Positions 1 through 41,511 of a stretch of DNA of 41,511 nt are shown here, piece after piece. The translations under genes were made by a program, and so were the position numbers. The stretch lies in NCBI GenBank assembly GCA_902801485.1, contig CADCIP010000029.1:1-41511 (forward strand), read 5' to 3'. The notes below the pieces were generated by a model, which was not told the origin of the DNA, did not search any database, and was given only the letters and a program-made list of their open reading frames with translations. The number at the start of each line of letters is the position of its first letter. The stretch's first letter is position 1. The stretch comes from an uncultured Bacteroidales bacterium. Its GTDB lineage: Bacteria > Bacteroidota > Bacteroidia > Bacteroidales > Bacteroidaceae.

Positions 1-1
1 T

Positions 2-1111
2 ATCAGTTCACAATTGTCAATTGTCAGTCTAACCTGCGATGCCACCCGTTTGGTTTATATTTCCAGTTCAGGTTTGCGCATCTTACTCTCATTGGTGAAG
101 AAATATAAGAACTTCAAGGTGATAGGCGTCCAGCCACAGGTGTATGAAGTGCTTGAAACGACGCGTTTCACACAAATTATGACCATAGAACGAGCTATGC
201 GTCTGCTGAGTGTAGAAGGCTGTCGGCTCATTGGTATAGGCGGAGTGGGAAAGGTGTTCCGTCTGGATGGAGATACCATAATCAAGGTCTTCCGCGAGGG
301 AACTACCATGGACGAGGTGCGGAGGGAGATTATGCTGTCTAAAGAGGCCTTTGTGCTGGGAATGCCAACGGCAATATCATTCGACATAGTAAAGGTGAAA
401 CCGCAGAAAGAAGGCGGAGAGGAGTGCTACGGTCTGGTTTACGAATTGCTGAAGGCCCAGACGCTGAGTACATACGTAAAAAAACACCCCAGTCAGTTGG
501 ATGACTGTGCCAGAAAGTATGCAGATCTCTTTATGCAACTTCATCAGATAGAGGTTCCTTCAGTATGTAATGTGCCTTCGGCTATAGAAAATGAGCGAAA
601 GCAGGTAGAGCATATCCGTCGCTACTTTCCTGAGGAGAGTATAAAAATGCTGCTTAATATTTTGGACTACATACCAGCAGGCAACCGTCTGTTGCACATG
701 GATCTGCAAACCAAGAATGCCATGATGCAGGAAGGTGAGTTAATGCTGATTGATATGGGTGAGGTCGGCTACGGACATCCGTTGCTGGATCTGGGACATG
801 CCTACTCTGCAATGGTGAATTTTGTGGGCGATTATGAAAAGACCATAGGTATTCCCCGCGAGGTTGGAAAGCGCCTGTGGGATAAGGCAATGGAATACTA
901 CATGGATGGTCTCCCTGCAGATGTGGCTGCCCAACGTAGGGAACAGATTGCAGTGGTATCGTGTATCAGGAAATTCAGCTGGCTTTCCTTGTCAGACTCC
1001 TTCCCTAATCAGGTTGTACAGGAGTGCCAGTCGCTGTTCAATGAGGTAATTGTCCAGCGTTATGACTATATTATGGATGTATGTAAGACATTTAAGGAGT
1101 GGACATTATGA
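2..1111 (+). CDS. STAS domain fused to aminoglycoside-phosphotransferase-like kinase (5' end outside window)
   Basis: The reading frame is open to the window edge, so the N-terminus is missing; TTG at 14 is the first possible start inside the window but is not believed. The visible protein begins in the second half of a STAS (anti-sigma antagonist) domain, with the typical YISSSGLRILL segment. It continues into a kinase of the aminoglycoside phosphotransferase fold: IGIGGVGKVFRL resembles a glycine-rich loop, LLHMDLQTKNAMM is the Brenner-type catalytic loop, and LIDMGEVG carries the metal-binding Asp. This matches the family called Fibrobacter succinogenes paralogous family TIGR02172. The substrate is unknown. 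The stop overlaps the start of the SpoIIE phosphatase gene as ATGA, so the two are probably translationally coupled and act in one phosphorylation switch (inference). Two AATTGTC heptads lie at 12-25, inside the frame. Confidence 0.82.
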   Translation: MSSQLSIVSLTCDATRLVYISSSGLRILLSLVKKYKNFKVIGVQPQVYEVLETTRFTQIMTIERAMRLLSVEGCRLIGIGGVGKVFRLDGDTIIKVFREGTTMDEVRREIMLSKEAFVLGMPTAISFDIVKVKPQKEGGEECYGLVYELLKAQTLSTYVKKHPSQLDDCARKYADLFMQLHQIEVPSVCNVPSAIENERKQVEHIRRYFPEESIKMLLNILDYIPAGNRLLHMDLQTKNAMMQEGELMLIDMGEVGYGHPLLDLGHAYSAMVNFVGDYEKTIGIPREVGKRLWDKAMEYYMDGLPADVAAQRREQIAVVSCIRKFSWLSLSDSFPNQVVQECQSLFNEVIVQRYDYIMDVCKTFKEWTL

Positions 1112-2853
1112 AATCAAGATACAGTGTTGCCATTGTTGTCACCGTTGTAGTATTGCTGGAACTGATCTCTGTCATCCAGTTTATGTTCGGCCGCAGGGAA
1201 ATAGAAAGCGAGGTGGTGCACAGAGCCAATACAGAGTTGCGTGTCAAGAATCTGGAAATTCAGAAAGTGATGGTGGCCGTAGAAACCGCCATCAACAATA
1301 CAATATGGGAGGTGGAAAGCATGCTCGACGAGCCCGACTCGCTCTATTCCGTTTCGCGCAGGGTGCTGATGCAGAATCCCATCATTGTAGGCGCCGCAGT
1401 AATGTTCGTTGCCGACTACTACCCCGAGAAGGGACGCTGGTACGAACCCTATGTGGCCCGGCGCGAGGACGGCATTTTAGAGGAAGCGCAGATAGGCTGT
1501 GCCTCGCACGACTATCTGGAGGCTGAATTCTTCCAGGAAGGCATGAAAGCTGGCCGGGGCAGGTGGAGCGACCCGTATTTCGACGAGGCGGGAGCACGGA
1601 TGATGCTGTGCAGCTATACAGCCCCCGTCCATAACAGCAAAGGAGAGATTATAGCCCTGTTGGGAGCAGACGTCTCGCTCAACTGGCTCTCGAATGTCGT
1701 AAACGCCAGACAAATCTATCCCAACAGCTACAATATAGTAATTTCGCGCGACGGACTGGTTCTGGTAGGACCGAACGAGGACTATATCCTCAACCGCACC
1801 ATCCAGGACATCACTGCCAATGCTCCCGATACCACCTTACAATATGTAAACAGGCAGATGATGAGCGGAAAAAGCGGCTATAAAAAGATTCGGGGGATGG
1901 ACGACGAAAAGAAAATGGTCTTCTATGGTCCTGTTGACGGAAAGACCGGATGGGCAATGTCTGTCGTCTGCAAGGAAAGCGACATCTTCGCCGACCTCCG
2001 GAGGGTGGGTATGTACATGCTGCTGCTCGGAATTGCCGGTCTGATCCTCCTCTGCTATATAATATACCGTACAGCCCGTAGTGCACGTAACCTTCGCGAT
2101 GCCTATGCCGAGAAAGAACGCATAGGCAGCGAACTACGCATTGCATGGGCAATCCAGCAGAGCATGGTGCCCAAGGCCTTCCCCGAACGCGAGGATGTGG
2201 ATATCTTCGCCTCGCTGGTACCTGCCAAGGAGGTCGGAGGCGACCTTTACGACTTTAACATCCGCGACGGCAAACTGTTCTTCTGCATAGGCGATGTGTC
2301 CGGTAAGGGTGTGCCTGCTGCTCTGGTAATGGCCGTTACACGCAGTCTTTTCCGTATTGTGTCGAACCACGAAGAACAACCGGAAACCATCGTTGCGGAC
2401 ATCAACGAATCGTTAGCCGAAATGAACGAGACAGACATGTTCGTCACCCTTTTTGTCGGAGCACTTGATCTGTCAACAGGTATGATGCGCTATTGTAATG
2501 CCGGACACGAAGAACCCCTGCTCGTCGGAAAAGGCGTAGGCGTGCTGCCCTCCAATTCCAACATACCCGTGGGCGTGATGTCGGGATGGAACTTCAAAGG
2601 TCACGAGGCACGGATATACCCCGGAACCACCATCTTTATGTACACCGACGGACTTACAGAGGCAGAAAATGCCACTCACGCACAGTTCGGCAAGCTGCGC
2701 CTCACCAAAACGGCACGCCAGACACTTGCTGCCGACAAGTTCGACCCGGAGGGTATTATTGAGGCCCAGACAGAAGCCGTTCATCGTTTTGTGGGAGATG
2801 CTGAGCAGAGCGACGACCTGACCATGCTGGCCATACGCTTTAACGGAGAATAA
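1108..2853 (+). CDS. Membrane sensor with dCache-like periplasmic domain and SpoIIE/RsbU-type PP2C phosphatase
   Basis: This 581-residue protein has a first membrane helix at about 6-26, a periplasmic sensor region at about 30-295 of the dCache type (WYEPYV, SDPYFDEAG and YTAPV segments), a second helix at about 301-320, a short coiled linker, and a C-terminal PP2C phosphatase. Phosphatase landmarks are GGDLYD (Asp379), GDVSGKG (Asp396), YTDGLTEA and the closing DDLTMLAIRF. Such proteins dephosphorylate phospho-STAS antagonists; the STAS-kinase encoded just upstream is the natural partner (inference). ATG at 1108 was chosen over GTG at 1099 because AAGGAG at 1094-1099 is correctly spaced from it and it gives the ATGA overlap. 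The gene is convergent with the next one, only 4 bp apart. A broken paralogue lies at 40318. Confidence 0.93.
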   Translation: MKSRYSVAIVVTVVVLLELISVIQFMFGRREIESEVVHRANTELRVKNLEIQKVMVAVETAINNTIWEVESMLDEPDSLYSVSRRVLMQNPIIVGAAVMFVADYYPEKGRWYEPYVARREDGILEEAQIGCASHDYLEAEFFQEGMKAGRGRWSDPYFDEAGARMMLCSYTAPVHNSKGEIIALLGADVSLNWLSNVVNARQIYPNSYNIVISRDGLVLVGPNEDYILNRTIQDITANAPDTTLQYVNRQMMSGKSGYKKIRGMDDEKKMVFYGPVDGKTGWAMSVVCKESDIFADLRRVGMYMLLLGIAGLILLCYIIYRTARSARNLRDAYAEKERIGSELRIAWAIQQSMVPKAFPEREDVDIFASLVPAKEVGGDLYDFNIRDGKLFFCIGDVSGKGVPAALVMAVTRSLFRIVSNHEEQPETIVADINESLAEMNETDMFVTLFVGALDLSTGMMRYCNAGHEEPLLVGKGVGVLPSNSNIPVGVMSGWNFKGHEARIYPGTTIFMYTDGLTEAENATHAQFGKLRLTKTARQTLAADKFDPEGIIEAQTEAVHRFVGDAEQSDDLTMLAIRFNGE

Positions 2854-2857
2854 GCAC

Positions 2858-3175
2858 TCAGTCCAGCCCGCCGGTTTCTTTCTTCGGCTTCTGAGAGAAG
2901 CGGTAGCTGACGGCCTCGATGTTTGCCGACCCCCCGATGCCGCTACTGTAGCCATAACTCTCGTAAACTTTTGAAGTGCTTATCACCGTCGAGTCCTCTT
3001 CCATCAAGATGATTTTGACATCCAGAATCCCCATCTTGGTAAAGCTGTCGGCTACTGTTCCATGTACGGATACCCATTCAATTTTCTTCTTCTTTTTTAC
3101 CTTAGTACTATCCGTTTGGCCATAAGCCGCAATGGCAAATGTCGCCAGCAGCACCAAAAGAAATACCTTTTTCAT
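2858..3175 (-). CDS. Short secreted protein, possibly truncated carboxypeptidase-regulatory-like domain
   Basis: A 105-residue protein with a signal peptide at about 1-19 (MKKVFLLVLLATFAIAAYGQ), a lysine-rich stretch, and then a segment (VHGTVADSFTKMGILDVKI) that resembles the first strands of the carboxypeptidase regulatory-like beta domain found at the N-terminus of many large Bacteroidetes surface proteins. Those proteins are usually many hundred residues long, whereas this one stops soon after the second strand pair at YRFSQKPKKETGGLD. It may be a truncated relic or a genuine small protein. It lies 60 bp downstream of the thioredoxin-domain gene in the same direction and may be co-transcribed with it. 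Two TAAAG-type heptads sit in the gap near 3194-3207. The function is unknown. Confidence 0.65.
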   Translation of the reverse strand: MKKVFLLVLLATFAIAAYGQTDSTKVKKKKKIEWVSVHGTVADSFTKMGILDVKIILMEEDSTVISTSKVYESYGYSSGIGGSANIEAVSYRFSQKPKKETGGLD

Positions 3176-3235
3176 TTGTGTGTTTTATTTACTAAAGGCT
3201 AAAGTCTGTTCCTGTTAACATTATCGTTCATTTTT

Positions 3236-5944
3236 TTATTCTTTCAGCAATTCTTCTACCGTTGTATTTTTTCGTTGCTTACCGTTCTTGTCGAAGAGTA
3301 CGGCGAAGGGAATGCCAGAGAACTGGAATTTTTCTTTCATGTATCCCCATTCTGCTCGAGTGATATGAATGTGTTCGCCCTTGATGTTGTTGGGTTCGAG
3401 GAAAGAGCGACATTTCTCTTCCGAGTCATCTGTAATATAAAGGTATTTAACGGGTTTGTCCTTGTTGGCTTCCACCTCGTCACGCATTCTGAGCATGGTT
3501 GCACGGCAAGGACCGCATGCCATTTCCCAGAAATCCACAAAGAGCACATTGCCTTTGTACGGCTCGATGATGCGCTGGAAGATAGAGTCGGCCTTGGTCA
3601 TCGGCTTCTCTTCCACAACCTTCACCTCATTGTCTTTGATATGTTCACGATATGCCAGCACACCCTGACGCATAAGTTCGGGATGATTTATGACAGAGAA
3701 TTTCTTTGCTACCACATCTGTCGCATATTCAGGCCTGTCAGCAGCATTCTTTAGCTCATAGCTAACGAGATTGCGAAGCACACATACTTGTGCGGTGAAA
3801 TCCGTGGGACTGAGGTTCAGCTTCTCGTGTATCTCATTCATTGCCCTTTTCTCATCAGCACCAAAAATAGGATTTGAATAATAGATATGCAAGGGACGCA
3901 TGAGACTGTATTCTACTCTATTGAAGAAGAATTCATCGGCACTAATCATTAGCAGAGGATTATCTAGCAAGTAACGCTCACGTGGTGCTGCAAAACTGAA
4001 GTACTGACGCCAAAAAGCATCCCTGTCAAAACCCTCAACATCTGGTGTGTTGTAATAATCGCTTATATGATCCATGTATGCAGCCACAATATATGTACGG
4101 ATGATATCAGATGCCATTGGCGAGCAGCCTTCCAGTTCAGGCAGGCCGGCATTCATTTTGCATACCATATAGTCCAAACGTTCCACCAGTTTGTCTTTCC
4201 ATTTCAATAACGTATCTGGGGATGCCTCCCTACTTCCTGACATTTCTTCATAATCTGCCGAGAAGTCGCAATACACGTCTCTTATCTTTCGTGTCAGTCT
4301 GCTTACCTCTCCGCTCAATCCTGTACCATCAAGTATGACGCCTTCTTCGCGTGATGGTTTTGTGGTGTCGATAATTACATCTACCGTATCGCCTGGGCAA
4401 GCATAAACATCTGCCATAGGATAGACAAGCAGATACATGGGATAAGGCACATGCAGGTTGAGCGAGAAGGTTCCGTCTTCCTTAATCTCAAACAATGTGG
4501 TCCTTTCTTTACGGACGATGTAGTTTCGCATGATGGAAGAAATTCTTCCTTCAAACTGCTTATATACCTGAGGATCTCCGGCCACAATGCGCCCCCTAAT
4601 CAGCACATCGCCACCATGCAGAGGCAGCGAGTTCATATCTGCGCTGGGATAGTTGGCCAACAGGGGGACTTCTCCCTTCTTGAGTTTTATTTTTACCTCC
4701 TTTTCTTCCTTAATACGCTCCTTATTTGGCTTAACCGCATTCTTGTCGAAGTACTTGGCAGCGGCACCTGGGCTGATAACGCGAAGACCTATGGATGAGG
4801 GAATTGTTGTATTGTTATCCATAAGGCTCATGATATGATTATCCGCCACACCATTTACCATCATACCATTCTCTAAGCATGTGTTTATCACACGATTTAA
4901 ATCTTTCCCGCCAAGACGACCAGACTGAATGCAGAAGCTTCTGCCATCGCCTGTTAACATCGGTGTAATCATCTCGGCATTGTAGCTGCCAATCACGCCA
5001 AACTGCCTACTATACACCTGAATCCACTTAAAAATTGCCTTTTCTAAGATGGAAATCCAATTGTATACACCACCCTCTCCTATACTGAATATACCATTAT
5101 CATCTTCAACCACAGGAAAACGATTGCTGACACACACGACAATGGGCTTACCTTCTGGGTCGAACATATCAACCACGAATGAATCGGGCGACTCCTGATG
5201 GATGATGGACTTAATGAATTCGGGGTACAGAGTTGCCATATCTGTTAGCACAGAAATAGCGTTACCAGAAATCATACCCTTGTGGTAAACGTCGGTCAAC
5301 ACGGGTACATCGCGAGGGAAAAGATTAATATCATACGCCTTCTGTTGCTCTTTAGAATCATCGAAAACCTCCTTCGTACTCTCCAGCCATGCCTTATCTT
5401 CTTCTGAAGCCTTCCGATTGTACAGGAAGTTTCGTCCCATAGGCGTACGGCTACTATAGGTGACATCTGTAATGCAGGGCAAAAGGTTGTCTAATTTGCC
5501 ATTACAGAACTTTTTCTTGTTTTCAACCGAAGCAGGAAGATGAGAAGGTTCCGGCTTGGATTTTATAATAGAAAAGGCTCGCGAAAGATTATCCTCGCCT
5601 AACGTAACCAACACCTCGCCGTCACATTCCACGATTCGCAGGTGTTCATTGCCAAAAATAGGTTCTTTGAAGGTAAGAACAGAGTCCTCGATGGAACATT
5701 CGCGTGCAAAACTACCTTGTTGGGTATATTTCCATTTTACATGTGTAGAATCCGATAGTATTATCCTTTCTACAGGATCCTTACCCACCGAATTCATGGG
5801 GTGGATTTCCGAGAACCATCGGTCCTGCGTTTTACCCCACCTATACAAAACTAGCTCTTTTCCGATTAATTCACTCCAATCTGTGGCGCTGGCACTCATA
5901 GAGAATGTAACGGCCAACAATGCGATGATGAATGGTTTCTTCAT
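3236..5944 (-). CDS. Large secreted protein with C-terminal TlpA/thioredoxin-like domain
   Basis: This 902-residue protein has a signal peptide (MKKPFIIALLAVTFSMSASA), a long middle region of unrecognised fold, and a C-terminal thioredoxin-like domain. That domain shows FVDFWEMACGPC with the redox motif CGPC at about 810-813 and a cis-proline segment SGIPFAVLF near 876. The architecture is common among Bacteroidetes proteins annotated as TlpA-family disulfide reductases, which act in the periplasm; the role of the large N-terminal part is not known. The start at 5944 is preferred over an upstream Met at 5971 because that Met falls inside the -7 promoter box TAACTTTG (5969-5976) and lacks a signal peptide directly behind it. 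Redox partners are not evident nearby. Confidence 0.9.
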   Translation of the reverse strand: MKKPFIIALLAVTFSMSASATDWSELIGKELVLYRWGKTQDRWFSEIHPMNSVGKDPVERIILSDSTHVKWKYTQQGSFARECSIEDSVLTFKEPIFGNEHLRIVECDGEVLVTLGEDNLSRAFSIIKSKPEPSHLPASVENKKKFCNGKLDNLLPCITDVTYSSRTPMGRNFLYNRKASEEDKAWLESTKEVFDDSKEQQKAYDINLFPRDVPVLTDVYHKGMISGNAISVLTDMATLYPEFIKSIIHQESPDSFVVDMFDPEGKPIVVCVSNRFPVVEDDNGIFSIGEGGVYNWISILEKAIFKWIQVYSRQFGVIGSYNAEMITPMLTGDGRSFCIQSGRLGGKDLNRVINTCLENGMMVNGVADNHIMSLMDNNTTIPSSIGLRVISPGAAAKYFDKNAVKPNKERIKEEKEVKIKLKKGEVPLLANYPSADMNSLPLHGGDVLIRGRIVAGDPQVYKQFEGRISSIMRNYIVRKERTTLFEIKEDGTFSLNLHVPYPMYLLVYPMADVYACPGDTVDVIIDTTKPSREEGVILDGTGLSGEVSRLTRKIRDVYCDFSADYEEMSGSREASPDTLLKWKDKLVERLDYMVCKMNAGLPELEGCSPMASDIIRTYIVAAYMDHISDYYNTPDVEGFDRDAFWRQYFSFAAPRERYLLDNPLLMISADEFFFNRVEYSLMRPLHIYYSNPIFGADEKRAMNEIHEKLNLSPTDFTAQVCVLRNLVSYELKNAADRPEYATDVVAKKFSVINHPELMRQGVLAYREHIKDNEVKVVEEKPMTKADSIFQRIIEPYKGNVLFVDFWEMACGPCRATMLRMRDEVEANKDKPVKYLYITDDSEEKCRSFLEPNNIKGEHIHITRAEWGYMKEKFQFSGIPFAVLFDKNGKQRKNTTVEELLKE

Positions 5945-5968
5945 TTGAATGTTGTATGCGTGTGAAAA

Positions 5969-5976
5969 CAAAGTTA
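5969..5976 (-). promoter_or_regulatory. -7 promoter box of the thioredoxin-domain gene
   Basis: TAACTTTG on the minus strand matches the Bacteroidetes TAnnTTTG box and would start transcription about 20 nt ahead of the ATG at 5944. No convincing TTG is seen 19-20 bp further upstream, so the promoter is only half supported. Confidence 0.45.
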
Positions 5977-6079
5977 CGGCGTTCCGTCGGGATATCCGTA
6001 TAGTTTAACAATAATTATCTAACCTTTTTATTTCTTAACACAGAAAGATGTTTCTTCTCCTATAGCTTTTTTCTATTCC

Positions 6080-6163
6080 AAAGTTTGGAATGTACGTTGC
6101 AAAGTTTGGAATGTACGTTGCAAAGTTTGGAATGTACATACCAAAGTTTGGAATATACATCCC
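6080..6163. repeat. Four tandem 21-bp repeats in a 300-bp gene-free gap
   Basis: Units start at 6080, 6101, 6122 and 6143. All begin AAAGTTTGGAAT and differ in the last third; a degenerate fifth unit (AAAGCTTGC) starts at 6164. The gap 5972-6277 contains nothing else that was recognised. A plus-strand frame through it reads as a heptapeptide repeat (LECTLQS), but there is no sign that it is a real gene. Confidence 0.85.
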
Positions 6164-6277
6164 AAAGCTTGCAACGGAAATTTTCCCAAGGGAAAGAAAC
6201 ATTTTTCCTCGGTATAAAGGAACTTTTTCTGCTTAAACAAGCTTATTATTGCTCTCGCTCAATTGCAGCCTTCAATC

Positions 6278-7021
6278 CTAAAGCTCCGTATGTTCCACCA
6301 CTTGACCGTCAAAGAGGTTGATGATGCGGTCGGCAAAGCTGGCGTTGTGCTGCGAATGCGTAACCATAACGATGGTGGTGCCTTGTTCGTGCAGCTGTAG
6401 CAGAAGATCCATCACCTCCTTGCTGTTCTTGGAGTCCAGATTGCCCGTCGGCTCATCGGCCAGGATAATCTTGGGATTGGAAACTACGGCCCGTGCCACA
6501 GCCACACGCTGCTGCTGACCGCCTGAGAGCTGGCAGGGAAAATGCTTGCGACGGTGCGACATAGCCATGCGGTCCAGCATCTCCGTAACACGCTTCTTGC
6601 GCTCCTTAGCCGGCACACCCATATAGAGCAGCGGCAGTTCGACATTCTCATAGACATCCAGGTCATCGATGAGGTTAAAGCTCTGGAACACAAATCCTAT
6701 GGTGCCTCGGCGGATGTTGGTGCGTTCGCGTTCGCTTAGTTGGCTTACATCCTTGCCATCAAGCATGTAAGTGCCATCTGTAGGTGTGTCCAGCAGACCC
6801 ATTATATTTAATAAGGTAGTCTTGCCGCAACCCGACGGGCCCATGATGGCAACAAATTCGCCTTCTTTTACTTCCAGGCTCACTTCGCGCAAAGCCCAGG
6901 TGTCAATCTCTTCCGTACGGAAAACTTTTTTGATGTTTGATAGGGTAATGGACCCCCAAGCCCCCTTTAGGGGGATGTCTTGGGCGGCAGGAAATTGTTC
7001 TTTTTTCATATTATTAATCAT
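6278..7021 (-). CDS. ABC transporter ATP-binding protein, MacB/LolD type
   Basis: A 247-residue ATPase with Walker A GPSGCGKTTLL, the signature LSGGQQQRVAVARA, Walker B ILADEPTGNLD and the H-loop VTHSQH. This is the subfamily that powers MacB/FtsX-type permeases in efflux or lipoprotein handling. The domain proper starts near residue 25 (ITLSNIKKVF). The preceding residues, QDIPLKGAWG in part, are encoded by a GC-rich palindromic repeat at about 6950-6980, so the original start may have been displaced by the insertion; Met1 (7021) and Met5 (7009) are both possible starts. It lies downstream of the permease gene in the same direction, with another repeat in the 118-bp gap. Confidence 0.93.
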   Translation of the reverse strand: MINNMKKEQFPAAQDIPLKGAWGSITLSNIKKVFRTEEIDTWALREVSLEVKEGEFVAIMGPSGCGKTTLLNIMGLLDTPTDGTYMLDGKDVSQLSERERTNIRRGTIGFVFQSFNLIDDLDVYENVELPLLYMGVPAKERKKRVTEMLDRMAMSHRRKHFPCQLSGGQQQRVAVARAVVSNPKIILADEPTGNLDSKNSKEVMDLLLQLHEQGTTIVMVTHSQHNASFADRIINLFDGQVVEHTEL

Positions 7022-7141
7022 TTTAGACCCCCCATTCCCCCTTTAGGGGGAGCTCTTTTGTTATAGGGGACTCGTTTATTAGTATTGTTGATATTCTCTC
7101 TTTTTGAGTGGCACTCCCCCTAAAGGGGGTTAGGGGGGTCT
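6950..7141. repeat. Three copies of a CCCCCTTTAGGGGG palindromic repeat
   Basis: Copies lie at about 6952-6975 (inside the ATPase coding region), 7026-7051 (gap) and 7113-7140 (up to the permease stop). Each contains a palindrome of the type CCCCCTTTAGGGGG or its reverse CCCCCTAAAGGGGG, flanked by a second G or C run such as GTTAGGGGGGTC. They form stable hairpins on either strand and look like a REP-like dispersed family. Confidence 0.85.
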
Positions 7142-9599
7142 ACTCCTTCTTAATTATCTTTGCCGGATCTAATTTCGACACTCTGTATATTTTGAATCCT
7201 ACGGTCAGGAGGGTAACGAGGGCTATGAAAAGAATGCTAAATAGGCAGGGAATAAGCAACTCCATCGTGTTCTCGAAGTTGATGTATTGCTTTTCGAACA
7301 TCGCGAATTCGAGACCGAGACAGAAGGGCAGCAAGATGATACTGCTGACAACAAGCCACCAAATGTATGGACTGCCGAAAAGCCACATAATCTGCCCCAC
7401 GCTGGCACCATGTGCCTTACGGATGGCAACCTCCTTCTGCCGGCCCCGTGTGTCCAAGGAGACAGAGGAGTAGAGCGTCAGCACCATACAAAGCAGAGCA
7501 ACAATCATCATTACATTTGAGATGTGTCCCATCATTCCTCCCATACGAGATTCCTTGTAGCAAACCTCATACAGATTCTCTATAGGCGCTTTTGCCAACG
7601 TGAACTGGCCTTCCTTCTGATAGAGGTTCGTCAGTTCCTTTACTGCAGCTTTGTACTGATTGGGTCTTGCCATAAAGATAATGCTGTGCTTGAGCGTCAT
7701 GTATTCTCCCTGACTATACTCTAAGCCTATGCCAGCACGATGCGATAATGATTCCTTATTCGAGAAGTAGGATGTATCGCACACATATACATATTTTGGA
7801 GTATCGTCATATTGGGTGAAGGGAGCAAGTTTTCTTCCATCCACAAACCCCACACGTTCTGCCTGTTTACCTTTTTCGATATTATGGTAAACGGGAGCCC
7901 CTTGCTGCTTCACGCCAAACTTCTTTCTGAGTTCTGCTGCGCGTTCCTTTGGGGCATAGACGGGAATGGTACCTACGGTCCAGAATTCTAAATCTGTGGC
8001 AGTGGGACTAACTTTTATATCCAACATCCCAAACAGGCGGTCGTCCGTCAGTAACACCTGATACACGCAGATAGGGTTCCCATCTCTATCCTTTCCTCTT
8101 TCCCTTTCATATACTGGAACAGAGGGTTCTTTACCGTCTGTCAGCACCTCTTGGAGGAATCCTGCAGCCGTATGGGTACTTTCACCCACATATTGTAACT
8201 GTTGGATGCTGTCCAAGAAAGCAGGATTCCATTCATTATAGTCTGTTATAATACCATTTTGGATCTTTTCTGCGTTGAGACGATAATCGGGATCATAAGT
8301 CTCTGTAAAATACATTCCTGCAAATATGATGAAGAATAAAAACTGGCAGATGACCATCTGCGAAACGATGAGCAGACCTCGACCACAAGTGGACGTCTTA
8401 TGGCTCTTACCCACCACCTGACTCAGCGGTTTGGTTATCACGCCATATACAGAAAGGGCAGCTATGGCAACTGTAACCAAAAAGACAGCCAGACAGAGCC
8501 ATAACTCGGTGGTATAAGTCTGAGGCATATTAAAGGAGTAGGGTCTGTCGAATGCCATTTCTATGACGGGAATGGCATACTCTGCCAACAGCGCTGTCAG
8601 CCCCAGCGTGAGCAGGGTGACAAAGAAGAAGACAATAGCCACTTCCCACATCATCAGGCCGAAAAGCTGTTCCCGCTGTGCTCCCATACATTGGCGAAGC
8701 CCCATCTCACGCTGACGCAGACGGAATAGCTGAATCTGCGTTTTCAGGAAGCCAAACAAACCTATTAGCAATATGCTGCTGCAAAGAATGAATGTAAAAA
8801 TAACCAATAATCTTGTCTGTCGAGATGCGTACCCATCCGCTAAAACTTTTATGTTGTATTCCGGCAACGTTTTTTGCAGATCCTTTTTCAAGTCGTCAGC
8901 CGTTTTTCCTTTAGCAAGGATGACATTAAAACTGCTTAGCATATGGGTTTCGCAAAAATCATCGCCCTTAAATTCTTGCAGGAAAGGGGTGGCAACCAGC
9001 ATCAGATAGTCCTCTGTGAGCATCCAGTCGCCAGTATCCACTACATCTTTAATGACATTGTTAGCGACAACTTTTCCAACAAAAAATCCATTGCTCACAG
9101 TAAACCCAATGGGGTTCACATCCTTGCCAAAGGTGCGCTCCAACATGCCTTTAGTCATAATAATGTCTCCAGGCTTCAGTACAGGGATGGGCTTGCCTGT
9201 AATGGCAGACCTCAGACCCAGGTAGTTGAGATGTTCTGGACATATCAATTTTCCATTGATTTTTACGAGATGCTTTATACCCTCACGATCTGTTAATTTG
9301 CCATCAAACTTAAATTTGCCTTCGTTGATGTCTATAAAATCAATGCTGGACAAATGGCTGTCGCCAATACGCTTCATGTCTGAAATAGAAAGGAAGGCTA
9401 TACTGTCGTTTTTCGTATTGAATATTACTTCCACACGACGAGGGTCGGCTCCATACCTCCTTTGAGATTCCAACATTCGCTGTGTATAAATAAATGCGAT
9501 GCTAAAGAACACCATTCCCACTCCCAGGCAGAGCACCGCTATGATGTTCTGCACCTTGTACTTCATGAGATTGCGCCAGGCAATCCGGATGTTGTGCAT
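7140..9599 (-). CDS. ABC transporter permease, MacB/FtsX family
   Basis: An 819-residue membrane protein starting MHNIRIAWRNL, the usual start of Bacteroidetes MacB-like permeases. A first membrane helix is followed by an extracytoplasmic MacB-type domain. A block of helices in the first half (around ILCSSILLIGLFGFL and FFFVTLLTLGLTALL) contains the FtsX motif LRQREMGLRQCMGA. A second half has another helix, another extracytoplasmic domain and a final FtsX block with RGRQKEVAIRKAHGAS and several helices. Two FtsX blocks in one chain fit the long 10-helix permeases that work with one ATPase. The start at 9599 is chosen because residues upstream of it (MNYELK) come from AATTCAT heptad repeats. 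It is divergent from the two-component genes, which probably control it (inference). Confidence 0.92.
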   Translation of the reverse strand: MHNIRIAWRNLMKYKVQNIIAVLCLGVGMVFFSIAFIYTQRMLESQRRYGADPRRVEVIFNTKNDSIAFLSISDMKRIGDSHLSSIDFIDINEGKFKFDGKLTDREGIKHLVKINGKLICPEHLNYLGLRSAITGKPIPVLKPGDIIMTKGMLERTFGKDVNPIGFTVSNGFFVGKVVANNVIKDVVDTGDWMLTEDYLMLVATPFLQEFKGDDFCETHMLSSFNVILAKGKTADDLKKDLQKTLPEYNIKVLADGYASRQTRLLVIFTFILCSSILLIGLFGFLKTQIQLFRLRQREMGLRQCMGAQREQLFGLMMWEVAIVFFFVTLLTLGLTALLAEYAIPVIEMAFDRPYSFNMPQTYTTELWLCLAVFLVTVAIAALSVYGVITKPLSQVVGKSHKTSTCGRGLLIVSQMVICQFLFFIIFAGMYFTETYDPDYRLNAEKIQNGIITDYNEWNPAFLDSIQQLQYVGESTHTAAGFLQEVLTDGKEPSVPVYERERGKDRDGNPICVYQVLLTDDRLFGMLDIKVSPTATDLEFWTVGTIPVYAPKERAAELRKKFGVKQQGAPVYHNIEKGKQAERVGFVDGRKLAPFTQYDDTPKYVYVCDTSYFSNKESLSHRAGIGLEYSQGEYMTLKHSIIFMARPNQYKAAVKELTNLYQKEGQFTLAKAPIENLYEVCYKESRMGGMMGHISNVMMIVALLCMVLTLYSSVSLDTRGRQKEVAIRKAHGASVGQIMWLFGSPYIWWLVVSSIILLPFCLGLEFAMFEKQYINFENTMELLIPCLFSILFIALVTLLTVGFKIYRVSKLDPAKIIKKE

Positions 9600-9603
9600 T
9601 TTT

Positions 9604-9867
9604 AATTCATAATTCATAACTAACAATTCTTTTAATTGGTTTTCTGACGCAAAGGTAAGGCTTTTCATAATTCATAATTCATAATTTATAATTCATAAAC
9701 GCCGTTTGTCCAAACATTAGACACACTTGTGTCCAATTCTTTGACACTTCCGGGTAAATACACGCAAAAGCGGTAGCAAATTCTTCATTCTTCACTCTTC
9801 ATTCTTCATTTCTTTGTATCTTTGCACTCAAAGAAATGGTAAATAGTAAATGATTAAATGGTAAATG
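9604..9867. repeat. Four separate 7-bp tandem arrays between permease and response regulator
   Basis: The 272-bp divergent gap is largely built from heptads: AATTCAT twice at 9604-9617, ATAATTC-type units at 9664-9698, ATTCTTC-type units at 9780-9812, and TAAATGN-type units at 9840-9867 that run up to the regulator start codon. The stretch 9700-9779 is unrelated unique sequence. Confidence 0.85.
9817..9824 (+). promoter_or_regulatory. -7 promoter box of the response regulator operon
   Basis: TATCTTTG followed by C matches the TAnnTTTG box and lies 48 bp upstream of the GTG start. The position where the -33 element should be is occupied by an ATTCTTC heptad array, and no clear TTTG is present there. 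Confidence 0.45.
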
Positions 9868-9871
9868 TAAG

Positions 9872-10441
9872 GTGAAATACGGAACTGTACTTGTCATAGA
9901 CGACAATCCAGCCATCCTCACAGCTGTGAAGATTTGCCTGACTGGTGTGTTTGAACGCGTAGTTACCCTGACCTCCCCCGATAAGGCCCTTGTAACCATC
10001 GCTCAGGAGAATCCCGCAGCCATCCTGCTGGACATGAACTTCTCGCTGGGCGTGAACTCCGGGCAGGAGGGTATGATGTGGCTCTCGGCCATTCATCGCA
10101 AGTATCCGGATATTCCCATCGTTCTCATCACAGCCTACGCCGATGTTAAATTAGCGGTACGAGCCCTGAAGAACGGTGCCGCCGACTTTGTGACCAAGCC
10201 GTGGGATAACGACGAGCTTATCCGTGTGCTGAAGGATGCCATTGACAAGGCGGGTGAGATAGTTCCTTTAGACCAGTTGGAAAGCGAACATGTGCGCAAG
10301 GTGCTGAACAAATGCGACGGAAACATGAAACGGGCTGCCGACCTGCTGGGTATCAGCCGACAGACATTATATAATAAGGTAAAAGCCTCACCCCTGCCCC
10401 CTCTCCGGGGAGAGGGGAAACTTAGGGGAGAGGGGGAATAA
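9872..10441 (+). CDS. Response regulator, RegA/ActR-like (receiver plus Fis-type helix-turn-helix)
   Basis: A 189-residue protein. The receiver domain has Asp10-Asp11, phosphoacceptor Asp54 (LLDMNF), Thr87 (LITAYA) and Lys109 (VTKPWD). A short linker leads directly to a Fis-type helix-turn-helix at about 139-170 (HVRKVLNKCDGNMKRAADLL, then GISRQTLYNK). There is no AAA+ sigma-54 activation domain, so it resembles RegA/ActR rather than NtrC. The last 16 residues (SPLPPLRGEGKLRGEGE) are encoded by a GC-rich palindromic repeat that has replaced the natural C-terminus. GTG at 9872 is the only plausible start, since an in-frame TGA at 9851 closes the frame upstream. The kinase gene follows after 6 bp. 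Confidence 0.92.
   Translation: MKYGTVLVIDDNPAILTAVKICLTGVFERVVTLTSPDKALVTIAQENPAAILLDMNFSLGVNSGQEGMMWLSAIHRKYPDIPIVLITAYADVKLAVRALKNGAADFVTKPWDNDELIRVLKDAIDKAGEIVPLDQLESEHVRKVLNKCDGNMKRAADLLGISRQTLYNKVKASPLPPLRGEGKLRGEGE
10388..10437 (+). repeat. GC-rich palindromic repeat inside the 3' end of the response regulator
   Basis: The sequence carries CCCCCTCTCCGGGGAGAGGGG followed by AAACTTAGGGGAGAGGGGG, a hairpin family also present in the kinase gene at 11085. The shared context GCCTCACCCC...CTCTCC...GGAGAGGGGAAAC shows that the copies are related. Confidence 0.85.
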
Positions 10442-10447
10442 CTGACT

Positions 10448-11359
10448 ATGATACCCATTATCATTATAACAGTCGTTTTGGCCGGCGTTGCGCTGGTTTT
10501 GTTCTATTGGTATCGCCATCAATGCCTGCTTCGCGAGCGGGCGCAGATTATGCGCGATGCCATCAGACACAGGGATTTCTCGTTCCGACTACCTACACGG
10601 GGGCTGTTCTTCGGCGAAAAAGCTCTGCAGGAAGCACTCAACGACATGGGGCAAGAGATACAGAAACTGGTAGCGCATAGTGAGGTAGAATCGTGGCAGA
10701 AACTGACACGAGTGCTGACGCACGAAATTATGAACGCCACCGCTCCTATTCAGAGTATCAGTCAGGCATACTTGAAGCGCTCTGACATCAAGGACTCGCC
10801 TTACGAAGAAGGCATACGTGCCATTAACGATACCAGCGCGGGATTAGCTGCCTTTGTGGAGAGCTATCGCAAGCTCACACAGTTGCAGGAACCTGTGATA
10901 GCTGATGTAAATATGTTATCGTTCTGCAAACAGATAGCTACGCTTTACCCCCAACTGCAATGGAACATTGACATTCCCGCCGATTTTGTTCTTCAGGCCG
11001 ACGAAAACCTTCTGCGTCAGGTTTTCATCAACCTGACAAAGAATGCCATAGAAGCTGAGGCCAAAGCAATCAGCCTCACCCCCATCCCCTCTCCGAGGAG
11101 AGGGGAAACAAGCGGAAGAAAAGCCTCCCTCCTCGGGGGGAGGTTTGAAGGGGGGCTTCTCTTCTCCAACGACGGACATGTCATACCCCTGGACGTGGCG
11201 CAGGAGATATTCATCCCCTTCTTTACCACCAAACAGACGGGAACAGGCATCGGTCTGTCTCTCTCCCGCCAGATTCTGATGAGGCAAGGCATGACAATAA
11301 GCCTCGCAGAGAATCCCCTGCGAGGCTATAACGTGACCTTTGTAATAGAGAAAGCCTAG
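10448..11359 (+). CDS. Sensor histidine kinase with repeat-encoded insertion
   Basis: A 303-residue kinase with one N-terminal membrane helix (residues 2-21) and almost no periplasmic domain. A dimerisation region carries His92 (LTHEIMNATAPI), and an HATPase domain has N-box FINLTKNAIEA (about 194-204), a degenerate G1 segment SNDG (240-243) and G2 GTGIGLSL (265-272). Residues about 209-236 (starting SLTPIPSPRRGE) are encoded by GC-rich repeats and sit between the N box and G1, so this copy carries an insertion of about 27 residues in the ATP-binding domain. It is encoded 6 bp after the response regulator and is its obvious partner. A perfect 10-bp inverted repeat at 11300-11327 lies in the last codons. 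Confidence 0.92.
   Translation: MIPIIIITVVLAGVALVLFYWYRHQCLLRERAQIMRDAIRHRDFSFRLPTRGLFFGEKALQEALNDMGQEIQKLVAHSEVESWQKLTRVLTHEIMNATAPIQSISQAYLKRSDIKDSPYEEGIRAINDTSAGLAAFVESYRKLTQLQEPVIADVNMLSFCKQIATLYPQLQWNIDIPADFVLQADENLLRQVFINLTKNAIEAEAKAISLTPIPSPRRGETSGRKASLLGGRFEGGLLFSNDGHVIPLDVAQEIFIPFFTTKQTGTGIGLSLSRQILMRQGMTISLAENPLRGYNVTFVIEKA
11080..11162 (+). repeat. Two adjacent GC-rich palindromic repeats inside the histidine kinase gene
   Basis: The first (about 11080-11112) contains CCCCTCTCCGAGGAGAGGGG and is a relative of the copy at 10388. The second (about 11125-11162) contains CTCCCTCCTCGGGGGGAGG followed by TTTGAAGGGGGGC. Together they keep the reading frame open and add about 27 residues. 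Confidence 0.85.
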
Positions 11360-11377
11360 CTTATCTAATACTAAGGT

Positions 11378-12331
11378 TTATTTTCCCAAAAGTTTTATCT
11401 TTAGGTTCTTAATCATGTCCTCGGTCATACGGTTGAGGTCGTATTCCGGTTTCCAGCCCCATTCCTCGCGTGCGCAGGTGTCGTCCATCTTGTTGGGCCA
11501 ACTGTCGGCAATGGCTTGCTTGATGGGTTCGGGATGATAGATCATCTTGAAGCTGGGATAGTACTTCTGGATGGCATGATAGATAATCTCGGGGTCGAAA
11601 CTCATCGCCGTAATATTAAAGCTGTTGCGATGCTTTAGCTTGCCGGGGTCGGCCTCCATGATGTCTATCATAGCCTTCTGGGCATCGGGCATATACATCA
11701 TATCCATAAAGGTACCTTTCTTTAGGGGGCAGACAAAGGTTTCGCCCTTAACGGCTGCGTAGTAGATTTCTACGGCATAGTCTGTTGTTCCGCCTCCTGG
11801 CAGACTAAGATGGCTGATAAGGCCGGGGAAACGGACAGAGCGCGTATCTACACCAAAACGGGTATAGTAATAGTCGCTGAGCAGTTCGCCTGTTACCTTG
11901 GTAACACCGTAAATGGTGTTGGGGCGCTGGATGGTGTCCTGAGGCGTATTGTCGTGCGGTGTGCTGGGACCGAAAGCTCCGATGGAGCTGGGGGTGAAGA
12001 CAGCACAGCCAAAGAGACGGGCAACCTCGAGGCAGTTGACCAGGGAGCCGATTCCTACATTCCATCCGAGCATGGGATTGAGCTCTGCTGTGGCGCTGAG
12101 GATGGCTGCCAGATTGTAGATGGTGTCGATGTTGTACTTCTTGACAGCTTCTGCTATCTGCATAATCTGTGTGGAGTCTATGCGCTCAACGGGTCCGCGC
12201 TCGTAAATCTCGCCCTTGAGGGGACGAAGGTCGGAACTGACTACGTTTGCGTCGCCATAGATATCCCTGAGATTGCGGGTGAGTTCGGAACCTATCTGAC
12301 CTCCTGCACCCACAATGAGAATTTTTTTCAT
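11378..12331 (-). CDS. tdh: L-threonine 3-dehydrogenase, SDR (epimerase-like) type
   Basis: A 317-residue short-chain dehydrogenase/epimerase with the NAD-binding GAGGQIGSEL at the N-terminus, the acidic pair SSDLRP after strand 2, and the catalytic YGVTK motif. The downstream blocks MYMPDAQKAMIDIME and WPNKMDDTCAREEWGW are typical of the SDR-type threonine dehydrogenases of Bacteroidetes. It oxidises L-threonine to 2-amino-3-ketobutyrate in the cytoplasm. The gene follows kbl, whose product cleaves that intermediate, so together they form the threonine-to-glycine pathway. The gap to kbl is almost filled by a GTTTAC heptad array. Confidence 0.92.
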   Translation of the reverse strand: MKKILIVGAGGQIGSELTRNLRDIYGDANVVSSDLRPLKGEIYERGPVERIDSTQIMQIAEAVKKYNIDTIYNLAAILSATAELNPMLGWNVGIGSLVNCLEVARLFGCAVFTPSSIGAFGPSTPHDNTPQDTIQRPNTIYGVTKVTGELLSDYYYTRFGVDTRSVRFPGLISHLSLPGGGTTDYAVEIYYAAVKGETFVCPLKKGTFMDMMYMPDAQKAMIDIMEADPGKLKHRNSFNITAMSFDPEIIYHAIQKYYPSFKMIYHPEPIKQAIADSWPNKMDDTCAREEWGWKPEYDLNRMTEDMIKNLKIKLLGK

Positions 12332-12347
12332 ATTATAGATTTATATT

Positions 12348-12418
12348 GTTTACTGTTTACGGTTTACTGTTTACGGTTTACTGTTTACGGTTTACTGTTT
12401 ACTGTTTACGGTTTACAG
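12348..12418. repeat. Heptad array (GTTTACK, about ten units) between kbl and tdh
   Basis: Alternating GTTTACT and GTTTACG units fill the intercistronic gap. The kbl stop codon TAA (12413-12415) is itself part of the first unit read on the minus strand, and the array ends 16 bp before the tdh start. Read as mRNA it is CGTAAAC, giving TAA in all three frames. Confidence 0.93.
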
Positions 12419-13597
12419 TTTTTCTATTTCGGCACGTACTTTCTTGAATGCCTCGATGCACTTGTCGAGATGCTCACGTTCGTGGGCTGCGCTGATCTGA
12501 ACGCGGATACGAGCCTGTCCCTTTGGTACTACGGGATAGTAGAAACCTGTAACAAAGATGCCTTCTTCCTGCATCTTGGCAGCATATTGCTGGCTCTTGG
12601 CAGCGTCGTAGATCATAATGGCACAGATGGCACTCTCGGAGGGCTTGCAGTCGAAACCTTCTTCCTTCATGCGACGCAGGAAGTAGTCGGTGTTCTCGTG
12701 CAACTTGTCTTGCAGCTCGTTGGTTTCGCTCATCATCTCGAACATACGGATACCGGCGGCAACCAAGCCTGGGGCCATGGAGTTGGAGAAGAGGTAGGGG
12801 CGGCTGCGCTGGCGCAACATATCGATGATTTCCTTCTTACCGGTGGTGAATCCACCCATAGCACCGCCAAAGGCTTTACCCAGTGTTCCGGTAAGAATCT
12901 CGATCTTGCCGCGAAGGTCGTAGCGTTCGGTTACACCACGACCGGTCTTACCGACGACGCCGGCACTGTGACTCTCGTCAACCATAACCATAGCATCGTA
13001 CTTCTGAGCCAGCTCGTAAATCTTGTCCAGGGGGCAGACATTTCCGTCCATAGAGAATACGCCGTCTGTTACGATAATGCGGAAGCGGTTCTTCTGGGCA
13101 GCTTTCAGCTGTTCCTCCAAGTCGGCCATATCGGCATTGGCATAACGATAGCGCTGAGCTTTGCAAAGGCGGACACCGTCAATGATGCTGGCATGGTTGA
13201 GAGCATCGGAGATGATGGCATCCTGGTCGGTCAGCAAGGGCTCGAATACACCACCGTTGGCATCGAAACAGGCGGCATACAGGATGGTATCTTCTGTTCC
13301 GAAGAACTCGGAAATCTTCTGCTCCAGCTTCTTGTGGAGGTCCTGACAGCCACAGATGAAGCGTACGCTGGCCATGCCAAAGCCACGCTCGTCCATACCT
13401 TTCTTTGCAGCCTCGATGAGTTCCTTGTTGCCAGCCAAGCCCAGGTAGTTGTTAGCACAGAAGTTAAGGCACTTCTTTCCCTTGACCAGAATCTCTGCAC
13501 CCTGAGGGCTCTCGATGATACGTTCGTTCTTGTACAGTCCGGCTGCCTCTATCTCAGCCAGTTCCTTCTTCAGATGTTCTTGAAATTTTGAATACAT
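12413..13597 (-). CDS. kbl: Glycine C-acetyltransferase (2-amino-3-ketobutyrate CoA ligase)
   Basis: A 394-residue PLP enzyme of the alpha-oxoamine synthase family. Landmarks are NNYLGLAG near the start, SHSAGVVGKTGRG, and the lysine of GTLGKAFGGAMGGF that forms the Schiff base with PLP. The length matches Kbl. It converts 2-amino-3-ketobutyrate plus CoA to glycine and acetyl-CoA, the step after threonine dehydrogenase encoded next. A -7 box TAACTTTG lies on the minus strand at 13675-13682, about 80 bp upstream of the start, so kbl-tdh is probably transcribed from its own promoter rather than from uvrA. Confidence 0.96.
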   Translation of the reverse strand: MYSKFQEHLKKELAEIEAAGLYKNERIIESPQGAEILVKGKKCLNFCANNYLGLAGNKELIEAAKKGMDERGFGMASVRFICGCQDLHKKLEQKISEFFGTEDTILYAACFDANGGVFEPLLTDQDAIISDALNHASIIDGVRLCKAQRYRYANADMADLEEQLKAAQKNRFRIIVTDGVFSMDGNVCPLDKIYELAQKYDAMVMVDESHSAGVVGKTGRGVTERYDLRGKIEILTGTLGKAFGGAMGGFTTGKKEIIDMLRQRSRPYLFSNSMAPGLVAAGIRMFEMMSETNELQDKLHENTDYFLRRMKEEGFDCKPSESAICAIMIYDAAKSQQYAAKMQEEGIFVTGFYYPVVPKGQARIRVQISAAHEREHLDKCIEAFKKVRAEIEKL

Positions 13598-13674
13598 AAT
13601 TTATATGTTTTAAAAGTTATTCCCTACAGCATGAAAACCTATGTTTTTCCCCTTAGCAGGTTAGTTCAGGTATG

Positions 13675-13682
13675 CAAAGTTA
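13675..13682 (-). promoter_or_regulatory. -7 promoter box of kbl-tdh
   Basis: TAACTTTGC on the minus strand fits TAnnTTTGC. A good TTG at 19-20 bp upstream is not visible, so only the -7 half is supported. Confidence 0.45.
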
Positions 13683-13701
13683 CGTTTTTTCTGAATACGT
13701 T

Positions 13702-13725
13702 GTTATCATTGTGATAACTTTTTTT
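13702..13725 (+). terminator. Hairpin with T-run at the 3' end of uvrA, plus-strand orientation
   Basis: GTTATCA, a 3-nt loop and TGATAAC are followed by seven T residues on the plus strand. It reads as an intrinsic terminator against transcription entering uvrA from the antisense side, since no plus-strand gene precedes it. On the minus strand no T-run follows the hairpin. Confidence 0.35.
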
Positions 13726-16546
13726 CTTTTTTTAGGTATTTTCCCGTATAACTTTGCTTGCATTTTGCTATTTCCTCGGGTGTTCCGCATGCTATAATAT
13801 TGCCTCCGGCTTCTCCGCCTTCCGGCCCCAGGTCGATGATGTAATCGGCACACTTAATGACCTCCAGGTTATGCTCTATGATTATTATGGTATGCCCGCG
13901 TTCAATCAGCGAATCGAAGGATGCCAGCAGTTTCTTGATATCGTGGAAATGAAGTCCGGTGGTGGGCTCGTCGAAGATGAATATGGTGGGCTGCTGTTTC
14001 TCCATTCCCAGATAATAGGCCAGCTTAACACGTTGGTTTTCCCCGCCGGACAGGGTAGAGGACGACTGCCCGAGCTTGATATAACCCAAGCCTACATCTT
14101 GAAGGGGTTTCAGGAGGTTTGTGATTTTCCGCTGCTTGTGTTCTGTAAAGAACTCTATGGCCTGATTGACGGTCATGTTAAGTATATCATAAACATTCTG
14201 CCCTTCGTAGCGGACTTCCAGAATATCATGTTTGAAGCGCTGGCCGTGACAACTCTCGCACTCTAGCACCAGATCGGCCATGAACTGCATTTCTACGGTG
14301 ATGGTTCCCTCGCCCTTACACTCTTCGCATCTGCCTCCGTCGGTATTGAAACTGAAAAAGGCCGAGGTGTAGCCCATCTGTTTGGAGAGTGGCTGACTGG
14401 CAAAGAGCTTGCGTATCTCGTCCCATGCCTTTACGTAGGTGACGGGATTGGAACGTGTGCTCTTGCCGATGGGGTTCTGGTCGATGAACTCAATGTGTCG
14501 GACCATATTCATATCGCCCTTCAGTTCCAGAAACTCACCCGGGCGTTCTGCCACTTCGTCGAAATGCCGCTTCATGGCGTTATAGAAGATGTCTCGCACA
14601 AGAGAACTCTTGCCGCTTCCGCTGACGCCTGTAACGCAAGTGAGTACATTCAGCGGAAAACGCACGTCAATACCTTTCAGGTTGTTGGCTCTTGCTCCCT
14701 TTACCTCGATGTAATTGTTCCAGGGACGACGGGATGCGGGCAACTCTATACGGTCTTGCCCACTAAGGAATGCCAGCGTATGGGAAGATGCAATTCTGTC
14801 TTTTATCTTTTTGTCTTTATCTATCTCAGAGGGGGCTCCCTGCCAGACAATATTTCCACCCAGGCGACCGGCTTCGGGGCCGATATCTATAATCCAGTCG
14901 GCTGCACGCATGATGTCCTCATCGTGTTCCACAACAATGACGGTATTGCCTAAATCACGCAATTCCTTCAGGACGTAAATCAGGCGGTCGGTATCCCGAC
15001 TGTGAAGGCCGATGCTCGGCTCATCCAGGATGTAAAGACTGCCTACCAGGCTGCTCCCAAGTGAAGTTGCCAGATTGATACGCTGGCTTTCTCCTCCAGA
15101 GAGAGAGTTGGAAAGACGGTTCATGGTAAGATACCCCAATCCGACATCCAGAAGGAAGTGCAGGCGGTTCTTTATCTCGGTAAGAATACGATTGGCTATC
15201 TGCTGCTCGTGTTCTGTAAGTTGCAGGTTTTCTATCCAAGGCAGTAAATCCGTGACGGGCATTTCAACCAGTTCCGAAATGCTTTTGCCGCAAACTTTTA
15301 CGTAGCCGGCCTCAGGTTTTAGGCGGGTTCCGTGACATTTGGGACATGTGGTCTTACCTCTGTATCGTGCCAGCATCACGCGGTTCTGAATCTTGTATTG
15401 CCCTTGTCGAAGCATCTCGAAGAATTCGTCTATGCAGAGCATACCCCATTCCTTTTCCTCTGGTGCCAGTTTCCAATCCTTTGGAATCTGAATGCCATCT
15501 TTGCCTTTGGGCTCATGCTGAATAGGACTTCCGTGCCAGAGCCAGTCTTTCTCGTCCTGTGTCAGTTCGAAGTAAGGCTTAAAGATGGGGAAACCTCGCT
15601 CTGAGTTAAAGCGGATGAACCAATTCTTCCACTCTGTCATCTTCTCTCCACGCCAGCAGACAACAGCTCCGTCGTAAATGCTTAGGGCGCTGTTGGGGAT
15701 AACCAGATGTTCATCTATACCCATAATCTTTCCGAATCCTTCGCACTCGGGACATGCTCCGACGGGTGAATTAAAGGCAAAGAGATTATCGGAGGGTTCC
15801 TCGAAGGTCATACCGTCGGCCTCGAATCGGGTACAGAAATTCTCCATTTCTCCGTCAGGCAGAAACAGAAGCATCATTTCGCCTCCCCCTTCGTAGAAGG
15901 CAGTCTCGGCAGAATCCACCAATCGCGCTATGACATCCTTCTCGTTTTTGGCCGAAAGGCGGTCGATAACCAGATAAACCTCGTCTTTGTCTTTAGGCAG
16001 GTATTCGTCAATCCTCACCACTTCGCCATTTACCAGCAGTCGGCTAAAACCCTGCTGGGTAAGAACGCTAATGTTGGATTTGGGCTTGCAGAGTACCATC
16101 AGTTTAGTACCCTCGGGGTGGGAAAGCATGCTCTGAACCACATCTTCTGTGGTGTGTTTCTTTACCTCCTGACCGCTTATGGGGCTATAGGTACGACCTA
16201 TTCTGGCATACAGAAGTCGCAGGTACTCGTAAATCTCGGTACTGGTGCCGACTGTACTTCTGGGGTTCCGGCTGGTCACTTTCTGCTCTATGGCTATGGC
16301 AGGCGGGATTCCCTTGATATAATCGCATTCGGGCTTATTAATGCGCCCCAGGAACTGACGGGCATAAGCAGAGAGACTCTCCACGTAGCGTCTTTGTCCT
16401 TCGGCGTAAAGTGTATCAAAGGCAAGACTGCTCTTGCCGCTGCCGCTCAAACCGGTTATGACCACCAACTTGCCACGAGGAATCTCCAAGTCGATGTTCT
16501 TAAGGTTATTAACCCGTGCTCCCTTTATCTTAATGGCATTATCCAT
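13706..16546 (-). CDS. uvrA: Excinuclease ABC subunit A
   Basis: A 946-residue UvrA with both ABC modules. Module 1 has Walker A GLSGSGKSSLAFDTL, a zinc-binding CPECEGFGKI segment, signature LSGGESQRINLA and Walker B LYILDEPSIGLH. Module 2 has GVSGSGKSSLVRDI, zinc Cys residues in CEECKGEG and CESCHGQRF, signature LSGGENQRVKLA and IFDEPTTGLHFHD. It recognises bulky DNA lesions with UvrB in nucleotide excision repair. The start at 16546 gives MDNAIKIKGARVNNL, the normal UvrA start. A long CGTAAAC heptad array begins only 7 bp upstream of the ATG and takes the place of a normal leader. The stop codon lies in a hairpin at 13702-13718. Confidence 0.97.
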   Translation of the reverse strand: MDNAIKIKGARVNNLKNIDLEIPRGKLVVITGLSGSGKSSLAFDTLYAEGQRRYVESLSAYARQFLGRINKPECDYIKGIPPAIAIEQKVTSRNPRSTVGTSTEIYEYLRLLYARIGRTYSPISGQEVKKHTTEDVVQSMLSHPEGTKLMVLCKPKSNISVLTQQGFSRLLVNGEVVRIDEYLPKDKDEVYLVIDRLSAKNEKDVIARLVDSAETAFYEGGGEMMLLFLPDGEMENFCTRFEADGMTFEEPSDNLFAFNSPVGACPECEGFGKIMGIDEHLVIPNSALSIYDGAVVCWRGEKMTEWKNWFIRFNSERGFPIFKPYFELTQDEKDWLWHGSPIQHEPKGKDGIQIPKDWKLAPEEKEWGMLCIDEFFEMLRQGQYKIQNRVMLARYRGKTTCPKCHGTRLKPEAGYVKVCGKSISELVEMPVTDLLPWIENLQLTEHEQQIANRILTEIKNRLHFLLDVGLGYLTMNRLSNSLSGGESQRINLATSLGSSLVGSLYILDEPSIGLHSRDTDRLIYVLKELRDLGNTVIVVEHDEDIMRAADWIIDIGPEAGRLGGNIVWQGAPSEIDKDKKIKDRIASSHTLAFLSGQDRIELPASRRPWNNYIEVKGARANNLKGIDVRFPLNVLTCVTGVSGSGKSSLVRDIFYNAMKRHFDEVAERPGEFLELKGDMNMVRHIEFIDQNPIGKSTRSNPVTYVKAWDEIRKLFASQPLSKQMGYTSAFFSFNTDGGRCEECKGEGTITVEMQFMADLVLECESCHGQRFKHDILEVRYEGQNVYDILNMTVNQAIEFFTEHKQRKITNLLKPLQDVGLGYIKLGQSSSTLSGGENQRVKLAYYLGMEKQQPTIFIFDEPTTGLHFHDIKKLLASFDSLIERGHTIIIIEHNLEVIKCADYIIDLGPEGGEAGGNIIACGTPEEIAKCKQSYTGKYLKKEKKLSQ

Positions 16547-16553
16547 GTTCGTC

Positions 16554-16660
16554 GTTTACGGTTTACGGTTTACGGTTTACGGTTTACAGTTTACGGTTTA
16601 CAGTTTACGGTTTACGGTTTACAGTTTACGGTTTACAGTTTACGGTTTACGGTTTACAGT
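16554..16660. repeat. Heptad array (GTTTACR, about fifteen units) immediately upstream of uvrA
   Basis: GTTTACG and GTTTACA units with a strict 7-bp period run from 7 bp upstream of the uvrA start codon. On the mRNA strand the unit is CGTAAAC, with TAA in every frame. It is the same family as the kbl-tdh array. Confidence 0.95.
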
Positions 16661-16674
16661 TGTTGATGTAATAA

Positions 16675-16746
16675 TTCTCAACTCTCAATTCTCAACTCTA
16701 ATCTCTCAACCCTAATCTCTCAACTTTAATCTCTCAACTCTCAACT
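16675..16746. repeat. Heptad array (TCTCAAC type) immediately downstream of ansA
   Basis: TCTCAAC, TCTCAAT, TCTAATC and similar units with a 7-bp period run up to the ansA stop codon. The mRNA-strand unit is GTTGAGA, which contains TGA. Together with the GTTTAC array it fills nearly the whole 200-bp ansA-uvrA gap. Confidence 0.93.
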
Positions 16747-17793
16747 TTATTTGGTAATTTCCCCGCACAGATTGCTGTTCATCATCTCCTGAATTTGTTC
16801 TTTTGGCAGTTTATGCCCTAAAAGGAACATCAGTTTTGTGATGGCACACTCCGGTGTACTGTCGTAACCACTGACAACACCAGCCTCTAACAGCGGGAGG
16901 CTGGTTTCGTAAAGTCCCATGTGTACACATCCGGCCTGACATTGGGTGATGTTTACCAAAAGGAGCCCACGGTTATTGGCATCGCGTAATTCCTCTTTGA
17001 ACCATTTGAGTTGGGGGGCATTTCCTGCACCAAAAGTCCGGATAACCACAGCTTTCAGGTCGGGAATGTTCAATACAGAATGTACCAGGCTCTGTTGGAT
17101 ACCAGGGAAAAGGGTAAGCACCACCACATTGGGATCGACAAGATAATGCGGTTTGAAGGGTCTGTCGGGATCAGGCCTGCGGATGGCTGCCTCGTTGAAC
17201 TTAATCTGCATGCCTGCCGTTGCCAAATCCGGATAATTGAATGAACGGAACGCATTGAACTGCTCGGCATTTATCTTGGTGGTTCTGTTGCCTCGCATCA
17301 GTTTCTCCTTGAAATAGATGCAAACTTCGGGCACAATGGGTGTGCCGTCTTCATGCTGTGCCGCAGCTATTTCTATGGCAGTAATCAGGTTTTCCTTGCC
17401 GTCGGTTCTTATCTTTCCGATGGGTAGCTGCGAACCGGTTAGAATAACAGGTTTACCCAGATTTTCCAACATGAAGCTTAATGCAGAAGCCGTATAAGCC
17501 ATTGTGTCTGTTCCGTGTAGAATGACAAATCCGTCAAAAAGTCTGTAATTGCTGTCGATAATTTTTACCAGACGTGACCAGTGTTCCAAACCCATATCAC
17601 TGGAGTCGATGGGAGGATCGAATGTGAAGGTGCTGATTTTGTAATCAAAACGCTTCAGCTCTGGCACTTCATCCAGGAGAAGGTCGAAGTTGAAATTCTC
17701 CAAAGCACCCGTTTCCGCATTTTCTCTCATTCCTATTGTACCTCCGGTGTAGATTAGAAGAACGCTGGGTCTATGTGTCTTGACTGTGCTCAT
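16747..17793 (-). CDS. ansA: L-asparaginase, cytoplasmic type I
   Basis: A 348-residue asparaginase. The first catalytic threonine lies in LLIYTGGTIGM, and the second Thr-Asp pair in ILHGTDTMAYTASAL. The further block PVILTGSQLPIG and the C-terminal effector-domain half (RTFGAGNAPQL) fit the AnsA/type I family. No signal peptide is seen, so it is expected in the cytoplasm, where it hydrolyses asparagine to aspartate and ammonia. Its leader carries two nearly identical promoter copies in tandem (17811-17840 and 17898-17927). uvrA follows in the same direction after 200 bp of heptad repeats and may be partly co-transcribed. Confidence 0.95.
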   Translation of the reverse strand: MSTVKTHRPSVLLIYTGGTIGMRENAETGALENFNFDLLLDEVPELKRFDYKISTFTFDPPIDSSDMGLEHWSRLVKIIDSNYRLFDGFVILHGTDTMAYTASALSFMLENLGKPVILTGSQLPIGKIRTDGKENLITAIEIAAAQHEDGTPIVPEVCIYFKEKLMRGNRTTKINAEQFNAFRSFNYPDLATAGMQIKFNEAAIRRPDPDRPFKPHYLVDPNVVVLTLFPGIQQSLVHSVLNIPDLKAVVIRTFGAGNAPQLKWFKEELRDANNRGLLLVNITQCQAGCVHMGLYETSLPLLEAGVVSGYDSTPECAITKLMFLLGHKLPKEQIQEMMNSNLCGEITK

Positions 17794-17810
17794 ACTTTAG
17801 AAATTGTTTA

Positions 17811-17840
17811 CAAATGTACGAATAAGCGAGAGAAGAACAA
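17811..17840 (-). promoter_or_regulatory. Proximal ansA promoter
   Basis: On the minus strand TTG (17838-17840), a 19-bp spacer and TACATTTG (17811-17818) match the Bacteroidetes housekeeping promoter. It lies 18 bp upstream of the ansA start and is part of an 87-bp duplicated unit. Confidence 0.7.
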
Positions 17841-17897
17841 AAGAAAAGCCTGTTTTTCTTTTTTATTCCGAGCGAAAGTACTTTCGAGACAAGTTCT

Positions 17898-17927
17898 CAA
17901 AGGTACGAATAAGCGAGCGAAGAACAA
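17898..17927 (-). promoter_or_regulatory. Distal ansA promoter, second repeat copy
   Basis: TTG (17925-17927), a 19-bp spacer and TACCTTTG (17898-17905) lie on the minus strand, exactly 87 bp from the proximal copy and in the same sequence context. Confidence 0.65.
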
Positions 17928-18033
17928 AAGAAAAGCTTGTCTTTCTTTTTATTTCCCGGCAAAGGTAGCTTCGACAATAGTCAAAAATATAAAAAAGAAT
18001 GCTTAGAATTAGTAGATGTATTGTTTTTTTTTG

Positions 18034-18041
18034 TATTTTTG
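18034..18041 (+). promoter_or_regulatory. -7 box of the glycoside-hydrolase-like gene
   Basis: TATTTTTG lies 8 bp before the ATG at 18049. If it is used, the transcript would be almost leaderless. No clear -33 element was found. Confidence 0.35.
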
Positions 18042-18048
18042 TACCGAT

Positions 18049-19530
18049 ATGAAGAACAAATGGTTTATTCTGCTGCTTTTTATAGCAGTATCAGCAGTAG
18101 CTCAGAACCCCAAAAGGGAGTTCAGAGGAGCATGGATTCAGAGTGTAAATGGTCAGTTTCAGGGCATGGGCCGTGATCGCATGCAACAGATGCTGACGAG
18201 TCAGCTGGACGATCTTCAGAAAGATGGTATCAATGCTATCTTTTTCCAGGTAAGATGCGAGGGTGATGCCTTGTATCCCAGTGAGCTGGAACCTTGGAGC
18301 CGCTATTTGACAGGACAGCAAGGAACACCTCCTAACCCTTACTGGGATCCTCTTCAGTGGATGGTGGAACAGTGCCATGCTCGTAATATGGAGCTGCATG
18401 CCTGGATAAATCCTTATCGTGCCAAGACCAAGAGTACTACTGCGCTGGCAAATACGCATGAGTATTTCCGCCATCCGAATCATTTCTTTGATTACGATGG
18501 CCTTATGCTTTTCGACCCAGGCTATCCGGAGAACCGTAACTATATCTGTCAGGTGGCTTGCGATATCGTCCGCCGCTACGATGTTGATGGGATCCATATT
18601 GATGATTATTTCTATCCCTATCCTGTTGCAGGTGTTGCCATACCTGACGACAATTCTTATGCCCTCTATGGAAAGGGAATGTCCCGTGCAGACTGGCGTC
18701 GTCAGAATGTTAACCAGTTTATCCAGCAGATGTGTTATCAGATTCGTTCGGTTAAGCCTTGGGTAAAGTTTGGCGTTTCTCCTTTCGGTATCTACCGTAA
18801 TCAGATAAACGACCCCAACGGAAGTGCCACCAGTGGCTTGCAGAATTATGATGACCTGTATGCCGATGTGCTTACTTGGGTAGAAAATGGTTGGGTCGAT
18901 TATAATCTTCCACAGCTTTATTGGGAGATTGGTCATAAGACAGCCGATTATGAAACGCTGATAAACTGGTGGAGTGCTCATGCCGGTAAGCGTCCTCTTT
19001 ACATAGGTCAGGATGTTTTACGCACAGTAAAGTCTCCCGACCCACAGAATCCTGCCTCTCATCAGATGCCCAGAAAATATATGCTTCAGCGTTCTTTGCC
19101 TGGCATTTATGGCAGTTGTCAGTGGTATGCTGCTGCAGTATGCGAGAATCCCGGTAATTATCAGACTATGTTGCGTCAAGTGTATCACAGTACACCTGCT
19201 TTGCAGCCTAAGATGCCTTGGATAGACAACAGGGCGCCAGGTAAGCCCAGAAAGACAGCTATTGTTTGGACAGAAGATGGGCCTATCCTCTTTTGGACTG
19301 CTCCTAAGGCCAAAACAGTTATGGACGAGGCTGTCCAGTATGTTGTTTATCGTTTCCTAAAAGGCGAGAAAATAGATTTGGAGGACCCTTCCCATATTCT
19401 TTGCATCACACGTGAAACAAATCTTCCTCTTACCTATCAAGGAGGGAGAGCACCTTATGTTTATGTTGTAACAGCCTTAGACCATTTACAAAACGAGTCT
19501 AAAGGTGCTAAGAAGAAGGTGAAGTTATGA
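18049..19530 (+). CDS. Secreted glycoside-hydrolase-like family 10 protein (DUF187/YngK-like)
   Basis: A 493-residue protein starting MKNKWFILLLFIAVSAVAQ, a signal peptide. The mature part opens with REFRGAWIQSVNG and continues with DGINAIFFQVRCEGDALYPS, HAWINPYRAK and DVDGIHIDDYFYPYP, which are hallmarks of the GHL10 TIM-barrel family (DUF187). The acidic IDDY segment is the expected active-site region. A C-terminal beta domain follows. Relatives are thought to act on cell-envelope or other polysaccharides, but the substrate here is unknown. ATG at 18049 was chosen because it places the signal peptide at the N-terminus. The stop overlaps the next start as ATGA. Confidence 0.92.
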   Translation: MKNKWFILLLFIAVSAVAQNPKREFRGAWIQSVNGQFQGMGRDRMQQMLTSQLDDLQKDGINAIFFQVRCEGDALYPSELEPWSRYLTGQQGTPPNPYWDPLQWMVEQCHARNMELHAWINPYRAKTKSTTALANTHEYFRHPNHFFDYDGLMLFDPGYPENRNYICQVACDIVRRYDVDGIHIDDYFYPYPVAGVAIPDDNSYALYGKGMSRADWRRQNVNQFIQQMCYQIRSVKPWVKFGVSPFGIYRNQINDPNGSATSGLQNYDDLYADVLTWVENGWVDYNLPQLYWEIGHKTADYETLINWWSAHAGKRPLYIGQDVLRTVKSPDPQNPASHQMPRKYMLQRSLPGIYGSCQWYAAAVCENPGNYQTMLRQVYHSTPALQPKMPWIDNRAPGKPRKTAIVWTEDGPILFWTAPKAKTVMDEAVQYVVYRFLKGEKIDLEDPSHILCITRETNLPLTYQGGRAPYVYVVTALDHLQNESKGAKKKVKL

Positions 19531-20057
19531 AAAAACTATTTTATCTTTGCTTGTTTTTCCCAGTCTTCTGTTCATGTGTTAATAATACGGAAAAGAAAGA
19601 CGGGCAGAATTTGATAACCACTGAACAGCAGGCCGTTGAGCACCGAATGAAGAATTATGATCTTACAGACAGTGTGACAATGGGAAATCATCTTTTTGTC
19701 TATTCCATACATCGTGAGGCCGATGATTCGCTTAAGGTTGTGATAGACGAGAATGGCGATAAATTTGTGGATAACTTTTATGATCTGACAATTAAGCGCG
19801 ACGGAGCCGGTTTTTTCCGCCGTCGTTTTACCAAGCTTTCTTTCGGCTCCCAACTGGATGAAACTTTTCGCAAGAATGGAATCCTCGATGGTTTCCGATT
19901 TATATCGGCCAAAGAAGGGAAACTCACATTTGGCGTTTGTGTAAGTTTTCCTGAGAGTGATATGTCGGAACCTTTTTTGTTGACAATCGGTCCCGACGCA
20001 AGTTTTACTTTGGAACCGGATACGACTCCTGATATAGAAGAAGATACGTCAGTTTGA
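19527..20057 (+). CDS. Putative lipoprotein, DUF4738-like
   Basis: A 176-residue protein with a short signal sequence ending in a lipobox-like VFCSC, so Cys17 could be lipidated. The middle contains NHLFVYSIHREADDSL and DLTIKRDGAGFFRRRFTKLSF, resembling the Bacteroidales family DUF4738. The function is unknown. It is translationally coupled to the GHL10 gene (ATGA overlap), which suggests that the two are made together and act at the cell envelope. Its 3' end overlaps the convergent HAD gene by 9 bp. Confidence 0.85.
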   Translation: MKKLFYLCLFFPVFCSCVNNTEKKDGQNLITTEQQAVEHRMKNYDLTDSVTMGNHLFVYSIHREADDSLKVVIDENGDKFVDNFYDLTIKRDGAGFFRRRFTKLSFGSQLDETFRKNGILDGFRFISAKEGKLTFGVCVSFPESDMSEPFLLTIGPDASFTLEPDTTPDIEEDTSV

Positions 20058-20705
20058 GAAAAACTTGGCGACATCCATCATTCCGGGAAGAACAACATCT
20101 GCACCGGCTTTCTTTAACACCTCATCTGCCAATGGTCCTGTGTTAGCCGCTATGGTGTAGATACCGGCAGCATGGCCAGCCTGAACGCCTAAAGGTGCAT
20201 TTTCTATTACGATGCCTTCTTCCGGCTTAATGCCTGCTTTCTGCAACCCTTTAAGATAAGGCTCAGGGTAAGGCTTTCCCAGTTTTACGTCAAAGCCTGT
20301 TACCATGAGTTCTTGCTTGAAGAAGTTTGGATAGCTTCTTTCCAGTCTGTCCAAAAGAGATGTCTGGGCACTGCCAGTTACCAAGACAATTTTCAATCCT
20401 TTTGCTTTAACTGCCTGCAAGGTTTCCAACGCGCCGGGCATAGGTTTAGCCTCGGGACAGCTGTTAAAGACTTTGCTTTTGGCTTCATAGATGAGTTTCT
20501 TCTCTTCTTCTGTAGCATCTCGTCCCCAAAAGTGTTGTGCCAGAATATTGATGGTTGCGCTGCCTGTCCTGCCTTCGTTCATGTAAACCTCTTCACGGGT
20601 CATTGCCAGACCGAATTTTGTCATGGCATGACTCCAAGCGTATGCATGATTCGGCATACTGTCAAACAGTACCCCATCCATATCAAACAGGACGGCTTTT
20701 AGCAT
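20049..20705 (-). CDS. HAD-superfamily phosphatase, beta-phosphoglucomutase-like
   Basis: A 218-residue HAD protein. The nucleophile motif is FDMDGVLFDSMP, motif II is LVTGSAQ, the motif III lysine is in KLGKPYPEPYL, and motif IV is in VIENAPLGVQAGHAAG, where the usual ED pair is replaced by EN. It has the alpha-helical cap of the beta-phosphoglucomutase/DOG phosphatase group, so a sugar phosphate is the likely substrate. It is the last gene of the lysS-gpsA-pgi run, next to pgi, which supports a sugar-phosphate role (inference). The gap to pgi is a heptad array that folds into a hairpin. Confidence 0.92.
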   Translation of the reverse strand: MLKAVLFDMDGVLFDSMPNHAYAWSHAMTKFGLAMTREEVYMNEGRTGSATINILAQHFWGRDATEEEKKLIYEAKSKVFNSCPEAKPMPGALETLQAVKAKGLKIVLVTGSAQTSLLDRLERSYPNFFKQELMVTGFDVKLGKPYPEPYLKGLQKAGIKPEEGIVIENAPLGVQAGHAAGIYTIAANTGPLADEVLKKAGADVVLPGMMDVAKFFSN

Positions 20706-20712
20706 TCTTTTT

Positions 20713-20786
20713 AGGATTAGGGGTGAAAGAATAGGGATTAGAGCTTGTCAGTATCAAGCCCTATTCCCTAATCTCTAATCACTATT
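20713..20786. repeat. Heptad arrays forming a dyad in the pgi-HAD gap
   Basis: GGATTAG, GGGTGAA, AGAATAG, GGATTAG (20713-20740) and CCCTATT, CCCTAAT, CTCTAAT, CACTATT (20759-20786) are two heptad runs that are partly complementary to each other. They flank GCTTG-TCAGTAT-CAAGC (20742-20758). The mRNA strand carries TAA and TAG. Confidence 0.85.
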
Positions 20787-20787
20787 C

Positions 20788-22122
20788 TTATGCGAGACGT
20801 TTGCGAATCGCAATCGTCTCAGCTTCGTATCCAGGCTTGCCGAGTAGGGCAAACATATTCTTCTTGTATGCTTCAACACCAGGTTGGTTAAAGGCATTTA
20901 CACCTAAAAGCTGGCAGTAAAGACCGCAACCGAGTTCAAAGAAGTAAATGAGCTGGCCGAGGTGGTAGGCATCTAATCGGTCGATGCTGATTCGGATGCA
21001 GGGTACACCACCATCCACATGGGCCAACAGGGTTCCCAACTCTGCCATCTTGTTAACCTCATCTACACGCTTGCCAGCCAGGAAATTCAGTCCGTCCAAA
21101 TTCTCCTCGTCATAGGGGAAGAGAACCTTATTCTCGGGATTCTCAACGCTGATAACTGTTTCGAAAATGCTGCGTTCACCTTCCTGAATCCACTGGCCCA
21201 TAGAATGGAGGTCGGTAGTCAGGTCAACACTGGCAGGATAAATACCCTTGTTGTCCTTGCCCTCGCTCTCGCCGTATAGCTGTTTCCACCATTCGGCAAT
21301 AAAATGCAATTTGGGCTGATAGTTGGCCAGAATTTCTATCTTCTTACCCTCAATATATTGGGCATAACGTGCAACGGCGTATTGGGCACTGATATTTTCG
21401 CTGAAAGGTACATTGGAAGCAGTTGCCTGTTCCATGTCGGCAGCGCCCTTTACTAATTTAGCAATATCAAAACCGGCAACAGCAATAGGCAGCAAACCTA
21501 CGGGAGTAAGAACACTGAAGCGACCACCCACATTATCGGGAATGATGAAGCTGGTGTAGCCCTCCTTATCAGCAGTTGAGCGTGCTGCACCTTTCTTAGC
21601 GTCAGTGATAGCAACAATAACCTTCTTAGCCATATCTTTGCCACGCTGCTGCTCGCACTGTTTCTTCAGCAGACGGAATGCCAAAGCTGTCTCGGTGGTA
21701 GTTCCGCTCTTGCTGATGTTGATAACACCAAATTTCTTATCTTTAAGATACTCTGTCAGTTCATAGAGATAGTCCTCGCCGATATTGTTTCCTGCAAACA
21801 GAATAGTAGGATTCTCGCCATTATTGATGAGCCACTGGAAACTGTTGCCCAGTGCCTCAATCACTGCACGGGCACCCAAATAAGAGCCACCGATACCGGC
21901 AACAACAACAGTGTCGCAATTATCGCGTAAGGTCTGAGCGCAATTCTGTAGTTCGGTCATGAACTCTGCTGTGATACTACTGGGCAGATGCAGCCAACCT
22001 AAAAAATCGTTACCGGGGCAAGTCCCGTTCTCCAAAGTTTGCTGAGCAACTTTCACTTTCTCTTCTAAGACAGCTAATTTTTCGGCATTAACTGGTGCCT
22101 TTGAAATGTCTAACTTAACCAT
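20788..22122 (-). CDS. pgi: Glucose-6-phosphate isomerase
   Basis: A 444-residue PGI of the short bacterial form. Landmarks are [15 protein letters not shown], the SIS phosphate loop [27 protein letters not shown], and the C-terminal catalytic-lysine region [14 protein letters not shown]. It interconverts glucose-6-phosphate and fructose-6-phosphate in the cytoplasm. It is the third gene of the conserved lysS-gpsA-pgi order; the gap to gpsA is 57 bp with no promoter that was recognised, so co-transcription from lysS is likely. Confidence 0.97.
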
Positions 22123-22179
22123 AATATGTTTATCTTTTTAACCTTTGTCCTATAACATTATATATATAAGGTGGGTCTT

Positions 22180-23175
22180 TTAGCTGAGCACCCCACATAG
22201 TTTTTTTATCTCTTTATCCGGACGGGCTCGTTCGTACAGGATGTTATACACAGCATCCACAATGGGCATATCTACACCTACATGATGTATGATATCTTTC
22301 ATACATTTACAGCCATAATATCCTTCGGCAATCATTTCCATCTCCAGTTGGGCACTTTTCACGCTATATCCTTGCCCAATCATCGTGCCGAAGACACGGT
22401 TTCTGCTAAAATGAGAATATCCTGTTACCAAAAGGTCGCCCATATATACCGTGTTGGTGATATTACGTTCAATGGGGTAGATGGTATTCAGGAAACTCTT
22501 CATTTCACGAGCTGCATTACTCATGAGAACTGCTTGGAAATTGTCTCCATACTTCAACCCGTGACAGACGCCGGCTGCTATGGCGAATACATTTTTCAAT
22601 ACCGATGCATACTCAATTCCTATCACATCATTGCTGGTGCTGGTCTTCACATAATCGCTAGCCAGCATATTTGCAAACTCCTCGGCTTTCTGCTGGTCAG
22701 CACATCCGACGGTCAGATAGGTCAGTCGGTTCATGGCCACCTCTTCTGCGTGACTGGGTCCGCCTATCACAGCCAAATTCTCTTCCGGTACGTTATATAC
22801 TTGATTGAAATAGTCAGAGCATATTACATTCTCATCCGGAACAATACCCTTGATGGCTGTAACAATAAACTTATCATCCAGTCGGGTGTAGAGTTTCTTT
22901 AAATGACCTTTCAAATAGGGAGATGGCGTGACAAAGATAAGCGTGTCAGCTTTCTCTACCACCTCATTGATGTCACTGCTAAAATGAATCCTGTTTATAT
23001 CAAACAGAACACTTGTCAGGTAGGCAGGATTGTGCTTTAGGCGTATGAAATCCTCTATGCGGTCGTCTCTGCGCAGATACCACCAGATGTTGTCGTTTTT
23101 CTCCAACAACATCTTGGCTATGGCAGTTGCCCAGCTACCTCCGCCTAATACGGCTATTTTTCCTAAACTGTCCAA
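22180..23175 (-). CDS. gpsA: Glycerol-3-phosphate dehydrogenase [NAD(P)+]
   Basis: A 331-residue GpsA with the N-terminal dinucleotide motif LGGGSWATAIAKML, GGPSHAEEVA, and the catalytic-lysine block EYASVLKNVFAIAAG. It reduces dihydroxyacetone phosphate to sn-glycerol-3-phosphate for phospholipid synthesis. The start appears to be TTG at 23173-23175: no ATG or GTG lies upstream before an in-frame stop, and the next Met is inside the nucleotide-binding motif. The gene overlaps the end of lysS by 13 bp, so translation is probably coupled to it. Confidence 0.95.
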   Translation of the reverse strand: MDSLGKIAVLGGGSWATAIAKMLLEKNDNIWWYLRRDDRIEDFIRLKHNPAYLTSVLFDINRIHFSSDINEVVEKADTLIFVTPSPYLKGHLKKLYTRLDDKFIVTAIKGIVPDENVICSDYFNQVYNVPEENLAVIGGPSHAEEVAMNRLTYLTVGCADQQKAEEFANMLASDYVKTSTSNDVIGIEYASVLKNVFAIAAGVCHGLKYGDNFQAVLMSNAAREMKSFLNTIYPIERNITNTVYMGDLLVTGYSHFSRNRVFGTMIGQGYSVKSAQLEMEMIAEGYYGCKCMKDIIHHVGVDMPIVDAVYNILYERARPDKEIKKLCGVLS

Positions 23176-24938
23176 GTCGCTATTGTTTCTTGGCTGGGTT
23201 TCTCCACTTCCAGCTTATATTTCTTAACAATTTCAATAATCTGCTGCTGAATCTTTGCTGGAGCAACACCTTGAAGTGTTGCCACCAGATTGTATCCGGC
23301 CTTACGCAGAATGGGGATAATCTCTGAGGGAATTCCTTTTTCCAGGAATAACTCGTCCTTGTCGCGTGGTGCCTTTACCTCTGGTTTCATTTGGGGGAAG
23401 AGCATAACTTCGCCAATTTGAAATTTGCCCGTCAGCAGCATCACTAAACGATCAATGCCGATACCGATACCGAAGGTAGGTGGCATGCCGTACTGTAGGG
23501 CACGCAGAAAGTCCTGATCGATAATCATGGCTTCGTCGTCACCCTTTTCCGACAGACGCATCTGCTCCTTAAATCGCTCTTCCTGATCGATGGGATCGTT
23601 CAACTCAGAGTATGCATTGGCCAACTCCTTACCATTCACCATCAATTCAAAGCGCTCTGTCAAACCGGGTTTCGAACGGTGCATCTTCGTCAGGGGCGAC
23701 ATCTCTACAGGATAATCTGTAATGAAAGTCGGCTGGATGAATGTTCCTTCGCAGGTCTCACCGAAGATTTCATCTATCAGTTTTCCTTTGCCCATGGTCT
23801 CATCCACCTCAATATTCAGTTTCTTGGCTACTTCGCGAATCTCGTCCTCATTCATGGGGTAGAGGTCGTAGCCCGTTTTCTCTTTGATGGCATCCAAAAT
23901 AGGCAGACGGCGGAAGGGTGCCTTGAATGAGATAACCTTGCCGTCAATTTCTACTTCTGGCTTACCGTTTACAGCTGTACATATTTGCTCCAGCATCTGC
24001 TCTGTGAAGCCCATACCCCAGTTCAGATCCTTGTAGCTGATATATAGCTCCATACAGGTAAACTCGGGATTGTGGGTCTTGTCCATACCCTCGTTGCGGA
24101 AGTTCTTGCCCATTTCATATACTCCCTCGAAACCTCCCACAATGAGTCGCTTTAAGTAGAGTTCTGTGGCGATACGCATGTACATATCTTGGTTCAGGGC
24201 ATTAAAGTGAGTCATGAAAGGACGCGCTGTTGCCCCGCCAGGAATGTTCTGGAGGATAGGGGTGTCAACTTCTGTATATCCTGCATCATCCAAAATCTTG
24301 CGCATTGTGCGGATGATGGTGGCACGCTTCAGGAAGGTTTCCTTAACACCGGCATTCACAATCAAGTCCACATAGCGTTGACGGTAACGCAGTTCTGGGT
24401 CATCGAACGAATCGAATACGTTTCCCTCAGCATCTGTCTTTACTATAGGCAATGGTTTCAGACTCTTCGAGAGCACTGTCATTTCCATAACGTGAACACT
24501 AATCTCACCCGTCTTTGTGCGGAACACATAACCTTTCACACCGATGAAATCACCTAAGTCAAGGCACTTCTTGAAGACGATGTTGTAGAGATCTTTGTTT
24601 TCGTCGGGACAAATGGCATCACGTTGTACATACACCTGAATACGTCCTTTGGAATCCTGCAATTCAGCAAATGCAGCCTTACCCATGATACGTTTGCTCA
24701 TGATACGGCCGGCCACACTTACTACAGGGCTGTTCTCGGGAGTGGCTGTCTCACGGACATCATTGCCTTCTTCATCCTTGCCAATGATGGGTAAGTCCAC
24801 AAAATCTTTTATGATATCGGTGCTCCACGCTGATACGGGATATTCAGCTGCGGGGTAGGGATTAATGCCCAAATCGCGCAACTGCTGAAGATTATTTCTG
24901 CGAACAATTTCCTGTTCGCTCAATTCCAATATGTTCAT
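23163..24938 (-). CDS. lysS: Lysyl-tRNA synthetase, class II
   Basis: A 591-residue class II synthetase. An N-terminal OB-fold anticodon domain contains VSVAGRIMSKRIMGKAAF. The catalytic core shows motif 2 FRNEGMDKTHNPEFTCME and motif 3 GIGIGIDRLVMLLTG. A C-terminal extension of about 70 residues after the motif 3 region (RKAGYNLVATLQGVAPAKIQ) is typical of Bacteroidetes LysS and resembles a small helical domain. It charges tRNA-Lys. It is first in the lysS-gpsA-pgi-HAD run, with a promoter at 24991-25021. An AGGTTAA-type heptad array lies in its transcribed leader. Confidence 0.97.
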   Translation of the reverse strand: MNILELSEQEIVRRNNLQQLRDLGINPYPAAEYPVSAWSTDIIKDFVDLPIIGKDEEGNDVRETATPENSPVVSVAGRIMSKRIMGKAAFAELQDSKGRIQVYVQRDAICPDENKDLYNIVFKKCLDLGDFIGVKGYVFRTKTGEISVHVMEMTVLSKSLKPLPIVKTDAEGNVFDSFDDPELRYRQRYVDLIVNAGVKETFLKRATIIRTMRKILDDAGYTEVDTPILQNIPGGATARPFMTHFNALNQDMYMRIATELYLKRLIVGGFEGVYEMGKNFRNEGMDKTHNPEFTCMELYISYKDLNWGMGFTEQMLEQICTAVNGKPEVEIDGKVISFKAPFRRLPILDAIKEKTGYDLYPMNEDEIREVAKKLNIEVDETMGKGKLIDEIFGETCEGTFIQPTFITDYPVEMSPLTKMHRSKPGLTERFELMVNGKELANAYSELNDPIDQEERFKEQMRLSEKGDDEAMIIDQDFLRALQYGMPPTFGIGIGIDRLVMLLTGKFQIGEVMLFPQMKPEVKAPRDKDELFLEKGIPSEIIPILRKAGYNLVATLQGVAPAKIQQQIIEIVKKYKLEVEKPSQETIATWTV

Positions 24939-24954
24939 TTTCTTGTCTCTAATC

Positions 24955-24982
24955 TTTAACCTTTAACCATTAACCTTTATAA
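24955..24982. repeat. Heptad array (TTTAACC) in the lysS leader
   Basis: TTTAACC, TTTAACC, ATTAACC and TTTATAA lie between the lysS -7 box and its start codon, so they would be transcribed as GGTTAAA units containing TAA. Confidence 0.8.
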
Positions 24983-24990
24983 AGCGGCTG

Positions 24991-25021
24991 CAAAGGTACA
25001 ACAATTCTTGCAAATCCCCAA
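24991..25021 (-). promoter_or_regulatory. lysS promoter
   Basis: On the minus strand TTG (25019-25021), a 20-bp spacer and TACCTTTG followed by C (24991-24998) match the Bacteroidetes consensus. The -33 element overlaps the terminator-like hairpin behind the C10 protease gene. Confidence 0.65.
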
Positions 25022-25032
25022 CTATGTTGGGG
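25016..25032 (-). terminator. Hairpin behind the C10 protease gene
   Basis: CCCCAAC, a TAT loop and GTTGGGG form a 7-bp stem 8-24 bp beyond the protease stop codon. The following T-run on the minus strand is short (ATTTG), so termination may be weak. It is shared with the lysS promoter region. Confidence 0.4.
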
Positions 25033-25039
25033 GAAAATC

Positions 25040-27538
25040 TTATTTTACTACCTTCTTGCTACCTACAACGTAAATACCCTTCTTGAGTTGAGAGTTGACC
25101 TTTCGTCCGCTAAGGTCGTAGATTCCGTTCCCGTTCCCGTTATCGTTCCCGTTATCGTTGACGTTTCTAATGCCATCTGTCTCCACCTTGTACATTTTGT
25201 TGTTCAGGATATGGAAGCCAAAGCCCAGCTCTATGTTTCTTTTTACAATAGTGTTTCCATTCATCACCCAGCCTTTCAATGGGCTCCAACCTCTGTATCC
25301 ATTCTGTTTGGCTGCAATTTTTACGGTATAATATCCGTCTTCCAACTCGTTGGGCAGTTTGCCTCTGAAAGTAAAGGACTTGTTAAGTAGCATGGAGAAG
25401 TGGTTAAGCGTTGAACTGATTTTTTGCACCTCACCAAATTCACTAATCAGGTTGTTTTCTTCATCATAAACAACCATCGAGAACTGTCCTTTGAAAGGTT
25501 CGTTCCCCATGTTAATGACATTTGTCATAAACATCTCTATATGTCTGCTTTCCGGATCGAAGCCTGTTACCAGCATATCTGTCACCTGCATGTCTGCATA
25601 GAATTCAGGCAAGTCTTCCTCGCCTGCCTTGTGGTAGATAATCTTTCCGTCTTCCAGCCAGAAAGGGATGTATATTTCTATTCCTTCAACAATCTGACTA
25701 CCATTTATTTTGAATTGTGTAACTTTTCCCCATTCCAGATATCCGTTTTGGTTCGCTGCCAGATACAGACGGTATTCTCCGTCCTGCAGGTACTCGGGTA
25801 ACTGCCCTTCAAAAGTAACTGCGTATGGCTGATAGTAACCCTGTTCCAGACCGTTGATGTAGTAAACGCTGCCAAAGTGTTGCAGAAGATTCCCCTCGTT
25901 ATCTGCAACAGCCATTTGCAGCCAGCCGGTAAAGGACTTCGAGGCCCCGTTTCTGGGTAGCGTGGCTTGAACAGACATAGATAGTCCGTCTAGTTCTTCT
26001 CCCACGTTTGTCAGCTCATTCACTTGCATCTTGGGTGTATATTTCTCGGTAATTGTGCTGACTGTAAGTGTCACAGGTGATGGATATGTCACCGTTTCAT
26101 ACTTCTGACTGTCTTGAGCCTTACTGCGTATGATTAAGGTATAGTCGCCCTCAGCTATGTCTTGGGGTAGGGTTCCCTCCACTTTGAGGCTATTCAATCC
26201 GTAACTGAACATCACATTATTCACTCCTTGAGAACCTACCAGTATTTCCTTGTTTTTCGCATCCCGAAGATAAAACTCTATTCTGCCGACGAACTCCTTG
26301 TAGCTAAAGTTGTACATATTGTTCACGGTTATAATGAACTTATGCGTATTATTAGGGTTAATTCTTGCCGACGACAGAATCACCTCTCTTGCCTGCCAGA
26401 AGAACTCCGAATCTCTCTGCCCGTTGTCTGGCTTTATGCCGATAATAGCCTCGTGATTCTGACTGTATTCATCGCCGTCAGCCTCCAATGCGCTCAGTTT
26501 GAAGAAGTCGTCGCAGTAACCTTCCCATCCCCAATTCACATGGTAGAAAGGATAGCCTCCCTCATCTGCTTTGTAGCCGTCGATGATAAAGGAGTGTCCC
26601 CCCACCTGTGGCGATGCAGCAGTATATATTATAGGTCGTTCATTGTTCAGCTCGTTTAGTACTAAAGTCTGCCACTCGTTGGTGTTCATGAAGTTCTTAT
26701 GTATGAGGGCTATGTCGTTGTCGTACCCAAAGTTCTCCACTAACGCCTTAATTTGCTGGCTACTGTTGGCAGCACTCTCTCTTATGCCGAAGTCCATTTG
26801 TACAGCTACTGCACAGGCGTAAACAAGGTTGGCCACAGCATCGCACTCCGTTATCGTACCTCCGGTTTTATAGGAACTCTTGATATAAGGCCAGTTAAAT
26901 TTGTAGGTCGAAAGATTTTCGTGAATGGGAATGCTGTTACTGGCCGAAACATAGTCCACCATCCCCGTGGGGGAGTCGGGGTACTTGTAATAATAAAGCG
27001 TTTGCGATGTGGTGATGGCCACGCATCCCGTTATGCAGCGTTTTCCGTACAGTTCTGGGCATTTGTTGTTGTAAGGCGCATTTTGTCCCCATTGGGTGGA
27101 GAGCAGAGGTCCCACTTGTTCCTTGATGCCCTCAATCCTGCGTCTGGCCGGTCTCATGGGTTTTCCACTTGTCAGTGCTTCATATTCATGGGTATAACTG
27201 TCTAATAGTTCCTGTAGTCCGGCTGGAATGTTGTTTTCGTCAAAACCTCTGCTCTGCGAGAAACCCAATACTGGTGTCATTCGTATATCCGCTGAGATAA
27301 TAGCATATCCGTCCGATCCTGCTTTGCAGATGTAGAACCCATTCTGTTCGCCGTCTTGCAAGTCAGATGCAGCAATAACACGCTGCGTCTTTATGGTTTT
27401 AGCTCTTTTCCCCCATCTTGTGGGACGGTTCATAATAGAGTCGGCAATATGTTGGACATCTGCCATCTTTCGTTGTTGAGCCATGCTGGGGACTAATCCC
27501 AGTAACCAGCATGATAGTATAAGGATGGTTTTTTTCAT
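25040..27538 (-). CDS. Secreted C10-family cysteine protease (streptopain-like) with C-terminal tail
   Basis: An 832-residue protein with a signal peptide (1-20), a Spi-type propeptide at about 25-125, and a C10 peptidase domain with catalytic Cys172 (CITGCVAITTSQ) and His315 (GGHSFIIDGY), followed by NWGWEGYCDDFF. About 430 residues of beta-rich repeats follow, then a C-terminal tail (IYDLSGRKV, GIYVVGSKKVVK) of the kind ending many secreted Bacteroidales proteins. It resembles SpeB and Bacteroides bfp proteases and is exported to the periplasm or surface. The region before the tail is coded by a hexanucleotide microsatellite at 25125-25163 (Asn/Asp/Gly repeats) and by two GAGTTGA heptads at 25085-25098. 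It lies 42 bp downstream of the SPFH gene. Confidence 0.93.
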   Translation of the reverse strand: MKKTILILSCWLLGLVPSMAQQRKMADVQHIADSIMNRPTRWGKRAKTIKTQRVIAASDLQDGEQNGFYICKAGSDGYAIISADIRMTPVLGFSQSRGFDENNIPAGLQELLDSYTHEYEALTSGKPMRPARRRIEGIKEQVGPLLSTQWGQNAPYNNKCPELYGKRCITGCVAITTSQTLYYYKYPDSPTGMVDYVSASNSIPIHENLSTYKFNWPYIKSSYKTGGTITECDAVANLVYACAVAVQMDFGIRESAANSSQQIKALVENFGYDNDIALIHKNFMNTNEWQTLVLNELNNERPIIYTAASPQVGGHSFIIDGYKADEGGYPFYHVNWGWEGYCDDFFKLSALEADGDEYSQNHEAIIGIKPDNGQRDSEFFWQAREVILSSARINPNNTHKFIITVNNMYNFSYKEFVGRIEFYLRDAKNKEILVGSQGVNNVMFSYGLNSLKVEGTLPQDIAEGDYTLIIRSKAQDSQKYETVTYPSPVTLTVSTITEKYTPKMQVNELTNVGEELDGLSMSVQATLPRNGASKSFTGWLQMAVADNEGNLLQHFGSVYYINGLEQGYYQPYAVTFEGQLPEYLQDGEYRLYLAANQNGYLEWGKVTQFKINGSQIVEGIEIYIPFWLEDGKIIYHKAGEEDLPEFYADMQVTDMLVTGFDPESRHIEMFMTNVINMGNEPFKGQFSMVVYDEENNLISEFGEVQKISSTLNHFSMLLNKSFTFRGKLPNELEDGYYTVKIAAKQNGYRGWSPLKGWVMNGNTIVKRNIELGFGFHILNNKMYKVETDGIRNVNDNGNDNGNGNGIYDLSGRKVNSQLKKGIYVVGSKKVVK

Positions 27539-27580
27539 GACACCAGATTTTTAAGCTTTTTTCATTCTTTCATTTTTCTC

Positions 27581-28543
27581 TCACACGCTTCCCGAGTTTA
27601 CAATCGGTTGTGCCGGCTCATCACCGCAGAGGACTACCAGCAGGTTGCTTACCATAGAAGCCTTCTTTTCTTCTGTCAGGTTCACGATGCTTTCTTCAGA
27701 AAGTTTATCCAATGCCATCTTTACCATGCTGACAGCTCCGTCCACAATCTTCTCGCGTGCTGTGATGATAGCTGCAGCCTGCTGACGGCGTAGCATTACA
27801 GCAGCAATCTCCGGAGCATAAGCCAGGTAGTTGATTCGGGCTTCTGTTACCTCCAATCCCGCCATTGCCAGCCGTTCGTTCAGCTTTTCGGTCAGCACAT
27901 CATTGATTTCATTGGCACCGCTACGCAATGTTATCACCTCGTTCTCCTTGGTGTCTTCATTGTCGTAGGCATACATGCCAGCCACTTCGCGCAAAGCCGA
28001 ATCGCTTTGAACTGCCACAAACTTCTCAAACTTATTCATACGGGCCGTAGCAGAGTTGCCCACTTGAGCTCCGGCTGTATTGGAGACATCGGTATCTATA
28101 TCAAAAATAGCTTTATATGTATCTTTCAGTTTCCAAACAACAACCAGACCAATAAGGATGGGATTACCCGTTTTGTCGTTTACCTTGATGGGCTCGGCAT
28201 TCAGGTTGCGAGCACGAAGGCTGACATTCTTAACACTCATAAAGGGGTTTAGCCAGTAAAAACCTGTTTTGCGGAAGGTACCCACATACTTGCCGAAGAA
28301 TGTCATCACCTTGGCTTGATTGGGTTCCAGCATGGAGAAACCGCAACAGCAGATAATGCTGGCAATCAGCAGCAGTACAGATAGTATAATCCAGGGTGCA
28401 AAAGAATTCCCGCTATCGCTTTTCACTATACCAAGTATAAAACAGGAAAAAGTGGCACACCACAACAGGATATCCAGAAAAATCATCAGGAAGCCATTCA
28501 GATAACCACCTTTAAACTCAAATTCTTTGTTCATTGTTTCCAT
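27581..28543 (-). CDS. SPFH/band-7 domain membrane protein
   Basis: A 320-residue protein with two N-terminal hydrophobic helices (about 17-37 and 47-68) followed by an SPFH (stomatin/prohibitin) domain starting around EPNQAKVMTFFGKYVGTF, and a helical region with REVAGMYAYDNED and EARINYLAYAPEIAAVML. Such proteins form membrane-bound oligomeric scaffolds, and some act with proteases; no NfeD partner is encoded nearby. The start could be 28543 or Met4 at 28534. A secreted protease gene follows in the same direction, but a functional link is only a guess. Confidence 0.93.
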   Translation of the reverse strand: METMNKEFEFKGGYLNGFLMIFLDILLWCATFSCFILGIVKSDSGNSFAPWIILSVLLLIASIICCCGFSMLEPNQAKVMTFFGKYVGTFRKTGFYWLNPFMSVKNVSLRARNLNAEPIKVNDKTGNPILIGLVVVWKLKDTYKAIFDIDTDVSNTAGAQVGNSATARMNKFEKFVAVQSDSALREVAGMYAYDNEDTKENEVITLRSGANEINDVLTEKLNERLAMAGLEVTEARINYLAYAPEIAAVMLRRQQAAAIITAREKIVDGAVSMVKMALDKLSEESIVNLTEEKKASMVSNLLVVLCGDEPAQPIVNSGSV

Positions 28544-28686
28544 TTCGATAATAGTTTAAGTTATTGACCGGTTTAATACTGACCGCAGAATATTATTTCC
28601 ATTGGTCGTTTGTTTACAAAAATACTGAAAAAAACAATCTTCAGGTCCTTTTGCCTATTCTTTAACATACTTTTAACGTTTTTCAC

Positions 28687-28707
28687 TAAAGTCTAAAGCC
28701 TAAAGTC
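28687..28707. repeat. Three TAAAGYC heptads upstream of the YgjP-like gene
   Basis: TAAAGTC, TAAAGCC and TAAAGTC lie in the divergent gap between the SPFH and metallopeptidase genes, with TAA on the plus strand and TAG on the minus strand. Confidence 0.75.
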
Positions 28708-28721
28708 CCAGGCCTTAAATA

Positions 28722-28737
28722 TAAATTTGTAATTTTG
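28722..28737 (+). promoter_or_regulatory. Overlapping -7 boxes of the YgjP-like gene
   Basis: TAAATTTG (28722-28729) and TAATTTTG (28730-28737) both fit TAnnTTTG. Either would start the transcript about 3-13 nt before the ATG at 28747, so the mRNA would be nearly leaderless. No clear -33 element is seen. Confidence 0.4.
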
Positions 28738-28746
28738 TGGCCGAAA

Positions 28747-29319
28747 ATGAAAGATATAGGAACATTCCTCGATGACCAGGAATTCGGCCGCATCTGTTTG
28801 CGCAGCAACAGGAGGGCCAGAAGATTTGTTTTTCGCATAAAGGAAGATGCCCTTGTTTGCACCATTCCCGCAGGGGCGCGTAAATCCGATTTGATTCGTG
28901 CCATAGAAGAGTTGCGTCCACGACTCCGTATCATGGCTCAACGTGCAGAAGAGCGGCGCGCACATCAGCAGCGTCTCACACCCGAGCAGACAGAAAGCCT
29001 GCGTCAGCAGGCCAAGAAGCTCCTGCCGCCACGATTGCAGGCCCTTGCATCCGCTCGTGGTTTACAATTCCGGAAAGTTAACATCCGCAAGAGCCATACT
29101 CGTTGGGGCAGTTGCAGCAGTAAGGGCAATATCAGCCTTAGTTTATACCTGATGCTCTTACCTCCTCACCTGCAGGATTACGTCATGCAGCACGAACTTA
29201 CCCATTTAATCGAGATGAACCATAGTTCCCGTTTTTGGGCGTTACTTGATGAGGTGACTGCTGGCAATGCACTTCAGTACAGGAAAGAAATAAGTAACTG
29301 TCACCTCCCTGTCCTTTAA
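28747..29319 (+). CDS. YgjP-like/M48-family metallopeptidase (DUF45)
   Basis: A 190-residue protein with the zinc motif HELTH followed by LIEMNHSSRFW, which supplies the third ligand; KSHTRWGSCSSKGNISLS precedes it. This order is diagnostic for the DUF45/YgjP family of cytoplasmic WSS1/SprT-like metallopeptidases. The substrate is unknown; relatives have been linked to DNA-protein crosslink repair by similarity. The ATG at 28747 is preferred over a TTG at 28735, which lies inside a promoter box. The next gene starts 3 bp after the stop, so the two form an operon. Confidence 0.93.
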   Translation: MKDIGTFLDDQEFGRICLRSNRRARRFVFRIKEDALVCTIPAGARKSDLIRAIEELRPRLRIMAQRAEERRAHQQRLTPEQTESLRQQAKKLLPPRLQALASARGLQFRKVNIRKSHTRWGSCSSKGNISLSLYLMLLPPHLQDYVMQHELTHLIEMNHSSRFWALLDEVTAGNALQYRKEISNCHLPVL

Positions 29320-29322
29320 ACC

Positions 29323-30273
29323 ATGAATGTGTTAAGGCGTCTTTTTCTTTTCCTCCTATTCCTCAACTTGTCATCTCCGAGCCTTTGGCCACAAAGAATC
29401 ATGTGGTACAATGTAGAGAATGTATTTGACACCCGACATGATTCCTTAAAGAACGACTTTGATTTCCTTCCAGAAGGGGACTATCATTGGACACCATGGA
29501 GATATTGGAGAAAGCTCGACAACATTTCTCGTGTCATAGCCGCTGTAGCCGAGCAGGATGGCTGGCCTATGTTAGTGGGTATGTGCGAGGTTGAAAACGA
29601 TACGGTGCTTCGCGATCTTACCCTCCGTTCATCCCTCCGCACTGCCAAATATCGTTATGTGCATCACGAAGGGCCTGATCTCCGTGGTGTGGATGTAGCT
29701 TTACTCTATCAGCCGGCCCTCTTCCGTCTTTTGGGTTCCGAGGCCATACGGGTTTCTTCTGACGAACAGGGACTGCGTCCCACTCGTGATATATTACATG
29801 TTTGGGGGCAGCAAATACGTTCCGATTCTTTGCTTCATGTCTTTGTGTTGCACTTCCCCAGTAGGGCGGGCGGCAACATATCCAGCACGCAGAATCGTAT
29901 GCTTGCAGCCCAGACGCTCTGTTCAGCACTCGATAAGTTGAAAGGACAACGCATTCTGGTAATGGGTGATTTCAATGCCGAACCGCACGACCCGATCTTT
30001 CAGCCCATCCTTCAACATCTTGTCAGCCTTGTTCCCCAGAGACGCAAAGAACTGAAGAGGGCGCAAGGGACGTATTTTTATCAGGGTTTATGGGGATATA
30101 TCGATCATATACTCGTTTCACCCCTTATGCAGTTGAGTTGCGAACATCGTGTTCATGTTGCTAAGTTTCCTTTCCTTCTTACAGAGAAAGGTGCACCTTG
30201 GCGTACTTTTCAAGGTCCAGCCTATAAGGGCGGTTATTCCGATCATTTACCGCTGTATGTAGATGTTTGGTAA
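29323..30273 (+). CDS. Secreted endonuclease/exonuclease/phosphatase-family protein
   Basis: A 316-residue protein with an N-terminal hydrophobic signal (RRLFLFLLFLNLSS) and the EEP fold: IMWYNVENVFD, the metal-binding Glu in GMCEVENDTVL, MGDFNAEPHD, and the terminal catalytic His in GYSDHLPLYVDVW. Such proteins hydrolyse phosphodiester or phosphomonoester bonds; the substrate here is unknown, but export suggests extracellular nucleic acid or phospholipid. It is coupled to the YgjP-like gene (3-bp gap). Confidence 0.93.
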   Translation: MNVLRRLFLFLLFLNLSSPSLWPQRIMWYNVENVFDTRHDSLKNDFDFLPEGDYHWTPWRYWRKLDNISRVIAAVAEQDGWPMLVGMCEVENDTVLRDLTLRSSLRTAKYRYVHHEGPDLRGVDVALLYQPALFRLLGSEAIRVSSDEQGLRPTRDILHVWGQQIRSDSLLHVFVLHFPSRAGGNISSTQNRMLAAQTLCSALDKLKGQRILVMGDFNAEPHDPIFQPILQHLVSLVPQRRKELKRAQGTYFYQGLWGYIDHILVSPLMQLSCEHRVHVAKFPFLLTEKGAPWRTFQGPAYKGGYSDHLPLYVDVW

Positions 30274-30306
30274 GTGTGTCCCTCACAAAATAATGCTTCT
30301 CCGCAT

Positions 30307-31203
30307 TTATTTGTCGTCTTTCCTGAAAGATAAAGGGGAGACACCGGTGATGCGACGGAAGGCGGTAGAGAAATAATCGGGGTTACTGAACCCGACGTCA
30401 TAGGCAATCTCCTTGAGTGGCTTCGTTGTATTCAGCAACAGAAACTTACTTTGCTTGATGCGTGTCTCCTGGATGTACTGGTAAGGTGTCATGCCTGTTT
30501 GCTGCAGGAAAATCTTGCGAAAACGGCTGTAGCCCCAGTTGATGGCCAAAGCCACATCCTCAGATCGGATGTCTTTGTGATAATTGTTGTGAATGAAAAG
30601 CAAAGCTTGATGCATGTCCTCGGCCATTTCTTTTTCTGCCTGGCTCGATGCGTTGTCGTACGAAGAAATATATCCAAGCATCATGTTCACATAGCCGCTC
30701 AGCAGTTGCTGGTATCCTTTCTCCATGTGTTGCGCTGCCTCTATGCCTTGATTGAAAAGGTGAATGATATCGTAGCTCATACTTATCGGCAGATGGAAGA
30801 GTGGATGATGCGTCGAGAAAAAACCGTTCTTGACCCTCATTTCCATATTTGGCCCGCGGAATCCGATCCAATACTCCTTCCATCCGGTATTTGTGTCCGG
30901 ATGATAGGTGTGGCGTTCCTGGGGAAAAAGCATCATCACATCTCCTGCCTTCACCTGCATCTCGCCTGCTGTCTCGGTGCGGAAAAATCCCGCACCATTC
31001 GAGCAATAGATTAGCTGGTATTCGTCTAACATACGGCCTGCGGCAGGCTGGAATCTGTACGAGAGGGGGTGCTCTGCTGGAGGATAAGCCTCTCCGGGCT
31101 GAATTTCTTGCGTTCCAACACAGTTGACAGTGAGACCCCAGTCCAAATCGTGTTCTACTGAAGGCAGGTACTTATAATTGAGGTGCTCGTTCATCGTTGT
31201 CAT
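30307..31203 (-). CDS. AraC-family transcriptional regulator
   Basis: A 298-residue regulator. The N-terminal half is a cupin-like ligand-binding domain (EIQPGEAYPPAEHPLSYRF, GDVMMLFPQERHTYHP). The C-terminal half has two helix-turn-helix motifs: SEDVALAINWGYSRFRKIF, and IAYDVGFSNPDYFSTAFRR followed by the usual GVSPLSFRK. It is divergent from the GH78 rhamnosidase gene across a 214-bp gap and is therefore the likely sugar-responsive activator of that gene (inference). The start could be 31203 or Met4 at 31194. A -7 box TATATTTG lies at 31233-31240 on the minus strand. Confidence 0.94.
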   Translation of the reverse strand: MTTMNEHLNYKYLPSVEHDLDWGLTVNCVGTQEIQPGEAYPPAEHPLSYRFQPAAGRMLDEYQLIYCSNGAGFFRTETAGEMQVKAGDVMMLFPQERHTYHPDTNTGWKEYWIGFRGPNMEMRVKNGFFSTHHPLFHLPISMSYDIIHLFNQGIEAAQHMEKGYQQLLSGYVNMMLGYISSYDNASSQAEKEMAEDMHQALLFIHNNYHKDIRSEDVALAINWGYSRFRKIFLQQTGMTPYQYIQETRIKQSKFLLLNTTKPLKEIAYDVGFSNPDYFSTAFRRITGVSPLSFRKDDK

Positions 31204-31369
31204 ATTTTAGAGTAATGAATGATATTCTTATGCAAATATACTCAGAAATATTATACCCGCTATCAAATACTTTCCCTTTTTACATACTTATGTTCTTTTT
31301 TTTTCTTTCAAATGTCATTATTCTATGGTATATTGTCATTTTTTAAAGGTCGGCTGCCAGTTAATAACA

Positions 31370-31377
31370 TAAATTTG
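31370..31377 (+). promoter_or_regulatory. -7 box of the rhamnosidase gene, without a -33 element
   Basis: TAAATTTG followed by C lies 40 bp upstream of the ATG. The stretch 19-20 bp upstream of it (TCGGCTGCC region) lacks TTG, which fits a promoter that depends on an activator such as the divergent AraC protein. Confidence 0.45.
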
Positions 31378-31417
31378 CAGCAGGAAACAAAGCGTAAACC
31401 GACAAATTAACATTATA

Positions 31418-34400
31418 ATGAAAAAGAACAGGTTTTTATCTCTCGTCATAACATTTGTTATGTCAACTTGTATGTATGCCCTTGAGGTAGGTCATCTTAA
31501 GACTCAGGCATATACCAATCCCATTGGTATTGACCTTACAACTCCTTCTTTCAGTTGGGTGCTCTCTTCTTCCGAACGGAATGTGATGCAGACATCCTAT
31601 AGCATCAGGGTCAGCACCGAGCGCGATTTCAGTGATGTGGTGTGGGAATCGGGCACTATTGAGAGCGACCAGTCGGCAGATGTGCAGGCAACGGGTTTCA
31701 CACCCCAGGCCCGTACCCGATATTATTGGCAGGTTACGGTTACCGACAACAAGGGAAATGCCGCCACCAGCACAGAGCGGGCTTATTTCGAGGTGGGACT
31801 GAAGAACGCTTCGGCATGGAATCGTGCCAAATGGATAAAAGGTACCCGTACGCCTAAGAGCGGAACTTCGGTTGCCGTTATTAAGGACTACGAGGTAGAG
31901 GTGAAATTCGAGGTCAGACAGTTGGCTGCCGGCCTTATCTTTGCGGCCAGGGATCATGATAATTACTATATGTGGCAGATTAACACCCTGACCGGTTCGC
32001 CACGTTTCCGTCCTCATCGCTGGCAGAACGGTGGAGCAACCTGTATGTCGGAGAATGCCTTGGGAGTCGATGTCAAGAATGGTGAGGTACACACTCTCCG
32101 TGTTGAGGTCAGGAATGCCGCTACAGCCACAACTTTTGTGGACGGTAAGCAGGTGGATTCCCGCACAGGCGAATTTGCCTATGGCGATTTCGGCTTCCGT
32201 GAGGATTATGACAACGGTAATACTCCGGAGGAAGCATATTTTGACGATTTCAAGGTTACCAGTAATGGCGAGACGCTGTTGGAGGAACACTTCGAGAAGG
32301 CAGAGGATAATACCTTCTTGGGCGGAACGGTAGAGAACGGGCGCTTCTATATCAAGGGCCCCGGCACCTATTGCTGGCAGGAGAAAGGCAGTACGCTGGG
32401 CGGCGCAACACTCTTCCGCAAAGCTTTTGCTGCAAAGAGCGGCATCAGGAAGGCTCGTCTTTATGCCACAGGTCTTGGCGTTTATAACGTATATATAAAT
32501 GGAACGCGCGTGGGAATCACTTATGATGACGGTACCACTGAGCAGGACGAATTGAAACCCGGCTTCACCGAGTTTACCAAGACGGTCTTCTATACTACCC
32601 ACGATGTTACGGCTCTCCTTCGCGAAGGCGATAATGCCATTGGTGCTGAGTTAACCAGCGGTTGGTGGAACGGAGGCATTGCCCACGGTATGTATGGCAG
32701 CAAGCCCGTAGCTTTCAGGGGAATGCTCATCATAACCTATGAGGATGGGACAGAAGAAACCGTTGCGACGGATACTTCTTGGTCCTGCAACACCAACGGA
32801 GCCCTCCGTAAGGGCGACATCTATAATGGTGAGACCTACGATGCCCGACTGGAGAGCAACTGGTCAGAGGCTGACTACGACGAAGCCGATTGGTACAAGA
32901 CAGCTGTCAGCAGCGACTTCCAGGGCACCATCCGTGCCTTCGAGGGACCAGCCGTCAAGGCGGTGCCTGCCTTGGCGCGTATGCCCAAGACCGTAACCAT
33001 TTACGAGGGGACAAAGCCCAACGGCAAGACATTCGGTCAGATTAATGTTGTATCTGAACTCGCCGGGCAGAACAGCTTCCTGCTCAAGGCCGGGCAGACA
33101 GCTGTCATAGACCTGGGTCAGAATGCTGCCGGATGGGTCAGCTATACGGCAAAGGGTGAATCCGGAACCCGACTGCGTTTCCGTTTCGGTGAGATGCCTA
33201 ACACAACAGGTGACCGCGGACGCGGTGACGACGGTCCTGCAGGTTCTGTCTATACCGAGAATCTCCGTAGTGCAGAAGCTACCCTTACCTATACCCTGAA
33301 GGGCGCTCCTGAGGGAGAGAGCTATCATCCTACCAGCACCTTTATGGGCTTCCGCTATATAGAAGTTACTACAACCCGTGACGTAGAACTGACCGATGTG
33401 GTAGGCGAGACCGTAACCTCGGCTATGGACGAACAGTCTTCGTTCAAGACCTCGCATCCTGATGTCAACCAGCTCTACAGCAACGTGATGTGGGGTCAGC
33501 GCAGCAACTTCCTGAGTGTGCCCACCGACTGTCCGCAGCGCGATGAACGTCAGGGATGGACCGCCGATACGCAGGTTTATTCTATGGCAGGCCTCTACAA
33601 TGCTGATACCCGCATGTTCTACGAGAAGTTCATGCGTGACATGCGCGACTCCCAACGTTCCGACGGCGCCTTCCCCCACATCGCTCCTTATGCCTGGGGC
33701 GTGGGTCATGGAGCCGCAGCATGGGCCGATGCAGGTGTTATCGTTCCCTGGAATGTCTATCTGATGACGGGCGACAAGCAGATTATCAAGGATAACTGGG
33801 CCGCTATGGAACGCTACATGAGTTTCCTCTCTACCAGGACGGAGGGTAGCTACAAGTACAACGGCGGCGAGACAACATACGGCGACTGGGTGGCTTACGT
33901 GAATACCGACTCGCGTTACTGCAGTGTGTGCTACTATGCCTTGGATGCCCAGCTGATGGCTAAGATGGCCCGTGTGCTCTCTACTTCCGAGACAGACAGC
34001 TATGCCAAGAAAGCACAGCAGTACGACCAGCTCTTCCAGGATATAAAGGCCGAATGGCAGACTCGCTATGCCATTGCATCGACGGGTGTTCCCAAAATCA
34101 ATACACAGTGCGCCTATCTGATGGCGCTGAAGTATAATCTGCTTCGAGACGAGAATGCCGTCAGACGTACCGTCACTGCATTGCGTAGTGCTATTTCCAA
34201 CAATGCCTATAAGCTCAATACGGGTTTCCTGGGAACAGCTATCCTGAACCAGACACTTACCGAGAATGGTCTGAATGATGAGGCTTACACCCTGCTCTTA
34301 CAGCGCAACGATCCTTCATGGCTCTATAGTATCGACCAGGGGGCTACCACCATCTGGGAGCGTTGGAACTCCTACACCAAGGCTTCGGGCTATGGACCTG

Positions 34401-34993
34401 TAAGCATGAACTCCTTCAACCATTATGCCTACGGTATCATTGCCGAATGGATGTTCCGCCACATGGCCGGTATCTGTCCTGACGAGGAGAATGCCGGTTT
34501 CCGTCACTTTATCCTTCGTCCTAACCCTGATACGCGTAAGGTGCTGCGTTACCAGCAGAAGCGCATTACATCAGTAGATGCCGATTTCTGGAGTATCTAT
34601 GGTCCCGTCAAGGCTGCCTGGCAATGCGAGGGTGGGGCAGACATGACTTACGATGTCACCATTCCGGCTAACACCACAGCAACGCTCTACATGCCCGTAG
34701 CCGACGGTTATGAACTGAAGGAAAGCGGACAGCCCGTATCTGAGTGCAGCGATATAGAGTACCTGGGCATAGAGGATGGCAAGGCCGTCTGCCGTCTGGG
34801 TTCCGGCTCTTACCGTTTTACGGTGGATAATGCTACGGGAGTTAATAATGTTCAAGGGTTCAATAGTTCAAAGGTTCAGGAAGATATTTACAACCTTCAG
34901 GGCTATAAGATTCCTAACTCCCAGCTCTCAACTCTCAACCCTCAGCTCTCTAACGGCGTTTACATTCAGGGGGGTAGGAAAATGATAAAATAA
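31418..34993 (+). CDS. Secreted alpha-L-rhamnosidase, GH78
   Basis: A 1191-residue protein with a signal peptide (about 1-21), an N-terminal fibronectin-like domain (about 25-128), an inserted concanavalin-like domain (about 140-325, with AGLIFAARDHDNYYMWQ), and the bacterial rhamnosidase beta domain (about 330-510). A further beta domain precedes the (alpha/alpha)6 catalytic barrel. Expected catalytic residues are Glu710 in DCPQRDERQGWTAD and Glu981 in TTIWERWNSY. A C-terminal beta domain and a secretion-type tail (IYNLQGYKI, NGVYIQGGRKMIK) end the protein. It releases rhamnose from plant glycans or rhamnosides. GTTCAAGG-type octads (34850-34881) and CTCAACT heptads (34927-34954) encode two low-complexity inserts around the tail. 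Confidence 0.96.
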   Translation: MKKNRFLSLVITFVMSTCMYALEVGHLKTQAYTNPIGIDLTTPSFSWVLSSSERNVMQTSYSIRVSTERDFSDVVWESGTIESDQSADVQATGFTPQARTRYYWQVTVTDNKGNAATSTERAYFEVGLKNASAWNRAKWIKGTRTPKSGTSVAVIKDYEVEVKFEVRQLAAGLIFAARDHDNYYMWQINTLTGSPRFRPHRWQNGGATCMSENALGVDVKNGEVHTLRVEVRNAATATTFVDGKQVDSRTGEFAYGDFGFREDYDNGNTPEEAYFDDFKVTSNGETLLEEHFEKAEDNTFLGGTVENGRFYIKGPGTYCWQEKGSTLGGATLFRKAFAAKSGIRKARLYATGLGVYNVYINGTRVGITYDDGTTEQDELKPGFTEFTKTVFYTTHDVTALLREGDNAIGAELTSGWWNGGIAHGMYGSKPVAFRGMLIITYEDGTEETVATDTSWSCNTNGALRKGDIYNGETYDARLESNWSEADYDEADWYKTAVSSDFQGTIRAFEGPAVKAVPALARMPKTVTIYEGTKPNGKTFGQINVVSELAGQNSFLLKAGQTAVIDLGQNAAGWVSYTAKGESGTRLRFRFGEMPNTTGDRGRGDDGPAGSVYTENLRSAEATLTYTLKGAPEGESYHPTSTFMGFRYIEVTTTRDVELTDVVGETVTSAMDEQSSFKTSHPDVNQLYSNVMWGQRSNFLSVPTDCPQRDERQGWTADTQVYSMAGLYNADTRMFYEKFMRDMRDSQRSDGAFPHIAPYAWGVGHGAAAWADAGVIVPWNVYLMTGDKQIIKDNWAAMERYMSFLSTRTEGSYKYNGGETTYGDWVAYVNTDSRYCSVCYYALDAQLMAKMARVLSTSETDSYAKKAQQYDQLFQDIKAEWQTRYAIASTGVPKINTQCAYLMALKYNLLRDENAVRRTVTALRSAISNNAYKLNTGFLGTAILNQTLTENGLNDEAYTLLLQRNDPSWLYSIDQGATTIWERWNSYTKASGYGPVSMNSFNHYAYGIIAEWMFRHMAGICPDEENAGFRHFILRPNPDTRKVLRYQQKRITSVDADFWSIYGPVKAAWQCEGGADMTYDVTIPANTTATLYMPVADGYELKESGQPVSECSDIEYLGIEDGKAVCRLGSGSYRFTVDNATGVNNVQGFNSSKVQEDIYNLQGYKIPNSQLSTLNPQLSNGVYIQGGRKMIK
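34850..34954 (+). repeat. Octad and heptad repeats inside the rhamnosidase 3' end
   Basis: GTTCAAGG, GTTCAATA, GTTCAAAG and GTTCAGGA (34850-34881) are followed by CTCAACT, CTCAACC, CTCAGCT and CTCTAAC (34927-34954). Both lie in the orientation that has no stop codon on the coding strand. Confidence 0.85.
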
Positions 34994-35035
34994 CCGACTG
35001 TTATTTCGCAATATTATTAACATTACTGAAGTTTA

Positions 35036-35185
35036 GGAAGTTAAATTGGAAGTAAAAATGGAAGTAAACTCGCTACGCTCGTGGAAGTTATAAAAGGACA
35101 ACGGTTTTACACATGCAGAACAAACGTCCTGCCAGCTTGCTGGCTTAACTTCCTGCGCGGAGCGCATAACTTCCTATTTAACTTC
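35036..35185. repeat. Large imperfect palindrome built from GGAAGTTAW boxes
   Basis: GGAAGTTAAAT (35036-35046) pairs with ATTTAACTTC (35176-35185), and GGAAGTTAT (35083-35091) with ATAACTTCC (35166-35174). Extra half-boxes GGAAGTAAA and TTAACTTCC lie between, along with CTCGCTACGCTCG and TGCGCGGAGCGCA cores. It fills most of the 224-bp gap 34994-35217. Confidence 0.8.
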
Positions 35186-35217
35186 ATCTTATAACTCCAG
35201 AAACTTAAATTATTAAC

Positions 35218-36855
35218 ATGAAAAGATTACTGATATGCCTACTGGCAAGCCAGATACTGTCAGGTGCAATGGCGCAAGAGAAAGACGTGCCCCGTATTGT
35301 CAACTTCGTCAACTTTGTCCGCGATATTGAACCGCGTGATCCGAATATAACGCCTCTTGTGCTTTACGAAACTGTGAAATCAGAGGCTGATGCTATCCAC
35401 CGTTATGGATTCAAGGGTACATGGCTCTTGCAATACGATGCCCTGATAGACAGCCGTTACCAGGCTATGATGAAAGAAGAGATGGCTCATGGATGTGAAG
35501 TAGGCGGATGGTGGGAAATCACCCAGCCGCACGTCGAAGCTGCCGGATACAAGTGGCGTGGGCGTTATCCGTGGGATTGGCATGCCGACAAGGGATTCTC
35601 CGTAGGCTATACGCCAGAGGAACGCGAGCGACTGGTGGATGTCTTTATGGAAAAGTTCCGCGAGATCTTCGGAGAATATCCCCATAGTATCGGCTCGTGG
35701 TTTATTGATGCCCATACACTTATCTATATGCGCGAGAAATATGGTATCGAGGCCAGTTGCAATTGTAAAGACCAGAAGGGTACCGATGGTTATACCCTCT
35801 GGGGCGGCTATTGGCATGGTGCCTACTATCCCTCGCGTGTGAATGCCTACATGCCAGCCCAGACGAAGAAGGGGCAGATAGATGTGCCCGTGTTTCGTAT
35901 GTTAGGCAGCGACCCTCTCTACCAGTACAGTTCAGGTATTGGCGGTGCCGTACAGAGTGTCTGCACCATAGAACCCACCTATGTTAACGCGCAACAGCCC
36001 GACTGGGTGCGATGGTATCTGCGTTGCCAGACAGACGATCCTGCCTTGGGCTTTACCTATTTCCAGGCGGGGCAGGAGAACTCCTTCACATGGAAGGTCT
36101 TCGCCAAGGGCTACGAGGTACAGCTTCCTCAGATTGCAGCCCTTCAGAGGGAAGGCAAACTTCGGGTGGAGACATTGATAGAAAGTGCCCGTGCCTTCCG
36201 GAAGAAATATCCCATAACGCCCGCTACAGCCTGCACTGCGCTGAGCGACTATACGGATAACAGAGGTCGCACCATCTGGTTTAACAGTCGCTACTATCGC
36301 GTCAATGTGCTGTGGGAAGGCGACCGCATGGGCATACGCGACATACATCTGTTCGACGAGAATGCAGAATCGTACTATTTGCGTAATGTGTGCACCTCAA
36401 ACGAGTGTATCTACATGACCCTGCCCATCGTGGATGGTTGCCTGTGGAGTACGGCAGACAATATGGCCAGCCTGCGCTTTTATGCTATCGAGGCAGATGG
36501 CCGGTTAAGGGAACTGAAGGGTGGCGAGCCGGTTATTGCACAGACTAAGGAAGGAATGAGTGTGCGTTGGCCGCTGAAAGGCGATGATGGAGAAATCCGC
36601 TTGCAGATGACAGAAGGCCTGTTCACCGCCTTCTGTACCCGGAAATCCCTTGCATGGTGTATGCAGTTGAATGTGCAGCCCCAAGCCAAGCTTCCCTTCC
36701 AGACTATAAATGGCAAGACATTATCGGCTACGCAGGAGAGTCATCCATACCGGCTGTCTCTTGACCGCGGTACCTTCCAAGACCTGCGTCATCATCCCGG
36801 ACTTGTGTTCAGCATCCTTCCTGAAAAGGGAAAAGTGTCGATGAGAATGAAGTAA
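35218..36855 (+). CDS. Secreted protein of unknown function, polysaccharide-deacetylase/GH-like barrel suspected
   Basis: A 545-residue protein with a signal peptide (MKRLLICLLASQILSGAMAQ). The first 300 residues read like a beta/alpha barrel of the NodB/GH57 type: FVNFVRDIEPRD, GFKGTWLLQYDALID, HGCEVGGWWEITQPHVE and SIGSWFIDAHTLIYMREKYGI, but the full NodB metal triad cannot be assigned with certainty. The last 180 residues are beta-rich. It lies downstream of the GH78 gene and may act on the same glycan (inference). Its last 54 codons are repeated at about 96% DNA identity in a pseudogene 3958 bp downstream, so a paralogue once existed. Confidence 0.9.
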   Translation: MKRLLICLLASQILSGAMAQEKDVPRIVNFVNFVRDIEPRDPNITPLVLYETVKSEADAIHRYGFKGTWLLQYDALIDSRYQAMMKEEMAHGCEVGGWWEITQPHVEAAGYKWRGRYPWDWHADKGFSVGYTPEERERLVDVFMEKFREIFGEYPHSIGSWFIDAHTLIYMREKYGIEASCNCKDQKGTDGYTLWGGYWHGAYYPSRVNAYMPAQTKKGQIDVPVFRMLGSDPLYQYSSGIGGAVQSVCTIEPTYVNAQQPDWVRWYLRCQTDDPALGFTYFQAGQENSFTWKVFAKGYEVQLPQIAALQREGKLRVETLIESARAFRKKYPITPATACTALSDYTDNRGRTIWFNSRYYRVNVLWEGDRMGIRDIHLFDENAESYYLRNVCTSNECIYMTLPIVDGCLWSTADNMASLRFYAIEADGRLRELKGGEPVIAQTKEGMSVRWPLKGDDGEIRLQMTEGLFTAFCTRKSLAWCMQLNVQPQAKLPFQTINGKTLSATQESHPYRLSLDRGTFQDLRHHPGLVFSILPEKGKVSMRMK

Positions 36856-36947
36856 GAGACCGAAATCATTGACAGGAAACAGAGTATCTTTGAGCATCTT
36901 TAACTGTCATATTTGAATAGAGTATGAAAATTATACTCGGAGGCAAA

Positions 36948-38408
36948 TCACACTTTTCTGAATAGGTCATCTGCTGTTATCTGTTTATTTACCTTCCTTG
37001 CATACATATTGTTATGAAGTCCGAAAGGTGTTACATAAACTATTGAAAACGACTTCTTGGTGGATGTGACCTTCCTAAATGTACGGAGCCTTTGCTCAAC
37101 ATGGCTGGCATAGGCTTTCGTTATCTCGTATTCTCCGCTTGAATATTTCATCTCACACACGCTTACAGTCTTGTCATTCCTGTCTATAAGCAAGTCAATT
37201 TGACCACCTGTCTTCATGTCCTCGTCTGCGTTAACATCATTAAGAACTGCTTCCGATGGACGGTAAACCCAAGAACATGGCGAATAGAATGTTCCACTTA
37301 TGCCTAAAGCGTTGACGATTTGTTCGATGTGATGCAGGCATACTGTTTCAAAAGAATAGCCTGACCATGCTGCATATTCAGGTGTACCTATCTTCTGGAG
37401 CCAATAGTTCTTTCCGACATTACTTTTATCTTTCATGAAGTGAAGATAGAAGAGAGAGAATTGGTCTGTGAGCTGAAACATTTTGTTCTTCTTCTCTTTG
37501 CCAAATGGGTAATATGAACGTATGAATTCACATGTTTCCAATTCTTTGAGCAACGTAGTGAAATTACCATTATTAAGTAGTTTGGTTTTGTTGATTAACT
37601 CCAGACGCGTCATTCCTTTCCGAGCATTGCTAAGTGCATTTATAACAGCAATATGGTTCTCTGCCTTTTTGAAAAGCGAGTTATAGAGCCTATTAAACTC
37701 GTCCGTCAGTTCCCCTCCGTTAGTAAAACACAAGCTATTGATATTCTCAGCCACGCTTTTGTCTTTGTCAAACAATGATAAATAGTAGGCCACACCACCA
37801 ACAGCCATATAACAGTCTATCATTTCAGGACGCTCATAGTTGAAACCCCTACTTTGGAAATATTGTTCCATTTCTTCAAGACAGAATGGAGATATCAGCA
37901 TTTTGTGAGTTACACGGTTATGTAGCCCTCCTCTGGAGTTTATCAGTTTATTCAGCATCCACGAGGTGGCAGAACCACAAACTATTAGTTTTATGTCCTT
38001 ACGATAGTATGCCCAATTGTTCCAAAAATGTTCCAATGCCCCAAGGAATCTGGATTTCTGTGTGTCAAGCCATGGCAGTTCGTCAATGAAGATGATTTTT
38101 GCGCCACTCCCTTGCTTCTCGATATTTTTAGAGAGCATGCGAAATGCTTCTGTCCAATTCTTCGGCGCACGATTGTCGTCAAAGAAATCCGATAGTGCAT
38201 ATGAAAAATTCAGTAACTGCTCTCCAAGACGAGCATCTTCCTTACCAGTCATTCTGAAGCAGAATTGTCCCTCCAACAGTTCTTTGATAAGAAATGTCTT
38301 ACCAACGCGCCGCCTACCATAGACAGCAATGAACTCTGACTGTTCCGAAGAAAGATATTTCTTCAGCTCCGATATCTCTTTTTCACGGCCTACAATTGAA
38401 TTTTCCAT
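36948..38408 (-). CDS. DUF234-type ATPase with C-terminal PD-(D/E)XK nuclease-like domain
   Basis: A 486-residue protein of the AAA/STAND-like 'archaeal ATPase' group. Walker A is YGRRRVGKTFLIKEL, Walker B is KIIFIDELPWLD, and a winged-helix region follows (ARKGMTRLELINKTKLL). The C-terminal part has the nuclease signature GGQIDLLIDRNDKTVSVCEMK, that is Asp...Glu-X-Lys. Such genes occur as accessory, frequently transferred genes in Bacteroidetes; their biological role is not established. The start at 38408 (MENSIVGREKEI) lies inside the transcript predicted from the promoter at 38432-38463; an in-frame ATG at 38462 lies within the -33 box and is rejected. Confidence 0.92.
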   Translation of the reverse strand: MENSIVGREKEISELKKYLSSEQSEFIAVYGRRRVGKTFLIKELLEGQFCFRMTGKEDARLGEQLLNFSYALSDFFDDNRAPKNWTEAFRMLSKNIEKQGSGAKIIFIDELPWLDTQKSRFLGALEHFWNNWAYYRKDIKLIVCGSATSWMLNKLINSRGGLHNRVTHKMLISPFCLEEMEQYFQSRGFNYERPEMIDCYMAVGGVAYYLSLFDKDKSVAENINSLCFTNGGELTDEFNRLYNSLFKKAENHIAVINALSNARKGMTRLELINKTKLLNNGNFTTLLKELETCEFIRSYYPFGKEKKNKMFQLTDQFSLFYLHFMKDKSNVGKNYWLQKIGTPEYAAWSGYSFETVCLHHIEQIVNALGISGTFYSPCSWVYRPSEAVLNDVNADEDMKTGGQIDLLIDRNDKTVSVCEMKYSSGEYEITKAYASHVEQRLRTFRKVTSTKKSFSIVYVTPFGLHNNMYARKVNKQITADDLFRKV

Positions 38409-38424
38409 CTTACAGCATTTATAT

Positions 38425-38487
38425 TTTGGCGCAAAGTTAATAAAAACATTAGATTGCGCCAAATAATAATTCTATATTATGGCGCAA
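38425..38487 (-). promoter_or_regulatory. Promoter with three alternating GGCGCAA boxes
   Basis: On the minus strand TTTG (38460-38463), 20 bp and TAACTTTG (38432-38439) form a near-consensus promoter. GGCGCAA (38428-38434), TTGCGCC (38454-38460) and GGCGCAA (38481-38487) are spaced 26-27 bp apart in alternating orientation and overlap both promoter elements, so they look like operators. Confidence 0.6.
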
Positions 38488-38553
38488 TCTGTGCAAAATA
38501 TTGAGATTATGCCAAGCGTCTAACAATCAGCCCCCCTCCAAAAAGGTGCTGTT

Positions 38554-38667
38554 CTAGGTGACAAAGGGACGGTAAGTTTTTCCCGAACCAACCCTGTGGC
38601 AGATGCCGTAGTCGTCAAACCAAATTACTATCTTCAATATCTGTAGAGCAAGAAAAAGGTGTGTCAT
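38554..38667 (-). CDS. Small open frame of 37 codons, possible gene fragment
   Basis: The frame starts MTHLFLALQILKIVIWFDDY and ends GKTYRPFVT. Its composition looks protein-like rather than random, and it may be the tail of a lost gene or a small protein. The start lies in the loop of the terminator-like hairpin at 38657-38685, which argues against normal expression. The rest of the gap 38409-38975 holds only the DUF234 promoter and this hairpin; nothing was recognised at 38690-38975. Confidence 0.2.
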   Translation of the reverse strand: MTHLFLALQILKIVIWFDDYGICHRVGSGKTYRPFVT

Positions 38668-38685
38668 CGAGGGGACAACACACCT
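38653..38685 (-). terminator. Intrinsic terminator, minus strand
   Basis: AGGTGTGT (38657-38664) and ACACACCT (38678-38685) form an 8-bp stem followed on the minus strand by TTTTTC. It would stop transcripts coming from the small secreted-protein gene about 290 bp upstream. Confidence 0.5.
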
Positions 38686-38975
38686 CATAAAGCGTCATTT
38701 TATATTAATTCTTGACGCAATCAAATCAAAGTGTCTTCAAGAACTACTTGCATTTAATCTTTTGCTAAGGCCTCTTCTATTTTATATCTGTTATGCATAT
38801 AGGAATTTACGGGGATCAATATTGAAGTAATATTACGTCCTTAAAAACACGGGAATCAATTGGCATGTTTTTTGTTATAAACAACGACTCTCATAATCAC
38901 CCTTAACGGGATTGGAATGAAATTAGGAAATGTAGTTATTATACCGCACTGCTATGCGCTATAATTGTTCTCGAA

Positions 38976-39326
38976 TTACAAGTTGAAAAAATATCTGTGC
39001 CAATAACAGTCTGCATAGTATTTATAAGAAGACACATTTACATTCTTGTATGTTTTAAGTGTATTCTTTTGCACAGGGTATTCTCTCATATTGTACCAGA
39101 CATAATAGCCTCCACATGTGTTCTTCTTTTTATATATTTCACGAGTTTCTCTTTCATATGTTCCTTCGGTATTATCAATACATAATGCGTTCACTTTTTT
39201 TACAAATTCATCTTCGGTTGGACCATTTGTTGCAATGGCCTCAGACTTTGCGTCTGCTTTTAAATCTGTTGTAACACAAATGCTTACGCAAATAGCCAAG
39301 CTTAACAAAACTAATATTTTTTTCAT
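38976..39326 (-). CDS. Small secreted protein, unrecognised family
   Basis: A 116-residue protein starting MKKILVLLSLAICVSICVTT, a signal peptide or lipoprotein-like sequence. The mature part carries only a few cysteines (NALCID, NTCGGYY, ADCYWH) and many tyrosines near the C-terminus (CGGYYVWYNMREYP, SSYKYYADCYWHRYF). No family was recognised. It is flanked by long non-coding stretches and is AT-rich relative to the neighbouring housekeeping genes, which fits an accessory gene. Confidence 0.65.
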   Translation of the reverse strand: MKKILVLLSLAICVSICVTTDLKADAKSEAIATNGPTEDEFVKKVNALCIDNTEGTYERETREIYKKKNTCGGYYVWYNMREYPVQKNTLKTYKNVNVSSYKYYADCYWHRYFFNL

Positions 39327-39585
39327 TTTTCTTATTGCCAGTTATATCCCATCGGCCCGTCGGTTTTTGTGATTATTTTAGTGCTTTGAGTCTTTTGATA
39401 TGTACATAAAAAAGCATTGCACTTGGTTGCCTTTTCTGTTCTATGATGTACATATAAATACTTAGCTATGCTTCATCGGCTCATGGTACAATAAATAATG
39501 TATATAATAATATTATTTTAGTGTATGGTATTACACATCATTTCGTTAATCAAAGTCAAACAGAAGCAAGGTGGAAAAGTATACA
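39327..39585. other. Gene-free stretch
   Basis: AT-rich sequence without any gene, repeat or hairpin that was recognised. It would hold the leader of the small secreted-protein gene and the far end of the predicted RNA. Confidence 0.6.
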
Positions 39586-39589
39586 AAAA

Positions 39590-39840
39590 TGGCGTGGCCA
39601 CTCTTATGCACTTACCTGAGAGGCAGACCTCGGAATTGGAACCCCTACCTAACGTATAAGAATGCTACCACGCCAATGCGTGGTGCATAGCTTCATTGTT
39701 AAGTTAAGGGGGTAGCCTTTCTTAGCCTTTCCCTCTGCTCTTAAATCGAACTATTCCAAAAGAGATTTCCGAGGTCTTTTCGGTAAGTGCGAAATAAAAA
39801 GCTTATGCAACTGCGGTTCGGGATTTCTCCCCCGATACCG
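39590..39840 (-). ncRNA. Predicted structured non-coding RNA, 6S-like candidate
   Basis: The minus strand forms a hairpin at the predicted 5' end (CGGT-TCGGG 39814-39822 with CCCGA-ACCG 39831-39840). A long rod follows: GGTAAGTGC (39782-39790) pairs with GCACTTACC (39608-39616), TTCCGAGGTC (39767-39776) with GACCTCGGAA (39626-39635), and TTCCAA (39754-39759) with TTGGAA (39636-39641). Inside, ATGC and ACCACGC (39662-39673) pair with GCGTGGT and GCAT (39778-39788 minus 100, i.e. 39678-39688) around a CAAT loop. A large internal loop separates the rod from the apical hairpin. This layout resembles 6S RNA or the Bacteroidales-1 motif; the identity is unproven, but that it is a structured RNA is well supported. 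Confidence 0.6.
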
Positions 39841-39843
39841 TTG

Positions 39844-39874
39844 CAAAAATAGGGAAAATTTTATTACGAACAAA
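39844..39874 (-). promoter_or_regulatory. Promoter of the predicted structured RNA
   Basis: On the minus strand TTTG (39871-39874), a 19-bp spacer and TATTTTTG (39844-39851) match the Bacteroidetes consensus. The expected start site falls at about 39839, exactly where the 5' hairpin of the RNA begins. Confidence 0.7.
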
Positions 39875-39879
39875 CTTTT

Positions 39880-40317
39880 CATGAGGAAAAATGCAAAATC
39901 GCCCTTTATTTTCTCACTTTCTCTTAAGCGAAGTCTTTTCCGTTCTTGCTGAAAGTGTGGGAATTGGCCTATGATTCGTAATAGGGAGAGAACTAAGCAT
40001 ATTTGCTTCTTAAGGTACAATAAGATGCGGAGTTGAAATAATCCTGCATCTTGCGTTTAATGTTTTTGTCTGAGCCCCATATTTTACTCATATTTGAGAT
40101 TTTTTTCAAAAAAACTTGATTTTCTTGTTACAAAACAGCGAGTTGTGCGTAAAACTATTTGCTAAAGACTAATAGATGCCATTCTGTTGGGAAAAAAGAC
40201 GGGAATCAGGTTAATTGTACCTGTTTAGATGGACTTTTGTGGTATTTTTTTGAAAATTTAATGCCGGATATGGAAATTTTGGTTATTTTTGCAGTTAGTA
40301 TACCATAATTGTTATGT
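39880..40317. other. Gene-free stretch with one hairpin
   Basis: Apart from a stem AAGATGC/GCATCTT (40022-40052) and a possible -7 box TATTTTTG at 40284-40291 ahead of the pseudogene, nothing was recognised. Confidence 0.5.
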
Positions 40318-40817
40318 ATGAAGCATCTGTTGGGTTGGCTTAGGAAACGGTCCGTGATTGTAGTTATCATTCTGGCGGCAATGCTGTTAGAGGCGATTTC
40401 TGCTTTTCAGTATGGCTATACACGCGACCTTCTGGAAAGGGAACTGGAAAAAGTTGTTTCTTTGAACTGACATCATCGGCACTTCGTATTCAGGAGGTAA
40501 CATCCGAAGTAGAGGTAATGGTTGCTAACCAGATGTGGCATGTTAAAAGACATCTGCATGAGCCCGATTATATGGGTGAGTTGGCTGCTAACATGGTGAA
40601 ACAGGGCGGCTTTAACATCCTTGGTGGAGGTGCTGCATTCAAGCCAGACTTCCCTTCCAGACTATAAATGGCAAGATACTGACGGCTACGCAGGAGAGTC
40701 ATCCATACCGGTTGTCTCTTGATCGCGGTACCTTCCAAGACCTGCGTCATCATCCCGGACTTGTGTTCAGCATCCTTCCGGAAAAGGGAAAAGTGTCGAT
40801 GAGAATGAAGTAAGAGA
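40318..40817 (+). pseudogene. Chimeric pseudogene: SpoIIE-sensor 5' fragment joined to barrel-protein 3' fragment
   Basis: The frame starts MKHLLGWLRKRSVIVVIIL, with a membrane helix, and breaks at TGA 40468-40470. One frame over, from 40464, the sequence continues as ELTSSALRIQEVTSEVEVMV and VKRHLHEP. This aligns without gaps to residues 43-77 of the intact sensor at 1108, so a single-base frameshift is present. At about 40640-40648 it switches to a copy of the last 54 codons of the gene at 35218 (positions 36691-36862), out of frame with the first part. The two copies differ at about seven of 172 bases and two of 54 residues. The junction contains CAAGCCA, shared by both parents. Confidence 0.88.
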
Positions 40818-40889
40818 CCGTTCGTTGGAGATGTACTTGTCGTGCCGTTCGAATAGTCGTTTCATACCTCTTTGTTTAGTAAAATATGA

Positions 40890-40965
40890 ATAACACTTTT
40901 GTCGTGAAAGTGTAAAATGCAGATAACACTTTTTGCTGAGAAGTGTAAAGTGTGGATAACACTTT
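40890..40965. repeat. Three iteron-like ATAACACTTT repeats with exact 33-bp spacing
   Basis: ATAACACTTT occurs at 40890, 40923 and 40956. AAAGTGT or AAGTGT complements between them allow three small stem-loops (40893-40913, 40926-40946, 40947-40965). Confidence 0.8.
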
Positions 40966-41079
40966 CTGCTTGCAGAAGTAGGAAAAAGAAATTGTTCCTG
41001 CAACTTTTTGAATAGAAAACTGCATTTTGCAGCAAAAACGAAAAGAGATCAGTGGAAAGGTTCTCTGATTCTCCTTTTT

Positions 41080-41178
41080 AACCTCCCATATTACAAAAAT
41101 GGGGCGTGAGGACCGATGGCTATCGTGAAGAGAAGACGGGAGGTTGAATGGTTTTAACCTCCCGTCAACCTCCCGTCT
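41080..41178. repeat. AACCTCCC repeats with an 11-bp perfect dyad
   Basis: AACCTCCC occurs at 41080, 41156 and 41167. GACGGGAGGTT (41135-41145) pairs perfectly with AACCTCCCGTC (41156-41166) across a 10-nt loop, and the right arm is repeated directly. The rest of 40821-41256 shows no gene. Confidence 0.8.
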
Positions 41179-41256
41179 GACCTCAAGCTCATTTCCTGTC
41201 TTCTGAAAATCGAGGATGAAAGGCCCCAAAAAATAGTATTATTTTGCCTTTAAATT

Positions 41257-41288
41257 TTTGGTGGATTCAGAAAAAGATAGTATATTTG
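41257..41288 (+). promoter_or_regulatory. Promoter of the VapE-like gene
   Basis: TTTG (41257-41260), a 20-bp spacer and TATATTTG followed by C (41281-41288) match the Bacteroidetes consensus. The leader of about 70 nt is AT-rich, as usual for these bacteria. Confidence 0.7.
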
Positions 41289-41365
41289 CGAGCTTTTTCG
41301 TAGATATTGGTTCTGTGAGAAGCACACGAGAAAATTATTTATTAACCATTTTAAATTTAACTACA

Positions 41366-41511
41366 ATGAAAAAAGAAATTCTAATCAATGGAGAGGCTAT
41401 GAATGCCCCTCTGGAAGGAATGCTCGAGGCTGAGCAGTTCCTTAGTGAGAACTACCTTTTCCGTCGCAACGTGCTGAACGGAAAGATTGAGTTTACAACC
41501 AGAAATGCCGA
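41366..41511 (+). CDS. N-terminus of a VapE/DUF3874-like protein (3' end outside window)
   Basis: Only 48 codons are present. They read MKKEILINGEAMNAPLEG and then AEQFLSENYLFRRNVLNG, KIEFTTRN. The segment FLSENYLFRRNVL resembles the N-terminal region of VapE/DUF3874-type P-loop proteins from Bacteroidales, which are often found beside mobile or phage-derived genes. The helicase-like domain, if present, lies beyond the window, so the assignment rests on a short stretch remembered from the family. It has a good promoter and iteron-like repeats upstream. Confidence 0.55.
   Translation, partial: MKKEILINGEAMNAPLEGMLEAEQFLSENYLFRRNVLNGKIEFTTRNA

Follow-up and report, generated by a model that had tools for sequence, protein, structure and literature searches.

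A covarying 5´ leader RNA with mutually exclusive predicted helices upstream of surface and defence genes in Bacteroidales

Transcription-attenuating riboswitches and T-box leaders, the latter represented by a model in Rfam, have a conserved core in the 5´ leader, mutually exclusive helices and a terminator-like end before the start codon. The RNA described here resembles them in its large conserved 5´-leader core, its exclusive helices and its terminator-like end. It differs in having no Rfam match and in preceding restriction-modification, defence and surface genes rather than the genes of one metabolic pathway. A second point of comparison is 6S RNA, a housekeeping RNA expected in nearly every genome. 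Both 6S (RF00013) and the Bacteroidales-1 motif (RF01693), with models of 187 and 179 positions, respectively, share with the present RNA a long rod and a central bubble; the present RNA matches neither model, is patchy and multicopy, and is a cis leader. The AbiF-associated RNA is reportedly one RNA tied to one protein family, whereas the architecture found here precedes many unrelated gene families. The likeness is that of a noncoding RNA beside anti-phage genes (PMC12373285). Candidate structured RNAs from the human microbiome, obtained by the same approach, include Bacteroidetes candidates of which some are palindromic; the words restriction, methyltransferase and defense are absent from the main text, and an unlabelled listing in the supplementary tables is possible (PMC8040213). 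6S RNA and its product RNAs are described for B. thetaiotaomicron in sections of PMC7366714, and the paper defining Bacteroidales-1 presents the motif in a table and a figure legend, parts in which no equation with 6S RNA was noticed (PMC2864571). A search confined to the text of open PMC papers revealed no description of the present RNA, and an unlabelled earlier listing is possible. With neither an Rfam match nor a description found in that search, the family is apparently undescribed.

The window, i.e. the whole stretch of DNA analysed here, comprises 41,511 nucleotides from an uncultured bacterium of the Bacteroidaceae. One copy of the RNA occupies window positions 39583-39874 on the minus strand and consists, 5´ to 3´, of a promoter, a 5´ hairpin, a long rod and a terminator-like hairpin. 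Three segments of it, denoted A, M and T, are central to the argument below. The features are as follows.

39844..39874, minus strand: Bacteroidetes-type promoter, TTTG, 19-nt spacer, TATTTTTG
39806..39845, minus strand: 5´ hairpin with loop GAGAAAU, located at the predicted start; other hairpins take its place in some copies
39782..39790, minus strand: helix 1, 5´ strand GCACUUACC, 9 bp with 39608-39616
39767..39776, minus strand: helix 2, 5´ strand GACCUCGGAA, 10 bp with 39626-39635
39698..39711, minus strand: variable helix, 5´ strand; nearly every copy has a sequence of its own here, with the pairing maintained
39678..39692, minus strand: A arm, the 5´ arm of the apical hairpin; A:M covariation
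39656..39675, minus strand: M arm, the 3´ arm of the apical hairpin, complementary also to the terminal segment T
39642..39653, minus strand: variable helix, 3´ strand, running into a conserved GGGG
39626..39635, minus strand: helix 2, 3´ strand UUCCGAGGUC, pairing with 39767-39776
39608..39616, minus strand: helix 1, 3´ strand GGUAAGUGC, pairing with 39782-39790
39590..39607, minus strand: T segment, the 5´ arm and loop of the terminal hairpin, alternative partner of M
39583..39607, minus strand: terminator-like hairpin and U tract, AUAAGAGUGGC CAC GCCAUUUUUGU, a pattern match
38976..39326, minus strand: downstream gene of 116 aa with a signal-peptide-like start, beginning about 256 nt after the terminal hairpin

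A preliminary description of this DNA had proposed an unannotated, minus-strand structured RNA with its own promoter at 39590-39874, an interval that proves accurate to a few bases. The promoter sequence is present, and the nested helices, apical hairpin and 5´ hairpin that it listed are all found in the predicted fold, which recovers the 9-bp and 10-bp helices together with an inner UUGGAAU/GUUCCAA helix. The 262-nt stretch folds at -106.1 kcal/mol compared to a mean of -68.4 (sd 4.5) for 200 dinucleotide shuffles, i.e. about 38 kcal/mol below the mean (z -8.5). None of the 200 shuffles folds as well, and the 191-nt rod taken by itself scores z -8.1. What the earlier description did not include is the U-tract hairpin at 39607-39583, which is complementary to an arm of the apical hairpin. 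By eye, a pseudoknot between an internal GGG and an invariant GCCCC is also possible. The 5´ end appears modular: GAAAT occurs at the site of the 5´ hairpin in 122 of 164 copies, and copies such as L226, L234, L083 and L009 have a replaced or interrupted 5´ hairpin with promoter and core unchanged. Elsewhere in the window, a decayed C-terminus of a 545-aa open reading frame (35218-36855, plus strand) lies at 40640-40820 (plus strand), about 3.8 kb downstream of that frame. It looks like a partial duplication; the RNA leader and a gene that by eye resembles an ATPase lie between the two.

The RNA belongs to a family. By blastn it was found in 12 of 101 genomes, the source genome included, and a pattern built from two conserved segments gave many more sites in named genomes among the matches listed, not all of them real. 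A first profile scan of 159 loci with nhmmer yielded 61 copies, defined as hits of distinct sequence scoring at least 80 bits, many of them in rumen contigs labelled Prevotella or Prevotellaceae; 57 of the 61 were aligned for the analysis of covariation. A covariance model of the 200-position core was used for the genome counts. It scores the window copy at 184.8 bits (E 4e-44), this copy being itself among the 57 sequences of the model, and detects a second copy in the same genome (C38:291-488, 110 bits). Searches of more than 40 genomes were run with stricter filters, so that the copy counts are lower bounds. Read in this way, the RNA occurs in at least 43 of 139 genomes of the genus (64 copies, one to three in each), at the level of the family in at least 87 of 399 genomes (15 of 30 genera), and in an order-wide sample in at least 20 of 393 (13 of 207 genera), where several scores are weak. 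In a phylum-wide sample of 395 genomes, these filters returned the source genome only.

For comparison of copies, we used a set of 178 hits with distinct cores that score at least 30 bits and span more than 120 model positions, and a subset of 168 scoring at least 60 bits. From the latter, 97 copies could be parsed for the variable helix, 94 for the fold of the terminal hairpin and 167 for the M:T duplex, and 164 had enough upstream sequence for analysis of the promoter box. Of these 164 copies, 135 have a box of the form TAnn(n)TTTG at 15-80 nt (median 40 nt) upstream of the core, compared to 63 of 1450 background windows (4.3%); an upstream TTG at the right spacing to the box is present in only 82 of the 164. 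The next gene within 600 nt downstream is codirectional in 165 of the 178 copies, opposite in 6 and absent in 7. The orientation of the upstream gene is random (79 vs 82), so the downstream codirectionality is not a regional bias, and the element is accordingly a 5´ leader. Start codons follow the approximate end of the terminal hairpin at a strikingly constant distance, with a median of 47 nt and quartiles of 38-55 nt, in frames called by a simple longest-frame script in which a few start codons are probably wrong (e.g. L061 and L231). The window copy, with its gene starting about 256 nt downstream of the hairpin, falls outside this usual spacing.

From its shape, the preliminary description had suggested that the RNA might be the 6S RNA of the order, or Bacteroidales-1. 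The rod and the large internal loop are all that speaks for this, and we regard the proposal as scarcely credible. At gathering level, Rfam has no family, the T-box included, in the whole window, and among 20 related loci (83,153 bases) the only match was one tRNA. A permissive search of 39300-40100 up to E 10 gave five sub-threshold matches, none of them to 6S or Bacteroidales-1. The Bacteroidales-1 RNA of this genome is located on a different contig (C13:20527-20705, 156.3 bits), and RF00013 has zero matches up to E 1 in the whole genome. Neither does the distribution show the ubiquity of 6S RNA, the RNA being found in 43 of 139 genomes of the genus and in 8 of the 18 of those that are at least 90% complete with at most 5% contamination, counted with strict filters that weak copies may escape. 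A patchy, multicopy RNA directly upstream of codirectional genes is unlike a housekeeping 6S RNA, and membership in either family is ruled out by the model searches. The alternative that had been offered, a new structured RNA, is supported.

The rod is maintained by compensatory changes. In the 57 aligned cores, five counted helices (35 pairs) have 98.5% of their alignment cells paired, and changes on both sides of a pair are seen in 16 of the 35 pairs and 187 cells, compared to 11 pairs and 43.6 cells in shuffles. The helices drawn in the preliminary description from a single copy are in this way upheld by their relatives. Helix 1 is paired in 99.8% of cells with two-sided changes in 5 of 9 pairs, and helix 2 in 99.5% with such changes in 8 of 10 pairs. 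When the partner strands are slid, 23-40% of cells pair and 11-20 have two-sided changes. One measure, the count of further pair types, is no higher than in shuffles (34 vs 35.1). The copies share descent and were partly gathered by a pattern taken from the RNA itself, and the counts for the predicted rod are limited by this shared ancestry, yet the slid controls are far off. In the variable helix, 85 distinct strands occur among the 97 parsed copies, and a complementary run of at least 8 is found in 76 of the 97 compared to 18% with swapped partners. A role of this helix as a guide or target was considered and rejected, since its strands are no more complementary to their own downstream 250 nt than to the downstream sequences of other copies.

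One arm of the RNA has two predicted partners. M, which pairs with A in the apical hairpin, could also pair over some 14-18 bases with T, which otherwise forms the U-tract hairpin. The M:T duplex has a mean energy of -23.4 kcal/mol, compared to -11.7 (sd 2.8) with shuffled T, and lies beyond 3 sd in 151 of 167 copies; the 16 that fail include the very divergent L253 (-13.3) and L211 (-15.2). In the 167 copies, 91.1% of the M:T cells are paired (shuffles 87.9), and 98 two-sided changes are distributed over 12 of 16 pairs, compared to a mean of 42.2 and a maximum of 56 in 300 shuffles. For A:M, there are 27 two-sided changes vs a mean of 6.9 and a maximum of 14 in 300 shuffles. A slid A:M control also yields many two-sided cells (5 to 34, with only 16-57% paired), making the A:M covariation less secure than that of M:T. 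When segments are swapped with those of a divergent copy, the own T is the better partner in 76% of cases and the own A in 64%. M and T have changed together in, e.g., L259, L300, L245, L282, L198 and L239. In L253, UAUGAAC/GUUCAUA stands in place of GGCGUG/CACGCC, and the hairpin partner A likewise reads UUCAUA, in a duplex that is weak. An arm with two partners that both covary, as the alignments suggest here, is the signature of a bistable RNA.

The energies of the two states are of similar size across the family, the terminal hairpin (mean -9.5 in 94 copies) and A:M (-15.8) together being about equal to M:T (-23.4 kcal/mol). In the window copy, the M:T duplex is calculated at -24.8 kcal/mol, the rod with the terminal hairpin at -109.1 and a nested fold with M:T at -83.1; for an M:T pseudoknot with helices 1 and 2 retained, the sum is -101.5, the pseudoknot penalty excluded. 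From these energies, the off state is the predicted resting state, and a signal, a protein or kinetic capture would be required to reach M:T. Within 39400-40000, where shuffles average 0.5 terminator-like sites, only the terminal hairpin was found to be of this kind. It has a short stem of G and C with a U tract that is partly paired or interrupted, and the 34-nt terminal fold ranges from -13.6 to -5.2 kcal/mol (5th-95th percentile of the 94 parsed copies). Its covariation is weak (14 two-sided cells vs 6.7, with shuffles ranging up to 32). A U-rich stretch follows the hairpin in the inspected copies of both subclasses described below.

Taken across copies, the RNA is found in the 5´ region of a codirectional gene, has a conserved structure with compensatory changes and has helices that exclude one another, M:T as against A:M and the terminal hairpin, the last point by comparison and with window energies that favour one state. 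We are highly confident that this is a genuine, covarying family of 5´ leaders. Comparison of the copies establishes a promoter box, a rod that covaries, placement immediately upstream of a codirectional gene, and mutually exclusive predicted M:A and M:T helices, each with two-sided changes beyond those of shuffles.

The genes behind the leader are diverse: 170 first downstream proteins fall into 74 clusters. In one cluster of 69 proteins, every member matches PF13651, the EcoRI-type adenine methyltransferase, and 47 of 51 second genes scanned behind this cluster carry a GmrSD_N domain (51 of 64, with 13 cut-off genes excluded). A copy in a cultured isolate labelled Marseilla massiliensis An824 (L051) likewise precedes a methyltransferase of the EcoRI type. 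Representatives of other clusters, 11 proteins altogether with nine run against both of two profile libraries, matched an N6/N4 methylase, an N6 methylase with an HsdR N-terminus, HsdR, an MmeI-like type IIG enzyme, an HKD-plus-Snf2 helicase and the candidate defence families PDC-S11 and PDC-S48; two (L271 and L242) had no match in either library. A scan of 98 of the 101 first proteins outside the methyltransferase cluster (L120, L207 and L300 excluded) revealed BspA-type repeats, BACON, fimbrillin-like and outer-membrane proteins, and also methylases. By a crude script, 55 of the 170 first proteins have a signal-peptide-like start. A scripted motif pattern, which misplaces some copies, divides the RNA into two subclasses, A (85 copies) and B (83 copies); the methyltransferase cluster follows 4 of the former and 61 of the latter. 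The window copy belongs to subclass A and the second copy in its genome to subclass B, before a PF13651 gene. Within the genus, the RNA lies 78-130 bases upstream of 27 of 65 PF13651 matches, which accounts for 27 of its 64 copies; the association is thus strong but not obligatory. In 30 methyltransferase loci examined out of the 65, a strong hit was obtained in 11 and a weak one in one (L312). These domain matches suggest that subclass A controls surface and other proteins, and subclass B restriction-modification and other defence genes. Two observations concern the shorter downstream genes. Subclass-A leaders at L052 (the same copy as L006), L125 and L061 are followed by short cysteine-rich peptides with twin-arginine-like signals, and at L006 the next gene is radical SAM-like (by eye), so that a ribosomally made peptide natural product is possible. 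By eye, L001 and L167 share ACCGAYGGGCCGATGGRATATAACWGGCAATAAG shortly before the start codon, in front of unrelated short genes.

Subclass B has a further element. After the terminal hairpin, an inverted repeat of conserved sequence, GCGAUUGAUAGU ... ACUAUCAAUCGC, is present in 55 of 83 subclass-B copies and in 3 of 85 subclass-A copies. The next ATG, which is the start codon in the examples inspected, follows 0-7 nt after CUAUCAAUC, and the inverted-repeat arms GCGATTGATAGT/ACTATCAATCGC are close to the ATG in, e.g., L234 and L181. By eye, the repeat looks kept by sequence rather than by compensation, like a candidate binding site.

We favour the reading, with a probability of roughly 0.6, that the RNA is a bistable, cis-acting 5´ leader that controls its gene, probably as a transcription attenuator of surface and defence genes. 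A leader of some 260-310 nt would be transcribed from its own promoter ahead of the controlled gene. With M paired to A, the terminal hairpin and its U tract would be free to form, transcription would stop and the gene would be off. A signal acting on the conserved core would free M, M:T would form in place of the terminal hairpin, and readthrough would turn the gene on. In subclass B, the second conserved hairpin ending just before the start codon may provide a further check on translation. The alignments are best read as a competition between A:M, M:T and the terminal hairpin that decides whether transcription enters the gene, with termination suggested by a pattern match and weak covariation. 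The main rival to such a switch is a cis leader in which M:T is part of a fixed, protein- or ligand-binding pseudoknot that acts on translation or mRNA stability, the terminal hairpin being no terminator. M:T covaries and could coexist with helices 1 and 2, the U tract is short and interrupted by C in many inspected copies, and in 55 of 83 copies the subclass-B hairpin lies directly in front of an ATG, all of which would fit. We nevertheless find the fixed pseudoknot unlikely, because it leaves the two-sided A:M changes on the shared M arm unexplained; against it, too, is the U-rich stretch behind the hairpin in inspected copies of both subclasses.

Other readings dispense with a switch in cis. 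The own promoter, the terminator-like end and the 74 clusters among 170 downstream proteins would suit a trans-acting small RNA that ends at the terminal hairpin and has the neighbouring gene as cargo or target. This is improbable in view of the 165 to 6 codirectionality, the near-constant spacing to the start codon (38-55 nt quartiles), the subclass-B conserved hairpin that reaches the start codon, and the variable strands, which have no excess complementarity to the downstream 250 nt. Several perfect inverted repeats and weak hits on the reverse strand could likewise indicate an element that acts as DNA, e.g. a site for recombination or for a regulatory protein; the G-U intermediates among the two-sided changes, the near-constant distance of the promoter box and the strict orientation to genes make this very improbable. 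An extension of the favoured attenuator, put forward tentatively and in our view doubtful, is that the family represents a new ligand- or infection-sensing class of switches, a common on/off gate for unrelated restriction-modification, anti-phage and surface genes, in which the hypervariable helix is insulating and could prevent cross-pairing between copies within one cell.

How restriction-modification and defence genes are kept ready without self-harm is a long-standing question, and the known answers are mostly protein controllers and antisense RNA. A single covarying RNA leader ahead of many unrelated defence and surface genes would add a new regulatory layer in the abundant Bacteroidales of gut and rumen. 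The leader may offer a handle on when defence systems switch on and help to locate defence genes; should it bind a ligand, it would be a new riboswitch class.

Several further identities were considered and rejected. A leader peptide seems improbable, as indels between copies would break any reading frame (by eye). The terminal inverted repeats raised the idea of a retron or reverse-transcriptase partner; no reverse transcriptase was noticed among the open reading frames inspected by eye, and the neighbours are diverse. A mobile plasmid or phage element was dismissed on blastn searches in which the window and one related locus (L010) were both without match to plasmids and L010 was without match to phages, and on the finding that, of 26 viral contigs that carry the pattern, one (L147) gave an nhmmer match. 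Decay of the element is suggested by one locus (L008, G017:C16), where at 1496-1569 on the minus strand the promoter and the 5´ hairpin are kept, helix 1 breaks off after its beginning, and another terminator-like hairpin follows at once. This is apparently what remains of a truncated copy. This locus and L009 adjoin genes that by eye resemble those of cobalamin biosynthesis.
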